NCBI RefSeq assembly: GCF_013170805.1
Contig: NZ_CP051293.1
Coordinates: 3,416,001 to 3,480,000 of the forward strand
Source of the DNA: Mesorhizobium sp. NZP2077
Lineage (GTDB): Bacteria > Pseudomonadota > Alphaproteobacteria > Rhizobiales > Rhizobiaceae
Direction of reading: 5' to 3'
DNA length: 64,000 bases
Shown piece after piece: positions 1 through 64,000 of the stretch. The notes under the pieces were generated by a model, which saw only the letters and a list, made by a program, of their open reading frames with translations, searched no databases and was not told where the DNA came from. The position numbers were made by a program, and so were the translations under genes. The stretch's first letter is position 1. Each line of letters starts with the position of its first letter.

Positions 1-487
1 CTACATGGTCGGCGGCGAGCCGACGAGCGTCTGTTGTCAGGAATGGGAGCCGCCCAATTCCTGGTACCGGCAGGGATCGTCAGCGAGCGCCATCTTCGAT
101 CTCGGCGGCGGCAAGACCTTCACCTATGCCGGCTCCTGGTGCGCCGACGGTTTTCGCACGAGCTGGGAAGGCAGCTGGCGCATTGTCGCCGAGCGCGGCA
201 GCCTCATCTGGGACGGCCATGACGGCCTAAAGGCGGAAGTGATGGCGTCGGGCCGCGATGGCCTGATCGACAAGACCCAGCCGATCGACGTGCCACCCCT
301 CGATCCGGTCGACCGCATCGGTGGCCATCTCGGCATCATCCGGGATTTCATGCACGCCATCGAGACCGGCACCAAGCCGGAGACGCACGGCGCCGACAAC
401 ATCAAGAGCCTGGCCATGGTTTTCGGCGCCATCGAGAGCGCCGAGACCGGACGCCGCGTGGCGATCACTGCACAGGAAGAAAAATGA
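1..487 (+). CDS. Gfo/Idh/MocA-family oxidoreductase, C-terminal part (gene starts upstream of window)
   Basis: About 160 residues of a longer protein whose start lies outside the window; the reading frame is open to the left edge. The visible part matches the C-terminal alpha/beta substrate domain of Gfo/Idh/MocA NAD(P)-dependent sugar dehydrogenases, with the typical ending in which a helix after 'IRDFMHAIETGTKPETHG' precedes a short strand. The family oxidises or isomerises sugars and inositols in the cytoplasm. Its stop overlaps the next start (ATGA), so it is translationally coupled to the isomerase-like gene and probably shares its substrate with the downstream ABC transporter. The exact substrate cannot be read from the sequence. 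Confidence 0.8.
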   Translation, partial: YMVGGEPTSVCCQEWEPPNSWYRQGSSASAIFDLGGGKTFTYAGSWCADGFRTSWEGSWRIVAERGSLIWDGHDGLKAEVMASGRDGLIDKTQPIDVPPLDPVDRIGGHLGIIRDFMHAIETGTKPETHGADNIKSLAMVFGAIESAETGRRVAITAQEEK

Positions 488-1392
488 TGCCAAACCCGCT
501 CCTCGACATCAGGATCGGCACCATGGTGCGGGCCAATCTCGACGACCCGGCCGCCTACATCAAACAGATCTTGCCGCTCGGCTTCGAGAGCATTCAGCCC
601 TTCTTCTGGCAGACGCTGGGTGGCAAGGATTTGCCACGGCTGGCCGGCCAGATCCGCGAGGCGATCGGTGATGCCGATGTCATCGTGTCTTCCCTAGGCG
701 TGTTCGGCAATCCGCTGGAAGGTGGCGAGGTCGATCGAGGTGTGCTTGCGGCTTGGGAAACGGTCATCGACAACGCGCATCTGTTCGGCACTTCGATGGT
801 CAGCGGCTTCACCGGGCGCCTGCGCGGCAAGAAGTTGCCCGACAGCCTGCCGCGCTTCCGCGAAGTGTGGGGTCCGCTGGCCAAACGCGCCGCCGACAAG
901 GGGGTGCGCATCGCCTTCGAAAATTGTGCCATGGACGGCAACTGGGCCACCGGCGACTGGAACATCGCCCACAATCCGGACGCCTGGGAGCTGATGTTCA
1001 ACGAATTGCCCGACGACAATCTGGGACTCGAATGGGAGCCCTGTCACCAGCTCGTCTATCTGATCGACCCGATGCCGCAGATCCGCAAATGGGCGCCGCG
1101 CATCTTCCATGTCCACGGCAAGGACGCCACGGTGCGCTGGGATGTCATCCGCGAACACGGCGTGTTCGGCCGGCTGCCCTTCGTGCAGATGCGCACGCCG
1201 GGCTTCGGCGACAGCGACTGGACGCGGGTGATCAGTGAATTGCGGCTCGCCGGCTACAAGGGTGCCATCGACATCGAGGGCTGGCACGACCCGGTCTATC
1301 GCGGCGATCTCGAAATCACAGGCCAGGCGCGGGCGCTGGACTACCTCAAGCAATGCCGGGGAGGTGCGAGCTACCTGCCAAACCCGACGTAA
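484..1392 (+). CDS. sugar phosphate isomerase/epimerase (xylose isomerase-like TIM barrel)
   Basis: 302 residues, the usual length of the AP-endonuclease-2/xylose-isomerase-like TIM-barrel family, which uses a divalent metal to isomerise or epimerise sugars or inositol derivatives. Metal-ligand-type motifs lie at the expected strand ends: FENCAMDG, LEWEPCHQ, FHVHGKD and DIEGWHDP (Glu, Glu/His, His and Glu). The start ATG overlaps the upstream oxidoreductase stop. A 114-base gap follows before the binding protein, which has its own strong ribosome binding site. Pairing with a Gfo/Idh/MocA dehydrogenase and a sugar ABC transporter suggests catabolism of a cyclitol or unusual sugar; this is inference. 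Confidence 0.85.
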   Translation: MMPNPLLDIRIGTMVRANLDDPAAYIKQILPLGFESIQPFFWQTLGGKDLPRLAGQIREAIGDADVIVSSLGVFGNPLEGGEVDRGVLAAWETVIDNAHLFGTSMVSGFTGRLRGKKLPDSLPRFREVWGPLAKRAADKGVRIAFENCAMDGNWATGDWNIAHNPDAWELMFNELPDDNLGLEWEPCHQLVYLIDPMPQIRKWAPRIFHVHGKDATVRWDVIREHGVFGRLPFVQMRTPGFGDSDWTRVISELRLAGYKGAIDIEGWHDPVYRGDLEITGQARALDYLKQCRGGASYLPNPT

Positions 1393-1506
1393 GAACAAAT
1401 TTGATGTGAGAATTGGGCGGCGGGAGGAGCCGGCCGATAAGTCGTACTGCCGTAGCAATCGTCAAAAGCCCCTCGGCTGACGAGGGAACAATGGGAGGAC
1501 AAGTGC

Positions 1507-2514
1507 ATGAGCATCGCGATCAGAACGACACTTCTGCGCACGACCGTCGTGGCCGCCGCCACGGCGCTGTGCGCCGCCATCTCGACCTTGCCGGCACAGG
1601 CGCTCGACGCGCAGTGGTGCAAGGATGTCCATATCAGGTTCTTCGTTGGCGGCGCCGAGGGCGACGCTTTCGGCACCATCGTCTACAATGGCGCCAAGCA
1701 GGCGGCGGCCGATCTCGGGCCGAAGGTCGACTACATCTTCTCCGGCTGGGACGTCGAAAAGATGGTGCAGCAATTGCGTGAGGCGGTCGCGGTCAAGCCC
1801 GGCGGCATCGCCATGATGGGCCATCCCGGCGACGACGCGATCATGCCGCTGGCCGAGCAGGCGCATAAGGACGGCATCAAGATGATGTACCAGAACGTGC
1901 CGGTGCCGAAGGTGACGGCAGCGTTCGGCGGCGGCTATGTCGGCGCGCAGCAGGAGCAGCAGGGCCGCGCGCTCGGCGCCGAGGCGTTCAAGCTGGCCGG
2001 GCTGAAATCCGGCGACAAGGCGATCATGATCGGCCCGTTCGATAATGAGAGCCGGGGCGCGCGCGAGCGCGGGACGGTCGCCGCATTGAAAGAGGCCGGC
2101 GTCGATGTCGTTCAAATCAATTCTGTACCCGAGTGGGCAGCCGATCCGAATCTGGCTATCCCGGTGATCACCGCAGCACTGCTCAACAATCCCAACGTCA
2201 AGGCGGTCGGTTATCCCGGCGGGCAGATGCTCGGCAACGTGCCGACCTACATGCAGGCCGCGGGCAGGAAGCCCGGCGACATCTTCAATTTCGGCTTCGA
2301 CACCAGCCCGCAGATCGTCGAGGGCTTCAAGGGCGGCTGGGTGCAGCTGACCGCCGACCAGCAGCCATTCCTGCAGGGCTATCTGCCGATCCTCAGCCTC
2401 TGCCAGCAAGTGGTGCTGGGGCTGGCGCCGATGAATGTCGACACGGGTGCGGGCTTCGTCACGCCGCAGAACTATGAGATCGTCTCAGAGCTCGCCAAGC
2501 AGGCGCTGCGCTGA
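1507..2514 (+). CDS. sugar ABC transporter substrate-binding protein
   Basis: 335 residues with an N-terminal signal peptide (basic MSIAIRTTLLRTT, hydrophobic core, cleavage near AQA-LDA). The mature part has the type I periplasmic binding fold of the ribose/xylose class (Peripla_BP_4). It captures a sugar in the periplasm and delivers it to the permease encoded two genes downstream. GGGAGGA sits seven bases before the ATG. A strong hairpin lies immediately after the gene, which may raise its expression relative to the ATPase and permease. The ligand cannot be named; the two sugar-modifying enzymes upstream suggest a cyclitol or a rare aldose. Confidence 0.92.
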   Translation: MSIAIRTTLLRTTVVAAATALCAAISTLPAQALDAQWCKDVHIRFFVGGAEGDAFGTIVYNGAKQAAADLGPKVDYIFSGWDVEKMVQQLREAVAVKPGGIAMMGHPGDDAIMPLAEQAHKDGIKMMYQNVPVPKVTAAFGGGYVGAQQEQQGRALGAEAFKLAGLKSGDKAIMIGPFDNESRGARERGTVAALKEAGVDVVQINSVPEWAADPNLAIPVITAALLNNPNVKAVGYPGGQMLGNVPTYMQAAGRKPGDIFNFGFDTSPQIVEGFKGGWVQLTADQQPFLQGYLPILSLCQQVVLGLAPMNVDTGAGFVTPQNYEIVSELAKQALR

Positions 2515-2524
2515 CCTCCCAAGG

Positions 2525-2552
2525 CTGCCGGCCGGGTTGACCCGGCCGGCAG
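2525..2552 (+). other. intercistronic hairpin after the binding-protein gene
   Basis: A perfect 12-bp GC-rich stem (CTGCCGGCCGGG, loop ttga, complementary arm) lies between the binding-protein stop and the ATPase start, with no T-run after it. Such structures behind binding-protein genes commonly protect the upstream mRNA from 3' exonucleases or partly terminate transcription. This role is inferred from position and structure. Confidence 0.6.
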
Positions 2553-2582
2553 GACCGCCGGTTAAGAAGGCGGCAAGCGACA

Positions 2583-3398
2583 ATGAAAAGCGAGGATCCG
2601 ATGGCCGAACGCATCATCGAACTGCGCGATATCAAAAAGTCCTATGGTCAGGTCTATGCGCTGGGCGGCGTCAATCTCAGCGTCGACCGCGGCGAGGTTG
2701 TCGGCCTGATCGGCGACAATGGCGCCGGCAAGTCGACGCTGATCAAGATCCTGTCCGGCGTCGTCAGGCCGACCAGCGGCGAGATCCTCGTGCGTGACAA
2801 GCCGGTGAGCGGCTGGAGCGCGGCGCGCTCGCGCGACGCCGGCATCGAGACGGTGTTCCAGGACCGCGCGTTGGCCGTGCAGCAGACCATCGTGCGCAAC
2901 ATCTTCATGGGCCGCGAGCTGACCGGCTTCATGGGCTGGCTGAAGGTCAACAAGGAGATCGAAGAGGCAAGCCGGCTGATGCGCGAGATCGGCTTCACCT
3001 CGAAAGTGTTCACGCCGCATTCGATCGTCGGCCAGCTCTCCGGCGGCGAACGCCAGGGCGTGGCGATTGCGCGCGCCATCTACAAGCAGGCCGAGCTGAT
3101 CATCCTCGACGAGCCGACGACGGCGCTATCGCTGACCGAGACCGCCAAGGTCTTCCATTTCGTGCGCCAGGTGCGGGCCGGCGGCCGCTCGATCCTGTTC
3201 ATCGGCCACAACATCCATCATGTCTTCGACATTGCAGACCGCTTTGTGGTGCTCGACCGCGGAAAGGTGGCGCTGACCGCCGACCGCAGCCAGGTCAAGT
3301 CGGCGGAAGAGCTGATCAATTTCATGGAAGACGTCGCGCATCCCGGCGGATTGCCTGGACTGCACGAGGCCGGCGAAACGGAGCAGCTAGCGCGATGA
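2583..3398 (+). CDS. sugar ABC transporter ATP-binding protein
   Basis: 271 residues with a single nucleotide-binding domain: Walker A GDNGAGKST, signature LSGGERQG, Walker B LIILDEPTTALS and a switch histidine in FIGHNIHHV. Single-domain ATPases of this kind (FrcA-like) dimerise, unlike the fused RbsA/MglA type found elsewhere in this window. A second in-frame ATG at 2601 with GAGGA five bases upstream gives MAERIIELRD and may be the real start. The stop overlaps the permease start by four bases. Confidence 0.92.
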   Translation: MKSEDPMAERIIELRDIKKSYGQVYALGGVNLSVDRGEVVGLIGDNGAGKSTLIKILSGVVRPTSGEILVRDKPVSGWSAARSRDAGIETVFQDRALAVQQTIVRNIFMGRELTGFMGWLKVNKEIEEASRLMREIGFTSKVFTPHSIVGQLSGGERQGVAIARAIYKQAELIILDEPTTALSLTETAKVFHFVRQVRAGGRSILFIGHNIHHVFDIADRFVVLDRGKVALTADRSQVKSAEELINFMEDVAHPGGLPGLHEAGETEQLAR

Positions 3399-4441
3399 GC
3401 AAGACCATGGAACCCGATCTCGAAACGCCTCTCGGCGCGCATGGCGGGTCGGCCCGCAAAGAGTGGCAACACCCATCCGATCACTGGCTGCGCGGCTTCG
3501 TTCTCGACAACCGCGCCTCGCTCGGCACGCTCGCCGTGTTCATCGTCATGATGGCGGTGTTCATGATCGCCAATCCGACCGTGTTCACCACCTGGTATCT
3601 CTACAGTTCCGTGCTGACGACGCTTCCCGTAGCGCTGTTCGTCGTCGTGCCGCTGGTCTTCGTCGTCACCTGCGGCGAGATCGACCTGTCTTTTCCAGCG
3701 ACGATGGGGTTTGCCTCCTGGGTCTTCGCCCTGGTGGTGCAGGCCGGCTACGATCCGTTCCTCGGCATTGCGGCGGCACTTGTCACCGGCATGCTGCTCG
3801 GCTTCCTCGTCGGATCGCTGGTCGTCTATGGCGGCCTGTCGTCGCTGATCGCCACGCTCGGCATGAACTTTTTGCTGCGCGGCCTGATCCAGATCATCAA
3901 CGAAGGCAAGTCGATGGCCCTGACAGGCCTCGCCGACACGCCAGCCTACAAGATCTTCTCCAGCCAGGTTTTTGGGATCCCGGTGCAGATCTTCTGGGCC
4001 ATCGCCTTCGTCGTGCTGTCGGCGATGCTCTACAACAGGCACCGCTTCGGCGCGCAGGTGAAGGTGGTCGGTGACAATCCCGACAGCGCCCAGCAGATGG
4101 GCATCGACGTCAAGCGCGTGCGGGTGAAAGTGTTCGTCTTCGTCGGCATCGGGGCCGCGATCGCCGGAACGTTTTCGGTGATGATCAACTTCACCTGGTG
4201 GCCGACGGCGGGCGACGGCTATCTCCTGCCGGTGCTGGCCTCGGTGTTCGTCGGCGGCACCCCGACCTGGGGCGGCATCGGCACGGTCGCCGGCGGCGCG
4301 ATCGGCGCCGTCACCGTGTCCTTCATCCAGACCGGCGTCGTCGCGGCGGGCCTGAGCGGCTTCTACGTGCAGTTCTTCAACGGCCTGATCATCATCCTGT
4401 CGCTGCTGGGGCATAAATGGAACCAGGCAAGGTATCGGTGA
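3395..4441 (+). CDS. sugar ABC transporter permease
   Basis: 348 residues with about 35 hydrophilic N-terminal residues and then eight to ten hydrophobic segments, typical of BPD_transp_2 (RbsC/FrcB) permeases. The family motif around VYGGLSSLIATLGM is followed by the conserved GxxxGGTPTWGGIGTVAGG stretch near residue 285. It forms the inner-membrane channel for the sugar caught by the upstream binding protein and is translationally coupled to the ATPase. It ends 27 bases from the end of the convergent helicase gene, with no evident terminator in the gap. Confidence 0.92.
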   Translation: MSKTMEPDLETPLGAHGGSARKEWQHPSDHWLRGFVLDNRASLGTLAVFIVMMAVFMIANPTVFTTWYLYSSVLTTLPVALFVVVPLVFVVTCGEIDLSFPATMGFASWVFALVVQAGYDPFLGIAAALVTGMLLGFLVGSLVVYGGLSSLIATLGMNFLLRGLIQIINEGKSMALTGLADTPAYKIFSSQVFGIPVQIFWAIAFVVLSAMLYNRHRFGAQVKVVGDNPDSAQQMGIDVKRVRVKVFVFVGIGAAIAGTFSVMINFTWWPTAGDGYLLPVLASVFVGGTPTWGGIGTVAGGAIGAVTVSFIQTGVVAAGLSGFYVQFFNGLIIILSLLGHKWNQARYR

Positions 4442-4468
4442 GGGGGTGAAGTGCGGGTCGAGCGCGGC

Positions 4469-7219
4469 TCACACCGCCGCGACAAACCCGTCCAGCACGC
4501 GCTTCTGGCCGGCCTTGTCGAAGTCGATGGTCAGCTTGTTGCCTTCGATGGCCGAGATGTTGCCGTTGCCGAATTTCTGGTGGAAGACGCGGTCGCCGAC
4601 GCTGAAGGCGGACGGCGTGTCGGAGACGGATTTGGCGACCAGTTCGCCGTCGATGGTGCGGCCCTTGACCGAGGTGCGGCCGGCGCCATAGCCGCTGTCG
4701 GTCTCGCCATAGCCGATGCGCTCGACCTGGTGGCCGGAGCGCGTGCCCCAGTTGCGGTCGGTCGCTTCGGTGCGGTTGGCCTGCGCGCGCTGCCAGCCCG
4801 GCGTCGAATAGGTGTTGGAGAAGGCGCCGGATCTTTCGCTGTTGGCACCGACATTGTCGAAGCGCGAGGCGCCGTACGGGTTCTGCCGTCCGCCGCCACG
4901 ACCGGACGCGAACGAGCCGCCGCCATATGAATTGCCGTAGCCGCCATAGGAATTGCCGCTTTCGGCGATCTCGACATGGGAGTCCGGCAGTTCCTCGAGA
5001 AAACGCGACGGGATGGTCGATTGCCACAGCCCATGGATGAGGCGGTTGGAGACGAACCAGATATGCAGGTTCTTCTTGGCCCGCGTCAGGCCGACATAGG
5101 CGAGCCGGCGCTCTTCCTCCAGCCCGGAGCGGCCGCCTTCGTCGAGCGCGCGCTGGTGCGGAAACAGGCCTTCCTCCCAGCCCGGGAGAAAAACCGTCTC
5201 GAATTCGAGGCCTTTGGCCGAATGCAGCGTCATGATCGATACGGCATCTTGCCCGGCATTCTGCTCGGCATCCATGACCAGCGCCACATGTTCGAGGAAG
5301 GAGCGCAGCGACTCGTACTCCTCCATCGAGCGGATCAGTTCCTTGAGGTTTTCCAGCCGCCCCGGCGCTTCGGCCGAGCGGTCGTTCTTCCACATGTCGG
5401 TGTAGCCACTCTCCTCGAGAATGGTCTCGGCGAGCTCGGTGTGCGGCTTGGTTTCCAGCGCCTTCTGCCAGCGTTCGAAATTGGCGGCCACTTCGCGCAG
5501 CGCAGCGCGCGGTTTCGGTTTCAACTCGTCGCTTTCGGCGAGGTTGGCGGCCGCCTCCAGCATCGGGATGCGCAGCGCGCGCGCCGTGTCGTGGATCTGG
5601 CGGATGGTGGCTTCGCCCAGTCCACGCTTGGGCACGTTGACGATGCGCTCGAAGGCGAGGTCGTCGCCGCTGTTGGCGACGACGCGGAAGAAGGCCAGCG
5701 CGTCGCGGATTTCCATGCGCTCGTAGAAGCGCGGGCCGCCGATGACGCGGTAGTTGAGGCCGAGCGTGATGAAGCGGTCCTCGAAGGCGCGCATCTGGAA
5801 GGACGCGCGGACAAGGATCGCCATATCGTTGAGGTTATGCTTCTCGCGCTGATAGGCCTCGATGGTCTCGCCGATGGCGCGGGCTTCCTCCTCCGAATCC
5901 CAGGAGGCGTGGACGTTGACCTTGCCGTCCTCCGGCTCGTTGCGGTCAGTGAACAGCGTCTTGCCGAAACGACCCTCATTGTGGGCGATGAGGTGGGAAG
6001 CGGCGCCAAGGATGTGGGCGGTGGAGCGGTAGTTGCGCTCCAGCCTTATGATGGTGGCGCCGGGAAAATCCTTGTCGAAGCGCAGGATGTTGTCGACCTC
6101 GGCACCGCGCCAGCCATAGATGGATTGGTCGTCGTCGCCGACGCAGCAGATATTAACTTTGTTATCGCTCACGGGCTGTTCCGCGCCTGCCGGCGCGGGC
6201 CCTCCGCGCGGGCCTCGCAACGGCTCGGACGCCCGGTCGGGCTTGCGGCCTTCGGCCGGAACTGCCGATTCATCCTTCGGAGTTGCCGGGCTATAATTAC
6301 CCGCCTCCGTTCTATCCGTAACTCCGGAAAAACTTGGAACGCGACCACCCGGAGAGCCACTTCGTGGTGGTTGCGGCCCGCCCGGCCGTTGCGCCAAAAG
6401 GCGTAGCCACATGTACTGGGCGGTGTTGGTGTCCTGGTATTCGTCGACGAGGATGTATTTGAAGCGCCTGTGGTAGTCCTTCAGCACATCCGGATTGGCA
6501 CGGAAGATGCGGATCGGGTGGCAGAGCAGGTCACCGAAATCGCAGGCGTTGAGTGTCTTCAACCGCTCCTGATAGGCCTTGTAGAGTTCGCGGCCCCTGC
6601 CGTTGGCGAAGGCGCGCGCGTCGCCCTCGGCGATATCCGCCGGACCTTGGCCCTTGTTCTTCCAGCCGTCGATCATCTGGGCGAACTGCTTGGCCGGCCA
6701 GCGCTTGTCGTCCAGGCCTTCGGCCTGGATCAACTGCTTGATCAACCTGACGACATCGTCGGTGTCGAGAATGGTGAAGTCGGAGCGCAGGCCGGCGAGT
6801 TCGGCATGGCGGCGCAAAAGCTTCACGCCGATCGAGTGGAAGGTGCCGAGCCAGGGCATGCCTTCGACATTGCCTTCACCGATCAGGATGCCGATGCGCT
6901 GCTTCATCTCGCGCGCCGCCTTGTTGGTGAAGGTGACGGCGAGGATCTGCGACGGGAAGGCCTTGCCGGTGGCAAGGATGTGGGCGATGCGGGTGGTCAA
7001 GACGCGGGTCTTGCCGGTGCCGGCGCCGGCCAGCACCAGAACCGGGCCTTCGGTGGTTTCCACCGCCAGCCGCTGCTCCGGGTTCAACCCCTTGAGATAG
7101 TCGGGCGCATTGTTCTGGCCGCTGCGGGCAGCCATGGCGCGCGCGGCAATGCCCGAGGGGGCCGTGGGCCGCGCATTGGGTTCATCGAAAAAGGGCATGT
7201 CTTCCGAAAAGCCGGACAT
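4469..7219 (-). CDS. uvrD: UvrD/PcrA-type ATP-dependent DNA helicase II with a 73-residue insertion
   Basis: 916-residue superfamily 1A helicase that unwinds DNA 3' to 5' in repair and replication restart. Visible motifs: Walker A AGAGTGKT (64-71), motif Ia TFTNKAAREM, Walker B VDEYQDT (258-264), motif III GDDDQSIYGWRGA (361-373), motif IV around LERNYRS, and motifs V/VI TLHSAKGLEFE and LAYVGLTRAKK. The C-terminal tail is rich in Gly, Ser and Tyr and ends in the UvrD-type small domain (VFHQKFGNG). Between motifs II and III, residues of about 279-351 are a Pro/Gly/Arg/Glu-rich low-complexity segment that the family normally lacks; it is encoded by a palindromic DNA insertion kept in frame. Helicase function is certain at family level; the effect of the insertion is unknown. 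Confidence 0.95.
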   Translation of the reverse strand: MSGFSEDMPFFDEPNARPTAPSGIAARAMAARSGQNNAPDYLKGLNPEQRLAVETTEGPVLVLAGAGTGKTRVLTTRIAHILATGKAFPSQILAVTFTNKAAREMKQRIGILIGEGNVEGMPWLGTFHSIGVKLLRRHAELAGLRSDFTILDTDDVVRLIKQLIQAEGLDDKRWPAKQFAQMIDGWKNKGQGPADIAEGDARAFANGRGRELYKAYQERLKTLNACDFGDLLCHPIRIFRANPDVLKDYHRRFKYILVDEYQDTNTAQYMWLRLLAQRPGGPQPPRSGSPGGRVPSFSGVTDRTEAGNYSPATPKDESAVPAEGRKPDRASEPLRGPRGGPAPAGAEQPVSDNKVNICCVGDDDQSIYGWRGAEVDNILRFDKDFPGATIIRLERNYRSTAHILGAASHLIAHNEGRFGKTLFTDRNEPEDGKVNVHASWDSEEEARAIGETIEAYQREKHNLNDMAILVRASFQMRAFEDRFITLGLNYRVIGGPRFYERMEIRDALAFFRVVANSGDDLAFERIVNVPKRGLGEATIRQIHDTARALRIPMLEAAANLAESDELKPKPRAALREVAANFERWQKALETKPHTELAETILEESGYTDMWKNDRSAEAPGRLENLKELIRSMEEYESLRSFLEHVALVMDAEQNAGQDAVSIMTLHSAKGLEFETVFLPGWEEGLFPHQRALDEGGRSGLEEERRLAYVGLTRAKKNLHIWFVSNRLIHGLWQSTIPSRFLEELPDSHVEIAESGNSYGGYGNSYGGGSFASGRGGGRQNPYGASRFDNVGANSERSGAFSNTYSTPGWQRAQANRTEATDRNWGTRSGHQVERIGYGETDSGYGAGRTSVKGRTIDGELVAKSVSDTPSAFSVGDRVFHQKFGNGNISAIEGNKLTIDFDKAGQKRVLDGFVAAV
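6167..6385 (-). repeat. in-frame palindromic insertion element inside the helicase gene
   Basis: About 219 bases (73 codons) placed between the Walker B motif and motif III of the helicase, where related proteins have only a short linker. The DNA carries several small inverted repeats (for example CGGCCttcGGCCG and CCACttcGTGG), and the translation is low in complexity and rich in P, G, R, E and S. This resembles protein-coding palindromic elements known from Rickettsia and repeats of rhizobial genomes. Boundaries are estimated from protein alignment by eye. No second copy was found in the window. Confidence 0.6.
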
Positions 7220-7300
7220 CTCCCCCGAATGTAGTGATTCGGTGGGGAAAGACCAGAACTGTCTACGTTTTGTTCCCGGTAAAGTGCCCGATACAGCGGT

Positions 7301-8137
7301 TCAGGCCTTACGGTAACCTAGGGCGACGAAGAACCGATGGCCGAACGAGCGCGCCTCGTCCGTCATCACTGCGCCGAGGGCGACCTGCATCTGGTCGTAA
7401 TAGCGGGCGCCGGCGGGTGAGGCCAGGAAGGCCTCATAAAGCTTCAGGTCGGCCATGGACATATCCCGGTAGACATAGGCTGAAGATTCCATGGCATCGT
7501 TGTCGATGTCACGGCGAAGCCCTTCGGTTTGCTTGCGCAGCAGGGCCATGACCTGGTCGTCGGGGAGGGGCTTTCCGGCCGCGCCCAGCATTTCGGTGAG
7601 CATCGCATAGCCCATATTCAAGGCGACGGCTTCGCCAGTGTCGACGGCGCTGATATCGTCCATCATCTTCCTGTACAATGCGAGCCGGGCCGGATCCCTG
7701 GATGGAAGCTCGCCGAGGATCTTGGCGCCATCGATCTTCTTGGCCTCCTTTGCTTCCGGTGCGGAAGCCTGGATCTCCAGCGCGGTGACCTGTTTGCCCA
7801 AGGGCGAAGCATAGAAAGCAGCGAGGTCGGACAGGTCCTTGGCGGACAGCTTGCCATCCATTCGCGCTTCGATAGAAGTCTCCATCTTGTTGGGGTCAAA
7901 GGCACCTGCCATGGCGGCGGCAAGGGCGTCCTGGACTTTTTGCACTGGCGTTCCCGGCGCTGATTTCACGGCGGCGGTGAAACCCGGGCCAATGCCCATC
8001 AGCATCTCGTGAAAGCCGTTCGCCTTGTTGATGTCGCTGATTGTCTGCGCCGGCGCGGCCACGGTCCCGGCGATAAGCGCGACGAGGCAGCAGAGCACAA
8101 GCGCCATGCGCGTCAGTGGCGGAAAGAATGACGGCAT
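7301..8137 (-). CDS. DUF2059 domain protein, exported
   Basis: 278 residues with an N-terminal signal sequence (hydrophobic MALVLCCLVALIAGTVAA, then APAQT). Two helical regions match the DUF2059 pattern: a first at about 60-110 containing LSDLAAFYASPLGKQ and a second near the C-terminus with LKLYEAFLASPAGARYY, an internal duplication typical of the family. Function is unknown; the family is periplasmic in proteobacteria. The gene diverges from the glucose dehydrogenase, with about 196 bases between the two starts. GGAG lies ten bases before the ATG. Confidence 0.7.
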   Translation of the reverse strand: MPSFFPPLTRMALVLCCLVALIAGTVAAPAQTISDINKANGFHEMLMGIGPGFTAAVKSAPGTPVQKVQDALAAAMAGAFDPNKMETSIEARMDGKLSAKDLSDLAAFYASPLGKQVTALEIQASAPEAKEAKKIDGAKILGELPSRDPARLALYRKMMDDISAVDTGEAVALNMGYAMLTEMLGAAGKPLPDDQVMALLRKQTEGLRRDIDNDAMESSAYVYRDMSMADLKLYEAFLASPAGARYYDQMQVALGAVMTDEARSFGHRFFVALGYRKA

Positions 8138-8333
8138 TTTTTGCTTGCTCCACGGGAGGGACGATCAACAGAGACTGCTGGAAAACCCGACCGTAGGCAA
8201 GATGAACTGCCACCTCAGCGTGTGCGCCAACTTGACAGGAGAGGCGGCTGAGAGAAAGCTGTGGCGAGGGCAGGAACGGTGCGCCGGGTTGCCCATGGCC
8301 GCGCGAGCGCGCAACAGTCGAAGGAGTATCATC

Positions 8334-10649
8334 TTGGCTGTCACCATCACCTCCCTCATCCTTTTGCTCATCGGCCTGGCGCTTGGCGCGGGCGGTCTCC
8401 GGTTGGCCTCGTTGGGTGGCAGCTGGTATTACATCGTCGTCGGCCTGGCGTTCCTGATCGCCGCCTGGTTGCTCTATCGGCGCCGCACCACGGCGCTATG
8501 GCTCTACGCGGCGATCGTGCTCGGCACACTGGCCTGGGCGGTCTGGGAAACCGGCTTCGACTGGTGGGAACTCGGCCCGCGGGGTGGCATCATCGTGCTG
8601 GTGGCGCTGTGGCTTTTGACGCCGTGGGCAAGGCGCGGTCTCGCCGGTCCTGACGGGCGCGCACCGCTGATCCTGGCGGTGCTGGCGTCGCTGGCGGTGG
8701 CCGGCTATTCGATGACCACGGACCCGAAGGACATTGGCGGCGCGCTCGACACCGACAAGGTGATCCCCAACGCCAATCTCGGCAATGATGTGCCGGCGGG
8801 CGAATGGCACTTCTATGGCCGCACGCAGTTCGGCCAGCGCTATTCGCCGCTCGACCAGATCACGCCGGACAATGTCGCCAATCTGCAGCCGGCCTGGACC
8901 TACCGTACCGGCGACGTGAAGGGGCCGGATGACATCACCGAGACCACCTATCAGGTGACGCCGCTTAAAGTTGGCGACACGCTGTACATCTGCACACCCC
9001 ACAATTTCGCCATCGCGGTCGACGCCGCGACCGGCAAGGAAAAGTGGCGCTACGACCCCAAGATCAAGCTCGACAAGGACCGCCAGCACCAGACCTGCCG
9101 TGGCGTGGCCTATTATGCCGATGCCGCGATCGCTGCCGGCCAACCCTGCGGAAGCCGTGTCTACCTGCCGACCTCTGACGCGCGGCTGATCGCGCTCGAT
9201 GCCGCCAGCGGGCAGGTCTGTCCCGCCTTCGCCGAGGCCGGCACGCTCAATTTGTTGACCGGCATGCCTTACCCGAAGTCGGGCTATTATTACTCGACCT
9301 CGGCGCCGCTGATATCAGGAGGCAAGATCATCGTCGGCGGCGCGGTCAACGACAATTATTCGACGCAGGAGCCGTCCGGCGTCATCCGCGCCTATGATGC
9401 GAGCACCGGCAAGCTGATCTGGAACTGGGATTCCGGCAATCCGGACCAGACGACGCCGCTGCCGGCTGGCCAGACCTACACCGCCAACTCGCCCAACATG
9501 TGGTCGACGCCGAGTGCCGACGAGAAGCTCGGCCTGCTCTACGTGCCGCTCGGCAACCAGACGCCGGACCAGCTCGGCGCCGGACGCAGCGCCAATGTCG
9601 AGAAGTTTTCCTCCTCGATCACCGCGCTCGACCTCAACACCGGGCAGTTGAAATGGGTGCGGCAGACTGTGCACCATGACCTCTGGGACATGGACGTGCC
9701 GGCGCAACCGAGCCTGGTCGACATCACCAAGGCCGACGGCTCGATCGTGCCGGCGCTGGTCGGGCCGACCAAGCAGGGCGACCTCTATGTGCTTGACCGG
9801 CGCACCGGCGAGCCGGTGATTGCGGTCAAGGAAGTGCCGGCGCCCGGCGGCGCCATCGAGGGAGACAAGGGCTCGCCGACGCAGCCGTCTTCGGAACTGT
9901 CCTTCAATCCGAAGCCGCTCACCGGCGCCGATATGTGGGGCATCACCATGTTCGACCAACTGGCCTGCCGTATCGAATTTCAGGGCCTGCGTTACGAAGG
10001 CCGCTATACGCCGCCTTCGTTACAAGGCTCGCTGATCTATCCCGGCAATTTCGGCACCTTCAACTGGGGCGGCGTCGCGGTCGATCCGGTTCGGCAGGTG
10101 ATGTTCGGCATGCCGACCTATCTGGCGTTCAAGTCGCAACTCATCCCGCGCGACCAGGTGCCGCCACCGGATGGAGGGCGCGGCAGCGAGCAGGGGCTGA
10201 ACCGCAATGAGGGCGCGCCCTATGCGGTGGTGATGGGACCGTTCCTGTCGCCGCTCGGGATTCCTTGCCAGGCGCCGCCCTGGGGTTATGTGGCCGGGGT
10301 CGATCTCAGGACCGGCGCGATCGCCTACAAGCACCGCAACGGCACGATCTACGACATGACGCCCTTGCCGCTGCCGCTGAAGGTCGGGGTGCCCGGTATC
10401 GGTGGGCCGATGATCACCGCCGGCGGCGTCGCCTTCCTGGGTGCCGCGGTCGACGATTATCTGCGTGCCTATGACCTGACGTCAGGCAAGCAGCTCTGGC
10501 AGGCCCGTTTGCCGGCCGGCGGACAATCGACGCCGATGACCTATACGGTCGCCGACGGACGCCAGTTCGTGGTCATCGTCGCCGGGGGGCACGGCTCGGT
10601 CGGCACCAAGCCGGGCGATTATGTGATGGCCTACGCGTTGCCGAAGTAG
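8334..10649 (+). CDS. gcd: membrane-bound PQQ-dependent glucose dehydrogenase
   Basis: 771 residues. Four to five N-terminal membrane helices (about 1-120) are followed by a periplasmic eight-bladed PQQ propeller beginning near EWHFYGRTQFGQRYSPLDQI, with W-motif repeats such as GKEKWRYDPK and GKQLWQARLPAGGQ. The enzyme oxidises glucose to gluconolactone in the periplasm and passes electrons to ubiquinone. The TTG at 8334 is chosen because AAGGAG lies seven bases upstream and because it yields AVTITSLILLLIGLAL; an ATG at 8295 would add 13 residues, and the longer open frame back to 8025 runs through the divergent gene. No PQQ synthesis genes are in the window. Confidence 0.93.
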   Translation: MAVTITSLILLLIGLALGAGGLRLASLGGSWYYIVVGLAFLIAAWLLYRRRTTALWLYAAIVLGTLAWAVWETGFDWWELGPRGGIIVLVALWLLTPWARRGLAGPDGRAPLILAVLASLAVAGYSMTTDPKDIGGALDTDKVIPNANLGNDVPAGEWHFYGRTQFGQRYSPLDQITPDNVANLQPAWTYRTGDVKGPDDITETTYQVTPLKVGDTLYICTPHNFAIAVDAATGKEKWRYDPKIKLDKDRQHQTCRGVAYYADAAIAAGQPCGSRVYLPTSDARLIALDAASGQVCPAFAEAGTLNLLTGMPYPKSGYYYSTSAPLISGGKIIVGGAVNDNYSTQEPSGVIRAYDASTGKLIWNWDSGNPDQTTPLPAGQTYTANSPNMWSTPSADEKLGLLYVPLGNQTPDQLGAGRSANVEKFSSSITALDLNTGQLKWVRQTVHHDLWDMDVPAQPSLVDITKADGSIVPALVGPTKQGDLYVLDRRTGEPVIAVKEVPAPGGAIEGDKGSPTQPSSELSFNPKPLTGADMWGITMFDQLACRIEFQGLRYEGRYTPPSLQGSLIYPGNFGTFNWGGVAVDPVRQVMFGMPTYLAFKSQLIPRDQVPPPDGGRGSEQGLNRNEGAPYAVVMGPFLSPLGIPCQAPPWGYVAGVDLRTGAIAYKHRNGTIYDMTPLPLPLKVGVPGIGGPMITAGGVAFLGAAVDDYLRAYDLTSGKQLWQARLPAGGQSTPMTYTVADGRQFVVIVAGGHGSVGTKPGDYVMAYALPK

Positions 10650-10679
10650 GGCGCGCGCCCGCAGAAAGTGGTCTTGGCG

Positions 10680-11117
10680 TCAGCCGAGGCCCAGATGGCT
10701 CTTCAGGCTGGGCACAGAGCCCAGTACCTGATTGGTCAAATCGGGACCGGCGGCGGCTTCAGCCTGCTGGACCAGCGCCTCGCCGGCCTTCTGGATCTGC
10801 GCAATGTCGAGCCCGGATGCCTTGAGCGCGGCGAGGCCGTTGACCAGGGCGCCGGCCTTTTCGCCGAGAACGCCGCCAAGCGCGCCTTGCAGCGAGGACA
10901 GGAAGCCGCCACCGCTGCCGGCAGGAGTGGCGGCCATGACGTCATATTTCTGCGCCAAAGCATCGGCGCCCGGGATCTTGGCGAAGAAGGATGAGGCGGT
11001 GGTGCCTTCCGCCTCGTGCTCGAGCACCGAGAAAATGGTGCCGACGACTTTTTCGGTCGTTGCCTGATCAAGGCCGGCCTTCTGCGAGACAGTGTTCACA
11101 ATATCCTGTACGTCCAT
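10680..11117 (-). CDS. uncharacterised helical small protein (DUF2780-like)
   Basis: 145 residues, no signal peptide. The N-terminal 45 residues form a predicted helical bundle (VQDIVNTVSQKAGLDQATTEKVVGTIFSVL), followed by a Gly/Ala-rich segment (GSGGGFLSSLQGALGGVLG) and a C-terminal helix. This resembles DUF2267/DUF2780 proteins of unknown role. A second small gene lies nine bases upstream on the same strand, so the two probably form one transcript. No function is assigned. Confidence 0.6.
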   Translation of the reverse strand: MDVQDIVNTVSQKAGLDQATTEKVVGTIFSVLEHEAEGTTASSFFAKIPGADALAQKYDVMAATPAGSGGGFLSSLQGALGGVLGEKAGALVNGLAALKASGLDIAQIQKAGEALVQQAEAAAGPDLTNQVLGSVPSLKSHLGLG

Positions 11118-11126
11118 GATCTCACC

Positions 11127-11282
11127 TCAACCTTGGGTTTTCGTGTTTGCCGCATGGCGCTGGCGGCCGCGGACCTTGACCATGGACTTGCCGGTCGCGG
11201 CGACAACAGTCGCGCGCATCGCCAGAAGGGCGGCTGCGGCAAGCATGAAGGCGGTTGCCAGGATCGGCGGGGGCATGGTCAT
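11127..11282 (-). CDS. small membrane-anchored hypothetical protein
   Basis: 51 residues: MTMPPPILATAFMLAAAAL begins one hydrophobic segment, followed by a basic tail with KVRGRQRH. AAAGGAAAA lies about six bases before the ATG, a good ribosome binding site. The longer frame upstream has no such signal, so the short form is preferred. It is directly followed by the DUF2780-like gene on the same strand. No family is recognised. Confidence 0.5.
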   Translation of the reverse strand: MTMPPPILATAFMLAAAALLAMRATVVAATGKSMVKVRGRQRHAANTKTQG

Positions 11283-11529
11283 CGGCGTTTTCCTTTCAGG
11301 TCGGCTTTTCAGGACCGTGGCCGCACCATGGGCGGCCGGATAGTCAGTTTCCCCTACTATTGTGGCAGCGCCATCAAGATTTGTCGCCGATGACAGGAAT
11401 GTGATGAGGCCAAATTGTGGCGATGACTGCCGCCCCTCGCTAGGGAGCGTCACCGTCCCGTGACTGGACGATGCGAGGCTCGCCCCTATCTTGCAAACGG
11501 CAAGGACACCAAAGTCGAGGAGCGCGCCC

Positions 11530-12414
11530 GTGACCAAATCCACCAAGCCTGCAATCACCCAGGCGATGATCGATGCCTATGATGAGTACACGCATCTGAC
11601 GCTCGACCGCCGCCGCTTCATGGAGCAATTGACCAGGCTTGCCGGATCGGGTGCGGCAGCGGCGGTGATTGCACCAATGCTGGCGGCGAATTCCGCCCAG
11701 GCGGCGATCGTCGCCGAAAACGATTCCCGCGTGAAAGGCGAGGACATCACCTATCCGGGCAGCGGCGGCGAGATGAAGGGCTATCTGGTGAAACCGGCAA
11801 ACCAGGCCGGCAAGTTCGGTACCGTCATCGTCATCCATGAAAACAGAGGGCTCAACCCGCATATCCGTGACGTCGCCCGGCGCGTGGCGCTGGAGGGGTT
11901 CGTGGCGCTGGCGCCGGATTTCCTGTCGCCGCTCGATGGCACGCCCGAAGACGAGGACAAGGCGCGCGACATGTTCACCAAACTCGACCCGGCGCAGACC
12001 GTTGCCAACGCCGTTGCCACCGTCGCCTTCCTGAAGGCCGACAAGGACGGCAACGGCAAGGTCGGCGCCATCGGCTTCTGCTGGGGCGGCGGCACGGCCA
12101 ACATGCTGGCCGTCAACGCGCCTGATCTCACTGCCAGCGTCGCCTATTACGGCATGCAGCCAAAGGCCGCCGACGCGTCGAAGATCAAGGCCGCGCTGCT
12201 GCTGCACTATGCCGGGCTCGACGATCGCACCAATGCCGGCATTGACGCCTTCAAGAAAGAACTCGATGCCGCGCATGTCGAATACACGGTCTATGTCTAT
12301 GAAGGCGCCAATCATGCCTTCAACAACGACACGTCGGCGGCGCGCTACGACAAGAAGGCGGCCGATCTCGCCTGGGGCAGGACGATCGCTTTCCTGAAGG
12401 AGAAGCTGAAATAG
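11530..12414 (+). CDS. dienelactone hydrolase family protein with Tat-like leader
   Basis: 294 residues from a GTG start with GAGGAG seven bases upstream. Residues 27-60 contain a twin-arginine-like signal (DRRRFMEQLTRLAGSG, then an Ala-rich stretch and NSAQA), so export is likely. The remainder is an alpha/beta hydrolase of the dienelactone hydrolase family with nucleophile Cys184 in GFCWGGG, an acid residue, and His in ANHAF. The family hydrolyses enol-lactones in aromatic catabolism, but many exported members have unknown substrates and no aromatic pathway genes are nearby. It converges with the response regulator, four bases apart. Confidence 0.85.
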   Translation: MTKSTKPAITQAMIDAYDEYTHLTLDRRRFMEQLTRLAGSGAAAAVIAPMLAANSAQAAIVAENDSRVKGEDITYPGSGGEMKGYLVKPANQAGKFGTVIVIHENRGLNPHIRDVARRVALEGFVALAPDFLSPLDGTPEDEDKARDMFTKLDPAQTVANAVATVAFLKADKDGNGKVGAIGFCWGGGTANMLAVNAPDLTASVAYYGMQPKAADASKIKAALLLHYAGLDDRTNAGIDAFKKELDAAHVEYTVYVYEGANHAFNNDTSAARYDKKAADLAWGRTIAFLKEKLK

Positions 12415-12418
12415 CCGG

Positions 12419-12868
12419 TCAGGCGACTGACGGCGCCCAGACCGCTTCGAAGGCCGGCGACAGGGTGAAGCCGGCCGGCCGTGTGGAAACGGGCGGCGGG
12501 CGGCGCACGCCCTCCTGCAGGTACCGCAAAGCCGACGTCAGCCCGTTCATCGTATAGGGTTTGGCGATGACACCGATCGCACCGGCGAAATGATCGGGAA
12601 TGCGCTTCGGGTTGGCGGTCATGAACACCACCATCGAGTTCTTCTTCTGGCCGATATATTCGGCCACCTCGACACCAGTCGGGCCGTCGGTGAGGTGGAT
12701 GTCGACAAAGGCGATGTCGGCATCCGTGGACTCAACCATGCTCTTTGCCTCCGACGAGGATGTCGCCCAGCCGACGACCTTATGGCCGGCCTCTTCGACA
12801 AGGCTTTCCAGTTCCATGGCCAGCAGCGCTTCGTCCTCGACGATCAGGACCTTGAGCGGTTCAATCAT
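12419..12868 (-). CDS. single-domain response regulator (LovR-like partner of the LOV kinase)
   Basis: 149 residues: a receiver domain and a short C-terminal tail without a DNA-binding domain. Key residues are Glu/Asp in VEDE, phospho-acceptor Asp56 in FVDIHL, Thr84 in FMTA and Lys103 in IAKPYT. The start ATG overlaps the kinase stop (ATGA), so the two are translated together. In Caulobacter a LOV kinase and the single-domain regulator LovR form such a pair that feeds into the general stress response; the same role here is inferred from architecture and coupling. Confidence 0.9.
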   Translation of the reverse strand: MIEPLKVLIVEDEALLAMELESLVEEAGHKVVGWATSSSEAKSMVESTDADIAFVDIHLTDGPTGVEVAEYIGQKKNSMVVFMTANPKRIPDHFAGAIGVIAKPYTMNGLTSALRYLQEGVRRPPPVSTRPAGFTLSPAFEAVWAPSVA

Positions 12869-14013
12869 GACACATTCCCTTTTTGCTGCGGTTCGTTCGG
12901 CATCGAGATCACGACCTTGGTTCCGGGGCCGGCGTCGCGCCATTCGATATCGGCTTGCAACTGGCGGGCGAGCGACTTGATCAGCCGCATGCCGAAAGAC
13001 GCATCGCCACTTGAATCGGCCATGCCGACACCGTCGTCCGACACCTCGATGTTGAAGTGGCCGTCGGGCTGGCTCATCTTGATGCCGATGCGGCCGGCCG
13101 TGGTCCCGTCCGGTCCTTCCTTGAAAGCGTGTTTCAAGGCATTGGTGACCAGTTCATTGACCATCAGCGCGACAGGCGTCGCCTTTTCGGCTGAAATCAC
13201 AACGGGTTCGAGCTCGAGTTTCGACTTGATCCCGGTGCGCCCCGACGCCGTCAGCAGATCGGTCACCAGGTCCTTGGCGAAGTCCGCGACGTCGAACCGG
13301 CTGACGTCCTTCGACTGGTAGAGCCGGCGATGCACGGTGCTCAGCGCCTCGATGCGCTCCAGCATGGTCTTCAGAGACCGTTTGGTTGCCTCGTCCTTTA
13401 TGGTGCGGCTCTGCATGATGATCAGCGAGGAGATCATCTGCAGATTGTTCTTCACCCGATGATCGACCTCATGCAGCAAGGTGGTCTGCGCCTCAAGGGC
13501 TGCTTCTAGTTCCGCCGTGCGCTCCTTCACCGCTTTCTCGAAACGGTCCTTGTCGGCGGTGATGCGATGCTCCGAGTGCTTGCGGTCGGAGACATCGAGC
13601 TGCGACGCGAAAAAGAACTGCACTTCGCCTTTGTCGTTGGAGACGGGGCTGATGTAGAGCGCATTCCAGAAGGTCGAACCGTCCTTGCGATAGTTCAGGA
13701 TGTCGACGCTGATGTCGGTTTTGTCCTCGATCGCCGTACGTATCTCCGCAATGGCGGCCTTGTCGGTCTTCGGCCCCTGCAGGAAGCGGCAGTTCTTGCC
13801 AATGACCTCGTCGCGGCCGTAGCCGGACAGCCGCAGGAACGCGTCATTGGCAAAGACGATCGGATTATCAGGCCGCCGGGGATCGGTGATGATCATCGAC
13901 ATGCGGGTGGCGCGGATGGCCGCCGCGAACGGGTCGCCCTTGCCATGCTCGACATGAAGGTCGTCCGTCATGTGCCAGGCGTCGGCAGGCTCCCTGGTCC
14001 GTTTCCAGTCCAT
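12865..14013 (-). CDS. LOV-domain blue-light sensor histidine kinase (HisKA_2 type)
   Basis: 382 residues from the ATG preceded by GGAG seven bases upstream (a longer frame to 14046 lacks a site). Residues 28-145 are a PAS/LOV domain with the signature GKNCRFLQ (72-79), whose Cys75 forms the light-induced adduct with FMN, plus NYRKDG and the final FFASQLDVSD strand. A coiled linker (150-180) leads to a HisKA_2 dimerisation domain with phospho-acceptor His185 in HRVKNNLQ, then an HATPase domain with N-box NELVTNALKHAF and DDGVG. No membrane segment, so it is cytoplasmic. Related kinases in Caulobacter, Brucella and Rhizobium sense blue light and affect stress, virulence or nodulation. Confidence 0.93.
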   Translation of the reverse strand: MDWKRTREPADAWHMTDDLHVEHGKGDPFAAAIRATRMSMIITDPRRPDNPIVFANDAFLRLSGYGRDEVIGKNCRFLQGPKTDKAAIAEIRTAIEDKTDISVDILNYRKDGSTFWNALYISPVSNDKGEVQFFFASQLDVSDRKHSEHRITADKDRFEKAVKERTAELEAALEAQTTLLHEVDHRVKNNLQMISSLIIMQSRTIKDEATKRSLKTMLERIEALSTVHRRLYQSKDVSRFDVADFAKDLVTDLLTASGRTGIKSKLELEPVVISAEKATPVALMVNELVTNALKHAFKEGPDGTTAGRIGIKMSQPDGHFNIEVSDDGVGMADSSGDASFGMRLIKSLARQLQADIEWRDAGPGTKVVISMPNEPQQKGNVS

Positions 14014-14157
14014 TGTGTCACTCCAAGCCGTTTTCGTGGGAGACAACGGCTCAAGTGCGGAATTGGTTCAATCCTGGACGTGTTGTCGCAGTTTGGCGGG
14101 ATCGGGAACCGACTCGGCACTTCTGCAACCAATTGATAATAAAGGTTTTCCTGGCGT

Positions 14158-14335
14158 CTAACTTGTCGATGCAGGCTTGTGGAAGGCAACGCCGGCGACC
14201 ACCAATGCTATCCCCAGGCAATCGCCGAGACTTGGAATCTGGTGCAGCACGATGACGCCGATCAGCGTTGGCAGCAGCGACAGCATCAGCGCGAAACTGG
14301 AGCGGGTGATCGACCGCATCATCCCTATGCGATGG
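14158..14335 (-). pseudogene. remnant of an EamA/DMT-family transporter C-terminus
   Basis: Reading the minus strand to the TAG at 14158 gives about 55 residues resembling the last two helices of EamA drug/metabolite transporters (RSSFALMLSLLPTLIGV, then a helix ending in GIALVVAGVAFHKPAS). The eight or so preceding helices are absent: upstream sequence shows no related coding region and no ribosome binding site. A decayed fragment is the best explanation. Confidence 0.55.
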
Positions 14336-14451
14336 CCAAAACTGCCGTCATCCAGTCGGCGCCAGTGGCGGCGCTCCAGCCGCTGGCGCGATCAAGCGAA
14401 CGCTTTGATCAGATTGGTTGCCGGATGTATTTCCAAGCCGACTCGACGGAG

Positions 14452-14649
14452 TCAGGCGTGCCCGCGCTTCAGGCGGGCGCGCTTCAAGATGCTGCGCCAG
14501 CGGATCATGTCGAACGGGATCGGCTCGTTGTTGTTGGCGATGTGAAAGATCTCGTTGTCGACGTTCTTGAGCGAACGCCAGAAATCATAGTCAGTGATGC
14601 GCGGATCAGCGGCCAGCCTGTCCACCTCGACCTTGATGTCGGTTTTCAT
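14452..14649 (-). CDS. small conserved-looking hypothetical protein
   Basis: 65 residues starting MKTDIKVEVDRLA with GAGGG six bases before the ATG; the 28 extra residues of the longer frame look non-coding. The protein is charged and soluble, with a cluster around DYDFWRSLKNVDNEIFHIANNN and a very basic C-terminus (KRARLKRGHA). No family is recognised. It stands alone between the transporter remnant and the thioesterase gene. Confidence 0.5.
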   Translation of the reverse strand: MKTDIKVEVDRLAADPRITDYDFWRSLKNVDNEIFHIANNNEPIPFDMIRWRSILKRARLKRGHA

Positions 14650-14864
14650 GCACGTCCCTCGAACCGGCTTCGCCCCGCCGCCCGTAAAACAACCCAGTGC
14701 GGACCTTTTCGGCCGCTCTGCTGAGTCGTTCAACGGCTCAATTGGCTTGTTCCCGTTAAAACCTCGGTAAGGTTAACGCGGCTGCGAGGGCGCTTCAAGC
14801 ACCGGTGCCAGCCGATTTGAGGGTTATGCGATTTTGGATTGCCGGTGTGGCTTTGAGGTCCGCC

Positions 14865-15344
14865 CTATTTGCGTTTGATGCCGATCGAGCGGCCGGCACG
14901 CTCGGGCATCGGCAGCGCCGAATGCGCGGCGCGCATGGCTTCGACCTTGGCCAGAACATCGGCTGGGAAGGGCGCGACTTTCGGCCCCGACATGTCGACA
15001 TGCAGCGACAGCGTCTCGGAGGTGGCGGCGAGCCAGCCATCGACATGGCGGATTTCCTGGTAGGCCCTGAGCCGCTTCGCGTCATGGTCGATGAGCTGGA
15101 AGGAGACCGTGACCTTGTGGTCCAGATGCAGCTCCTGCACGTAGCAGACGTGGACTTCGGCGGTGTAGATGGTGAGGCGCCGCTCTTTCACATAGTCCAG
15201 CCCCATGCCCATCGCCTCGAAGGCCTCGTCCGAACAGCGGTCGAACAGCACGTTGTAATAGGCCATATTGAGATGGCCGTTGTAGTCGATCCAGTCCTTC
15301 TCGATGTCCATGAGCTTGGAGACGAAGGGGGCGGGGATGGGCAT
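14865..15344 (-). CDS. acyl-CoA thioesterase (4-hydroxybenzoyl-CoA thioesterase/FadM-like hotdog fold)
   Basis: 159 residues from the ATG preceded by GGAAG. The N-terminal DIEKDWIDYNGHLNMAYYNVLFDR is the hallmark of single-hotdog thioesterases (an acidic or amide residue followed by GHLNxxxY). The protein has the normal family length and is soluble. It hydrolyses the thioester of an acyl-CoA; the chain type cannot be predicted. It is divergently arranged with the GlcD-like oxidase (162 bases between starts). Confidence 0.85.
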   Translation of the reverse strand: MPIPAPFVSKLMDIEKDWIDYNGHLNMAYYNVLFDRCSDEAFEAMGMGLDYVKERRLTIYTAEVHVCYVQELHLDHKVTVSFQLIDHDAKRLRAYQEIRHVDGWLAATSETLSLHVDMSGPKVAPFPADVLAKVEAMRAAHSALPMPERAGRSIGIKRK

Positions 15345-15505
15345 CGAAACTTCCTTGTTCTGGCGCTGGACAGAGCGTGGTGGGTAAGGCTTTTTGGTCT
15401 GACGCAATTCCGGACGGAAAACCGCTTCGCACTTTTCCTGGAATTGCTTTAGGCATCCATAACCCCATAACAAGTGTGGGCGCTGGTCCATTCGCGGAGG
15501 AATTC

Positions 15506-16924
15506 ATGGCTCTGAGCGACCTCAATCCGGTCGAACGCAACGAGGAAGGCATCGCCGCGGTGCTCGGCATCCTCAAGCAACAGCTCGGCGAGCGTTTTCA
15601 GACCGGCCAGGCCATCCGCGCGCAGCACGCGCATACCACCACCTACATTCCGGCACAGGCGCCCGATGGCGTGGCTTTCCCGGAGACGACGGCCGAGGTG
15701 CAAGAGATCGTGCGCGCCTGTGCGGCGCATCGCGTGCCGGTGATCGCGTTTGGTGTCGGCTCGTCGCTGGAGGGCCACACCAACGCACCGGGCGGCGGCA
15801 TCTCGGTCGACACCTCGCGCATGAACCGCATTCTTGCGGTCAATCCGCAGGATCTCGACTGCACGGTCGAGCCAGGCGTGACGCGCGAGGATCTGAACCG
15901 GCATCTGCGCGACACCGGCCTGTTCTTCCCGATCGATCCAGGCGCCAATGCCTCGCTCGGCGGCATGGCGGCGACGCGAGCCTCCGGCACGAACGCCGTG
16001 CGCTACGGCACGATGCGCGAGAACGTGCTGTCGCTGACCGCCGTGATGGCCGATGGCGAGACGGTGACGACCGGTAAGCGGGCGAAAAAGAGTTCGGCGG
16101 GCTATGATCTGACGCGGCTGCTGGTCGGCTCGGAAGGCACGCTCGGCATCATCACCTCGCTGACATTGAGGCTGCAAGGCATCCCGCAGGCGATTTCCGG
16201 CGGCGTCTGTCCGTTCCCGAGTGTCGAGGCGGCGTGTAACGCTGTCATCGCGACGATCCAGATGGGCATCCCGGTTGCGCGCATCGAACTGGTCAATGCG
16301 CTGCAGATGCGGGCGATGAAGACTTATTCCAAGCTCGACTATCCCGAGAGCCCGTGCCTGTTCGTCGAGTTCCACGGCAGCGATGCCGGCGTGGCCGAGC
16401 AGGCCGAGACTTTTGGCATGATCGCCGAGGAAAACGGCGGCGGGCCGTTCCTGTGGACCAGCGTCGCCGAGGAGCGCACCAAACTTTGGAAGGCTAGGCA
16501 CGACGCCTATTGGTCGTCGCTGACTCTGCGGCCGGGCGCCAAGGGCCTGTCGACCGATGTCTGCGTGCCGATCTCGCGGTTTGCCGAATGCGTCATGGAA
16601 ACCGAAGCCGACATCGCCGAGATGGGCTTGATCGCGCCGATAGTCGGCCATGCCGGCGACGGCAATTTCCATGTGCTGGTGCTGATGGATGTGAATGATC
16701 CGAACGAGATCGCGCTATCGGAGAAATTCGTCGCACGGCTCAACTTGCGGGCGATCGCCATGGACGGCACCTGCACCGGCGAGCACGGCATCGGCCAAGG
16801 CAAGATCGGCTTCCTGCGCCGCGAACTCGGCCACGGCGTCGACATCATGCGCACCATCAAGCAGGCGCTCGACCCGCAAAACATCATGAATCCCGGCAAG
16901 ATATTGCCGGCCGTGGGCCATTAG
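15506..16924 (+). CDS. FAD-linked oxidase of the GlcD/D-lactate dehydrogenase family
   Basis: 472 residues; GGAGG lies five bases before the ATG, which removes 43 unlikely residues of the longer frame. The N-terminal FAD-binding PCMH domain has GVGSSLEGHTNAPGGG and PGANASLGGMAATRASGTNA (about 95-165). The C-terminal FAD-oxidase domain ends with GHAGDGNFHVL and GEHGIGQGKIGFL, containing conserved His residues of the active site. These enzymes oxidise D-2-hydroxy acids such as D-lactate or glycolate and pass electrons to the respiratory chain. No glcE or glcF neighbour is present, which favours the single-subunit D-lactate dehydrogenase type. The next gene starts at the base after the stop. Confidence 0.9.
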   Translation: MALSDLNPVERNEEGIAAVLGILKQQLGERFQTGQAIRAQHAHTTTYIPAQAPDGVAFPETTAEVQEIVRACAAHRVPVIAFGVGSSLEGHTNAPGGGISVDTSRMNRILAVNPQDLDCTVEPGVTREDLNRHLRDTGLFFPIDPGANASLGGMAATRASGTNAVRYGTMRENVLSLTAVMADGETVTTGKRAKKSSAGYDLTRLLVGSEGTLGIITSLTLRLQGIPQAISGGVCPFPSVEAACNAVIATIQMGIPVARIELVNALQMRAMKTYSKLDYPESPCLFVEFHGSDAGVAEQAETFGMIAEENGGGPFLWTSVAEERTKLWKARHDAYWSSLTLRPGAKGLSTDVCVPISRFAECVMETEADIAEMGLIAPIVGHAGDGNFHVLVLMDVNDPNEIALSEKFVARLNLRAIAMDGTCTGEHGIGQGKIGFLRRELGHGVDIMRTIKQALDPQNIMNPGKILPAVGH

Positions 16925-17428
16925 ATGTCGGTTGCCGAGGCACTGGTATCGATCGAGGTGCCGCCGTCGTCCGCTGGCGCGGCACTGCCTCATGTGTTTG
17001 CGGATGAAGGCAAGTTGCTGGTCGCCTACATCGCCAATGCTTCGGATCCGTCCTTCGATGGTACGAATCCGCGCTCGGTTTCACCGACAACAGGCAACCA
17101 GCCCATCGCCATCCTGACGGCAGACCCTTATCTGGCATTTCAATTCGGCCCGCCGAATGATGAAGCCATCAGTGGCCATCGTCTCTATGCACTCGGCTTG
17201 CGGCCTTACGGGGCATTCGAAGTCCGCAACTCGTCGTGGATCGCGTCCTTTGAAAAGGCAAATCGGGTTCATTCGTCCCATATGCCTGAACTGTTTTCAG
17301 ACTATCGGCATTTCATCCTGACGTTTCATGATTCGACGCTGGAGTTCATTGCCGAGAGTTTCTCCACCAGCCTTGGCGAAGGGGCTGTCTTGACGGTGCT
17401 CATGAAGACTGTCGAACAGCGCGCCTGA
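16925..17428 (+). CDS. hypothetical protein of unknown function
   Basis: 167 residues, soluble, no signal peptide or membrane helix. The C-terminal half reads like a compact domain (FSDYRHFILTFHDSTLEF, then a helix and strand). The start directly abuts the stop of the oxidase gene and no separate ribosome binding site is visible, suggesting coupled translation. Codon use matches its neighbours. No family is recognised. Confidence 0.65.
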   Translation: MSVAEALVSIEVPPSSAGAALPHVFADEGKLLVAYIANASDPSFDGTNPRSVSPTTGNQPIAILTADPYLAFQFGPPNDEAISGHRLYALGLRPYGAFEVRNSSWIASFEKANRVHSSHMPELFSDYRHFILTFHDSTLEFIAESFSTSLGEGAVLTVLMKTVEQRA

Positions 17429-17475
17429 ACTTTCGAAGCGGGCAGGGCAGATGATGAGAAAGTCCAGAAGGCCCG

Positions 17476-17979
17476 TCACGCGCGACGCGCCGGCTCGGCC
17501 TGGTGGAGATAGCCGGTGAACGTGTCGGGAGACGTGGGCTTCGACAATTGGGTGACGATGCGGCCGATCTCGCCGCGATGATAGCCGCCATGGGTGATGA
17601 CGTGAGCCAACATCTCCTCGCGCGACATTTGCCCGGGACTGCCACTCGTAAAGGTGAAGGGGATCGTCGCGGCCAGCTCTTCGGGCTTCAACTCTTCGAC
17701 ATAGCGCAGGTACCACCGATCCGTTTCGGCGATTGCCTTGGACAGTTCGACGAGTGTCGGCGTGCTGCTCGTGCCGGTGTCCCGATAGGCATGCTTCTTC
17801 TTCTCGACGTTCGAGGCAAAGATCCGGTCGACGACATGGGCGTGATTGATGGTTTCGAGGATCGCGCCAAGCTGCTCGTTGGGTAGCTCATCCTCGATCT
17901 CGGCCAGCAAAGCGAGCAATTCACCATCGGCCCAGCTTTTGTAGCGGAACAGGGACAGAAGCAGTGTCTTGCTGCTCAT
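17476..17979 (-). CDS. DinB family protein
   Basis: 167 residues in a four-helix bundle pattern of the DinB/YfiT superfamily. The three metal-binding histidines are visible in INHAHVVDRIF (first helix), and in LAHVITHGGYHRGEI (last helices). Members are metal-dependent enzymes, often thiol transferases or hydrolases, though most are uncharacterised. Divergent from a TetR regulator with a perfect palindrome between them, so it is probably repressed by that TetR. The start at 17979 leaves the operator outside the coding region. Confidence 0.85.
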   Translation of the reverse strand: MSSKTLLLSLFRYKSWADGELLALLAEIEDELPNEQLGAILETINHAHVVDRIFASNVEKKKHAYRDTGTSSTPTLVELSKAIAETDRWYLRYVEELKPEELAATIPFTFTSGSPGQMSREEMLAHVITHGGYHRGEIGRIVTQLSKPTSPDTFTGYLHQAEPARRA

Positions 17980-18016
17980 AATGGGTCTCTCATTGGCTTG
18001 GGTTGCGGGCTTGGGT

Positions 18017-18040
18017 AAATGTGAGCTGACAGTCACATTT
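18017..18040. promoter_or_regulatory. palindromic operator between DinB and TetR genes
   Basis: AAATGTGA-N8-TCACATTT, a perfect 8-bp inverted repeat in the 79-base space between the divergent starts at 17979 and 18059. Symmetry, position and the presence of a TetR gene indicate a shared repressor-binding site; binding is inferred. Confidence 0.65.
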
Positions 18041-18058
18041 TGATTGGGAAGCCCTGAT

Positions 18059-18688
18059 ATGGCTACTCGCGTTCCCTCAGAGCAGGCAAACGTGCGCAAA
18101 GCGCCACGGCAGCAGCGTTCGCGTGCGACCGTGGACACGATTGTGGAGGCGGCGGCTCGCGTTCTGGCGCGGCGCGGCTGGGCGGATTTCACCACCAATG
18201 AAACGGCGTCGGTGGGTGGTGTCAGCGTCGGCTCGATCTACCAGTATTTTCCCAACAAGCTGGCGCTGGCGGAAGAGATCCGCAAACGCCATCTCGACGC
18301 GGTGCTGGCGGCGATTTCCGGGCCCGATAAGAGCGACGCGGCAATCACGCTCGAACACCGGGCAGCAAGGCTGATCGATGGTGTCGTCGCCGCCCATAAT
18401 GTCGATCAGGATCTGCATCGGGTCCTGCTCGACGAGGTGCCGCTTGCCGCCCGCTCGACGCAGGATCAGTTCGAGGCGGAATATCTGCGCCGCTACCGGA
18501 GTGTGATTGTATCGGCCGCGGGCAAGACCGACCCCGGGCGTGATGACATTGCCGGACGTGTGCTTTCGGGCGCCGTCGAAGGGGTCGTGCACAGCGCGGC
18601 ACGACATGGCGAACTCGATTCACCGGCATTGCGGGCCGAACTCATCGAACTGGTCTGTGCGTATCTGCGCGGCCGATCCGCGTGCTGA
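18059..18688 (+). CDS. TetR/AcrR family transcriptional regulator
   Basis: 209 residues. The N-terminal helix-turn-helix domain (about 15-65) contains TNETASVGGVSVGSIYQYFPNK, the TetR recognition pattern; the rest is a helical ligand-binding domain ending LIELVCAYLRG. The ATG at 18059 follows GGGAAG seven bases upstream; the TTG at 18044 is less likely. Probably represses itself and the divergent DinB gene through the palindrome in between. Ligand unknown. Confidence 0.92.
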   Translation: MATRVPSEQANVRKAPRQQRSRATVDTIVEAAARVLARRGWADFTTNETASVGGVSVGSIYQYFPNKLALAEEIRKRHLDAVLAAISGPDKSDAAITLEHRAARLIDGVVAAHNVDQDLHRVLLDEVPLAARSTQDQFEAEYLRRYRSVIVSAAGKTDPGRDDIAGRVLSGAVEGVVHSAARHGELDSPALRAELIELVCAYLRGRSAC

Positions 18689-18818
18689 TCGGCATGGTGT
18701 CAGCCTTCGAAGGCATCGGGAGCAAGAAAAGGCGCGTCTTGACCGCGCCACCATTCGGGTCGAGGCTCCTGCGACGGCAAGCCTGAAAAGACAGGCGTGC
18801 CGGCTGAGGAGGACTGTC

Positions 18819-19340
18819 ATGGCCATTTCACGCAAGGAAGAAGCCCGCGCGCTGAGCGCCGATGAGAAGGAATTGGTGGAGAAATCGCACCATCCCGCGG
18901 TGCAGGACCTTTCCGACGCCGACCTTTCCGGTCTGCTCAAGCTGCTGCGCGAGCGGCGCGACAAGGCGCAGAGTGAAGCGCACCGGCGCCGGCGTGAAAT
19001 ACGCGGCAAGAGCGCGCCCAAGGGCGCCGCGCCCTCGAAGGCCGATGGCGGTTCGCAGGTCAAGCTCGCGACACTGGCCATGGCGATGCGACGGCTGAAT
19101 GGCGAGGCCGAGCGGCGGCGCCAGCTGGCGGCTCGCATTTCGCTGGTCGGGAATGCGCGCAAGGCACTGGCCATGAAGCAAAATGCGCCGGCGGACGGTC
19201 CCGCGCACAATTCGCGGACGGCTCACAAGGGCATGCGGGCCGAGGCCAACGAGCGGGCGCCGAAGCTGGTCCGGCCGGCGGAACTCGGCCGGCAGCGCAA
19301 GGCGGGCAAGGTGGCGCAAGCCAAGCGCGACGCACGCTGA
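18819..19340 (+). CDS. highly basic hypothetical protein
   Basis: 173 residues with GAGGAGG just before the ATG; upstream residues of the longer frame look non-coding. The protein is rich in Lys, Arg and Ala, predicted helical, without signal or membrane segment. Residues 25-55 (HPAVQDLSDADLSGLLKLL) form a structured helix, followed by long basic tails resembling nucleic-acid-binding or histone-like sequences. The role is unknown; it stands alone between a TetR gene and the convergent DyP peroxidase. Confidence 0.65.
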   Translation: MAISRKEEARALSADEKELVEKSHHPAVQDLSDADLSGLLKLLRERRDKAQSEAHRRRREIRGKSAPKGAAPSKADGGSQVKLATLAMAMRRLNGEAERRRQLAARISLVGNARKALAMKQNAPADGPAHNSRTAHKGMRAEANERAPKLVRPAELGRQRKAGKVAQAKRDAR

Positions 19341-19402
19341 ACTCACGCGGAGCAACGGCGTGCTGAAACCTCAGCATGCCGTTGTGGGGTACAACGCGGC
19401 GG

Positions 19403-20386
19403 CTACCGTGTGGCTGGCTTCTCCTGCGCGCCCTCGACAAGGGCCTGCAGCATAGGGCGGGTCGGCGCGAAGAATGTCGTGCCGGTCTGCGGCGTCGAGA
19501 CATCGAGCAGCCGGTCGTAGGCGCCTGGCGGGTCCCCGATATACATGCGCTGCAGCATCTTTTCGGTGACCCAGAGATACCTTGAATAGCCGATGAAGTA
19601 GGTTCCGAACTCGTTCTGCCCAGGCCTGCCGAACGGCATGTTGTCGCGCAAAATGTCGTATTCGTTGCCGTCGGCATCCTCGATCGTGGCCAGCGATTTG
19701 TGCGATTTGCGCGGCGCGTCGTCATCGTCGATCTCGATGTTGTCGATCTTGGTGCGGCCGATGATCGCCTCCTGCTCGGGCGTCGGAATGCGCGCCCAGG
19801 CCTGCATGTCGTGCAGATATTTCTGGACGACCACATAGGAGCCGCCGGCAAAGTCGGCATCCTCGTCGCCGACCAGCGCCGAGGCGGGCAGGTCGAGGCC
19901 GGTCGGGTTGGCGGTGCCGTCGACAAAACCGAGCAGGTCGCGGGCGTCGAAATAGCGAAAGCCGGTCACTTCGTCGACGACGGTCACATCAGGACCGAGC
20001 CGGTCAAGCAGGATACGCTCGAACTCGAAACACAAGTCGGGCCGTTCGGCGCGGATGTGGAAGAGAAGGTCGCCCGCTGTCGACGGCGCCGAATGGACCG
20101 CTCCCTTGATCGGTGCGAACGCTTTCAACTCCAGCGGCCGCCGGCCGGGGCTGAGCCGGTCCCAGAGATCGCGGCCGATGCCGGCAATGCAGGACAGGCG
20201 GCCGCCAAGGTCACGGAAGCCGACATTCTTGACCAGATCGTCAAGTTCGCCGAGCACGGAGCAGACCTTGGCCAGAGCCGTTTGGTCGCCGCCGACGGAG
20301 ACTACAAGGAAAATCGCCGACTGCGAAAGCGGCGCATCCACGCTCTGCGCGTCGATCGGCACGCGGTCCCAGTTCTTGCCCGACAT
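19403..20386 (-). CDS. Dyp-type heme peroxidase (YfeX-like)
   Basis: 327 residues. The family signature GFVDGTANP (153-161) carries the catalytic Asp; a probable proximal heme His lies in VVVQKYLHDMQAW, followed by RTKIDNIEIDD as in YfeX proteins. There is no signal peptide, so it is cytoplasmic. Dyp peroxidases use hydrogen peroxide to oxidise porphyrinogens, dyes or phenols. GGAG lies nine bases before the ATG. No encapsulin gene is adjacent and the C-terminus (QEKPATR) lacks an obvious encapsulin-targeting signal. Confidence 0.92.
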   Translation of the reverse strand: MSGKNWDRVPIDAQSVDAPLSQSAIFLVVSVGGDQTALAKVCSVLGELDDLVKNVGFRDLGGRLSCIAGIGRDLWDRLSPGRRPLELKAFAPIKGAVHSAPSTAGDLLFHIRAERPDLCFEFERILLDRLGPDVTVVDEVTGFRYFDARDLLGFVDGTANPTGLDLPASALVGDEDADFAGGSYVVVQKYLHDMQAWARIPTPEQEAIIGRTKIDNIEIDDDDAPRKSHKSLATIEDADGNEYDILRDNMPFGRPGQNEFGTYFIGYSRYLWVTEKMLQRMYIGDPPGAYDRLLDVSTPQTGTTFFAPTRPMLQALVEGAQEKPATR

Positions 20387-20517
20387 CCGAAAATCTCCGC
20401 TTTTCCCGAATTTGTTTCAGATCGCCCGGGATGACGCAATACGCGATGAATTGCCTCTTTATCGACACGCGGATGCGGGTAGAGTGCGGCAGATTTCAAT
20501 CAACCTGTTCGGAGCTT

Positions 20518-23500
20518 ATGCTCGCACGCCTGTTCGTGATCTTTGGTGGCCTGTTTGTGCTGGTGCTGTGCGCGGCGCTGGTGGTGCCGTATTTTGTCGA
20601 CTGGACCGGCTACCGCGCCGAATTCGAGCGCGAGGCGAGCGCCATCCTCGGTCGCAAGGTGACCGTGCAGGGCGATGCCACGGCAAGGCTGCTGCCGTTC
20701 CCTTCGGTGACGTTCTCCAATGTCGCCGTCGCTGGTGGTCCCAACGGCCAGCCAGCGATGACCGTCGAGACGTTTTCGATGGATGCCGAACTAGCGCCCT
20801 TCCTGCGCGGCGAAGTGCTGATCTTCGACATGCGGCTGGTGCGGCCGAAGGCGACGATCGACATTGCCAATGACGGAACCGTCGACTGGGCGATGCGGCC
20901 ATCCTCGCCCTTCGACCTCAACCAGATCTCCATCGAGAAGCTGACGGTGACGGAAGGGCAGATCGAACTGCGCCATGCCGCCGGCGGGCGCAGCCATATC
21001 TTTTCCGAGATCAACTCGACCATTTCGGCCAAATCCCTGGCCGGCCCTTGGCGCATGGACGGCACGTTGCGGCTGGATGGGTTGCGCACCACGGTCGCGG
21101 CGTCGACCGGCAAGGCCGAAGGCAACGGCCAGATGCGGCTCCGGCTGAAGGCAGATCCCGATGCCTATCCGCTGGTCATCGAGACCGACGGCAATGCCGG
21201 CATCGTCAACGGTGCCGCCATCTATTCCGGCCAGTTCAAGATCTCCGGCGCCGACAAGAACAGCGCCGAGCTGCGCGGCACCGATGGCGAGACGGTGAAG
21301 GTCAGCACCGGCAAGCCCGATCCGGGCTTCCGGTTGAACGGCAAGTTCTCGCTCGACCACCAGAAGCTTGGTGTCGATGAATTCCGTTTCGAGACCGGGC
21401 CGCTGGACAATCCCTACACCGCCGACGGCAAGGCCTCTGTCGATCTCGGGCTGAAGCCGAACTTCGCCATCGAAGCCAATGGCGCGCAGGTGCAGTTGGA
21501 CGAGGCGGTGGGTGCGCCGGCCGGCGCCGGCCTGACACTGGATCAGCGTATTGCGGGGCTGGAGCAGGCGTTGCTCGATCTGCCGAAGCCGACCATTCCC
21601 GGCACTGTCGAGGTCAAGCTGCCGGCAGTGGTGGCCGGCGATACCACGGTGCGTGACGTGCATCTCTCGGCCGAGCCGGTCGACGGTGGCTGGTCGGTGA
21701 AATCGCTCGCCGCGACACTGCCAGGCCGCACCACGCTGGAAGCAAGCGGCATGCTGGTGCTCAACGTGCAGAGCCATTTCGGCTTTACCGGCTCGTTGCT
21801 GTTGGCCGTGGCGCAACCTTCGGGTTTTGCAGCGTGGCTGTCGAAGGATGTCGACGAAGCGATCCGCCGTCTGCCCGCTGCCGGCTTCAAAGCCAAGGTC
21901 GACCTTTCGGAAAACCACCAGGCCTTCAGTGATCTCGAATTGATCCTGGGCAAGGCGAAGTTTTCCGGCCGTATCGATTCCAGCCAACCTGGCGATGCAA
22001 AGCCCTCGGTGCTGATGCGGCTCGAGGGCGGCGAACTCGATGTCGACGGGCTGGCGGCCTTCGCGTCGATCTTCGTCAGCGACAAGGGCGCCAACCGTTT
22101 TGCCAACAGCGACCTCGATTTCCAGATCAAGGCCGGGCCGGTCAGTGCCGGCGGGCTCACAGCCGATACGGTCGACACGGCGCTGAGGCTGCGCGACGGC
22201 TTGCTTGAAGTCGACCGGCTCTCGGTTGGCGGGCTGGCCGGCGCCTCGATCAGCGCCACGGGCCGGATCAAGGATTTTCCGGCGAGCCCCACCGGCAAGC
22301 TCGATGCATCAATTGTCGCCGTCGACCTGAAGCCGCTGATCGACGTTGCCGCACAGCATTATCCAGACAATGGCGTGCTGAAAGGGCTGGCGAGCCGAGC
22401 AGCGGCCTATCCCGACCTGTTCCAGGACGCACGCGTCGACATTGTGGTGAGCGCCGCCGACAATGGTGACGGTACAACAGGCCTGGCGGTGAGCGGGCAA
22501 GGCAAGGCCGGCGGCTCAGCCTTTTCCGCCTCGCTGTCGGGGAAGGGAGCGCCGGACAAGCTTCTCGACGCGCCGGTCACACTGACCTTCAACGCCAAAA
22601 ACCCCGATGCCACGGCGCTACTCGCGCTTTACGGCCTGCCGGCGCTGCCGCTTGGCATGCTGGGCGAGGCAACGACTGATATTTCGGCCAAGGGCACATT
22701 TGGCGGTGGCCTGACGACAAGTTTCAGCCTCGCCGGCAATGACTTCAAGGCCGGCTTCGAAGGCACGATCGCCGATACGCCGCAAGGCCCTACCGCCAAG
22801 GGCAAGATCAACATCGATGCCGCCGATATCGAGCCATGGCTGATGACGTCAGGCATCGGCCTGCCGGGCATGGGGGCGGGCATGTCGACCTCGCTCTCGG
22901 CGCAAGGCGACTATGGCAACGGGCTGCTGGTGCTGGACAATGTCAGCGGCGCCATCAACGAGGCGGCCGTGTCCGGTGACGTCAACGTCGATATCAAGGA
23001 CGGCGTGCCGCATCTGGCCGGTGCGCTGGCTCTCGACGAACTCGACCTCGATCCAATGGCGGTGGCGCTGTTCGGCGATTCCGCTTTTCTTGCCGACAAA
23101 AATGGGGCCGACAAAAATGGGGCCGACAAAAATGGGGCCGACAAAAATGGGGCTGACAAAGATGCGGCTGACAAAAATGCGGCCGACAAGGGCGCGAGCG
23201 ACAAGGGCGGCGCTTGGCCGGCCGCTCCCTTCAGCCAGAAATCCAGCCTGCCGTTCACCGCTGACCTCGACCTGACGACGGCGGCACTGGCCGCCGGCCG
23301 GTTCGCCACCGCCTATGATGCGTCCTTTGCGCTGAAGCTCGACCAGGAGGGTATCCGCGTTTCGGATATCAAGGCAAAATTCCTTGGTGGCGCACTGACC
23401 GGCCTATTCGAGTTGAAGAACAATGACGGCACCGGGCTTTTCACCGGCCAGATGAAACTGGCGGGTGCCGATCTGGCAAACGTGTTGCCGGATGCCGGCA

Positions 23501-24549
23501 TTGGCGGCATCGGCGATTTTTCGACGACGCTGTCGACCAGCGGCAAGTCGGTCGATGGGATGATCGCGGCACTGTCCGGCTCGGGCACCGCGACGCTGAA
23601 AGGGCTGCAGGTCGCCGGTGTCAACCCCGATGCGTTCAGCACTTTGCTGGCCAAGGCGGATGCGATCGGGCGCGACATCGACGCGGCCAAGACCGCCGGC
23701 TTTGCGCCTGACATTGCCGCCGATGGCAGCTTTGCCGCCGGGAATGCCGACATCGCTTTCACCATTGCCGGCGGCACGCTCAGGGCGCCGCCGATCAGCC
23801 TCGAAAACCCGGCGGCGACCTTGTCCGCCGATATCACGGCTGATCTCAACGCCAGCACGGTTTCCGCGAAGGGCGCGATCACCTATCGGCCCGGCGACGA
23901 GGCGCTTGTCGGCTCCGAGCCGACCGTCAATTTCACCGCCGAAGGGCCATTTGGTGCCGTGAAGCGTCAGTTCGATAGCGAGCCTTTGGCGCAGTTCCTG
24001 ACCCAGCGCGCGCTGGAAAAGGAACAGCAGCGCGTCGAGGCGATGCAGGCGGCATTGCTGGAGAAGCAGCGGCTGCGGCGTGAGGTGCACTATTACGCAG
24101 CGCTGCAGGATGCACGCGACAAGGCCGCCGAGGAACTGCGTCAACAGGAAGAGGCGGCGCGGCTGAAGGCGGAGGCGGACGCCAAGGCGAAAGCGGAGGC
24201 TGACGCCCAGGCAAAGGCTGAAGCCGACGCCAAGGCTCAGGCTGACGCGGAGGCCAAAGCCAAGGCGGATGCCGACGCGAAGGCCAAGGCTGATGCTGAT
24301 GCAAAGGCCGGGGCAGAGCAGCAGGCGGCCGACGAGGCAGCCAAGGCGCAGGCCGATGAAGAACAGCGGAAGAGCGCCGAGGAGGCGAAGCGTATCGCTT
24401 CGCAGGAAAAAGCGCGACTAGAGGCTGAACGCAAGGCCGCCAAGTCGAAGGTCGAGCGCGTGCCGCTCCCGGAAGCCAGCGACAATCCGCCGGCCAAGCC
24501 GAAGGCCAATCCGTTCACGATCGACAATCTGATGAAGTCGTTGCAGTAG
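20518..24549 (+). CDS. AsmA family protein with pentapeptide repeats and long Ala/Lys/Asp/Glu-rich tail
   Basis: 1343 residues from ATG 20518. One N-terminal membrane helix (MLARLFVIFGGLFVLVL) is followed by the AsmA N-terminal domain (YRAEFEREASAILGRKV) and a long beta-rich periplasmic region, then the AsmA C-terminal domain (about 980-1150, with FSTTLSTSGKSVDGMIAALSGSGTATL). AsmA-like proteins are thought to bridge the envelope and move phospholipids. Two oddities: eight tandem 15-bp units encode ADKNG-type pentapeptides near residue 860-900, and the last 180 residues form a repetitive charged coiled coil (KAEADAKAKAEADA), an unusual extension for the family. Confidence 0.9.
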   Translation: MLARLFVIFGGLFVLVLCAALVVPYFVDWTGYRAEFEREASAILGRKVTVQGDATARLLPFPSVTFSNVAVAGGPNGQPAMTVETFSMDAELAPFLRGEVLIFDMRLVRPKATIDIANDGTVDWAMRPSSPFDLNQISIEKLTVTEGQIELRHAAGGRSHIFSEINSTISAKSLAGPWRMDGTLRLDGLRTTVAASTGKAEGNGQMRLRLKADPDAYPLVIETDGNAGIVNGAAIYSGQFKISGADKNSAELRGTDGETVKVSTGKPDPGFRLNGKFSLDHQKLGVDEFRFETGPLDNPYTADGKASVDLGLKPNFAIEANGAQVQLDEAVGAPAGAGLTLDQRIAGLEQALLDLPKPTIPGTVEVKLPAVVAGDTTVRDVHLSAEPVDGGWSVKSLAATLPGRTTLEASGMLVLNVQSHFGFTGSLLLAVAQPSGFAAWLSKDVDEAIRRLPAAGFKAKVDLSENHQAFSDLELILGKAKFSGRIDSSQPGDAKPSVLMRLEGGELDVDGLAAFASIFVSDKGANRFANSDLDFQIKAGPVSAGGLTADTVDTALRLRDGLLEVDRLSVGGLAGASISATGRIKDFPASPTGKLDASIVAVDLKPLIDVAAQHYPDNGVLKGLASRAAAYPDLFQDARVDIVVSAADNGDGTTGLAVSGQGKAGGSAFSASLSGKGAPDKLLDAPVTLTFNAKNPDATALLALYGLPALPLGMLGEATTDISAKGTFGGGLTTSFSLAGNDFKAGFEGTIADTPQGPTAKGKINIDAADIEPWLMTSGIGLPGMGAGMSTSLSAQGDYGNGLLVLDNVSGAINEAAVSGDVNVDIKDGVPHLAGALALDELDLDPMAVALFGDSAFLADKNGADKNGADKNGADKNGADKDAADKNAADKGASDKGGAWPAAPFSQKSSLPFTADLDLTTAALAAGRFATAYDASFALKLDQEGIRVSDIKAKFLGGALTGLFELKNNDGTGLFTGQMKLAGADLANVLPDAGIGGIGDFSTTLSTSGKSVDGMIAALSGSGTATLKGLQVAGVNPDAFSTLLAKADAIGRDIDAAKTAGFAPDIAADGSFAAGNADIAFTIAGGTLRAPPISLENPAATLSADITADLNASTVSAKGAITYRPGDEALVGSEPTVNFTAEGPFGAVKRQFDSEPLAQFLTQRALEKEQQRVEAMQAALLEKQRLRREVHYYAALQDARDKAAEELRQQEEAARLKAEADAKAKAEADAQAKAEADAKAQADAEAKAKADADAKAKADADAKAGAEQQAADEAAKAQADEEQRKSAEEAKRIASQEKARLEAERKAAKSKVERVPLPEASDNPPAKPKANPFTIDNLMKSLQ
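23092..23211 (+). repeat. 15-bp tandem repeat inside the AsmA gene
   Basis: Eight units of gccgacaaaaatggg; the first four are identical, the last four diverged (Asn to Asp, Lys or Ala codons). The unit keeps the frame and encodes A-D-K-N-G. The A-rich unit stands out against the GC-rich surroundings. Copy number changes by slippage would alter a linker without a frameshift. Confidence 0.9.
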
Positions 24550-24675
24550 GGCACTCACCCGAGGGCTGTTGCCTTCCGCGTTGATTGCCTCGCTTTGCTG
24601 GCTTCTGATCGTTTGGACGTTGCGGAGAGGCCAAAGGATTCGGGCGCCGAAAAAACAAGCGCAGATGCCTGGGCG

Positions 24676-25113
24676 TCACTCGCGGCCCTGATCGAGCAAG
24701 CGCCTCAGCATCGGTTCTATGCGCGAGAGCTCGTCGAGATGCGTTGCCGACAGCTCGGCCAGACAATCGTCGGCGCGCTCGGTCAGCCGCAGTAGCACGC
24801 GGCGATGGTCGTCCTTGTCCTGATCCCGCACGACCAGTCCCGCCTCGCCGAGCCGGTTGACCAGTTCGACCGCGCTGTGGTGGCGGATGCGCAGGCGCTC
24901 CGCCAGGTCGCCGATCGCCACTGGTCCGCCGCCCGGGAAACCCTTGATCGCGAGCAGCGCCTGATGCTGGCGCGGTGTGAGGCCGGCGTCTTCCGCCTGG
25001 ATCTGGCTGAATTCGAGAAAGCGGCGGATCAGGTAGCGGAACTCGGACAGCCGCTCGTAATCGGCCTGTTTGATGGCGGGGCGTGATTTCGGCGGCTGCG
25101 TCATTCCAGACAT
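24676..25113 (-). CDS. MarR family transcriptional regulator
   Basis: 145 residues from the ATG at 25113 (ATGs at 25122 and 25104 are equally possible; one at 25188 would overlap the operator). A winged-helix domain (about 45-120) includes TPRQHQALLAIKGFP, AIGDLAERLRIRHHSAVELVNRL and the wing VVRDQDKDDHRRVLLRLT, all typical of MarR. Divergent from a CLC channel gene, with a near-perfect palindrome in between, so autorepression and control of the channel gene are likely. Ligand unknown. Confidence 0.9.
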   Translation of the reverse strand: MSGMTQPPKSRPAIKQADYERLSEFRYLIRRFLEFSQIQAEDAGLTPRQHQALLAIKGFPGGGPVAIGDLAERLRIRHHSAVELVNRLGEAGLVVRDQDKDDHRRVLLRLTERADDCLAELSATHLDELSRIEPMLRRLLDQGRE

Positions 25114-25168
25114 TTGTTCCATTCCGGCAAAAGGCTCAAACGGTTTTGATGCAAAACCAGCTTGAATT

Positions 25169-25187
25169 TGTATCGTGTTACGATACA
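25169..25187. promoter_or_regulatory. MarR-type operator between marR-like and CLC genes
   Basis: TGTATCGT-N3-ACGATACA, a perfect 8-bp inverted repeat in the divergent promoter region. Its size and AT-rich arms suit a MarR dimer; binding by the adjacent regulator is inferred. Confidence 0.65.
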
Positions 25188-25262
25188 TAGCGAGCCGTCA
25201 AAGCCGCCGGCGTCTTTGCCGTGCCGCAAATCCGAGATCCGGCCGCCGCCAGAAAGCCAGCC

Positions 25263-27065
25263 ATGAAGCCCCATCATTCAGAAAACGGCCATCTCAGGGA
25301 TTTCACCACCGATGCGCGCGTGCTGACCATTGCCACGATAGCCGTGGTGGTCGCCACAGCGGCGCTGTTCGCCGGCATCGTGCTTTTGAAACTGATCCGG
25401 CTTGCCACCAACATCGCGTATTTCGGCCAGTTCTCGCTCGCCGATCTGAAGCTGCAGGATACGCCACTCGGTTATGCCGCGGTGGTGGTGCCGGTGATCG
25501 GCGCACTGATCATCGGGCTGATGGCTAGGTATGGCAGCGAGAAGATCCGCGGCCACGGCATTCCCGAAGCGATCGAGGCAATCCTGCTCGGGCGTTCAAA
25601 ACTCGGCGCCAAGGTGGCGATCCTGAAGCCGCTGTCGTCGGCGATCTCGATCGGCTCCGGCGGGCCGTTCGGCGCCGAAGGGCCGATCATCATGACCGGC
25701 GGCGCGATAGGCTCGCTGATCGCACAGATGCTGCCGGTCAGCGACAACGAACGCAAGACGCTGCTGGTGGCGGGTGCTGCGGCCGGCATGACCACCGTCT
25801 TTGGCACGCCGATCGCCGCCATCATGCTGGCGGTGGAGCTACTTCTGTTCGAATGGACGCCGCGCTCCTTCATTCCCGTGGCGGTTGCCGCGATCATTGC
25901 CGAGGTCGAGCGCACCGTACTGCATCTGCCCGGGCCGATCTTCCCGTTTCAGGGCGGCATGGCGGTGTCGTTCGTCGGGCTTGGCGGCTGGGTTCTGGTC
26001 GGTATCTGCGCCGGCCTGCTGTCGGGGCTGCTCACCCAGATGGTCTATGCCTGCGAGGACGCCTTCCAGAAATTGCCCATCCACTGGATGTGGTGGCCGA
26101 TGATCGGCGGCCTGGTGGTCGGCATCGGTGGACTGATCGAGCCGCGGGCGCTCGGCGTCGGCTATGACAACATCGCCGACATGCTGGACGGTCGCACGCT
26201 TGCCACTGCGGCGCTGATGCTACTGGTGGTCAAGGCCATCATCTGGTCGGTGGCGCTCGGTTCGGGGACTTCCGGCGGCGTGTTGGCGCCGCTGCTGATC
26301 ATGGGTGGAGCGATGGGCGCGTTGCTCGGCGGATTCCTGCCGACAGCGGATCCCGGTTTCTGGGCACTGCTGGCCATGTCGGCGACCATGGGCGGCACGA
26401 TGCGGGCGCCGCTGACGGCGACGTTCTTCGCCGTGGAACTGACCGGAAGCACGCATGTGCTCGTGCCGCTGATCGCAGCTTGCGCCACGGCGCATGCGGT
26501 GACCGTGCTTTTGATGAAGCGCTCGATCTTGACAGAAAAGGTTGCCAGGCGAGGGCATCACCTGGTGCGCGAATATCGCGTCGATCCGTTCGCGCTGACG
26601 AGGGTGCGCGAGGTGATGACGTCGCAGGTCGAGAGCGTGCCGGCGACGATGACGCTGCACGGCGCGGCGGCCTTCCTGACCGCGCCGGAAACCCGGCACC
26701 CGAGCTTTCCGGTGCTCGACGAGAACAGGCAGGTGCTCGGCCTCATCGATCCGCCGGCGATCCTGCGCTGGCGCCGCGCCGGCAAGCACAGGACGACGAC
26801 GCTCGGCGAACTGCTTGCCGGAAGCAAGGTGACGCTCGCCTTTCCCGACGAATATCTCGAAGGCCTCTCCGACAAATTGCTGACGGCCAATGTCTCGCAT
26901 CTGCCGGTCGTCACCCGCGAAAACCTGCAACTGGTCGGCTATGTCGGCTGGAAGGATCTGATGCGCGTGCGGTCGCGGAAGCAAGCCGAGGAGCGCGACC
27001 GCTCGACCTTGCTTGGCTTCGGCGCCAGGCGTGGGAAAAAGACGGATGCGGTCGAGGGCGTCTAA
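25263..27065 (+). CDS. CLC-type chloride channel/antiporter with CBS domains
   Basis: 600 residues. About twelve membrane helices (15-450) with the selectivity motifs GSGGPFGAEGP (131-141; Glu139 is the gating glutamate, with Ala in place of Arg in the usual GREGP) and GSGTSGGVLAPLL. The C-terminal 150 residues hold two CBS domains (VREVMTSQVESVPATMTL and VSHLPVVTRENLQLVGYV), which bind adenine nucleotides in other proteins. The ATG is preferred over the upstream GTG at 25221 although its ribosome binding site is weak. Gene is divergent from a MarR regulator. Whether it is a channel or an H+/Cl- exchanger cannot be decided here. Confidence 0.9.
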   Translation: MKPHHSENGHLRDFTTDARVLTIATIAVVVATAALFAGIVLLKLIRLATNIAYFGQFSLADLKLQDTPLGYAAVVVPVIGALIIGLMARYGSEKIRGHGIPEAIEAILLGRSKLGAKVAILKPLSSAISIGSGGPFGAEGPIIMTGGAIGSLIAQMLPVSDNERKTLLVAGAAAGMTTVFGTPIAAIMLAVELLLFEWTPRSFIPVAVAAIIAEVERTVLHLPGPIFPFQGGMAVSFVGLGGWVLVGICAGLLSGLLTQMVYACEDAFQKLPIHWMWWPMIGGLVVGIGGLIEPRALGVGYDNIADMLDGRTLATAALMLLVVKAIIWSVALGSGTSGGVLAPLLIMGGAMGALLGGFLPTADPGFWALLAMSATMGGTMRAPLTATFFAVELTGSTHVLVPLIAACATAHAVTVLLMKRSILTEKVARRGHHLVREYRVDPFALTRVREVMTSQVESVPATMTLHGAAAFLTAPETRHPSFPVLDENRQVLGLIDPPAILRWRRAGKHRTTTLGELLAGSKVTLAFPDEYLEGLSDKLLTANVSHLPVVTRENLQLVGYVGWKDLMRVRSRKQAEERDRSTLLGFGARRGKKTDAVEGV

Positions 27066-27289
27066 TCTAGGCGTTCGGCCCGCTTCGCCCACTCCAGCAC
27101 ATGCAGCCGCAGCGCCGAGGACAGGTTGGTGTCGCGGGGCCGCGTCTCGTCGACTTCGGCCACGAGGGCGGCGAGCGTCAGCTTTCTCGCCGCCGCGATT
27201 GCGATGAGGTCGTCGTAGAAGGGCTTTTCGAGGGAATAGCTGGTGCGATGGCCGCGAATGGTCACCGAGCGCTTTTCGACGGCGCTCAC
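27062..27289 (-). CDS. ribbon-helix-helix domain protein
   Basis: 75 residues from a GTG ten bases after the DUF4169 stop. The sequence VEKRSVTIRGHRTSYSLEKPFYDDL, then a long helix, matches the small ribbon-helix-helix family found next to DUF4169 and sspB in many rhizobia. The family may bind DNA; targets are unknown. Third gene of the sspB operon. The ATG at 27346 would overlap the preceding gene by 47 bases and is less likely. Confidence 0.75.
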   Translation of the reverse strand: MSAVEKRSVTIRGHRTSYSLEKPFYDDLIAIAAARKLTLAALVAEVDETRPRDTNLSSALRLHVLEWAKRAERLD

Positions 27290-27299
27290 GGCCGGAGAC

Positions 27300-27494
27300 T
27301 CACTGCTCGTCCTTGCCGGACGGGTCGAGGCGATGGCCGGCGACAAATGTCTCAGCTTTGTCGGCGATCAGGCGGTCGCGATGCTTTTCCGCCTTGGAGC
27401 GGCCGTGCAGGGCCCGGTTCTGCTCAGCGACGCGCAGCTTCTCGTCCCGCGCCTTCTGCTTGCGGGCCTGGCGGAGGTTGACGATGTCGGCCAC
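27300..27494 (-). CDS. DUF4169 family protein
   Basis: 64 residues, almost entirely charged helix (NLRQARKQKARDEKLRVAEQ), the typical small DUF4169 protein. It lies 17 bases downstream of sspB and upstream of the ribbon-helix-helix gene on the same strand. The function is unknown; conservation of this three-gene order in alphaproteobacteria is known, but its meaning is not. Confidence 0.8.
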   Translation of the reverse strand: MADIVNLRQARKQKARDEKLRVAEQNRALHGRSKAEKHRDRLIADKAETFVAGHRLDPSGKDEQ

Positions 27495-27511
27495 GGCGCG
27501 GACCGCCGAAC

Positions 27512-28048
27512 CTATTTCTTGCGGAAGGCGTCGAGCGAAACCACTTCGGCGCCCTTGGTGCCGGCTTCGGCCGCGGCGGGCTTTTTCTCCGCTTCGGCGG
27601 CGGCCTTCTTCTCGGCCTTCGGCTTCTTCTCGGAGACGATGGTCAGCGGCTCGGGCGCCGGCTGGGCCGGTTCCTCCTCGGGCTGAGCGTCGGTCTTGAC
27701 GTCGAACTCAAGCTCGAAATTGACCGAAGGATCATAGAAGCCGCGCACGGCCGAGAACGGGATTTCCAGTTTCTCCGGCACGTCGGAGAAGGAAAGGCCA
27801 ACCTCGAAGCCGGTGTCGGTCACCTTGAGGTCCCAATACTGGAACTGGATGACGATGGTCATCTGCTCGGGATAGCGTTCGCGCAGCCGCGACGACACGC
27901 GCACGCCCGGCGCGCCGGTCAGGAAGGTGATGAAGAAGTGATGGTTGCCGGGGAGGCCGGTGCGTGCGACCTCGGCCAGGACCTTGCGCATGACGCCGCG
28001 CAACGCCTCCTGGGCCAGAATGTCGTAGCGGATGTGGTCGTCGGCCAT
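27512..28048 (-). CDS. sspB: SspB-type ClpXP adaptor
   Basis: 178 residues. Residues 1-120 are an SspB fold: N-terminal helix IRYDILAQEALRGVMRKVL, then strands with HHFFITFLTGAPGV and IPFSAVRGFYDPSVNF, as in alphaproteobacterial SspB. The last 50 residues are a Pro/Glu/Lys/Ala-rich linker ending in AEVVSLDAFRKK, suited to docking on ClpX. SspB binds ssrA-tagged proteins and hands them to ClpXP; the tmRNA that adds such tags is encoded 2.4 kb away in this window. Confidence 0.92.
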   Translation of the reverse strand: MADDHIRYDILAQEALRGVMRKVLAEVARTGLPGNHHFFITFLTGAPGVRVSSRLRERYPEQMTIVIQFQYWDLKVTDTGFEVGLSFSDVPEKLEIPFSAVRGFYDPSVNFELEFDVKTDAQPEEEPAQPAPEPLTIVSEKKPKAEKKAAAEAEKKPAAAEAGTKGAEVVSLDAFRKK

Positions 28049-28194
28049 GTGGTGGTCGGGTTCCGTTGAATCGTCCGCATAGCTGTAATCAAGCTTGAGC
28101 GCGGCGTAAACCTGATATAGCCCACCGCCGCGTCGAAGCGAGGACTATTGCCACCGATTTGATCGGCAAGGCGGCTTGGCGGCAAGCGCAAATG

Positions 28195-28881
28195 TTATGC
28201 GTTAGCCAGCGCAGTGTGTTTTTTGACGCTGGGGGAAGGGCGCTTGCCGAAGGCGCGCAGGAAAGTGCGCACGCCGTTCGTTGCCGATTGCATCACCTCG
28301 TCCTCGCGCGGCGTGCCGCCGAGCATGAAGGTGGTCTGCAGTTCGGCATTGACCAGGCCGAGAAACTGACGCGCCGCGACGTCGGGGTCGTCGATGGTGA
28401 GGTGGCCGCCATAGGCGAGCCGGGCGAAGCGGGCGGCGATTGCCGGCCATGTCCTGCCGGGACCTTGTTCGCGCCATTCGGCGAACAATTCGGGATAGCG
28501 CTCGCCCTCCGTCTGGATCAACTTGCGCAGGAATTTTCCGTCGCGGTTGCAGATGCAGTTCTGGTTCAGGCGCACGGCAAAGCCGATCAGATCGGCTTCG
28601 AGATCGCTTGGCTGGTCGGGGAAGGTGGCAATGGTGGCGAAAATGCCGGTGTTGCAGCGCTCGGTGAGGTCGCGCACCACGGCCATGAAGAGCTTTTCCT
28701 TGTCGCCATGGTGGTTGTAGACGGTCTGGCGCGAAACACCGGCCTCCGCCGCGATCAGGTCGATATTGGCGCCGGCGAAACCCTCCCGGCAGAAAACGCC
28801 GGCCGCGGCGTCGACGATCGACAGGCGCTTGGCCTCATGGCCGCGTGGCGGGAAAATGTCAGGAGAAAAGCCCGTTCTCAT
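28195..28881 (-). CDS. TetR/AcrR family transcriptional regulator
   Basis: About 228 residues from the ATG at 28881 (MRTGFSPDIFPPRG). The helix-turn-helix at about 20-70 has IDLIAAEAGVSRQTVYNHHGDKE; the C-terminal domain resembles the TetR_C class of efflux regulators. A start at 28938 is possible but would place the operator-like TGGACA/TGTC repeats inside the gene. Divergent from a Bcr/CflA efflux pump, which it likely represses. No clear ribosome binding site precedes either start. Confidence 0.88.
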   Translation of the reverse strand: MRTGFSPDIFPPRGHEAKRLSIVDAAAGVFCREGFAGANIDLIAAEAGVSRQTVYNHHGDKEKLFMAVVRDLTERCNTGIFATIATFPDQPSDLEADLIGFAVRLNQNCICNRDGKFLRKLIQTEGERYPELFAEWREQGPGRTWPAIAARFARLAYGGHLTIDDPDVAARQFLGLVNAELQTTFMLGGTPREDEVMQSATNGVRTFLRAFGKRPSPSVKKHTALANA

Positions 28882-28909
28882 GAAATCTATATAGAGGTGA
28901 TTGACGATT

Positions 28910-28937
28910 TGGACAAGAGTGTCTAAATTTGTGGACA
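28910..28937. promoter_or_regulatory. putative TetR operator region for the efflux pump
   Basis: TGGACA occurs at 28910-28915 and 28932-28937 with an inverted TGTCTA at 28920-28925 between them, all between the TetR and MFS genes. Repeated half-sites of this type are usual for TetR-regulated efflux promoters; binding is inferred. Confidence 0.45.
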
Positions 28938-29065
28938 TACGATAAAGGGGTTTCGCACCCGGGAGACGGATTTGCTCCTGGAGTGTCGGAAGCTCGCGGG
29001 ATGGAACGTCCTAGGGTTAGACGTCGCCTGGCGGCGGCAACCAGATTTCGAAAGAAGCCACTATC

Positions 29066-30271
29066 ATGAGTCCAAAATTCCTCCGCATCGCGGTCGTGCT
29101 CGGTCTGTTGTCCGCCATCGGCCCGTTCGCGATCGACATGTACCTTCCCGCTCTGCCGTCGATCGGCGCGGACCTGCACGCAGGCACGGCCGCCGTGCAG
29201 ATGAGCCTGCTGATCTTCTTCCTGTCGATGGGTTTCGGCCAGATCGTCGTCGGGCCGATCTCCGACATGGTCGGCCGCAAGCTGCCGCTCTATGGCGGCC
29301 TTGCGCTGTTCATGGTCGGCGGCATCGGTTCGGCAATGGCGCCGACCATCGAGTGGCTGATCGCCTTCCGCTTCGTGCAGGGCCTTGGCGCCAGTGCTGG
29401 CATGGCTGTGCCGCGCGCCATCGTGCGCGACCTGCACACCGGCAATGAGGCGGCCAAGCTGATGTCGCTCCTGATGCTGGTGTTTTCGGTGTCGCCGATC
29501 CTGGCGCCGCTGACCGGCAGCCAGATCATCGAGAATTTCGGCTGGCGCGCCGTGTTCTGGACGGTGACCGGTGCGGCAGCCCTTGCCACCATCCTGCTTG
29601 CGACCTCGCTCAAGGAGACGCGGCCGGCGGAAGAACGCGTCGGTTCCTCCTTCGGCACCGCGCTTGCCGGCTACCGCTTGTTGATGGGTGACCGCAATTT
29701 CCTCGGCCTGGTGGCGATCGCCGGCTTCGGCATTGCGAGCTTCTTCGTCTACCTGTCGAGCTCGTCCTTCATCCTGATCGATCATTACGGGCTGTCGCCT
29801 TCGGTCTACAGCGTGTTCTTCTCGATCAACGCGGTGGCCTTCATCGGCATGTCGCAGATGACCGGGCTGCTGGCCGAGCGCTTCGGGCTGCGCCGCGTGG
29901 TGCGCGTCGCGGTGACCGGCTATGCCTCGACGATGGTCGTGCTGTTGGCGATCATGGCGACGGGCGTCGACCGGCTTGACGTGATGGCGGCGTTGCTGTT
30001 CGTCGGCTATGGCTTCCTCGGCCTGGTCATCCCGACCACCTCGGTGCTGGCCATGGAAGAGCATGGCGAGATCGCCGGGACGGCGTCGGCGCTGATGGGC
30101 ACGCTGCACTTCGCCATCGGCGCGCTCGCTATGGGCGTTGCCGGCGTGTTCTTCGATGGCACGCCGTTGCCGATGGTTGCCGGCATCACGCTCTGCGCGG
30201 TGATTTCCTTTACGCTGGCCAAGGTCACGCTGGGCCGCTCGCGCGAATCGGTCGAGGCGCCGGCCGAATAG
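29066..30271 (+). CDS. Bcr/CflA family multidrug efflux MFS transporter
   Basis: 401 residues with twelve predicted membrane helices. N-terminal AIDMYLPALPSIGADL and the loop 2-3 motif GPISDMVGRK are the Bcr/CflA signature, and FVQGLGASAGMAVPRAIVRD follows in helix 4-5. The family exports drugs such as bicyclomycin and chloramphenicol by proton antiport. Next to a divergent TetR regulator and followed by a good terminator, so it is a monocistronic inducible pump. Confidence 0.92.
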   Translation: MSPKFLRIAVVLGLLSAIGPFAIDMYLPALPSIGADLHAGTAAVQMSLLIFFLSMGFGQIVVGPISDMVGRKLPLYGGLALFMVGGIGSAMAPTIEWLIAFRFVQGLGASAGMAVPRAIVRDLHTGNEAAKLMSLLMLVFSVSPILAPLTGSQIIENFGWRAVFWTVTGAAALATILLATSLKETRPAEERVGSSFGTALAGYRLLMGDRNFLGLVAIAGFGIASFFVYLSSSSFILIDHYGLSPSVYSVFFSINAVAFIGMSQMTGLLAERFGLRRVVRVAVTGYASTMVVLLAIMATGVDRLDVMAALLFVGYGFLGLVIPTTSVLAMEEHGEIAGTASALMGTLHFAIGALAMGVAGVFFDGTPLPMVAGITLCAVISFTLAKVTLGRSRESVEAPAE

Positions 30272-30293
30272 GCACGACGAAACACACAGAAGT

Positions 30294-30316
30294 AGGCCGG
30301 GTTCGTCCCGGCCTTT
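30294..30316 (+). terminator. Rho-independent terminator after the MFS gene
   Basis: AGGCCGGG, loop ttcgt, CCCGGCCT followed by a short T-run. It lies 23 bases after the MFS stop. It could also work for transcripts coming from the tmRNA side. Confidence 0.75.
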
Positions 30317-30439
30317 GTCATCTCAATCCTGCCTCGGCCAGCACGAAGCGCAGCCGCGCCTCGATGAGCCAAGGAGACCATGCGTAGTCTGGTCAGCGGC
30401 AACCTGCTGTTGCGCATGATGCAGATTGAAGGGGGGAGA

Positions 30440-30780
30440 AGTGGAGGTTTCTGTTGCCAGGTACCTCCGAACCCCGCCTAGAAGTGCGAACCCCTAGGAC
30501 TTGATTTGAAGCTTTCGCACTGCATTAAGCAGCGAGACGTGCTTCCGCATAGTTGTCGTTTGCAACTACAGGTTTAGCCCGATGACGGTGGTACCATGCC
30601 GGGCAAAAGTACGATCTTTACACCTTCGTCGATCCTATTTCGCCCCCAGCAAAAACCGCTCTGTCGTCAACAGCGGCTTTTGGTGGAGGCGCCGGGTACC
30701 GCCCCCGGGTCCGAACGGCTTATTACATCGCCCATTTATCGCCATAGTCGGTCGAGCCGACGAAACGAATATAGGGGGCC
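30440..30780 (-). ncRNA. ssrA: tmRNA, permuted two-piece alphaproteobacterial form
   Basis: Read on the minus strand the gene is circularly permuted. The acceptor piece comes first and ends in CGCCTCC-ACCA at 30681; a spacer of about 33 bases containing its own hairpin (CCGCT/AGCGG) follows; the coding piece starts with GGGGGCGAAATAGGATCGACG at 30647, typical of a tmRNA 5' end. GGGGGCG pairs with CGCCTCC to make the acceptor stem. The tag frame is 30563-30525 and reads ANDNYAEARLAA-stop. A final hairpin (GGAGGT/ACCTCC, 30442-30467) closes the coding piece. tmRNA rescues stalled ribosomes and tags proteins for ClpXP. The outer ends are approximate. Confidence 0.9.
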
Positions 30781-30967
30781 GGCGTGAGAAATGAAAGGCC
30801 GCAATGGTGCTTTGTCCCTGTGTCAAATGCGACGCCGAGGGTTGACTTGGGCGCGGTCTCAACTCAAGCTTTGCCAGCGGTGAGGAGTTACCGACCTATC
30901 GCATAGATTGCGAAGCGCGCCACAGCCCTCATCGATCGGATCCGTGGCGCCGACGAGGGGAATTTTG

Positions 30968-31279
30968 ATGGCCGACTATCTTGCAGACGTGAAGAAATAC
31001 GACGCGGGCGCCAGCGCCGACGTGGTCGAAAAGATCGTCAAGCATCTGGGCATTGCGCTCAGGAACCGCGATTCCTCGCTGGTGTCCTGCACCGACCCGA
31101 AGGAGCTTGAGCGCGTCAAGGAGAGCTGGGTGGCCAAGAAGCTCGGCGTCGGCGACGGGGCGAAAGCCGACGCGGCGATCGAAAAGACCTGCAAGGCGAT
31201 GCACGCGGATCACAGCAAGGGCCGCGTGACCTTCTATTATCTGGTGGCCAAGGATCTGGGCAAGCTCGGTTCCCTCTGA
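30968..31279 (+). CDS. DUF2853 family protein
   Basis: 103 residues, all helical and soluble (MADYLADVKKYDAGASADVV, then CTDPKELERVKESWVAKKLG). This is the size and pattern of DUF2853 proteins, whose function is unknown. AGGGGAA lies six bases before the ATG. The 180 bases upstream hold the divergent tmRNA promoter region; no other gene was seen there. Confidence 0.8.
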   Translation: MADYLADVKKYDAGASADVVEKIVKHLGIALRNRDSSLVSCTDPKELERVKESWVAKKLGVGDGAKADAAIEKTCKAMHADHSKGRVTFYYLVAKDLGKLGSL

Positions 31280-31320
31280 GACCTTTTGATAATTCTACTC
31301 TGACGGCCGACTAAGGCGGG

Positions 31321-31377
31321 TTTCTGCGCTTCCGGTGCTCACGTACTTTAAGTACGCTCCGCTCCGGTTCTCGAAAA
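31321..31377. repeat. 57-bp dispersed hairpin repeat, copy 1
   Basis: Shares about 50 of 57 bases with 54885-54941. The centre folds as CGTAC-TTTAA-GTACG; in copy 2 it is CGGAC-TGAAT-GTCCG, so the stem is kept although the bases changed. It lies between the DUF2853 gene and thyA. Confidence 0.75.
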
Positions 31378-31513
31378 TCACCCTATTCGACTCGCCAGAG
31401 CGAATTCTGAAAAGGCCCCCACTCTCCATGTCGGTGGGGAAGACTTCCGACAGGTGTGGCGTCAGCGCGCACATGCGCTATGATTGGTGAAATCTCGAAT
31501 CGAGCCGGAACCG

Positions 31514-32308
31514 ATGCGCCAGTATCTCGACCTCTTGCAGCATGTGCTGGACAACGGCGCCGATCGCGGCGACCGCACCGGCACCGGCACGCGCTCCGTC
31601 TTCGGCTACCAGATGCGTTTCGATCTGGCGCGCGGCTTTCCGGTCACCACCACCAAGAAGCTGCATCTGAAGTCGATCATCCATGAACTCCTGTGGTTCC
31701 TCGCCGGCGACACCAACATTAAGTACCTCACCGACCATGGCGTTACGATCTGGGACGAGTGGGCCGACGAGAATGGCGACCTCGGCCCAGTCTATGGCAA
31801 GCAATGGCGTTCCTGGCCGGATGGGCATGGCGGCTCGATCGACCAGATCGCGAATCTTCTCAAAGAGATACGCCGCAATCCTCAATCGAGGCGGCTGATC
31901 GTTTCAGCCTGGAATCCGGCCGAGGTGGAAGCCATGGCGCTGCCGCCTTGCCACTGCCTGTTCCAGTTCTACGTCTCCGAGGGCCGGCTGTCCTGCCAGC
32001 TCTACCAGCGTTCGGCCGACATCTTCCTCGGCGTGCCGTTCAACATCGCGTCCTATGCGCTGCTGACGCTGATGGTGGCGCAGGTGACCGGGCTGAAGCC
32101 GGGCGATTTCATCCACACGCTTGGCGACGCGCATCTCTACTCAAACCATTTTGAACAGGCGCGCGAACAATTGCGTCGCACCCCAAGGGCACTGCCGACG
32201 ATGTGGATCAATCCGGAGGTGAAGAACCTGTTTGCCTTCCGCTTCGAGGACTTCCGGCTGGAAAACTACGTCGCCGATGCGAGCATCAAGGCGCCGATCG
32301 CGGTCTGA
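31514..32308 (+). CDS. thyA: thymidylate synthase
   Basis: 264 residues, the same length as E. coli ThyA. The catalytic Cys146 is in [12 protein letters not shown]; folate- and dUMP-binding motifs are [25 protein letters not shown] and [21 protein letters not shown]. It methylates dUMP to dTMP with methylene-tetrahydrofolate, releasing dihydrofolate, which the product of folA (46869-47387) reduces. The ATG at 31514 is chosen because [12 protein letters not shown] is the normal N-terminus. In related genomes thyA and folA are usually close; here they are 14.5 kb apart. Confidence 0.96.
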
Positions 32309-32318
32309 GCAGCAAACT

Positions 32319-32525
32319 TCAGTCGATGCCGACCATCACGTCCGAAGCCTTGATCACGGCATAGGCTTGCTTGCCCTTTTCAAGCTTGAGATCAGCGACG
32401 GCCTCGTTGGTGATCGAGGCGGTGACGACGACGCCACCAATGTCGATCCTGACATGCGAGGTGGTGGCTCCCTTGACGATTTCGACGATCGTGCCTTTCA
32501 GGATGTTGCGGGCGCTGATCTTCAT
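32319..32525 (-). CDS. mop: molbindin (Mop), molybdate-binding TOBE protein
   Basis: 68 residues forming a single TOBE/Mop domain (MKISARNILKGTIVEIVKG, VRIDIGGVVVTASIT, and YAVIKASDVMVGID). Molbindins assemble as hexamers that bind molybdate in the cytoplasm for storage or homeostasis. Divergent from modA with a Mo-box-like site between the starts, so it is probably part of the same molybdate regulon. GGGAGACGTCCA lies upstream of the ATG. Confidence 0.9.
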   Translation of the reverse strand: MKISARNILKGTIVEIVKGATTSHVRIDIGGVVVTASITNEAVADLKLEKGKQAYAVIKASDVMVGID

Positions 32526-32624
32526 TGGACGTCTCCCTTTATCTTTCGCTGTAGCCAGCCTGGTTCATCGTAGGCCGCGATGACATCCAGACACAACGCT
32601 CGCGTCGGGCAAAAAGTCTTTCCT

Positions 32625-32648
32625 TGTTATGTTCATACGGATATATCG
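32625..32648. promoter_or_regulatory. putative Mo-box upstream of modA and mop
   Basis: TGTTATGT-N8-ATATATCG is an imperfect match to the ModE consensus (CGYTATAT-spacer-ATATARCG), centred in the mop/modA divergent region. It fits repression of modABC when molybdate is ample. The left arm matches 6 of 8 positions and the right arm 7 of 8, so this is only a candidate. Confidence 0.45.
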
Positions 32649-32696
32649 GTCGGCAGGCTTCGAGCCGGTCGGATTTCAAACCCAGGGAGAATTTTC

Positions 32697-33491
32697 GTGA
32701 CGCGCAAAGGTTTTGGATTGAGGGCGATCGCCCTTGGCGGTTTTGCGGCGGCGTTGATGGCGGCGGTGCCGGCAGCACATGCGGAAGACAAGGTCGTGGT
32801 GTTTGCAGCGGCCAGCCTCAAGGGCGCGCTCGATGCGGTGAACAAGGCCTGCGAGGCCGATGTCGGCGAGGCCGCGACCGTCTCCTATGCCGCGAGTTCC
32901 GCACTGGCCAAGCAGATCGAGGGCGGGGCGCCGGCCGACGTCTTCATCTCGGCCGACCTCGACTGGATGAAATATCTCTCCGACAAGAAGCTGACCAAGC
33001 CCGACACCGAGGTGAAACTGCTCGGCAACGAGATCGTGCTGGTGGCGCCGAAGGATTCGACGGTTGAAACCAAGATCGAAAAGGGTTTTGACCTCGCCAA
33101 GCTGGTCGGCGATGGCAAGCTCGCCATGGGTGACTTCAAGGCGGTGCCGGCCGGCAAGTACGGCAAGGCGGCACTGGAATCGCTCGGCGTCTGGTCCTCG
33201 GTCGAGGGCAAGGTGGCGCAGGCCGAAAACGTGCGCGCGGCGCTCAAGCTGGTTTCAACAGGTGAGGCCGCTGTCGGCATCGTCTATGCCACCGACGCGC
33301 ACGCCGAAAAGGGCGTCAAGGTGGTCGGCACCTTCCCGGAAGATTCGCACCCGCCGATCATCTATCCGGTTGCCCAGACCGCCGATTCAAAGGACAAGGA
33401 TACGACTGCCTTCCTGAAATGCCTGCAGTCCGCCAAGGCCGGCGCGCTCTTCAAGGACCAGGGTTTCACCGTGCTCACGCCGAGCAACTGA
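32697..33491 (+). CDS. modA: molybdate ABC transporter substrate-binding protein
   Basis: 264 residues from a GTG with AGGGAG upstream. A signal peptide (TRKGFGLRAIALGGFAAALMAAVPAAHA) is followed by the ModA fold: VVVFAAASLKGALDAV binds the oxyanion, then SYAASSALAKQIEGGAPADVFISAD. It catches molybdate (or tungstate) in the periplasm for ModBC. First gene of modABC. The ATG-like start at 32580 would read through the promoter and is rejected. Confidence 0.95.
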   Translation: MTRKGFGLRAIALGGFAAALMAAVPAAHAEDKVVVFAAASLKGALDAVNKACEADVGEAATVSYAASSALAKQIEGGAPADVFISADLDWMKYLSDKKLTKPDTEVKLLGNEIVLVAPKDSTVETKIEKGFDLAKLVGDGKLAMGDFKAVPAGKYGKAALESLGVWSSVEGKVAQAENVRAALKLVSTGEAAVGIVYATDAHAEKGVKVVGTFPEDSHPPIIYPVAQTADSKDKDTTAFLKCLQSAKAGALFKDQGFTVLTPSN

Positions 33492-33511
33492 AAAGGGCCT
33501 GATATCGCAAT

Positions 33512-34216
33512 ATGACCTGGCTGCTGGACCTCACTCCCGACGAATGGAATGCGGTCCAGCTGTCGATCAAGGTGGCGACGGTGGCGATGCTTTTCAGCCT
33601 GCCACCCGGCATCCTGATCGCGCTGCTGCTTGCGCGCGGAAAATTCTGGGGCAAGACGCTGCTCAACGGCGTGGTGCACCTGCCGCTGATCCTGCCGCCT
33701 GTGGTGACCGGTTATTTGCTGCTGCTGACCTTCGGCAAACGCGGCCCGGCCGGCGCCTTCCTGGCCGAGCATTTCGGCATTGTCTTCTCGTTCCGCTGGA
33801 CCGGTGCAGCACTTGCCTGCGGCATCATGGGTTTTCCGCTGATGGTGCGGGCGATCCGGCTGTCGATCGAAGCGGTCGACCGCAAAATGGAGGCGGCGGC
33901 GGGCACGCTCGGCGCCAATCCTCTGTGGGTGTTTGGCACCATCACGCTGCCGCTGATCCTGCCGGGGCTGATCGCCGGCGCCATCCTGGCCTTCGCCAAG
34001 GCGATGGGCGAATTCGGCGCGACGATAACCTTCGTCTCCAACATCCCCAACGAGACGCAGACACTGCCGTCGGCGATCTACACTTTTACGCAGGTGCCGG
34101 GCGGCGATGAGGGCGCGTTGCGGCTGACGCTGATCTCGATCGTTGTCTCGATGGCCGCACTGGTTGCCTCGGAAGTGCTGGCGCGGCGGGTCGGCCGGCG
34201 GATGGACATTGAATGA
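33512..34216 (+). CDS. modB: molybdate ABC transporter permease
   Basis: 234 residues with five or six membrane helices and the EAA loop around EAAAGTLGANPLWVFGTITLPL, which contacts the ATPase. FPLMVRAIRLSIEAVD is typical of ModB. It forms the inner-membrane pore for molybdate. The gene overlaps modC by four bases and starts 20 bases after modA. Confidence 0.95.
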   Translation: MTWLLDLTPDEWNAVQLSIKVATVAMLFSLPPGILIALLLARGKFWGKTLLNGVVHLPLILPPVVTGYLLLLTFGKRGPAGAFLAEHFGIVFSFRWTGAALACGIMGFPLMVRAIRLSIEAVDRKMEAAAGTLGANPLWVFGTITLPLILPGLIAGAILAFAKAMGEFGATITFVSNIPNETQTLPSAIYTFTQVPGGDEGALRLTLISIVVSMAALVASEVLARRVGRRMDIE

Positions 34217-35325
34217 GCGTCCTCGTCGACATCAGCCATCGGCTCGGCGATTTCGCCATCGAGGCGCGCTTCGAGAGCGCCGGAAGGCTGACGGCGCTGT
34301 TCGGGTCGTCTGGTTCGGGCAAGACGACGCTCATCAACATGATTGCCGGTCTGATCCGGCCCGACAAGGGCCGCATCGAGGTCGACGGCCGCGTGCTGGT
34401 CGACACAAGCGCCGGCATTTTCGTGCCCAAGCACAAACGCCGTATCGGCATGGTGTTCCAGGATGCGCGCCTGTTTCCGCATATGAGCGTGGCCAGCAAT
34501 CTGCGCTATGGCCGCTGGTTCACGCCAGCGGCGGAGCGCTACGCAGAGATGGATTCGGTTGTCGAGCTGCTCGGCATCGGCCCGCTGCTCGGGCGGCGGC
34601 CGGCAAAGCTGTCTGGCGGCGAAAAGCAGCGCGTGGCAATCGGCCGGGCGCTGCTGGCCAGCCCGAAACTGCTGCTGATGGACGAGCCATTGGCGTCGCT
34701 GGACGAGGCGCGCAAGGCCGAGATCCTGCCCTATATCGAGCGGCTGCGCGACGAGACGAAGATCCCGATCGTCTATGTCAGCCATTCGGTCGCCGAGGTG
34801 GCGCGGCTGGCCAGCGACGTGGTGATGCTGGCGCAAGGTAAGGTCGTCGCCGGCGGTCCGACCGAGGCCGTCATGCAAAGGCTCGACCTGTTGCCGGCCG
34901 AAGAGCGCGGCGAGGGCGGGGCGGTGCTCGACACCAAGGTGCTGCGTCATGACGAGGAGTTCGGCATGACCGTGCTCGGCTCGGCCGCCGGCGAGATCCG
35001 CGTACCGCGCCTTGCAATAGAGACCGGTGCTCGCGTGCGTGTCCGCATCCGGGCGCGCGATGTGATGATCGCCACGGAGAAACCGACAGGCCTCAGCGCG
35101 CTCAACATCCTGCCAGGCACGATCGTCGCGATCAGCCCGGGCCAGGGGCCGGCGGTCGAGGTCGGCATCGACTGCAATGGCGCAACCGTGTTGGCCCGCA
35201 TCACCGAACAGTCGCGACAGGGGCTGAAGCTGCGGCTCGGCGGCAAGGTTTTCGCGGTGGTCAAGACAGTGAGCTTCGACCGGGCGAACACCGGCGCCGG
35301 TTTGCCCATTGAGGCGGATGGATGA
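34213..35325 (+). CDS. modC: molybdate ABC transporter ATP-binding protein
   Basis: 370 residues: ABC domain with Walker A GSSGSGKTT, signature LSGGEKQRVAIGRAL and Walker B LLLMDEPLASLD, then a C-terminal TOBE domain (about 295-365) ending VKTVSFD. The TOBE domain binds molybdate and inhibits transport in homologues when the metal is abundant. Translationally coupled to modB. Confidence 0.95.
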   Translation: MSVLVDISHRLGDFAIEARFESAGRLTALFGSSGSGKTTLINMIAGLIRPDKGRIEVDGRVLVDTSAGIFVPKHKRRIGMVFQDARLFPHMSVASNLRYGRWFTPAAERYAEMDSVVELLGIGPLLGRRPAKLSGGEKQRVAIGRALLASPKLLLMDEPLASLDEARKAEILPYIERLRDETKIPIVYVSHSVAEVARLASDVVMLAQGKVVAGGPTEAVMQRLDLLPAEERGEGGAVLDTKVLRHDEEFGMTVLGSAAGEIRVPRLAIETGARVRVRIRARDVMIATEKPTGLSALNILPGTIVAISPGQGPAVEVGIDCNGATVLARITEQSRQGLKLRLGGKVFAVVKTVSFDRANTGAGLPIEADG

Positions 35326-35329
35326 AGGT

Positions 35330-35354
35330 CGCTATATCGTTTTGGAATATCGCG
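35330..35354. promoter_or_regulatory. putative Mo-box upstream of the ModE-type gene
   Basis: CGCTATAT-N9-ATATCGCG, seven of eight arm positions symmetric and close to the ModE consensus. It lies in the 75-base gap between modC and the regulator gene and suggests that the regulator controls its own synthesis. Confidence 0.6.
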
Positions 35355-35400
35355 CAAGAAGCTTTAACATGGAGGCGGACATGACTGCGGAGAAGCAAAA

Positions 35401-35742
35401 ATGCCGTCTCTGAGCTTGCGGATAAATCTCGATCCAGACGGGCGGATCGGTCCGGGCAAGATCGAGCTTCTGGAGCACATCGCCACCTTCGGTTCCATCT
35501 CAGCCGCCGCGCGCGGCATGGAGATGTCCTACAAGCATGCCTGGGACCTGGTCGAAGACATGAACCGGGTGTTCGGCAAGCCGCTGGTCGCGGCGCAGAC
35601 CGGAGGCCGCAAGGGCGGCGGCGCGCAATTGACGGCCATCGGCCTGGCGGTGGTCAGCCGTTTCCGCGCCATCGAGCGGGCGGCGGCAGCTGCTGCGGCG
35701 GCGCATATGGATGCGCTGCAGGCAGAGATCGACGCGGGCTGA
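35401..35742 (+). CDS. ModE-type winged-helix regulator lacking the molybdate-binding domain
   Basis: 113 residues forming only the N-terminal LysR-like winged helix of ModE: PGKIELLEHIATFGSISAAARGMEMSYKHAWDLVEDMN and the QLTAIGLAVVSRFRAIE helix. Classical ModE has two further TOBE domains that bind molybdate; they are absent, as in several alphaproteobacterial proteins. How it senses molybdate is unclear; the separate Mop protein is a possible partner (inference). Fourth gene after modABC; ends convergent with the sugar-binding protein gene. Confidence 0.88.
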   Translation: MPSLSLRINLDPDGRIGPGKIELLEHIATFGSISAAARGMEMSYKHAWDLVEDMNRVFGKPLVAAQTGGRKGGGAQLTAIGLAVVSRFRAIERAAAAAAAAHMDALQAEIDAG

Positions 35743-35761
35743 GTGATTTGCGGGAATGGGA

Positions 35762-35787
35762 GAGGGGCGACCAGAAGGTCACCCCTC
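35762..35787. terminator. hairpin between convergent genes
   Basis: GAGGGGcGACC, loop agaa, GGTCaCCCCTC: ten pairs with one mismatch, between the ends of the ModE-type gene and the binding-protein gene. No T-run follows, so termination is only probable. Confidence 0.5.
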
Positions 35788-35795
35788 GTTCGGCA

Positions 35796-36749
35796 TCATT
35801 CCGAGAGCGTGAACGGAGCCGTGTACTTTCCGACATTGTCCTTGGTGATCAGGAGGCAGTCGAACAGCTGCTTCTCGGTCGCGGCGCCGGTGTTGCCGGT
35901 CTTGATGAAGGAGTCCGCCTGCTGCACGGCTTTCGCCGAGTAGACGGCCACCGGCTGAAGCACCGTGTATTGCAGGTCGCCGGCCTTGATGGCGGCGACG
36001 GCATCTGGAGAACCGTCAAAGCCGCCGACCTTGATGCTCGACAGTTTTCCGGCTTCTTTCAGCGCCGCAATCGCGCCGAGTGCCATTTCGTCATTGCCGC
36101 TGGTCACGCCGATGATGTCGGGATGAGCCTGGAGCAGGCTCTGCATCTTGTCATGGCCTTGTGTGCGGTCCCAGTTGGCGACTTCCGAGCCGACCTTCTT
36201 GAGGTCAGGATACTGGCTGATCACTGTCTCGTAGCCGTTCGACCGTGTCGCGGCGTTGTTGTCGGAGGGGGCGCCGAGCAGTTCGACATAATTGCCCTTC
36301 TCGCCGATGGCCGTCACCCATTGCTGGCCGCCAAGTGCTGCGCCCTGCGCGTTGTTCGAGACAAGCTGCGCCTTGGCGAGGCCCTCCTGGTTGATCTCGG
36401 CATTGACGAGGAAGACAGGGATGTTGGCGGCGATTGCCTTCTTCACCGCGCCGATCGAGCCACTGGCATCGGCCGGGTCAAGGATGATGGCCACGGACTT
36501 GTTGGTGATCGCCGTGTCGATCAGCTTGCTCTCGGTGTTTGTGTCGGCCTTGGAGGCCCCGACGGTCGCTGTGTAGCCGAGCTTCTCGGCTTCGGCCTTG
36601 GCGACATTGCCTTCGGTGAGCCAGTAGGGGTTGGCGGGATCGATGACGATGATCGAGATCAGGCCGCCGGCCGACGCCGTGCTTGTCGCGACGATCGGTG
36701 CGGCCAGGGCGAAGGCCGAAAGCATCAGAATTCTGGCACTGCGATACAT
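35796..36749 (-). CDS. sugar ABC transporter substrate-binding protein (polyol module)
   Basis: 317 residues with GGAGGA just before the ATG. A signal peptide (MYRSARILMLSAFALAAPIV, cleavage near TASAG) is followed by a Peripla_BP_4 fold (ISIIVIDPANPYWLTEGNVAKA, ILDPADASGSIGAV, GVTSGNDEMALGAIAALK). It would bind the sugar or polyol carried by the downstream-encoded permease. Last gene of the minus-strand operon DUF2291-ATPase-permease-binding protein. A longer frame to 37547 only reads through the permease gene in the wrong frame. Confidence 0.92.
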   Translation of the reverse strand: MYRSARILMLSAFALAAPIVATSTASAGGLISIIVIDPANPYWLTEGNVAKAEAEKLGYTATVGASKADTNTESKLIDTAITNKSVAIILDPADASGSIGAVKKAIAANIPVFLVNAEINQEGLAKAQLVSNNAQGAALGGQQWVTAIGEKGNYVELLGAPSDNNAATRSNGYETVISQYPDLKKVGSEVANWDRTQGHDKMQSLLQAHPDIIGVTSGNDEMALGAIAALKEAGKLSSIKVGGFDGSPDAVAAIKAGDLQYTVLQPVAVYSAKAVQQADSFIKTGNTGAATEKQLFDCLLITKDNVGKYTAPFTLSE

Positions 36750-36781
36750 AGAGTTCCTCCTTTGGTTAGCAATCGCGCCGG

Positions 36782-37927
36782 TCAACCGGCAGTCTTCTCG
36801 AGGGCGGGATCGGCCGTTGTGGCCCTGTCCTTTTGTGGAGAAGTCGGGGGGCCGCCGGCCGGGCTCGGAAGCTTGACGCGGCGGCGATACTGGATGGCGT
36901 TGAGCAGCACCGCCAACACGATGACCGCGCCGGTGAACACTGTTTGCCAATATGCGGAGACACCGATGATCACCAGACCATCGGACAGGAAGCCGATGAC
37001 GAAGGCACCGACCAGCGTGCCGCGGATGTTGCCCCGGCCACCGGTGAGCGCCGCGCCGCCGATGACGACTGCGGCAATTGCGGTCAGCTCGTATGAGGTG
37101 CCGGCGGTCGGACCCGCCGAGGTCAGCTCGGATGAGAGGATGAGACCGGCCACCGCGGCACAGATGCCCGAGAGCATATAGACCGAGACCTGCACCTGCT
37201 TGACCGGCACGCCGGAGAGTTCGGCGGCGCGCTCGTTGCCGCCGGAAGCATAGAGCCAGCGGCCGAAGGCGGTGCGGTTGAGGATGATGCTGCCGATGAT
37301 GGCGATCACCGCCATGACCAGCACGCCGATCGGGATATCGAGCAGGCGGTTGAAGCCCAGCCATTCGAAGCCGGTGTTGCCGAGCTCCGGCTTGCCGCCC
37401 AGATCGTTGTAGGTCAGGCCGTTGGTCATCAGCAGGGCGGCGCCGCGTACGACGTAGAGCATGCCAAGCGTGGCGACGAAGGCAGGCACCTTCAGCCAGG
37501 CGATGAGGACGCCGTTGACCAGGCCGACCAGCGCGCCGAGCACGCATACCAGCACGGCGACGACCCAGACCGGCGGGTAGAGGATGACGCCGAATGAGGT
37601 CAGCTGCACGCCCTGCATCAGGAAGCCGGCGATCACGCCGGAGAAGCCCAGCGTCGAGCCGACCGACAGGTCGATGCCGCCATTGAGGATGACCAGCAGC
37701 ATGCCGACCGCCAGGATGCCGAAGATGGCGACATGCGAGGCCATGGTCAGGAAATTGCCGACCGAGAAGTAATAGGGAGACAGAAGCGAGAAGACGATGA
37801 TGATCGCGATCAGCGCTAAGAACGCGCGACCCTCCAGCAAAAGCTTGGCTAGGCTGAAGCCGTCGGTCGAAACCCTTGGCGAAACCCTTGGACGGGAGCG
37901 GCTGCGATCGGGGCTAGCGTCGGTCAC
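36782..37927 (-). CDS. sugar ABC transporter permease (polyol module)
   Basis: 381 residues from a GTG that follows AGGAG eight bases upstream; an ATG at 37951 is also possible. About ten membrane helices with the RbsC-type motif VPAFVATLGMLYVVRGAA and the GGAALTGGRGNIRGTLVGA stretch. The start overlaps the ATPase stop by 14 bases. The C-terminal 35 residues are hydrophilic. Partner of the ATPase (37914-39494) and the binding protein. Confidence 0.92.
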   Translation of the reverse strand: MTDASPDRSRSRPRVSPRVSTDGFSLAKLLLEGRAFLALIAIIIVFSLLSPYYFSVGNFLTMASHVAIFGILAVGMLLVILNGGIDLSVGSTLGFSGVIAGFLMQGVQLTSFGVILYPPVWVVAVLVCVLGALVGLVNGVLIAWLKVPAFVATLGMLYVVRGAALLMTNGLTYNDLGGKPELGNTGFEWLGFNRLLDIPIGVLVMAVIAIIGSIILNRTAFGRWLYASGGNERAAELSGVPVKQVQVSVYMLSGICAAVAGLILSSELTSAGPTAGTSYELTAIAAVVIGGAALTGGRGNIRGTLVGAFVIGFLSDGLVIIGVSAYWQTVFTGAVIVLAVLLNAIQYRRRVKLPSPAGGPPTSPQKDRATTADPALEKTAG

Positions 37928-39494
37928 GGTGGTGGCTCCTGTGTTCCTCATGGTCGGAGACCACGGCTTCGCCTGAGGCGGCCATGATCTCCTCCTTCGT
38001 GGCATCGGCACCGAACTCGGCCGAGATCCTGCCGCGATGCATGACGATGATCCGGTGTGCGATGCTCAGGCATTCGGCGACTTCCGAGGTCGAGAAGACG
38101 ACGGCGAGCCCCCGGGCCGCCCGTTCGCTGAGCAGCCGGAACACTTCCGCCTTGGCGCCGATGTCGATGCCGCGGCTCGGCTCGTCCAGCAGCATGACTT
38201 TGGGATTGGTAGTCAGCATTTTGCCGATGACGACCTTTTGCTGGTTGCCGCCGGATAGCGAGCCGATGGGCGCGCTGCCGCCCGCGGTCTTGACGTGTAC
38301 GTCGCGGATGGAGGCTTCGACCAGCGACCGCTCCTGCGATCGCGACAGCAGCATTCCCCTGACGAAAGAGCCGATGCTGGCGAGCGACAGGTTGGCGCCG
38401 ACAGACATCGTCTGCACCAGGCCGTCTCGCTGGCGGTCCTCGGGAACCAGGACGAGCCCCCGCGCGATGCGCTCGGCGATGCCGAGGCGAGAGATGTCGT
38501 TGCCTTCGAGCAAGATGCGTCCGCCCGATGGCTGCAGGCGCCCGGCGATGCATTCCAGCAGTTCGGTGCGTCCGGCGCCCATCAGCCCGTAGATGCAAAC
38601 GATCTCGCCACTGCGCACATCGAGCGACAGCCTGTCGACCACAGAACGTTCCGAACTCGAGGTATCGGCGACGCTGACGTCCTCGACAGACAAGGCGACC
38701 GCGCCGAAGGCGTATCCGGTGGGCCGCGAGCCGAGGTCGAAGTTCTCGCCCACCATGTTGCGGACGATCCATTCGAGGTTGATGTGCCTGGCGTTGGCCG
38801 TCGCGGTGATCGCGCCGTCCCTCAGCACCACGGCGTAGTCGGTGATCTGCAACGCCTCCTCGAGGTGGTGCGAGATGTAGACGATCGAGACGCCGCGGGC
38901 CGTCAGGTCGCGGATCACCCTGAACAGCACCTCCACCTCGGTGGCGCTCAGCGCCGAAGTGGGCTCATCCATGATCAAGATACGCGAATCGACCGAAAGT
39001 GCGCGCGCGATCTCGACGATCTGCTGCTGCCCCAGGCGCAGATCCTGGACCTGCGTCAGCGGATCGATGTCTTCCTCGAGTTCGGCCATCAGCAGCCTGG
39101 TCTGGCGGGCCTCCTCGGCGAAATCGACGCCGGTCGCACCGCGTATTTCCCGGCCCATGAAGATGTTGTCGCGCACGCTCAGATTGGGCGCGAGGCTGAG
39201 TTCCTGATGGATGATCGAGATGCCGCGGTCGCGGGCGTCGGAGGCCGAGGAGAAGGTGACGGACTGGCCGTCGAGCTCGATGCTTCCCGATGTCGGCGTC
39301 GTCACGCCGGACAGGATCTTCATCAATGTCGACTTGCCAGCACCGTTCTCGCCAAACAGCGTCGTGACCTTGCCGCGGTGGATGTCGAAATTGACCCCTT
39401 TCAGGGCATGCGTGCCGCCATAGGTCTTTACGATGTGGCGGGCCGCGAGCACGGTGTCGCCCGGCGCGGGCTCGAATTCGGGCGCTGCATTCAT
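37914..39494 (-). CDS. sugar ABC transporter ATP-binding protein, two-domain RbsA/MglA type
   Basis: 526 residues with two ABC domains. The first has Walker A GENGAGKST, signature LGQQQIVEIARALS and Walker B LIMDEPTSALS; the second has the degenerate A site GLMGAGRTELL, signature LSGGNQQKVVIGKML and VMLLDEPSRGIDIG. This asymmetry is normal for ribose/galactose-type transporters. Start overlaps the DUF2291 stop (ATGA). Energises uptake for the adjacent permease. Confidence 0.93.
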   Translation of the reverse strand: MNAAPEFEPAPGDTVLAARHIVKTYGGTHALKGVNFDIHRGKVTTLFGENGAGKSTLMKILSGVTTPTSGSIELDGQSVTFSSASDARDRGISIIHQELSLAPNLSVRDNIFMGREIRGATGVDFAEEARQTRLLMAELEEDIDPLTQVQDLRLGQQQIVEIARALSVDSRILIMDEPTSALSATEVEVLFRVIRDLTARGVSIVYISHHLEEALQITDYAVVLRDGAITATANARHINLEWIVRNMVGENFDLGSRPTGYAFGAVALSVEDVSVADTSSSERSVVDRLSLDVRSGEIVCIYGLMGAGRTELLECIAGRLQPSGGRILLEGNDISRLGIAERIARGLVLVPEDRQRDGLVQTMSVGANLSLASIGSFVRGMLLSRSQERSLVEASIRDVHVKTAGGSAPIGSLSGGNQQKVVIGKMLTTNPKVMLLDEPSRGIDIGAKAEVFRLLSERAARGLAVVFSTSEVAECLSIAHRIIVMHRGRISAEFGADATKEEIMAASGEAVVSDHEEHRSHHRDRR

Positions 39495-40150
39495 TGGACG
39501 CTCAGCTTCACCGGCGCGACCAGCCAGCCTTTGGGATTGATCAGCTTGAATACGCCGACGACCGAGATGGTCTTTCCGGTGATCTGGGTGTTGTCGATCG
39601 CCGATAGCACCTGCTTTTTCATCTCGTTGTTCAGGGCGGAGCCAGCGTTCTGATATTCGATCTGGTTGGTGAACTGGCCGAAGGTGATCGCGCCGGTGGC
39701 GTCGCGCAGATCGGTGCCGTTGATAGCCGGGCCGGTCTGGACCCGAACGACCAGATTGTCGGGGACGTCAGCGACCTTGACGGTGAAGATGCCCGACTTT
39801 CCCTCTCCAACGACGCCGGTGAACTTGACCGAGAATTCGGTGCCGACATTGGCCGGCACGCCATATTGCTTTTCCGCGGCCGCCTTGTCCTTGGCGATCG
39901 CCGCCGCCAGCGTGGGAGCATCGACGGCCCGCTGTTCCACGGCCGATTGCACGTTCGGAAATTCAGCCTTGCCGAACGCTTCCGGCGAAAACACCGCCTT
40001 GCGGGTGTCTTCGGCCGAGCCGATCGTGACGATCTTGGTGTCGAGGATCATCGCGCCCAGCAGCAACAGGATCGCGACGGCGACGATCACCCAGCGGACG
40101 CCTGGCGATCCTCGCCGGTTCATCGTGGTGGTTGCTGGCTGCGAACTCAT
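39491..40150 (-). CDS. DUF2291 family protein linked to the sugar transporter
   Basis: 219 residues with one N-terminal membrane helix (RWVIVAVAILLLLGAMI), then a beta-rich exported domain (SVKFTGVVGEGKSGIFTVKVADVP and VVGVFKLINPKGWLVAPVKLSV) of the DUF2291 type. The family is known only from its association with sugar ABC transporters. The first gene of the transporter operon, coupled to the ATPase. An ATG at 40123 is an alternative start. Its role, perhaps an accessory periplasmic factor, is inference. Confidence 0.8.
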   Translation of the reverse strand: MSSQPATTTMNRRGSPGVRWVIVAVAILLLLGAMILDTKIVTIGSAEDTRKAVFSPEAFGKAEFPNVQSAVEQRAVDAPTLAAAIAKDKAAAEKQYGVPANVGTEFSVKFTGVVGEGKSGIFTVKVADVPDNLVVRVQTGPAINGTDLRDATGAITFGQFTNQIEYQNAGSALNNEMKKQVLSAIDNTQITGKTISVVGVFKLINPKGWLVAPVKLSVQ

Positions 40151-40303
40151 GCTGTGACGACCTGTGTAGTGGCGGCGATCAGGGTTGGCATTTCGTTTCG
40201 TCGGCGCGAAGCACCGCATAAGCCGCTGTGCGGTCGGTCCGCCTGCATCAACCCCTCCCGCAGCATGCTCCTCCAGCGCAATCGACCATACATCGATGTG
40301 AAA

Positions 40304-40324
40304 TTACCGTCAATAACTGTGATA
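40304..40324. promoter_or_regulatory. DeoR-regulon operator candidate upstream of the transporter operon
   Basis: The 21-base stretch starting TTACCGTCAATAACTG differs at two positions from one at 44704-44724 upstream of the kinase operon, 154 and 172 bases before the respective start codons. Shared sequence at equivalent sites of two linked operons suggests a common regulator, most likely the DeoR protein between them. The rest of 40151-40472 is AT-rich promoter DNA with no gene. Confidence 0.6.
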
Positions 40325-40472
40325 CTTTGCCGATAATGTAACATTCATATGACCGTGCGGCTGGCATTCGTTGAGTAATGCGACTGATTTTGTTGAATTT
40401 TTCCAAATCAACAATATCTCACAAGCGCTGTGATACGCTCGCTTTCAAGCCGGCAAGGAAGCTGTGCCGCGC

Positions 40473-42227
40473 TCAAGCCAGTTTGGCGCGATCGCTTGCG
40501 ATTGGCGGGTGGAATTCCGCTTGCAGCCCCATCAAATTGGTGCCGTTGAGCTGTGTGACAACCGCATCGATTTCCTCGCCGGTTCTTTGCGGGTTCCAGC
40601 CGAGCGCCCGGCCGGCAACGATGGCGACCTGCTGCAAGTCGCCTGTCGTCAGGGAACCGCTGATGGCCAGGGTGGTGCGCCGCATGACGATATCGGCCAG
40701 ATGTTCGACGAATTCGTTGCGAGCGATGTAGTCGATCTCCGACACGCTGTAGTCGCTCGAGTCCGGCAGGCGGTCCTCATTGCTCGATGCGCTCTGATGG
40801 CGGGCTATCCGCGACGCCTTGGTGCCATAGCGCGACAGCAGCAGGTCGAGGCGGGTCTCGTCGATGCCTGAAGCCGATGCGGTGTTGACCAGCCAGCTTG
40901 ACCGCGCCGCTGTGTCGGTCGGAAAATCCCTGCCGCCGCCGATCGGCATCGAGCGTGTCGTCACCTTGCGGGCGCGGCCGAGACGATCAAGCACGGTCTC
41001 GGCGACTTCCTCGGCAAAACCGCGAAAGGTCGTCCATTTGCCGCCGATCAGCGAGATGATCGGGAATGGGCGCGATGGCTCGGGCTCCGCCACCGGCGCC
41101 GAATGGTCGCGGCTGATCAGGCCGGGAATTGCGGCGTCGGATGCGGGCAGGGGCCTGATGCCGCTATAGGCATAGACGATCTGCTCGCGTTCGAAACGCA
41201 TGCCCGGCAACAGCGTGCGCACGCTCTCCAGCAGATAGTCGATTTCCGCCGGCTCGCAGCGGACCGTATCCGGATTGTCGGCCGCAAGATCCGTCGAGCC
41301 GACGAGCGCCTTGCCGAGATAGTCGTAGACAAGGCAGATGCGGCCATCATCGGCTTCGAAATACAGCATGCGCCCGGCCAAGCTTTGCACCAGCGCGTCG
41401 TGCTTCAGCAGGATGTGCGAACCCTTGGTGCCGCCGATCATCTTCGACGGGGCGCCGAGTGCTGCGTTGACTTGGTCGATCCATGGGCCGGCGGCGTTGA
41501 CGACCAGCTTCGGCCGCAGCGAGAACGCGCCGCCGCCATTCTCCCGCCGGAAGGCCAGCACGCCGTTCGCGGAAGACACCAGCGCGGTGTAGTTGGCCGC
41601 GCTGGAGTTGGGATTGGCCTCCAGCCCATCGGCGATCAACTCGAGCACCAGCCGTTCGGGATGTGTGATCTTGGCGTCGTAATAGGTGCCGGTGGCGACG
41701 ATCGAACCGGTCAGCGCCGGCATGTCGCGGAGCGCCTGACGGCGCCCGACGAGCCGGTGGCGCGGCATCACCCGGTGCCGCGAGCCGTAGAAATCATAGA
41801 TCATCAGGCCGATCTTGATGAGGATCGCGCCACGGCTGCGCGGTGCGCTGGTCGAGCCCAGCAGTGTGCGCAGCGCCGCCCACATGCCCTTGCCCCAGGA
41901 GAAGATCGGGATAACTGTGGGCAGCGGTGAGACATAGTGCGGTGCGTTTTTCAGCAGCAGGTTGCGCTCCAGCGTCGACTGCGCCACCAGCCCGAATTCG
42001 CCGGTCTCCAGATATTTCAGCCCGCCATGGATCAGGCGGGACGGTGCCGCACTGGTGCCGGAGCCGAAATCCGCCTTGTCGACGATGCAGCAGCTGACGC
42101 CCTGCGCGCAGAGGTCGCGAAACAGGCCGGCTCCGTTGATGCCGGCGCCGAAGATGACGACGTCGACATCGCCGGGGAGGGCGGTCATTTGCTCGGAGCC
42201 GTGATGGCTTTCGGCTGTCGGTGTCAT
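40473..42227 (-). CDS. FAD-dependent glycerol-3-phosphate dehydrogenase family protein (GlpD/EryB-like)
   Basis: 584 residues. N-terminal FAD-binding motif VVIFGAGINGAGLFRDLC, then SAAPSRLIHGGLKYLETGEFGLV and KGSHILL, all typical of GlpD; the C-terminal domain contains the IDYIARNEFVEHLADIVMRRT signature. GlpD oxidises glycerol-3-phosphate, and relatives such as EryB oxidise erythritol phosphate, passing electrons to quinone. Coupling with an FGGY kinase makes a polyol phosphate the likely substrate. The ATG overlaps the DeoR stop; a start at 42188 is possible. Confidence 0.88.
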   Translation of the reverse strand: MTPTAESHHGSEQMTALPGDVDVVIFGAGINGAGLFRDLCAQGVSCCIVDKADFGSGTSAAPSRLIHGGLKYLETGEFGLVAQSTLERNLLLKNAPHYVSPLPTVIPIFSWGKGMWAALRTLLGSTSAPRSRGAILIKIGLMIYDFYGSRHRVMPRHRLVGRRQALRDMPALTGSIVATGTYYDAKITHPERLVLELIADGLEANPNSSAANYTALVSSANGVLAFRRENGGGAFSLRPKLVVNAAGPWIDQVNAALGAPSKMIGGTKGSHILLKHDALVQSLAGRMLYFEADDGRICLVYDYLGKALVGSTDLAADNPDTVRCEPAEIDYLLESVRTLLPGMRFEREQIVYAYSGIRPLPASDAAIPGLISRDHSAPVAEPEPSRPFPIISLIGGKWTTFRGFAEEVAETVLDRLGRARKVTTRSMPIGGGRDFPTDTAARSSWLVNTASASGIDETRLDLLLSRYGTKASRIARHQSASSNEDRLPDSSDYSVSEIDYIARNEFVEHLADIVMRRTTLAISGSLTTGDLQQVAIVAGRALGWNPQRTGEEIDAVVTQLNGTNLMGLQAEFHPPIASDRAKLA

Positions 42228-43000
42228 GGCCTCGCCGTGTTGACGACGCGCAGCTGAACCCCGGCCTGCTCCAGCGTTTGCGCATGCTTGTCGCTGATGC
42301 CGTCGGTGACCAGGACCGCCTCGAAGCTGATCAGGTCGTCGAGCACGTGCAGGGCCACTTTGTCGAACTTGGAATGGTCGACCAGAAGGATGCGCTTGAT
42401 CGCCGCCGCCATCATCGCCTGCTTGACCCGCACCACATGCTGATCCTGGATGAAGGCCGTGGTGCCGCTGATCGCGGATGCCGAGCAAATCAAGAGATTG
42501 GCGCGCAGCCGCGAGATCGCGTTCTCACAGACGATGCCGATATAGGCGTTGTAGGTGCGATGGTACTGGCCGCCGAGGCAGATGAAGTCGATGTCGTCGA
42601 CATTGGTCAGTAAGGATGCCGTCGACACACTGTTGGTGATGACGGTCAGTGGCGTGACCTCGAGCAGCAGCGGCGCAACGGCATTGGCCGTGGTCGAATC
42701 ATCCAGGATGATCGCCTGGCCCGGCTCCACATAATCCATGGCGGCGCGAGCCAGCGCGTCTTTTTCCGCTCGCCCAACCGTTACCCGGTAGCGGAAAGCG
42801 CTTTCGTAGAGGCCGGATGGCTGCACGGTGACGGCGCCATGCAGCTTGCGCAGCACGCCTTGATGCGCCAGCTGATCGATGTGGCGATGGATCGTCATGC
42901 GCGACACGCCGAAATGCTCGACCAGATCGTCGATGCGCACCTGGCCAAGCTTTATCACGTATTCGGCGATTTCTTCGCGCCGTTCGTCGGCCTTGATCAT
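42224..43000 (-). CDS. DeoR/GlpR family transcriptional regulator
   Basis: 258 residues: N-terminal helix-turn-helix (VRIDDLVEHFGVSRMTIHRHIDQLAHQGVLRKLHGG-like, here KLHGA) and a C-terminal DeoR effector domain related to sugar-phosphate isomerases (AIILDDSTTANAVAPLL, KRILLVDHSKFDKVAL). Such regulators usually respond to a phosphorylated sugar. It sits between the kinase and the dehydrogenase with four-base overlaps on both sides, so it should sense the kinase product and control both operons of the module. Confidence 0.92.
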   Translation of the reverse strand: MIKADERREEIAEYVIKLGQVRIDDLVEHFGVSRMTIHRHIDQLAHQGVLRKLHGAVTVQPSGLYESAFRYRVTVGRAEKDALARAAMDYVEPGQAIILDDSTTANAVAPLLLEVTPLTVITNSVSTASLLTNVDDIDFICLGGQYHRTYNAYIGIVCENAISRLRANLLICSASAISGTTAFIQDQHVVRVKQAMMAAAIKRILLVDHSKFDKVALHVLDDLISFEAVLVTDGISDKHAQTLEQAGVQLRVVNTARP

Positions 43001-44532
43001 GCTGTGCCCCCCATTTCTTGCCCTGCAAGGCTTTCGATTTCCACCCATTTCGGCCTGAGCTGCTCGGCAACGCGGCTAAAGATGGCATAGCGCTCGTCAA
43101 AGACGGCGCTGCCTTCCGGGTCCGGGCGGTATTCGCGGTTCACCGTGCAGGTGGCGCGCGCCCCTTGTTGCGGCGAGGCAAACAGGCCGACTGCCGCACC
43201 AGCGCACAGGGCGGCGCCATAGGCGGCCGCCTCGTCGGTCGACGTGACAATGACCGGCACGTTGAGCACGTCGGCAAACATCTGCGCGAAGGCCGGATTG
43301 CGCGAGCCGCCTCCGGTCAGCCGCACCTCGCGGACGGCAAAGCCGTCGCGCAGGGCTTCGACATGGGTGCGGTGGTTGAAGGCGATGCCTTCCAGCACCG
43401 CTTTCAGCATGTCGCCGCGGCCATGCCAGCCGCGCAAGCCGACGAAGCTGGCGCTGGCGGCATTGCCGTAGGGCGAGCCGAACAGATAGGGATGGAAGAG
43501 CAGCGTCGAAGGCTTCTTCAGCGCCGCGTCGATTTCGGCCGCCAGCATCTCGTGGATCGAGCCGCCCGTTCTTTTCATCTCATCCTGCTCGGCGCGGCAG
43601 AGCGTGTCGAGGAACCAGTCATAATTCGCCGTCGAGGCCGGCGAGATCGACATGTTGTTCCAGCGCCCCGGGTCGATGGCGTTGCGGCAGAACCAGCGCG
43701 GGTCGGTACGCGGCTCGGTGGAGACCACTTCGTTGATCGAGTAGGTGCCGGCGACGATGCTGACCACGCCGTCCTCGTGGCCGCCGATGCCAAGCGCCGA
43801 GGCGGTGACGTCATGCAGGCCGCAGGCAACCGGGGTGCCTTCCGCAAGCCCGGTCAGTGCTGCCGCTTCGGCGGTGGTGTAGCCGACAATGTCGGCCGAA
43901 TGCGCAACCGGGGGCAAAGCCGCAAACAGCCCGTCCAAGCCAAAGATGCGCATCGCCTCCGGCGCGTAGGCTTGCGTGTGTACATCGGTGAATGAGGTGC
44001 TCGCCTCGGTCAGGTCGGTGCCAACAGTGCCCGTCAGGCAAAAGCGCAGCCAGTCCTTGCAGCCGACGATGTGGCCGATCTGGCCGAAACGTTCTGGGTC
44101 GTGCCTTTTCAGCCAGGCCAGGATCGCCGATGGCGCCGATGCGTGCGGAACCTGTCCGGTCTGGGCGAGAGCCTCGGCAAAAACCGAACCTTTTGCCCAT
44201 TCGTCGACGATCTCGCCCGCGCGGCTGTCGAGCGACAAGATGCCGGGGCCGAGCGGCCGGCGGTCCCTGTCGACCAGATACAGCCCGTCACCATGCGCGG
44301 TTGCCGCAACGGCCTTAATGTCGAGAGCCGGCCGGCCGCTCAGCGCGATGGCATCCCTGATCGCCTCGGCGGTCGCCTGCCAGAGGCGCAGCATGTCGCG
44401 TTCGACCCAGCGGGGATGCGGCATCGATTGCGGCACGCGGCGCCTGGCCACCGCTAATTGCGAGCCATCGGCATCGAAGATCACTGCCTTCGTCACCGTC
44501 AGGCCGTTGTCGATCCCAAGCAGGCTGGACAT
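42997..44532 (-). CDS. FGGY-family carbohydrate kinase
   Basis: 511 residues. N-terminal phosphate-binding loop GIDNGLTVTKAVIFD; catalytic Asp region around CGLHDVTASALG; adenosine motif VRLTGGGSRNPAFAQMFADVL in the second domain. The family phosphorylates sugars and polyols such as xylulose, ribitol and erythritol. Which one applies here cannot be decided from the sequence; the GlpD/EryB-like partner suggests a polyol. First gene of the kinase-DeoR-dehydrogenase operon, downstream of an operator-like site. Confidence 0.9.
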   Translation of the reverse strand: MSSLLGIDNGLTVTKAVIFDADGSQLAVARRRVPQSMPHPRWVERDMLRLWQATAEAIRDAIALSGRPALDIKAVAATAHGDGLYLVDRDRRPLGPGILSLDSRAGEIVDEWAKGSVFAEALAQTGQVPHASAPSAILAWLKRHDPERFGQIGHIVGCKDWLRFCLTGTVGTDLTEASTSFTDVHTQAYAPEAMRIFGLDGLFAALPPVAHSADIVGYTTAEAAALTGLAEGTPVACGLHDVTASALGIGGHEDGVVSIVAGTYSINEVVSTEPRTDPRWFCRNAIDPGRWNNMSISPASTANYDWFLDTLCRAEQDEMKRTGGSIHEMLAAEIDAALKKPSTLLFHPYLFGSPYGNAASASFVGLRGWHGRGDMLKAVLEGIAFNHRTHVEALRDGFAVREVRLTGGGSRNPAFAQMFADVLNVPVIVTSTDEAAAYGAALCAGAAVGLFASPQQGARATCTVNREYRPDPEGSAVFDERYAIFSRVAEQLRPKWVEIESLAGQEMGGTA

Positions 44533-44703
44533 GATGATCCCGTTCAGCGTGAGCCGGTACGCGTTGCGAATTGGTCCCGAAAAAGGGTGGCGCTGAACAT
44601 CATGGAAATCATCCTCGCCGGGATTCGCCGTTGCCGATTGCGGTCGCCGGTGAAAACAGCGGCGGGATTCGAACCGGTCAAGTGATCATACAATTCTGTG
44701 AAT

Positions 44704-44724
44704 TTAACGTCAATATCTGTGATA
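44704..44724. promoter_or_regulatory. DeoR-regulon operator candidate upstream of the kinase operon
   Basis: The 21-base stretch starting TTAACGTCAATATCTG matches 40304-40324 at 19 of 21 positions. It lies in the 362-base gap 44533-44894, which is AT-rich and has no gene. A further stretch, AATTAACATAAAACGCTG (near 44769), resembles a weaker half-copy. Control by the DeoR gene of the operon is inferred. Confidence 0.6.
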
Positions 44725-44894
44725 TACGCCAGGTGAATGGGGTTCCACGAGGCGGAACTTGATCATCAAATTAACATAAAACGCTGTTTTTTCTAGCGCT
44801 TGCGAGCAGTCAATCCGTCTCGTCGCACTTGTTACCCATGCGAGGTCGACAACTGGCTTGCCACCTGCCGGCCCCGGTGGCTGCAGGGCACTGG

Positions 44895-45671
44895 CTAGAT
44901 ATCCTCAGGCTCGCCGGGCTTGCGCAGCAGATAGGTGTCCATGATCCAGCCCTTCTTTCGGCGGGCTTCTTCACGGGTTCTCTCAATCTCCGCGCCAACA
45001 TCGCCGAGGCGGCCCGAGATAAGAATTTCGTCCGGTGTGCCGAGATAGGCGCCCCAATGGATGGTGACATCCTGGTCGGCCAGCGTGTTGAAGGCGCATT
45101 TGCCGTCCAGCATGACGACTGTGCTGCCGACATTGTTGGCCAGGCCCTCTTCGGTCAGCCTGCGGCCAGTGGTGACCAGGATGGAATCGCCGATGCGGTT
45201 CAGTGCCGTTTTGTGGCTGGCGGCAAGCGCCTGGATGGCTGATATGCCGGGGATGACCTCCAGCTCGAAGGCGACATTGTCTCGCACGCGCACCCGCTCG
45301 AGAATACGCAGCGCGCTGTCGTAGAGCGAGGGGTCACCCCAGATCAGGAAGGCGCCGCAGCCATTGTCGGCAATCTCGTCGCGGATCAGGCTCTCGTAGA
45401 TGGCGGCGATGGTTTCGTGCCAGTCGTCGACGGTCGAACGGTAGGACGGCGCCGGCTCGGCGCGCACCGGCACGTCGAATTCGACGCGGCGTGATTTCGG
45501 GTTGGTGACGAAGCGGTCGCAGATTTCACGCCGCAATTCGGCAAGGTCGTTCTTCTTGGCGCCCTTGTCGGGGATGAACAACACGTCGGCACGGTTCAGG
45601 CCTGATATGGCCTGAACCGTCAAGTGGTCGGGATTGCCGGCGCCGATGCCGATGACGAGAAGCTTGCGCAT
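44895..45671 (-). CDS. cobF: precorrin-6A synthase (deacetylating), CobF
   Basis: 258 residues of the tetrapyrrole methylase fold: N-terminal LVIGIGAGNPDHLTVQAI, then GCGAFLIWGDPSLYDSALRIL and VIPGISAIQALAASHKTAL. Ends with KKGWIMDTYLLRKPGEPEDI. CobF methylates precorrin-5 at C1 and removes the acetyl group in aerobic cobalamin synthesis. It stands apart from any other cob gene in the window, as is common for cobF in rhizobia. AGGAG lies eight bases before the ATG at 45671. Confidence 0.92.
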   Translation of the reverse strand: MRKLLVIGIGAGNPDHLTVQAISGLNRADVLFIPDKGAKKNDLAELRREICDRFVTNPKSRRVEFDVPVRAEPAPSYRSTVDDWHETIAAIYESLIRDEIADNGCGAFLIWGDPSLYDSALRILERVRVRDNVAFELEVIPGISAIQALAASHKTALNRIGDSILVTTGRRLTEEGLANNVGSTVVMLDGKCAFNTLADQDVTIHWGAYLGTPDEILISGRLGDVGAEIERTREEARRKKGWIMDTYLLRKPGEPEDI

Positions 45672-45703
45672 GGGGCGAACTCCTGCCCGATCGGAACCTG
45701 TTA

Positions 45704-45771
45704 GTCCAGACCGCTGGCGTGTCCAGACCGCTTGCGTGTCCAGACCGCTGGCGTGTCCAGACCCTGTGGCA
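45704..45771. repeat. 17-bp tandem repeat between cobF and the DUF4424 gene
   Basis: Four contiguous units of gtccagaccgctggcgt at 45704, 45721, 45738 and 45755; the second has one change and the last is degenerate. It lies 33-100 bases upstream of the cobF start and 82 bases before the divergent gene. Could be an array of binding sites or a simple slippage repeat. Confidence 0.85.
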
Positions 45772-45852
45772 CGCCAGTGCAAACGGAAGGGCTTTGAAAC
45801 GCCACATTGAAACGGCTAGGGTCGTCCAGGCATTCCAGCCGAGGGGGCTTCG

Positions 45853-46869
45853 ATGTTGCGATATGTTCTGACTGTGGCGTTGGCGCTTTCGGCCGCGCCG
45901 GCACTGGCCAATGACTCGACTGCCGAACTCGGCACGGGCGGCCTCATTCTGTCGCGTAACGATGCCGTGGCGATGCAGAGTGAGGATCTCTTCATTTCGC
46001 CCGAAAAAGTTACGGTCGACTACGTCTTCCACAACAACACCGACAAGGATGTCAGCGCGATCGTCGCCTTCCCGATGCCCGACATTTCGGGCGATCCGGA
46101 AGAAATGCCGGCGATCCCTGAAAACCAGAGCGACAATTTTTTGGGTTTCGAGGTGACGATCGACGGTGTGCCGGCAAAGCCGCAGCTTGAGCAGAAGGTG
46201 TTCGCGCTCGGCATCGACATCAGCGCCGACCTCAAGGCGCAGAATGTGCCGTTCAACCCGTTCGGCGACGCGGCCAAGGCGGCGCTGGCGAAGCTGCCAA
46301 AGGCGGTGGCCGACGACTGGGTCAACCGCGGCATCATCATCGAAGACACCGCCGATGACGGCAGCGGCATGAAATCCACCTACGCGCCATGGTGGCAATT
46401 GCGCTCGACCTATTGGTGGCGCTCGACCTTTCCGGCCAACAAGGACGTCCATGTTTCGCACCGCTACAAGCCGAGTGTCGGCGGCACGTCCTCGGTCAGC
46501 TTCTTCTATGACGGCCAGTTCCAGGGGCAGTATGCCACATACAAGACCCGCTACTGCATGGACGACACATTCGAGAACGCGGTGCGCAAGGCGGCGAAGG
46601 ACAATCCCGACGGCTATCCGAAATTCTACGAAAACCGCATCGCCTATATACTGACCACCGGCGGCAACTGGGCCGCGGGAACCATCGGCAAGTTCAAGCT
46701 GACCATCGACAAGGGCAATCCCAAAGCCATGGTCTCGTTCTGCGGCGACAATGTCAAAAAGGTCGGGCCGACGAGTTTCGAGATGACCGCGAAAGATTTC
46801 TATCCCGAGCATGATATCGACATCCTGCTGCTCGAACCGTCAGACAGCAATGGCGGGGATGCGAACTGA
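45853..46869 (+). CDS. DUF4424 family exported protein
   Basis: 338 residues with a signal peptide (MLRYVLTVALALSAAPALA). The mature part matches DUF4424: DSTAELGTGGLILSRND, DYVFHNNTDKDVSAIVAFPMPDI, RSTYWWRSTFPANKDV and a C-terminal FYPEHDIDILLLEP. Beta-rich and periplasmic; function unknown. GAGGGGG lies before the ATG. Its stop overlaps the folA start by one base, an uncommon link between a periplasmic protein and a folate enzyme. Confidence 0.85.
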   Translation: MLRYVLTVALALSAAPALANDSTAELGTGGLILSRNDAVAMQSEDLFISPEKVTVDYVFHNNTDKDVSAIVAFPMPDISGDPEEMPAIPENQSDNFLGFEVTIDGVPAKPQLEQKVFALGIDISADLKAQNVPFNPFGDAAKAALAKLPKAVADDWVNRGIIIEDTADDGSGMKSTYAPWWQLRSTYWWRSTFPANKDVHVSHRYKPSVGGTSSVSFFYDGQFQGQYATYKTRYCMDDTFENAVRKAAKDNPDGYPKFYENRIAYILTTGGNWAAGTIGKFKLTIDKGNPKAMVSFCGDNVKKVGPTSFEMTAKDFYPEHDIDILLLEPSDSNGGDAN

Positions 46870-47387
46870 TGCATGTCGCTATCTATGTCGCCATCGCCGA
46901 TAACGGTGTGATCGGGCGGGATGGCGGGTTGCCCTGGCGGCTCTCCACTGACCTCAAGCGTTTCAAGGCCGACACGATGGGCAAGCCCATCATCATGGGC
47001 CGCAAGACCTATGAAGGGATTGGCCGCCCACTGCCGGGCCGGCTGAATCTCGTCGTCACCCGCGACAAGGCCTGGCGCGCCGAGGGCGTCGAGGTGGCGC
47101 ATACGCTGGAGGCCGCGATCCAACTGGCAACGGTGCGCGGACGCTGCATGGCTGGCGTGGACGAGGTCTGCGTCATCGGCGGTGGCGAAATCTATGCGCA
47201 GGCGCTGCCGCTGGCCGACCGGCTGCACGTTACCCATGTGCTTGCCGCCGTCGATGGCGATGCGCATTTCCCGCCGATCGACCCTCAGACATGGCGTATC
47301 GTCAGTTCGCAGGAGGTGCCGGCTGGGGAAAAGGACAGCCACGCAACGCGCTATTCGGTTTACGAGCGCCGCCGCGAGATACATTGA
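46869..47387 (+). CDS. folA: dihydrofolate reductase
   Basis: 172 residues. VAIYVAIADNGVIGRDGGLPWRLSTDLKRFK holds the substrate-binding motif with acidic active-site residue, and PIIMGRKTYEGIGRPLPGR the NADPH site; VCVIGGGEIYAQALPLAD is the second nucleotide motif. It reduces dihydrofolate made by ThyA. Start overlaps the DUF4424 stop. Followed by hflKC, the usual rhizobial order. Confidence 0.95.
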   Translation: MHVAIYVAIADNGVIGRDGGLPWRLSTDLKRFKADTMGKPIIMGRKTYEGIGRPLPGRLNLVVTRDKAWRAEGVEVAHTLEAAIQLATVRGRCMAGVDEVCVIGGGEIYAQALPLADRLHVTHVLAAVDGDAHFPPIDPQTWRIVSSQEVPAGEKDSHATRYSVYERRREIH

Positions 47388-47556
47388 AAGACAAAAAAGG
47401 TATTGAAAGACGACAAAGGGTCGCGACCGACCCAAAACGGATGATGTCGGTGGGGCATCGCGTTGAAAGCGTGCTGCCACATCCCTATAGAAGAACAACA
47501 CTGGATTTTGCGCCGTAACATCGGCGCTTGAGGGAATTCCAAGCGAAAGGACATTC

Positions 47557-48675
47557 ATGCCCTGGAACGACAAGAGCGGCGGTGGCGGCGGCCCATGGGG
47601 CGGCGGCGGCGGCAACAATCAGGGGCCCTGGGGGCAGGGACCAAAGGGGCCGAGCGGACCACAGGGCTCGCCTCCCGATCTCGAGGACATCATCCGCCGC
47701 GGCCAGGACCGGCTGCGGCGCGCGCTGCCTGGCGGCGGCGGCGCCAGTCCGGCGGTGTTCGGGCTGATCGCCGCGGTGCTGGTCGTCCTGTGGGCGTTCC
47801 AGGCGGTCTATACGGTGCAGCCTGACGAGGTCGCGGTCGAACTGCGCTTCGGCAAGCCGAAGCCCGAGCTTTCCCAGCCCGGCCTGCATTTCCATTGGTG
47901 GCCGCTTGAAACCGTCGAAACGGCCAAGATTTCCGAGCAGCTCGTCGACATTGGCGGCGGCAACACCAGCGGCAACGGCCTGATGCTGTCGGGCGACCAG
48001 AACATCGTCAACGTGCAGTTTTCGGTGGCCTATCAGGTCTCCGATCCCCGCGCCTATCTGTTCGACGTCTCCGACCCGGACGGCATGCTGCGGCAGGTTG
48101 CCGAAAGCGCCATGCGCGAAGCCGTCGGCCGCCGGCCGGCGCAGGATATTTTCCGTGATGACCGCCAGGGCATAGCGGCCTCGGTGCGCGAAATCATCCA
48201 GACGACGCTGGACGGCTACAAGGCCGGCCTCAACGTCAACGCCGTCTCCATTGAGGATGCAGCGCCGCCACGCGAAGTGGCCGATGCGTTCGACGAGGTG
48301 CAGCGTGCCGAGCAGGACGAGGACAAATTCGTCGAGCAGGCCAACCAGTATTCCAACCAGAAGCTCGGCCAGGCGCGCGGCGAGGCGGCACAGATCCGCG
48401 AAGACGCGGCCGCCTACAAGAACCGTGTGGTGCAGGAAGCCGAAGGTGAGGCGCAGCGCTTCATCTCGGTCTATGACGAGTATGCCAAGGCGCCGGACGT
48501 CACCCGCAAACGCCTTTATCTGGAAACCATGGAGAAGGTTCTGAAGGACTCGAGCAAGGTCATCGTCGAGCAAGGCAACGGACAAGGTGTCGTACCCTAT
48601 CTGCCGTTGCCGGCATTGCAGCCGAAACCGCCGGCTCCGGCCGCGCCTGCCGCGAACACGGGAGGTACCCAGTGA
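47557..48675 (+). CDS. hflK: FtsH protease modulator HflK
   Basis: 372 residues: a Gly/Pro-rich cytoplasmic N-terminus (MPWNDKSGGGGGPWGGGGG), one membrane helix near 70-90 (AVFGLIAAVLVVLWAFQAVY), then the SPFH/band 7 domain (VQPDEVAVELRFGKPKP, VEQANQYSNQKLGQARGEAAQI) and a Pro/Ala-rich tail. Forms a large ring with HflC around FtsH and limits its proteolysis. AAAGGA lies five bases before the ATG. Overlaps hflC by four bases. Confidence 0.95.
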   Translation: MPWNDKSGGGGGPWGGGGGNNQGPWGQGPKGPSGPQGSPPDLEDIIRRGQDRLRRALPGGGGASPAVFGLIAAVLVVLWAFQAVYTVQPDEVAVELRFGKPKPELSQPGLHFHWWPLETVETAKISEQLVDIGGGNTSGNGLMLSGDQNIVNVQFSVAYQVSDPRAYLFDVSDPDGMLRQVAESAMREAVGRRPAQDIFRDDRQGIAASVREIIQTTLDGYKAGLNVNAVSIEDAAPPREVADAFDEVQRAEQDEDKFVEQANQYSNQKLGQARGEAAQIREDAAAYKNRVVQEAEGEAQRFISVYDEYAKAPDVTRKRLYLETMEKVLKDSSKVIVEQGNGQGVVPYLPLPALQPKPPAPAAPAANTGGTQ

Positions 48676-49643
48676 TGGCCAACCGTCTTCCCATCTTCGT
48701 CGTCATCGCCGCGGTCGTATTGTTCCTGATCTATTCCTCTGTCTTCGTGGTCAATGCCCGCCAGCAGGCGCTGGTGCTGAGGTTTGGCGAGATCGTCGAC
48801 GTCAAGAGCGAGCCCGGCATCTATTTCAAGGCGCCGTTCTCGTTCTTCGACGCCGATACGGTGCAGCTGATCGAAAACAGGGTGCTGCGCTTCGACCTCG
48901 ACAACATCCGCGTCCAGGTGTCGGGCGGCAAGTTCTATGAGGTCGATGCCTTCATCGCCTATCGCATCTCGGATCCACGCGTATTCCGTGCCGCCGTGTC
49001 CGGTCAGATCGAACTGGCCGAAGCGCGCCTGCGGACCCGTCTCGACGCAGCCTTGCGTCGCGTCTACGGTCTGCGCGACTTCGAGGCGGCGCTCTCGGAA
49101 GAGCGCGCGGTGATGATGCGCGAAGTGCGCGATCAGCTTAGGCCCGACGCCACCTCGCTTGGCCTGCAGATCGAGGATGTCCGCATCCGTCGCACCGACC
49201 TCACGGCCGAGGTTTCACAGCAAACCTACGACCGCATGAAGGCGGAACGCCTGGCCGAGGCCGCTCGACTACGGGCACGCGGCAACGAAGCGGCACAGCG
49301 CATCACGGCACGCGCCGATCGCGAAGTGGTCGAGATCGTTGCCGAAGCGCAGAAGGAGTCCGAAATCCTGCGCGGCGAGGGCGAAGCCCAGCGCAGCGCG
49401 ACCTTCGCGGACGCCTACAAGCGTGACCCGGCCTTCTTCGATTTCTACCGGTCGATGAACGCCTATGGCACGGCGCTGGACAACACCGGGACGACCATGG
49501 TGCTGTCGCCGAATTCGGAGTTCTTCCGCTTCTTCCGTGATCCGGACGGCAAGGAAGGGCCGGCGAAGCCGACGGCTCCCGCCACACCGGCGCCGACGGC
49601 TCCCGCCGCGCCGACGACACAACCCAGCACCGGCCAGCAATAG
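48672..49643 (+). CDS. hflC: FtsH protease modulator HflC
   Basis: 323 residues with one N-terminal membrane helix (LPIFVVIAAVVLFLIYSSVFVV), an SPFH domain (QQALVLRFGEIVDVKSEPG, SDPRVFRAAV, RIRRTDLTAEVSQQTYDRM) and a long helix EGEAQRSATFADAYKRD. The C-terminal Pro/Ala/Thr-rich tail (about 295-323) is longer than in E. coli. Partner of HflK in the membrane. Confidence 0.95.
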   Translation: MMANRLPIFVVIAAVVLFLIYSSVFVVNARQQALVLRFGEIVDVKSEPGIYFKAPFSFFDADTVQLIENRVLRFDLDNIRVQVSGGKFYEVDAFIAYRISDPRVFRAAVSGQIELAEARLRTRLDAALRRVYGLRDFEAALSEERAVMMREVRDQLRPDATSLGLQIEDVRIRRTDLTAEVSQQTYDRMKAERLAEAARLRARGNEAAQRITARADREVVEIVAEAQKESEILRGEGEAQRSATFADAYKRDPAFFDFYRSMNAYGTALDNTGTTMVLSPNSEFFRFFRDPDGKEGPAKPTAPATPAPTAPAAPTTQPSTGQQ

Positions 49644-49646
49644 CCG

Positions 49647-49862
49647 GTGCGGGACTTCTTCGCGGCGATAGGCCTGGTCCTCGTGATAGAGGGCCTGGTC
49701 TATGGCGGCTTTCCCGGTTTCGCGAGGAAGCTCGCGGGCGAGGTGCTGTCAATGCCGGAGAATATATTGCGGATCGCCGGGCTGCCGCGATCGCCATCGG
49801 TGTCGGCATCGTCTGGCTGGTCCGGGGCGGATGAGAATGTCAGGTTTTCGTCTTCGGCATAA
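49647..49862 (+). pseudogene. DUF2065 membrane protein, frameshifted
   Basis: Starts with a GTG three bases after the hflC stop. The first 45 residues (RDFFAAIGLVLVIEGLVYGGFP, then LRIAGL) match DUF2065, a 60-residue protein with two membrane helices found after hflC. At about 49784 one base seems missing: the present frame runs into RSPSVSASSGWSG, whereas the +1 frame gives AAIAIGVGIVWLVRGG and stops at 49834, exactly the expected second helix. Either a real frameshift mutation or a sequencing error. Confidence 0.75.
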
Positions 49863-49984
49863 TCGAGGATTTATCCTCTGCCGGTAGTCGTAGCCGCAAA
49901 CGTGCCGTATTTTTTGCCAACATGGCGCAACACGGTGTTTTCGCCGTTGCGCTTTCTCTTTCAGAAAGACCGGGAGGCTTCTCG

Positions 49985-51499
49985 ATGACATCCACACTCC
50001 TTTTGCGCGCGGCACGGCGGACGTTCATCGCCGGCACGGCAGCTCTTCTTGTCGGCACCGTCGCCGTCCCGTCCTTCGTGACGCCGACCTTCGCCGCAGA
50101 CGGACCTGCTTCGGTGGCCGACCTGGCGCAAGGCGTGCTCGGCGCGGTGGTCAACATCTCGACCTCGCAGACGGTGAAGGGCACGGAAGGGCCGGGCGCG
50201 GTGCCGATGCCGCAGCTTCCCGAAGGCTCGCCGTTCCAGGACTTCTTCGACGATTTCTTCAAAAACAAAGGTGGCGACAAGGACGCCGGCTCGCAGAAGG
50301 TACAGTCGCTGGGCTCCGGCTTCGTCATCGACGCCGAGCAAGGCATCGTCGTCACCAACAACCACGTGATTGCGGACGCCGACGACATCGAGGTCAATTT
50401 CTCAGATGGCATCACCTTGAAGGCGACGCTGGTCGGCACCGACACCAAGACCGATGTCGCGGTGCTCAAGGTCGATCCCAAGGGCCACAAGCTGACCGCG
50501 GTGAAGTTCGGCGATTCCACCAAGATGCGCGTCGGTGACTGGGTGATGGCGGTCGGCAATCCGTTCGGCCTCGGCGGCACGGTCACGGTCGGCATCGTTT
50601 CGGCCCGCAACCGCGACATCAATTCCGGCCCCTATGACGATTTCATCCAGACCGACGCGGCGATAAATCGCGGCAATTCGGGCGGCCCGCTGTTCAACAG
50701 CGCCGGCGAGGTCATCGGCATGAACACGGCTATCATTTCGCCGTCCGGCGGTTCGATCGGCATCGGTTTCTCCATCCCCTCGCAGCTCGCCTCGGGCGTC
50801 GTCGACCAGTTGCGCCAATATGGCGAGACACGGCGCGGCTGGCTCGGCGTGCGCATCCAGCCGGTGACGGACGACATCGCCGAGAGCCTCGGCATGGCGA
50901 CCGCCAAGGGGGCGCTGGTCGCCGGCGTCATCAAGGGCGGACCTGTCGACAACGGCACCATCCAGGCCGGCGACGTCATCATCAAGTTCGACGGCAAGGA
51001 CATCCATGAAATGCGCGACCTGCCGCGCGTCGTCGCCGAAAGCCCGGTGGGCAAGGCTGTCGATGTGCTGATCGTGCGCAAGGGTGTCGAGCAGACTGTG
51101 AAGGTGACGCTCGGCCGGCTCGAGGATGGCGAGAAGCTTGCCAGTGGTGAGAATGGCAATACCGATCAGCAAAAGGGCGACAAGGCGCCGGCCGTTTCGA
51201 CCGCCTCGGTGCTTGGCATGACCGTCGGCGAGCTCAATGACGAGACGCGCAAGAAGTTCAGTATCGCCGCCGATGTCTCCGGCGTTGTCATCACCGATGT
51301 GGCAAAGGATTCGGCCGCCGCCGAGCGCGGCATCCAGCCCGGCGAAGTGATCACCGAGATCGCGCAGGAATCGGTCGCCACGCCCAAGGACGTCATGGAC
51401 CGGATCGGCGCACTGAAGGAACAGGGCCGCAAGAATGCGCTCTTGATGCTGGCGTCGAAGACCGGTGAGTTGCGTTTCGTGACGATCCGGATGGATTGA
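49985..51499 (+). CDS. Do-type periplasmic serine protease (DegP/MucD family)
   Basis: 504 residues from the ATG preceded by GGGAGG. Signal peptide to about residue 38 (TFAADG). Protease domain with His127 (TNNHVIADA), Asp157 (TKTDVAVLKV) and Ser232 (NRGNSGGPLF), then two PDZ domains (about 285-375 and 425-500). It degrades or refolds damaged proteins in the periplasm. Follows hflKC and the DUF2065 gene, an arrangement usual in rhizobia, and ends at a strong bidirectional terminator. Confidence 0.94.
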   Translation: MTSTLLLRAARRTFIAGTAALLVGTVAVPSFVTPTFAADGPASVADLAQGVLGAVVNISTSQTVKGTEGPGAVPMPQLPEGSPFQDFFDDFFKNKGGDKDAGSQKVQSLGSGFVIDAEQGIVVTNNHVIADADDIEVNFSDGITLKATLVGTDTKTDVAVLKVDPKGHKLTAVKFGDSTKMRVGDWVMAVGNPFGLGGTVTVGIVSARNRDINSGPYDDFIQTDAAINRGNSGGPLFNSAGEVIGMNTAIISPSGGSIGIGFSIPSQLASGVVDQLRQYGETRRGWLGVRIQPVTDDIAESLGMATAKGALVAGVIKGGPVDNGTIQAGDVIIKFDGKDIHEMRDLPRVVAESPVGKAVDVLIVRKGVEQTVKVTLGRLEDGEKLASGENGNTDQQKGDKAPAVSTASVLGMTVGELNDETRKKFSIAADVSGVVITDVAKDSAAAERGIQPGEVITEIAQESVATPKDVMDRIGALKEQGRKNALLMLASKTGELRFVTIRMD

Positions 51500-51526
51500 G
51501 GTCCGGCAACCTACTGATATCAAATG

Positions 51527-51556
51527 AAGGGTGGCTAGCGAGCCGCCCTTTTTCTT
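51527..51556. terminator. bidirectional terminator between the Do protease and GNAT genes
   Basis: AAGGGTGGCT, loop agcg, AGCCGCCCTT (one G-T pair) followed by a T-run on the plus strand; it ends the protease transcript and overlaps the end of the converging GNAT gene. Confidence 0.85.
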
Positions 51557-52103
51557 GCGCGCCAATCCGTTGCCGCGAGCCTGTAGAACACATGCCGCTT
51601 GAGGGCGGGGTGGCTATCGGGAATGTCTGGATGATCGAAATTGGCCGACGGATCGGTGGTCATGCCGAGGCGTTCCATGACGGCGGTGGAGCGGCGGTTG
51701 CTCGCGACCGCCAGGCAGACGATCTCGCCAAGCCCAAGCGTGTCGAAGCCGTAGGCCAGCCATGCCTCGGCGGCCTCAGTGACATATCCCTTGCCCCAGA
51801 ATTCAGGGGCCAGCCGCCAGCCGATCTCGATGGCGCCAGCCGGCAGGAACGGCAGATCATCGGTTGCGGTGATGCCGACAAAGCCGACGCATTGGCCTGA
51901 TGCAATGATCTCGGCCGCGGCGAAACCGTAGCCATCTCGTTCGATGTCGACCCGAAATTCGTCCATCTTGGCGTCCGCCTGGGCGCGGTCGCGGCGAAAC
52001 GGGAAGAACTCCATAACCCGTTCATCGGAATTGATGCGATGGAAGAGTTCGCGGTCGCGATCCTCCCAGTTGCGCAGGATCAGGCGCTCGGTACGCATGG
52101 GTA

Positions 52104-52107
<4 letters not shown>
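51535..52107 (-). CDS. GNAT family N-acetyltransferase (RimJ/RimL type)
   Basis: 190 residues of the Acetyltransf_3 group: MRTERLILRNWEDRDRELFHRINSD at the N-terminus, EIGWRLAPEFWGKGYVTEAAEAWLAYGFDTLGL with the acetyl-CoA loop, and SNRRSTAVMERLGM. The substrate (protein N-terminus, small amine or antibiotic) is unknown. The ATG overlaps the serB stop, so it is translated together with SerB. Its last residues overlap the terminator stem. Confidence 0.88.
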
Positions 52108-52980
<873 letters not shown>

Positions 52981-52991
<11 letters not shown>

Positions 52992-53946
52992 CGAGAATTC
53001 CGGCGCGGATGCGGGCGAAGGCCGCGTGAAGAACGCGATCCTGATAGCCGGGCCGACCGCCAGCGGCAAGTCGGCATTGGCGCTCGACCTGGCCGAGCGC
53101 ACGGGCGGCGTCATCGTCAACACTGATTCCATGCAAGGCTATTCGGTGCTCGACGTGCTGACAGCCAGGCCGGAGGCGGCTGACCTCGTCCGCGTGCCGC
53201 ATTTTCTCTACGGCCACGTCCAGCCCGGTACCGCCTATTCGACGGGTGGGTGGCTGCGGGATGTGATGAAACTCATCGACGATGGAATGCTGTCGCGGCG
53301 GCCAGTCTTCGTCGGCGGCACCGGGCTCTACTTTCGCGCGCTGGCGGAGGGTATTTCGGAAATGCCCGACATTCCGTCGCGGATCCGCGACCGCTGGCGC
53401 TACGAGTTGAAGGAGCAAGGCGCGGTCAAGCTGCACAGCCTGCTGCTGCGCGAGGATTCGAGAGCCGCCATGCAGCTCAAGCCAACCGACAGCCAGCGCG
53501 TCGTGCGGGCGCTGGAGGTGCTCGACGCCTCCGGCCGATCGATCCTGGATTGGCAGGCAGAGCGCGGCCGGCCGCTCATCGACAGGCAGACGGCGCGTTT
53601 CCTGGTCATCGAGCCGGACAGGGCAGCGCTGGTTGACCGCATCGAAAGGCGCTTCGACCAGATGATCGACAAGGGCGCGCTGGAGGAAGTCAGGCAACTC
53701 ACAGCTCTTGGCCTCGATACGGACCTGCCGGCGATGAAGGCGATCGGCGTTCGCGACCTGCAGGCGGCGATGGCCGGCGAGTTGAGTTTTCCGGAGGCGA
53801 TCGAGCGCGCCAAGATCGCAACCCGGCAATATGCCAAGCGGCAGGCGACCTGGTTTCGCCATCAGCTGGGGCCGGAATGGCGGAGATTGCGCCCTGGTGA
53901 CGATCTCGAAACCACGATCCAAACACTTGTTGCTAATGCAACTTAA
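52981..53946 (+). CDS. miaA: tRNA dimethylallyltransferase
   Basis: 321 residues. P-loop GPTASGKS (24-31), then VNTDSMQGYSVLDVLTARP, GGTGLYFRALAEGI and IGVRDLQAAMAGELSFPEAIERAKIATRQYAKRQATWFR. Transfers a dimethylallyl group to A37 of tRNAs reading UNN codons. The ATG at 52981 gives 15 residues before the first strand; a GTG at 53026 (VKNAILIAG) is an alternative that would remove the overlap with serB. Confidence 0.94.
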
Positions 53947-54050
53947 AAAGTTGACCTTGAGGGAAGGGTTCCCGTCGAAGTTGTCGGGATTAACGCTCCG
54001 TAAGGCGGTCCGTGCCATAAGGTCGATGGGCACTTTTTATTGGGGAGCAG

Positions 54051-54842
54051 ATGCGTTTCCATAAGGCGGAATCCGCATTTTTCGTCTTTATTTTCGTGAT
54101 CCTCGCCGCGGGCCTGGTGACGCTGCACGCCTATGGACTGTTGCGATCCTTCGCCATGGAGCTCCATACGCAGTCGGGCCTGGACAAGGTCATCTACCTC
54201 AACAAGCTGTTGTTCGCGACGGGCGTGTTGCTTGCGACCGCGCTGTTTTTCGGCATCTTCTTCATCTACCCGCTGATCCGCAGACAGGCGACGGAAGAAG
54301 GCAAGCTGCGCGCCATGACGGTTTCGCTCAGCGCCCGCTCCGAAACGCTTGAGCACGCCGCGCTGACCGACGGTCTGACCGGCATGCAGAACCGGCGCTA
54401 TTTCGACGATGCGCTCAAGGAATATCTTGAGGAGTTCCGGCGCATCGAAAAGCCTGTCGGGTTGATGATCCTCGATCTCGATCATTTCAAGCAGGTCAAC
54501 GACACCCATGGGCATGATGTCGGCGACGAGGTGCTCAAGGCCGTCGCCAACTGCCTCAAGGACATGACACGCTTCCACGACGTGGTGGCGCGGCTGGGCG
54601 GCGAGGAGTTTGCCGTCGTCACGCCCAATATGGAGGCGGAACTGCTGGCCAAGTTCGCCGAACGCATCCGCAAGGCGATCGCCAACATGTCGATCCTTTC
54701 GGGCAATGTGCGGCTCAAGATCACCACCAGCGTCGGCCTTGCCGTCTGGGACCGCAAGGAAACGGCCGAGGAATTCTATCGCCGCGCCGACCGCCAGCTC
54801 TATGAGGCGAAGAGGCAAGGCCGCAACCGCGTCTGCGCCTAG
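54051..54842 (+). CDS. membrane-bound diguanylate cyclase (GGDEF)
   Basis: 263 residues: two membrane helices (9-27 and 52-73) enclose a short periplasmic loop of about 25 residues, then a coiled segment and a GGDEF domain with the active motif GGEEF at 183-187, metal-binding Asp in LDLDHFKQVND and DGLTGMQNRRYF. It makes c-di-GMP. An RxxD inhibitory site is not evident before GGEEF (preceded by DVVARL). No EAL domain. Monocistronic between miaA and the 57-bp repeat. Confidence 0.93.
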   Translation: MRFHKAESAFFVFIFVILAAGLVTLHAYGLLRSFAMELHTQSGLDKVIYLNKLLFATGVLLATALFFGIFFIYPLIRRQATEEGKLRAMTVSLSARSETLEHAALTDGLTGMQNRRYFDDALKEYLEEFRRIEKPVGLMILDLDHFKQVNDTHGHDVGDEVLKAVANCLKDMTRFHDVVARLGGEEFAVVTPNMEAELLAKFAERIRKAIANMSILSGNVRLKITTSVGLAVWDRKETAEEFYRRADRQLYEAKRQGRNRVCA

Positions 54843-54884
54843 AATCCCATCATTGAATTCGTGAGGCTGGCCGTCTGCCGCCGT

Positions 54885-54941
54885 TTTCTGCGATTCCGGT
54901 GCTCACGGACTGAATGTCCGCTCCGCTCCGGTTCTCGAAAA
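54885..54941. repeat. 57-bp dispersed hairpin repeat, copy 2
   Basis: About 88 percent identical to 31321-31377; the central stem CGGAC/GTCCG keeps pairing with compensatory changes. It lies between the diguanylate cyclase and the HerA-like gene, again between genes. Confidence 0.75.
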
Positions 54942-55062
54942 CGGCACCAGCCTACTCAGCCTGACGAATTCCCTTTCGGGATTTACCCAAGCCGGTTCGA
55001 CGATGTGCAGCCCTCGGAAGCCTGGTTCGGCTTCCCAGTCGGTAATCAGAGCGTTTGGAGGC

Positions 55063-56913
55063 TCAGTCGTTCTGGGGGCGCAGGCCAAAGGTGGCGGGCT
55101 TCAGGCCGTAGCGCATGTCGAAGTCGTCGTCCGACTGCACGCGGCCGGTTGCCGGCTTTCGGTAGTCGGGGTCGCCGGCCTGCCGGCTGGAGTCGACCAC
55201 TTCGGCGAAGGCCATCGCCTGCGGCGTCGGTTTCGGCACGTTGCGCAGCCGCTCGACGATCGCTACCAGATCGACATCGTCGCCGGCCTTTGGTGCCGCG
55301 GTCTCTTCGCGCTTGGACGTGCCGGGAAGCAGATGGCTGGGCAGTTTTTCAAACTTCAGCCGCATGGTGGTCGCGACACCTTCGCCGAAGGCAATGGCTT
55401 CGCGTTGGCCCATCGATGACAGGAAGGCAAGCGTCGAGGCGGACGAGTCGGCGATGGCCGAACGGATGATCGCCTGATCCTGCTCGTTGGCGAGGCGCAT
55501 GGCAAAGAAGGTCGAGCATTGCGACAGGATGGTCGGGTCAAGCTCGCCTGGACGCTGGGTGACGACGCCGAGATAGCAGCCATATTTGCGGCCTTCCTTG
55601 GCGATGCGCGACAGCGCATGCCTTGTCGGTGCGAAGCCGAGGCGCGGATCGGCCGGCATGTAGCGATGCGCTTCCTCGCACAGCAGCAGGAGTTGCAGCT
55701 TGCCCTCGCTCCACAGAGCGAGGTCGAAGGCCAGGCGCGCGAGCACCGAACAGACGGAATTGACCACTTCGGAGGGCATGCCGGCCATCTCGAAGCAGGT
55801 CACCGGCCGGCCATGATGCGGCACGCGAAAGATGTTGCCGATCGTTTCGTGGATGGTGTCCTCGATTAGGCGCGAACTGAACATGAAACGATAGCGCGGA
55901 TCGGCGGCCGCCGATTCGATGCGCGTCTTCAGCGATTTGAGCGTCGGACGCTCGTTCTTGCTTTCGAGCATGCCCATGCGCTCGTCGATCTGCTTGAGCA
56001 GGTCGGCGATGCGGTAAGGTACAGGCGTATCGGCGGTCAGCGCATCATTGCCGCGCCTGAGATAAGCACCTGAATTCGGGTTGCGGTAGAGGTTCTTGGC
56101 AAGCGGAATGAGATCGCGCAGAGCGTCGATCTCTTCCGCGTCGGTCTCACGACCGCGAAACAGCACCTCGGCGAATTCCTCAAGCTTGAACATCCAGAAC
56201 GGCAGGTCGAGCGTCTTGGAATCGACCTTGACGCAATATTCAGGCAACGAGTTGGCAAATTCATTGTGTGGGTCGAGGATCAGGATGCGCAAATCGGGGC
56301 GTGCCTCAATCGATTTGCGCAGCAGCAGCGAAACGGCGGTGGATTTGCCGACGCCGGTGGTGCCGACAACGGCGAAATGGCGCGCCAGCGTGTCGTCGAT
56401 GGCGATGTTGGCGGCGATCGTCTCGTCCTGCGCCAGCGAGCCGATGGTAATGGAATGGCGGCCGGCGAGATCATAGACCGCCTGCAGATCGCGGGTGCGG
56501 ATACGGTGCGCGATAGCGCCGATATGAGGATAGGTGGTGATGCCGCGGTCGAAGATCGGCCTGGCGCCCGGCTCGGCAGCGTCGCGCACTTCACCGATCA
56601 GTTCGATGCTGACCTCGATGGCGTTCTGGCCCTCATTGCTCCAAGCGCGATCCGACTTGCCGATGGCATAGACCAGTCCGACGGTTCGCGTCGTGCCCAG
56701 ATTGATCGAGATCATCTTGCCGACCGTCCACAGGCCGGTGACCGCGCCGTCGACATCGTCGGCATAGGCGCTGATTGTGGCGCGCGCGCCGTCGCATTGC
56801 ACGACATTGCCCAGGATGCGCCGGTCGTTTTGCTCCGCGTCGCGGCGCTCCTGCGATGTCGGTTCTCCGACGGAAGCTTCGCGTTCGACATACATGGACA
56901 GGCCAATCCCCAT
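55063..56913 (-). CDS. HerA-like ATPase (DUF87/FtsK-HerA superfamily)
   Basis: 616 residues. An N-terminal HAS-barrel (about 25-125: NVVQCDGARATISAYADDVDG) is followed by a RecA-like core with Walker A GTTGVGKS (184-191), LRILILDPHNEFANSLP and Walker B LLLLCEEAHRYMP, then a sensor Gln/Arg region YLGVVTQRPGELDPTILSQCSTFFAMRLANEQDQ. HerA translocases pump DNA, usually with a NurA nuclease partner; no nuclease gene is adjacent. The C-terminal 110 residues are variable. ATGs at 56913 and 56895 are both possible starts. Confidence 0.88.
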   Translation of the reverse strand: MGIGLSMYVEREASVGEPTSQERRDAEQNDRRILGNVVQCDGARATISAYADDVDGAVTGLWTVGKMISINLGTTRTVGLVYAIGKSDRAWSNEGQNAIEVSIELIGEVRDAAEPGARPIFDRGITTYPHIGAIAHRIRTRDLQAVYDLAGRHSITIGSLAQDETIAANIAIDDTLARHFAVVGTTGVGKSTAVSLLLRKSIEARPDLRILILDPHNEFANSLPEYCVKVDSKTLDLPFWMFKLEEFAEVLFRGRETDAEEIDALRDLIPLAKNLYRNPNSGAYLRRGNDALTADTPVPYRIADLLKQIDERMGMLESKNERPTLKSLKTRIESAAADPRYRFMFSSRLIEDTIHETIGNIFRVPHHGRPVTCFEMAGMPSEVVNSVCSVLARLAFDLALWSEGKLQLLLLCEEAHRYMPADPRLGFAPTRHALSRIAKEGRKYGCYLGVVTQRPGELDPTILSQCSTFFAMRLANEQDQAIIRSAIADSSASTLAFLSSMGQREAIAFGEGVATTMRLKFEKLPSHLLPGTSKREETAAPKAGDDVDLVAIVERLRNVPKPTPQAMAFAEVVDSSRQAGDPDYRKPATGRVQSDDDFDMRYGLKPATFGLRPQND

Positions 56914-57032
56914 TTCCCTGGAGATCGAACCCTACCGGAATGGGGTTAAGGTCGGATGAGGTCGGATGGTGCAGAGAAGATTAAGTTCCTGGCGAAAATT
57001 GTAGCAAAAGGGCTCTTCTCCAACGCCCGTCT

Positions 57033-57066
57033 TTCGCTATAATGGACGAATGGATGATATAGCGAA
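57033..57066. promoter_or_regulatory. palindrome overlapping the XRE-cupin start codon
   Basis: TTCGCTATA-N16-TATAGCGAA: perfect 9-bp arms that span the ATG at 57050. Placement suits autorepression by the HTH regulator it begins; binding is inferred. Confidence 0.6.
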
Positions 57067-57613
57067 CGATATTTCCTCGACCATCGGTAGGCGGATCCAC
57101 GCCGAAAGGGGCATTCGGGATTGGTCGCTGGCCGAACTCGCCGAGCGGTCCGGCGTTTCCAAGGCGATGCTGAGCACGATCGAGCGCGGCATGACCAGCC
57201 CAACGGCCGCTCTTCTTGTCCGCATCGCGGCGGCCTTCGGCATGACGCTGTCGACCCTCATCGCTCGGGCGGAATTGCAAGGCGGCGGGCTGCTGCGCGA
57301 GGCCGACCAGCCGGTGTGGCGCGATCCCGATACAGGCTATGTCAGGCGGCATTTGTCTCCGGCCAGCGACATGCCGCTCGAGCTGATCAAGGTGCACCTG
57401 CCGGCGGGCGCCAGGGTCAGCCTGCCGGCGGCCTCCTACGCCTTCATCAAGCAGCAGATCTGGCTGATTTCCGGACGGCTCGACTTCACCGAGGGCGATG
57501 CGGTGCACAGTTTGGGGCCTGGCGACTGCCTGGCGCTCGGCGCGCCGTCGGACTGCACATTTTACGCTCCGGAGGCGGGCGCCGACTATCTCGTCGCGCT
57601 GGTCAGGGGCTGA
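57050..57613 (+). CDS. XRE-family regulator with cupin domain
   Basis: 187 residues. Helix-turn-helix at about 10-65 (WSLAELAERSGVSKAMLSTIERGMTSPTAALLVRIA) and a small beta-barrel cupin at about 95-185 (PLELIKVHLPAGARVSLPA, WLISGRLDFTEGDAVHSLGPGDCLALG). These regulators often control amino-acid, polyamine or sugar genes and bind a small effector in the cupin. A second gene follows four bases after its stop. Confidence 0.92.
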   Translation: MDDIANDISSTIGRRIHAERGIRDWSLAELAERSGVSKAMLSTIERGMTSPTAALLVRIAAAFGMTLSTLIARAELQGGGLLREADQPVWRDPDTGYVRRHLSPASDMPLELIKVHLPAGARVSLPAASYAFIKQQIWLISGRLDFTEGDAVHSLGPGDCLALGAPSDCTFYAPEAGADYLVALVRG

Positions 57614-57617
57614 GATC

Positions 57618-57926
57618 GTGGCGAGACGGCCAAAGCGCTCCCACAATGGGGGTCCGCCTCTTGACGAGTACAAGGGACCACCCTGGGGCAAGGGCGACCC
57701 TTACATCTTCCTGGCCTGGCAGGCCGCGCACGCCAAGGCATGGAAGGCGCCGAGCCGGGAGGTCATGTTGATGCGCATGGACAAGGCCGAGCGGCTGGGC
57801 CTGACCTATGAGGAATACACGCTCGAGATTCTGGAGCGCGGGCGGCACCTCAGGGAAGAAGACACCGAGCGCATCAGCGCCATCAAGGCAGCGCGCAAGC
57901 GGCGGCGCGTGCGCAATCTCTACTGA
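57618..57926 (+). CDS. hypothetical protein with HNGGPPLDE motif
   Basis: 102 residues from a GTG four bases after the XRE-cupin stop; no separate ribosome binding site, so coupled translation is likely. The N-terminus has the RSHNGGPPLDEYKGPPWG stretch, shared by many small alphaproteobacterial proteins, then a helical EYTLEILERGRHLREED region and a basic KAARKRRRVRNLY tail. No known function. Confidence 0.6.
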   Translation: MARRPKRSHNGGPPLDEYKGPPWGKGDPYIFLAWQAAHAKAWKAPSREVMLMRMDKAERLGLTYEEYTLEILERGRHLREEDTERISAIKAARKRRRVRNLY

Positions 57927-57956
57927 CGCCCATTGATCGTCTCCAGAGGGACAGGC

Positions 57957-58487
57957 ATGAATTCCATCGAAATCCGAGCCCTGAGCGCCAGTGCGGAAAC
58001 GCTGGCAATGCTGGCTGATCTGCTGGTCGAAACGGTTGCCGCCGGGGGGGCGGTCAGTTTCATGCATCCGCTGGCGACGGAAGCGGCAGGCGCATTCTGG
58101 GAGAGGTCGCTGGACGCGGCGGCCAGAGGGGAACGCGTGGTGCTCGGCGCCTGGGACGGCAAGGTTTTGATCGGCACCGTCACGCTGCTGCTCGACTTCC
58201 CACCCAACCAGCCGCACCGGGCCGAGATCGCCAAGCTGATGACATCAGTCGAACATCGGGGCAGGGGCGTCGGAACGCGCCTGATGCGGGGCGCCGAGCG
58301 TCTCGCCGTCGAGAAGCGGCGCACGCTGCTAGTCCTGGATACGGCGACGGAAGAGGGCGCTTCAGGCCTCTACGAAAAACTCGGTTTTACCCTGGCCGGC
58401 GAAATTCCGGACTATGCGCTGAAGCCGCATGGCGGACTGACCGGCACGCTGATCTACTGGAAGCGTATCGGCGCCACGTCGCGATAG
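57957..58487 (+). CDS. GNAT family N-acetyltransferase
   Basis: 176 residues with AGAGGGA upstream of the ATG. Acetyl-CoA loop at AEIAKLMTSVEHRGRGVGTRLMRGAE (QxxGxG/A-type HRGRGVG), then TLLVLDTATEEGASGLYEKLGF, the second GNAT signature. Substrate unknown. Possibly cotranscribed with the XRE-cupin regulator and the gene between them. Confidence 0.88.
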   Translation: MNSIEIRALSASAETLAMLADLLVETVAAGGAVSFMHPLATEAAGAFWERSLDAAARGERVVLGAWDGKVLIGTVTLLLDFPPNQPHRAEIAKLMTSVEHRGRGVGTRLMRGAERLAVEKRRTLLVLDTATEEGASGLYEKLGFTLAGEIPDYALKPHGGLTGTLIYWKRIGATSR

Positions 58488-58497
58488 CCCGTGCCGG

Positions 58498-61237
<2,740 letters not shown>

Positions 61238-61267
61238 CAACGGGTTCATCACCGGGAGGGGACAGCC

Positions 61268-61435
61268 ATGTGTTTCTGTTTCGATGGTGAAGGTACTGTG
61301 AGGTCGCGCAGGCCAAACAATTGTCGGGAACGTGCGGCAGACGCTCCTGAGAGGCCGCCGCGCGCTCCTCTTGGCGATACGGGGCGTTTCGACGTGGCCG
61401 CCGGTAAGTCCGAACCGGTCGAGCCTCGTGCTTGA
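61268..61435 (+). CDS. possible small Cys-containing protein downstream of tmpB
   Basis: 55 residues starting MCFCFDGEGTVRSRRPNN; GGGAGGGG lies six bases before the ATG, an unusually strong ribosome binding site. The rest is rich in Arg, Pro and Ala and shows no fold. It lies 30 bases after tmpB and before a terminator, so it would be on the tmpAB transcript. It may be a real short protein, a regulatory leader or chance. Confidence 0.3.
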   Translation: MCFCFDGEGTVRSRRPNNCRERAADAPERPPRAPLGDTGRFDVAAGKSEPVEPRA

Positions 61436-61454
61436 GCAATTGACGACGGTGTAG

Positions 61455-61482
61455 CTGTGGTGCGGCATTCGCCGCACCACAG
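61455..61482. terminator. hairpin terminator between tmpAB and the monooxygenase gene
   Basis: A perfect 12-bp stem (CTGTGGTGCGGC, loop attc, complementary arm) between convergent transcription units, 20 bases before the monooxygenase stop. No long T-run on either side; it probably ends both. Confidence 0.7.
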
Positions 61483-61502
61483 TGGTTCCTTGTTCGGGTT
61501 GG

Positions 61503-63305
61503 CTATCCCTTGTGGTGCACCTTCTGCAGCGCGTAGACCGGCGTCGGCAGGCCTGCCTGCCTTGCCTTCAATTGCAGCGCCAGGAACTGCGAATAGTGGC
61601 GTGACTGGTGCAGATTGCCGCCATGGAACCACAGCGCTTCCTGCTGCGTCGGCTTCCACATGTTGCGCAGCTCGCCTTCCCAGGGGCCGGGATCCTTGGT
61701 GGTGTTAGAGCCGAGGCCCCAGCATTTACCGACCTTGTCGGCGGTTTCGCGAGAGATCAGATCTGCGGCCCAGCCGTTCATCGAGCCATAGCCGGTGGCG
61801 TAGACGATGAGGTCCGCGGGCAGTTCCGATCCGTCGCTGAGCAGAACCGAATGCTGCTTGATCTCTTCGACGTCGACGCCGCTCTTCAGCTTGATCGAAC
61901 CATCGATGATCAGCTGAGAGGCGCCGACATCGATATAGTAGCCGGAGCCGCGCCTGAGGTACTTCATGAACAGGCCGGACTCGTCGTCGCCCCAGTCGAG
62001 CATGAAACCGGCCTTCTCCAGTCCCTTGTAGAATGCCGAGTCGCGTTTCTTCATCTCGGCATAGGCCGGGATCTGGAACTCGTGCAGGATCTTGTAGGGC
62101 AGCGAAGCAAAAATCAGATCGGCCTTGGCCGTGGTTATGCCGTTCTGCACTGCCTGCTCCGAGTAGAGCGAGCCCAGCCCGATCTCCATCAACGTGTCGG
62201 ATCTGGAAATATGGGTGCTCGAGCGCTGCACCATGGTGACGTCGGCACCGGCTTCCCAAAGTGCGGCGGCGATGTCGTGGGCGGAATTGTTGGAGCCGAT
62301 GACGACGGCCTTTTTGCCGGCATAGGCGTCGGGGCCGGGGTGCTTCGATGAGTGATGCTGGTCACCCTTGAAGTTTTCCATGCCCTTGAATTTCGGCAGA
62401 TTGGCCTTGCCGGACTGTCCGGTCGCCAGCACCAATTGCTTGGGCTTCAGGGTGATGTCCTTGCCGTCGCGGCGGACGACGACCGTCCACTCCTTCTTCT
62501 TGTCGTCATAGGAAGCGCTCTTGGCCTCGGTCGAGGACCAGTAGTTCAGCTCCATCACCTTGGTGTACATTTCCAGCCAGTCGCCGATCTTGTCCTTGGG
62601 CGAGAAGACCGGCCAGTTCTTCGGGAAATCGATATAGGGCAGATGGTCGTACCAGACCGGATCGTGCAGGCAGAGCGACTTGTAGCGTTTGCGCCAGCTG
62701 TCGCCGGCCCGCTCGTTCTTCTCGACGATGATGGTCGGCACACCGAGCTGCCGCAGCCTTGCGCCGAGCGCGATCCCACCCTGGCCGCCGCCGATGATGA
62801 GCGTGTCGGGCTGCGTCTTGAAGCCGAGTTCGGCGGCCTCCTTCTCGCGTTCTTCCTTCCATGTCGGGCGGTTCTTGCCCGAGCCATGCTTGGCGCCCAT
62901 GGGCCGCGCGAAGCCGGCCTTCTCTTCGTGGCCTTTCAATTCGGCCATGGTGGTCAGCAGCGTCCATATCTTGCCGTCCTTCAGCCTGACATGGCCAAAG
63001 CCGCGCGCCAATTCGGTCTCGAAACTGATCCAGCCCTCGATCAGCCCGCCGCTCTCGGTCGCGTCCTCGCCCTTGGCGAGCGTCCAATGCGACGGCTTTG
63101 TCTTCGACAACTGGCTTTTCAGCATGTCGCGGACCTGGTCCTTGCCCTCCATGGTCTTGATGTTCCAGGTGAAGGTGACAAGGTCGCGCCAGTAGCAGTC
63201 GTCTTGAAAACAACCGACGGCCTTCTCGATGTCATTGGCGGCGAGCGCGGCGCCGAATTGGTCGAGCAGGTCGGACAGTTTCTTGTTTGGGGCCTTGTCG
63301 AGCAT
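61503..63305 (-). CDS. flavin-containing monooxygenase with N-terminal SnoaL-like domain
   Basis: 600 residues. Residues 1-135 look like a SnoaL/NTF2 fold (LLDQFGAALAANDIEKAVGCFQDDCYWRDLVTFTWNIKTMEG). The rest is an FAD/NADPH monooxygenase: FAD Rossmann motif LIIGGGQGGIALGARLRQLG (about 170), the region LPYIDFPKNWPVFSPKD, NADPH motif VVIGSNNSAHDIAAAL and ATGYGSMNG near the C-terminus. Such fused proteins oxidise indole-3-pyruvate-like or Baeyer-Villiger substrates; the true one is unknown. Converges with tmpAB. Confidence 0.9.
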   Translation of the reverse strand: MLDKAPNKKLSDLLDQFGAALAANDIEKAVGCFQDDCYWRDLVTFTWNIKTMEGKDQVRDMLKSQLSKTKPSHWTLAKGEDATESGGLIEGWISFETELARGFGHVRLKDGKIWTLLTTMAELKGHEEKAGFARPMGAKHGSGKNRPTWKEEREKEAAELGFKTQPDTLIIGGGQGGIALGARLRQLGVPTIIVEKNERAGDSWRKRYKSLCLHDPVWYDHLPYIDFPKNWPVFSPKDKIGDWLEMYTKVMELNYWSSTEAKSASYDDKKKEWTVVVRRDGKDITLKPKQLVLATGQSGKANLPKFKGMENFKGDQHHSSKHPGPDAYAGKKAVVIGSNNSAHDIAAALWEAGADVTMVQRSSTHISRSDTLMEIGLGSLYSEQAVQNGITTAKADLIFASLPYKILHEFQIPAYAEMKKRDSAFYKGLEKAGFMLDWGDDESGLFMKYLRRGSGYYIDVGASQLIIDGSIKLKSGVDVEEIKQHSVLLSDGSELPADLIVYATGYGSMNGWAADLISRETADKVGKCWGLGSNTTKDPGPWEGELRNMWKPTQQEALWFHGGNLHQSRHYSQFLALQLKARQAGLPTPVYALQKVHHKG

Positions 63306-63593
63306 AAGTCTTCCTCCGTGAAATCCAGGCCGTCATGGTGGCTCCTCCCGAGCCGGACGATCAAGTATCGGCAGAGAGCACGGCCTTCGTCACGCCCCAC
63401 CATAGTTTCGCGTGGCTTCAAGGACTTATCCGGAAAACGCTGCTGCCGTACTGACCTGGGAGCGCCGTGTTGAGGGCGATGGATGGGACGTTGCGGTTTG
63501 CGTGATGTCGGCAGGATGTGGCGTCGGTCGCGAAATCGTGACGGCCATCTGTCGAATTGGGAAACACCTTCATCGCCGCCGCGATTTTTGCCG
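63306..63593. other. intergenic region with no recognisable gene
   Basis: Between the divergent monooxygenase start and the ilvI promoter. Contains the presumed monooxygenase promoter (CTCCTCCC-type ribosome site on the minus strand). No coding signal or repeat was recognised in it. Confidence 0.4.
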
Positions 63594-63622
63594 TTGACAG
63601 GCTGCCTTGCCCGCCCTTAGTG
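63594..63622 (+). promoter_or_regulatory. promoter of the ilvI leader
   Basis: -35 TTGACA at 63594-63599 and -10-like TTAGTG at 63617-63622, 17 bases apart. A transcript starting near 63629 would begin almost at the leader ATG, so the leader peptide could be leaderless. Confidence 0.6.
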
Positions 63623-63631
63623 TCCGCGACC

Positions 63632-63682
63632 ATGAAAAAGGCACTCATTCTCGTAGGAAGGCGCGTGGGCAAGGCGGTGTAA
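63632..63682 (+). CDS. ilv operon leader peptide
   Basis: 16 codons, MKKALILVGRRVGKAV, then TAA. Leu, Ile and Val make up six of the 16 residues, as expected for attenuation by branched-chain aminoacyl-tRNAs. It precedes a terminator hairpin at 63717 and the acetolactate synthase gene. Ribosome stalling at the Leu-Ile-Leu-Val codons would let an antiterminator form. Confidence 0.75.
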   Translation: MKKALILVGRRVGKAV

Positions 63683-63716
63683 CCGCCGGGCGAAAACCTC
63701 CCATGCGCAACACACA

Positions 63717-63740
63717 GGCTCCCTCGGGGGCCTTTTTTAT
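63717..63740 (+). terminator. attenuator terminator upstream of ilvI
   Basis: GGCTCC, loop ctcg, GGGGCC-type arm followed by TTTTTTATT: an intrinsic terminator located 76 bases before the ilvI start and 35 bases after the leader stop. Function as an attenuator is inferred from the leader peptide upstream. Confidence 0.8.
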
Positions 63741-63815
63741 TGCCTGAAACACGACTAAACGACCAACAACACCCAAATGGCAACGCCCAGATGGCGACAG
63801 TACGGGACCAGACCG

Positions 63816-64000
63816 ATGAGCAACGGACAGAGTGAGCGGCGCGAAATGACGGGCGCCGAAATGGTGGTGCAGGCGCTGAAGGACAATGGCGTCAAGCATG
63901 TCTTCGGCTATCCGGGCGGCGCCGTCCTTCCGATCTATGACGAGATATTCCAGCAGGACGAGGTCGAGCACATTCTGGTGCGCCACGAGCAGGGCGCGGG
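63816..64000 (+). CDS. ilvI: acetolactate synthase large subunit, 5' part (continues beyond window)
   Basis: The first 61 residues are visible: after ten residues, [36 protein letters not shown], the conserved N-terminus of the ThDP-dependent acetolactate synthase with GYPGG and the catalytic Glu region (VRHEQGA) at the end. The enzyme condenses two pyruvates, or pyruvate and 2-ketobutyrate, in branched-chain amino acid synthesis. GGGA lies eight bases before this ATG; an in-frame ATG at 63777 is less likely. Preceded by an attenuator. Confidence 0.95.

Follow-up and report, generated by a model that had tools for sequence, protein, structure and literature searches.

Palindromic repeat DNA is carried in frame at a single site of the uvrD helicase gene of rhizobia: a long in-frame insert is present there in 136 of 140 parsed Mesorhizobium genes, and at least six distinct kinds of insert occur. 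Probably such repeats entered this one site and the insert was afterwards passed between species as an allele. The repeat DNA would have been inserted in frame at a permissive helix-to-strand turn of UvrD, several kinds of hairpin repeat (A to D and some less common) each entering the same place and each read in frame as a peptide that is rich in Pro, Gly, Arg, Glu, and Ser and probably disordered. An insert resident in uvrD would then behave as an allele, moving between species by short-tract homologous recombination with little exchange of flanking DNA. Pyruvate dehydrogenase E2 would likewise have adopted copies of B and C as its linkers, and other enzymes copies of C.

The window (the whole 64,000-nucleotide stretch of Mesorhizobium sp. 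NZP2077 DNA that was analysed) encodes a helicase of the UvrD/PcrA type (TIGR01073, 766.5 bits, below the equivalog cut-off of 911.2; PF00580 and PF13361). The gene, its landmarks and the parts of its insert are as follows.

4469–7219, minus strand: gene for a uvrD/pcrA-type helicase of 916 aa, its frame unbroken across the insert.
6431–6445, minus strand: Walker B/motif II DEYQD, residues 259–263, upstream landmark, invariant in a 43-sequence alignment.
6110–6139, minus strand: motif III GDDDQSIYGW, residues 361–370, downstream landmark, invariant in the same 43-sequence alignment.
6152–6379, minus strand: whole insert, residues 281–356, from the alignment to E. coli UvrD; the site is variable in 140 relatives.
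6258–6379, minus strand: left, upstream half, type E (PRSGSPGG...DRTEAG...), found as E+A in 8 of 140 Mesorhizobium inserts.
6357–6370, minus strand: short hairpin in part E, CCAC..GTGG.
6278–6327, minus strand: inverted repeat in part E, CCGGAGTT...AACTCCG, paired in the antisense minimum-energy fold.
6155–6257, minus strand: right half, A-family palindromic element, AEGRKPDRASEPLRGPRGGPAPAGAEQPVSDNK.
6247–6257, minus strand: A module M1, hairpin GGCC-GAA-GGCC.
6231–6242, minus strand: A module M2, hairpin GCCC-GACC-GGGC, both stem arms of which change letters among relatives.
6198–6214, minus strand: A module M3, hairpin GGCCCGCGCGGAGGGCC.
6182–6197, minus strand: A module M4, hairpin CGCGCC-GGCA-GGCGCG.
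6155–6174, minus strand: A terminal segment CCGTGAGCGATAACAAAGTT.

In the alignment to E. coli UvrD (3lfu), 76 window residues (281–356) stand against one, with query residue 280 paired to chain residue 241 and query residue 357 to chain residue 243, and the insert falls between a helix and the strand preceding GDDDQSIYGW. The spacing from DEYQDTN to GDDDQ, 95 aa in the window vs 25 aa in the shortest Mesorhizobium alleles, gives an excess of 70 residues. An earlier note on this DNA had placed about 73 extra residues between these motifs, at 6167–6385 and with the frame unbroken; the segment and the open frame are confirmed, and its extent was right to within a few codons. Neither NCBIfam nor Pfam gave a domain in the insert at E values up to 1, the NCBIfam matches including no palindromic-element model, and window positions 5800–6700 had no Rfam match up to E 1. 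Two AlphaFold2 models of the window UvrD, both poor (mean pLDDT 49.9 and 52.2), show a helix (about residues 266–276), no secondary structure and then a strand from residue 356, and do not place the segment at the surface.

The window insert is a composite of an A element (6155–6257) and the upstream part E (6258–6379). Short inverted repeats, noticed earlier in this DNA, are indeed present, and positions 6167–6390 fold as a single strand better than dinucleotide shuffles, both in the antisense (z -3.82, equalled by 0 of 200 shuffles) and in the sense orientation (z -2.34, equalled by 2 of 200). In stem M2 the two arms change in concert, the paired fraction being 0.657 vs 0.488 with the arms shuffled (highest shuffle 0.556) in a count over 36 distinct rows that used a loose pattern and includes chance matches. 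The search for further genomic copies that had been proposed for the 219 bases gave a divided answer: for the A half, the window's own genome contains one more significant match (53 bp, 83%, E 2.2e-8, directly after the asd stop codon), but for part E no second match there reaches significance. No match to the window insert was found in a plasmid collection at E 1e-5.

Elements A (about 103 bp), B (about 130 bp), C (about 145 bp), and D (about 122 bp), all with hairpins, are dispersed palindromic repeats. Matches in five genomes (G000, G116, G104, G038, and G025, in this order), which are not exact copy numbers, amount to 54, 39, 149, 146, and 146 for B; 25, 5, 16, 32, and 14 for C; 3, 11, 1, 24, and 32 for D; and 2, 2, 1, 6, and 1 for A. 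By a coding-potential filter, 39 of 51 sampled copies outside uvrD have no coding frame through them; the filter passed four of five uvrD positives after retraining (two of five before) and E2 copies still score low, so that scoring low does not by itself show a copy to be intergenic. B-family DNA also occurs on plasmids: of 72,556 records, 149 contain it, at 605 places in all (Sinorhizobium 64, Rhizobium 46). Inside genes, alignment identifies B and C elements as linkers of pyruvate dehydrogenase E2 (three linkers labelled plain by the script were relabelled by eye, linker 2 of L398 and of L403 as C and linker 1 of L406 as B), and a C element lies inside an oxoprolinase and XdhC; repeats within these other enzyme genes are found in the window's own genome too. 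REP repeats are associated with the Y1 transposase RAYT. PF01797 (E up to 0.001) gave no match in the own genome or in three of the four others, among them G104 and G038, each of which has about 150 matches to B, and two matches in G025; this search of the five genomes tied no transposase to the elements.

The comparison with relatives covered 146 genomes of the same genus, from which 142 uvrD loci were fetched and 140 inserts parsed, type labels being assigned by patterns (26 of the 140 rows by hand). Different inserts occupy the same site: A in 67 genes, B-type in 28 (21 whole, 7 partial), C in 22, E+A in 8, D in 7, and empty-like in 4, with D+A, F, G, and a short form once each. The suggestion of a single repeat family is thus not upheld, A, B, C, D, F, and G all being found at the site; nor is the insert peculiar to Mesorhizobium, since the uvrD site is filled in other genera as well. 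Even strains of the same name differ (M. huakuii A/empty, M. erdmanii A/empty, M. opportunistum C/B). Inserts of one type have similar borders and spacers; B, C, and D have a common layout and reading frame, 95 of 100 arms in the uvrD inserts reading SPxxGE in this one frame; and the inserts are rich in Pro, Gly, Arg, Glu, and Ser. Partial B forms (L109, L104, L114) look like deletions, and one insert (L026) consists of D and then A. The borders of filled and empty alleles are too different for a target-site duplication to be read by eye. Assembly artefact was rejected as a general cause, as the same kinds of insert recur over 140 genomes. Hairpins seem to disturb individual assemblies (runs of 273 C and 40 G in L131, two undetermined bases in L137, and a frame break in L138).

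Insert type is scrambled on the gene tree, whose 140 tips carry 13 labels and require 56 changes between them (minimum 12, shuffled mean 68.6); the tree is a quick one with 48 of 137 inner branches open, and the changes that its starred branches require are fewer (21 for A, 13 for C, 12 for B, 5 for D). Much of this discordance is common to the insert and ordinary sites of the gene, as matched biallelic sites with at least as many changes as the type number 3 of 72 for A, 20 of 72 for B, 5 of 57 for C, 19 of 73 for D, and 23 of 59 for E. The type is weakly tied to the flanking gene. Insert-to-SNP r2 is mostly 0.001–0.024 (0.008 expected) vs an SNP-to-SNP background of 0.053–0.069 beyond 24 nt, type A reaching 0.074 with its two nearest SNPs. 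Mutual information (200 permutations) retains a weak association, with p of 0.000 for 60 nt upstream, 0.005 for 30 nt upstream, 0.005 for +90..150, and 0.030 for +300..360, and weaker values for +1..30 (0.105), +1..60 (0.060), and -150..-90 (0.240).

P0058 (D) and P0068 (empty) have no protein differences outside the insert and differ inside it; P0054 and P0085, equally identical outside, have a common A half preceded by an E-like half in one and D in the other; and the closest pair with different inserts, L022 (C) and L075 (A), has 2 differences in 294 flanking nt. Eight uvrD D alleles of different species group in a single clade (SH-aLRT 96) to the exclusion of nine sampled genomic D copies, which points to their exchange as alleles. 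The C alleles come near to this, 22 of them with one 95-bp piece of an XdhC gene (G116) lying apart from five C copies in other genes. This clade test covered D and C with few outside copies (nine and six), G025 being the sole D-bearing genome sampled. Synonymous divergence between inserts of the same type is below that of their own flanks for D (0.105 vs 0.290), C (0.152 vs 0.318), and B (0.201 vs 0.324), but not clearly so for A (pS 0.317 vs 0.325) and E+A (0.356 vs 0.318). Across the gene, excess divergence in 143 close pairs peaks in the two 54-nt intervals that touch the insert (1.65 and 1.74, against 77 intervals with mean 1.02 and sd 0.26); the excess beside the insert is alike in same-type and different-type pairs (1.35 vs 1.38; 4–30 nt, pairs below 6%), so that indel-associated mutation could explain it. 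Ratios of same-type to different-type divergence by distance (121 rows) are 0.80–1.12, with 0.88 in the 15 nt upstream of the insert, and are to be read only with the SNP and tree controls. The proposal of a mobile repeat family holds as to the dispersal of A–D; spread within uvrD after the founding insertions looks like allele exchange and not transposition.

Recurrent fresh insertion and loss at a true target hotspot, fed from the genomic pool and with no exchange of alleles, would account for the near-identical flanks of L022 and L075, for empty alleles beside filled ones and for the deletion-like B remnants; it is nevertheless unlikely, given that the D alleles of eight species form a clade separate from nine genomic copies (C nearly so), that borders and spacers vary little within a type, and that the D-then-A insert is as expected from a recombinant of two alleles. 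The same clades (D excluding nine of nine sampled genomic copies, C apart from five of six) make it very unlikely that a resident palindrome was overwritten through ectopic gene conversion by repeat copies of the same genome, despite the layout and frame common to B, C, and D, the many possible B donors per genome and the XdhC-gene piece among the uvrD alleles in the C tree; moreover, A and B differ throughout, so that homology could hardly have driven the change of one into the other.

Selection might instead maintain a functional, diversifying loop (for instance a surface facing phage or a partner) as a cross-species polymorphism. Types common to several species, synonymous divergence as deep inside A and E+A as in the flanks, the rarity of empty alleles (4 of 140), and dN/dS below 1 inside the inserts (0.27–0.56; flanks 0.09–0.11) fit this idea, and the last of these might reflect protein-level or stem constraint; yet the listed inserts have no amino-acid signature common to all types, half-size and deleted forms exist and E2 has these peptides as its linkers, which renders it rather improbable. 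That the segment is an ordinary disordered loop of a GC-rich gene, with palindromes as a by-product of codon bias, is scarcely credible: low complexity and the low copy number of the A family would suit it, but the same sequences are dispersed outside uvrD, distinct families share one site and the arms of stem M2 change in concert. As relatives' inserts differ and families repeat, the segment is not one common to all relatives with no other copies, which the earlier note had held to be the mark of such a loop.

Entry of repeats followed by allele exchange thus remains the preferred reading, and the inserts appear to be tolerated rather than beneficial. A bolder extension, put forward tentatively, is that the repeats might form a rhizobial stock of in-frame linker cassettes (B, C, and D reading SPxxGE in one frame) that replaced native linkers in core enzymes such as E2, and that hairpins at the UvrD site might provoke breakage and repair, so that species would swap cassettes at a rate above that of the gene's own evolution and uvrD would be a natural locus of cassette exchange. 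The site lets empty, partial, composite, and full alleles be compared across some 140 Mesorhizobium species and other genera, and opens to testing how repeats enter genes, whether they burden or benefit the protein, whether hairpins stimulate recombination nearby and by what route intergenic DNA turns into linkers of proteins. The uvrD alleles also vary among strains of the same name and could lead trees and the clustering of proteins astray.

In searches of the open-access literature, mostly at the level of listed records, no description of uvrD or E2 of rhizobia as a hotspot for palindromic repeats turned up. Protein-coding palindromes appear, from the available texts, to be best described from Rickettsia, and are found here in common free-living bacteria. 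The Rickettsia palindromic elements are portrayed as hairpin repeats of about 100–150 bp that are intergenic and also in frame in unrelated conserved genes (PMC2229807, PMC10969869, PMC3733652). The likeness to them drawn in the earlier note is sound as to mode of action, compared by description and not as sequence relatedness: the rhizobial elements are palindromic, about 100–150 bp long, in frame in uvrD, E2, oxoprolinase, and XdhC and also present outside genes. They differ in that the uvrD site holds several families across the genus and other genera and that, as alleles, these inserts seem to pass from one species to another. Intragenic GTAG/CGTC REPs lie inside DNA-repair genes, including a UvrD/REP helicase, and the nearest precedent for a hotspot is recB, where X. 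campestris and X. oryzae have different REPs at about the same site; these REPs are tagged and 20–40 bp long (the rhizobial elements about 103–145 bp), Bartonellaceae and Brucellaceae are described as lacking CGTC repeats, Mesorhizobium is unnamed in the main text and the accessible parts of that paper describe neither a many-species hotspot nor allele exchange (PMC3733652). RIMEs (Rhizobium-specific intergenic mosaic elements) are annotated rhizobial intergenic repeats (PMC2573895); B-family DNA, compared by description and not by sequence, is likewise widespread in rhizobia but also occurs in frame in genes, whereas RIMEs are described there as intergenic. In-frame MITEs (ERIC, Correia, and Yersinia repeats) are, according to the text available, small non-autonomous repeats fused to host ORFs (PMC2229807); the comparison rests on this in-frame fusion, not on terminal repeats with target duplications, and differs in that the same rhizobial families turn up again and again, in many species, within loops and linkers. 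Set against the protein-coding palindromes of Rickettsia, the rhizobial case points to a hotspot of many families and to allele exchange as its additional features.

At 4469-7219 on the minus strand lies a gene for a UvrD/PcrA-type helicase of 916 amino acids, the frame of which is intact. In the alignment with Escherichia coli UvrD (3lfu), query residues up to 280 pair with the chain up to 241 and those from 357 onwards with the chain from 243, so that an insert of 76 residues (281-356, window 6152-6379) faces a single residue of the E. coli protein; the distance from DEFQDTN to GDDDQ is 20 residues in E. coli UvrD and 95 at the equivalent place here. The insert DNA folds better than its dinucleotide shuffles on both strands (z -2.34 sense, -3.82 antisense) and is composed of two halves:

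6155-6257, minus strand: right half of the insert (A element), four short hairpins in a chain, then CCGTGAGCG
6258-6379, minus strand: left half of the insert (E), one small hairpin and one longer inverted repeat

Both structure models predicted for the insert-bearing UvrD were poor and uninformative on mechanism.

The earlier note had suggested that this segment may belong to a mobile palindromic family able to settle in coding genes. Judged from its own genome alone the repeat claim is weak, because a BLAST search with 6150-6400 (40 matches up to E 10) returned one significant match besides itself (53 bp, 83%, E 2.2e-8, directly behind the asd stop codon) and chance-level matches only for the E half; the portion common to the asd-adjacent copy is the A element. 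The relatives decide the matter: the uvrD inserts are repeats. In this genome (G000) and the relatives G116, G104, G038 and G025, respectively, matches at E <=1e-3 number 54, 39, 149, 146 and 146 for family B, 25, 5, 16, 32 and 14 for C and 3, 11, 1, 24 and 32 for D, and those at E <=0.01 number 2, 2, 1, 6 and 1 for A; these are not exact copy numbers, since palindromes can match both strands and the arms of B and C cross-match, and scoring was as a rule limited to the 40 best candidate places in each genome. B also occurs at 605 places in 149 records of rhizobial plasmids. Among 56 repeat loci sampled with their flanks, five are uvrD itself, and L181 is a chance match of 22 bp within another gene. 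At 11 further loci (L152-L154, L156, L173, L183, L184, L187, L188, L192, L193) the element is in frame inside another gene or at its end, and 39 non-uvrD loci have no coding frame through the element according to a coding score that misses some true cases.

Copies of A stand behind asd in several genomes, singly in G000, G116, G104 and G025; in G038 three A elements (L178-L180, C1:1025320-1025627) follow asd directly in tandem, about 100-110 bp apart. Also in G038, an A element forms the in-frame C-terminal tail (..YPAEGGKPDRAS..RQNP) of a small ORF without a Pfam match (L173). The two arms of the second A hairpin, around a GACC loop, change together (GCCC/GGGC, GGAC/GTCC, GTCC/GGAC, GCAGCC/GGCTGC, GCGCGC/GCGCGC and others), with 0.657 of positions paired against 0.488 when arms are shuffled (highest 0.556), in 36 distinct rows some of which are chance matches.

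A uvrD match is present in all 146 Mesorhizobium genomes searched, this one included. Loci were taken from 142, excluding G023, G050 and G101, where the listed match begins past the insert or at a contig edge, and G098, which had no row among the matches listed; 140 of the 142 inserts could be parsed. At the insert, L137 has two undetermined bases and L138 a frame break, and these assemblies look disturbed at the hairpins. The spacing between DEYQDTN and GDDDQ ranges from 25 to 112 amino acids, L131 apart, and is at least 30 in 136 of the 140. L131 has a spacing of 215 with a run of 273 C, probably an assembly fault. Labelled by patterns, with 26 rows set by hand, the 140 inserts comprise 67 A, 22 C, 21 B plus 7 partial B, 8 E+A (the allele of the window), 7 D, and 4 empty-like, with D+A, F, G and short represented once each. 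Types B (PISPLEGEMSGRTEGG...SGDISPSRGEIG), C (SSPLEGEVPAKRAEGV...PPDRASPGHPPLKGEG) and D (TSPSMGEVAPRSGAGGG...DDPPHQGEG) have a common layout, from which A, built of hairpin modules and typically ending in VSENK, differs. Of 513 loci from a scan of named genomes, 80 were kept (76 titled Mesorhizobium), and 73 of these have an insert identical to one already in the set.

The site is also occupied in other genera of the family. In a non-random set of 68 loci (28 returned by search, 40 chosen by hand) drawn from 149 genomes, 67 were parsed, and in 51 of these the spacing reaches 30 amino acids or more; several carry B-like or A-like peptides and others have no insert. Among the database proteins examined, inserts occur in the UvrD of named Sinorhizobium, Ensifer, Mycoplana and most Ciceribacter, and none was found in Shinella, Peteryoungia and Ciceribacter naphthalenivorans.

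The same elements also lie in other genes. The pyruvate dehydrogenase E2 gene of this genome has two in-frame C elements (C1:1485784-1485928 and C1:1486047-1486201; L188/L183, L396), one in each linker among the lipoyl, E3-binding and catalytic domains. In 30 E2 genes, the best matches from 61 genomes (three rows relabelled by eye), linker 1 is of B type in 16, of C type in 11 and native Ala/Pro sequence in 3, and linker 2 holds C in 12 and native sequence in 18. A fused oxoprolinase/hydantoinase gene of this genome has a C element in frame at C1:3357333-3357469 (L390/L193), giving 54 residues (238-291) against 11 in the solved relative 6yra (235-245); this copy is in the HyuA-like part and that of G038 (L391) in the HyuB-like part. 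A further C element is found in xdhC of this genome (C1:384812-384919, L392); there and in the XdhC gene of G116 (L386) repeat-derived insertions (SPLEGGEE... then SAKRPE...) separate the two XdhC domains. At E <=0.01 the C peptide matches 10 places in three of the five genomes and none in G104 and G025; nine lie on the coding strand of E2, oxoprolinase, xdhC or uvrD, and the tenth match falls on the opposite strand at one of these places. The B peptide has 330 match places in the five genomes, the best non-uvrD ones among those inspected being in E2. Within uvrD, the TCCCCC-GGGGGA arms are read as SPxxGE in 95 of 100 cases, the GE part being kept in the remaining five. The recurrence of one frame in several genes suggests that the peptide is under selection or that the element is built for reading in this frame.

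Several lines of evidence indicate that inserts behave as exchanged alleles. The direct and stronger evidence comes from pairs with flanks of equal length among the best 120 database proteins, compared in amino acids only: P0058 (D) and P0068 (empty) have zero differences outside the insert, as have P0054 and P0085 (labelled A and D by script), in which a common A half is preceded by an E-like and a D half, respectively. One species name may cover two states, namely A and empty in M. huakuii and M. erdmanii, C and B in M. opportunistum (815 of 825 residues identical), E+A and C in M. caraganae, and A and E+A in M. kowhaii. When mapped on a tree built from 140 uvrD genes with the insert removed, the 13 labels require 56 changes (minimum 12, shuffled mean 68.6, 0 of 200 shuffles as low). 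Set against ordinary biallelic sites matched for frequency, types A (31 changes, control mean 18.1, 3 of 72 sites with as many) and C (19, 11.0, 5 of 57) show a clear excess, which is weak for B (20, 13.7, 20 of 72), D (8, 6.5, 19 of 73) and E (7, 6.3, 23 of 59). In 121 rows (16 outlying and 3 short ones dropped), insert type is nearly independent of flanking SNPs (r2 mostly 0.001-0.024, 0.008 expected), except for type A at the two nearest SNPs (0.074); SNP-to-SNP r2 is 0.053-0.069 beyond 24 nt, and mutual information indicates weak association (p 0.000 60 nt upstream, 0.060 60 nt downstream).

Within types, eight D alleles of scattered species (one the D+A composite) fall into a single clade that excludes nine genomic D copies, and 22 C alleles together with a 95-bp fragment of XdhC from G116 are separated from five C copies located in E2 and oxoprolinase genes; these tests cover D and C with few outside copies sampled. 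Synonymous divergence is lower in the insert than in the upstream flank for D (0.105 vs 0.290), C (0.152 vs 0.318) and B (0.201 vs 0.324), with no such deficit in A (0.317 vs 0.325) or E+A (0.356 vs 0.318). Across 143 close pairs, relative divergence along the gene peaks in the two windows that border the insert (1.65 and 1.74; mean 1.02 and sd 0.26 over 77 windows), but it is about equal there in same-type and different-type pairs (1.35 and 1.38 within 30 nt); non-overlapping nearest pairs give 0.85 and 1.03, respectively, within 60 nt. The peak may be read as exchange of short tracts at the insert, mutation linked to indels being the alternative.

The best supported reading, which we consider probable, is that elements would have inserted in frame, tolerated at an unstructured turn of UvrD, and the inserts would then have spread by recombination; confidence in it is lowered slightly by the weak SNP association and thin clade sampling. 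The composite L026 (D then A) looks like the product of recombination between two alleles. dN/dS is 0.27-0.56 within inserts and 0.09-0.11 in the flank, which would fit a constraint relaxed yet not absent, from stems or protein. No target duplication was read at the uvrD inserts. Of five genomes searched for the Y1 (RAYT-type) transposase family, only G025 gave matches, two at C1:6053343-6055931; the other four, this one included, gave none.

Rickettsia is a known source of in-frame palindromic repeats, and in-frame cases of other small mobile repeats have been reviewed (PMC2229807, PMC10969869). PMC3733652 describes REPs within DNA-repair genes, UvrD/REP helicase included, and reports that recB of two Xanthomonas species carries different REPs at nearly the same position. 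Searches of open-access papers gave no report of a palindromic-repeat hotspot in rhizobial uvrD or E2. Rickettsia palindromes and intragenic REPs share the mode of insertion with the rhizobial uvrD case, which differs in the number of families per site, in species breadth and in the apparent exchange of alleles.
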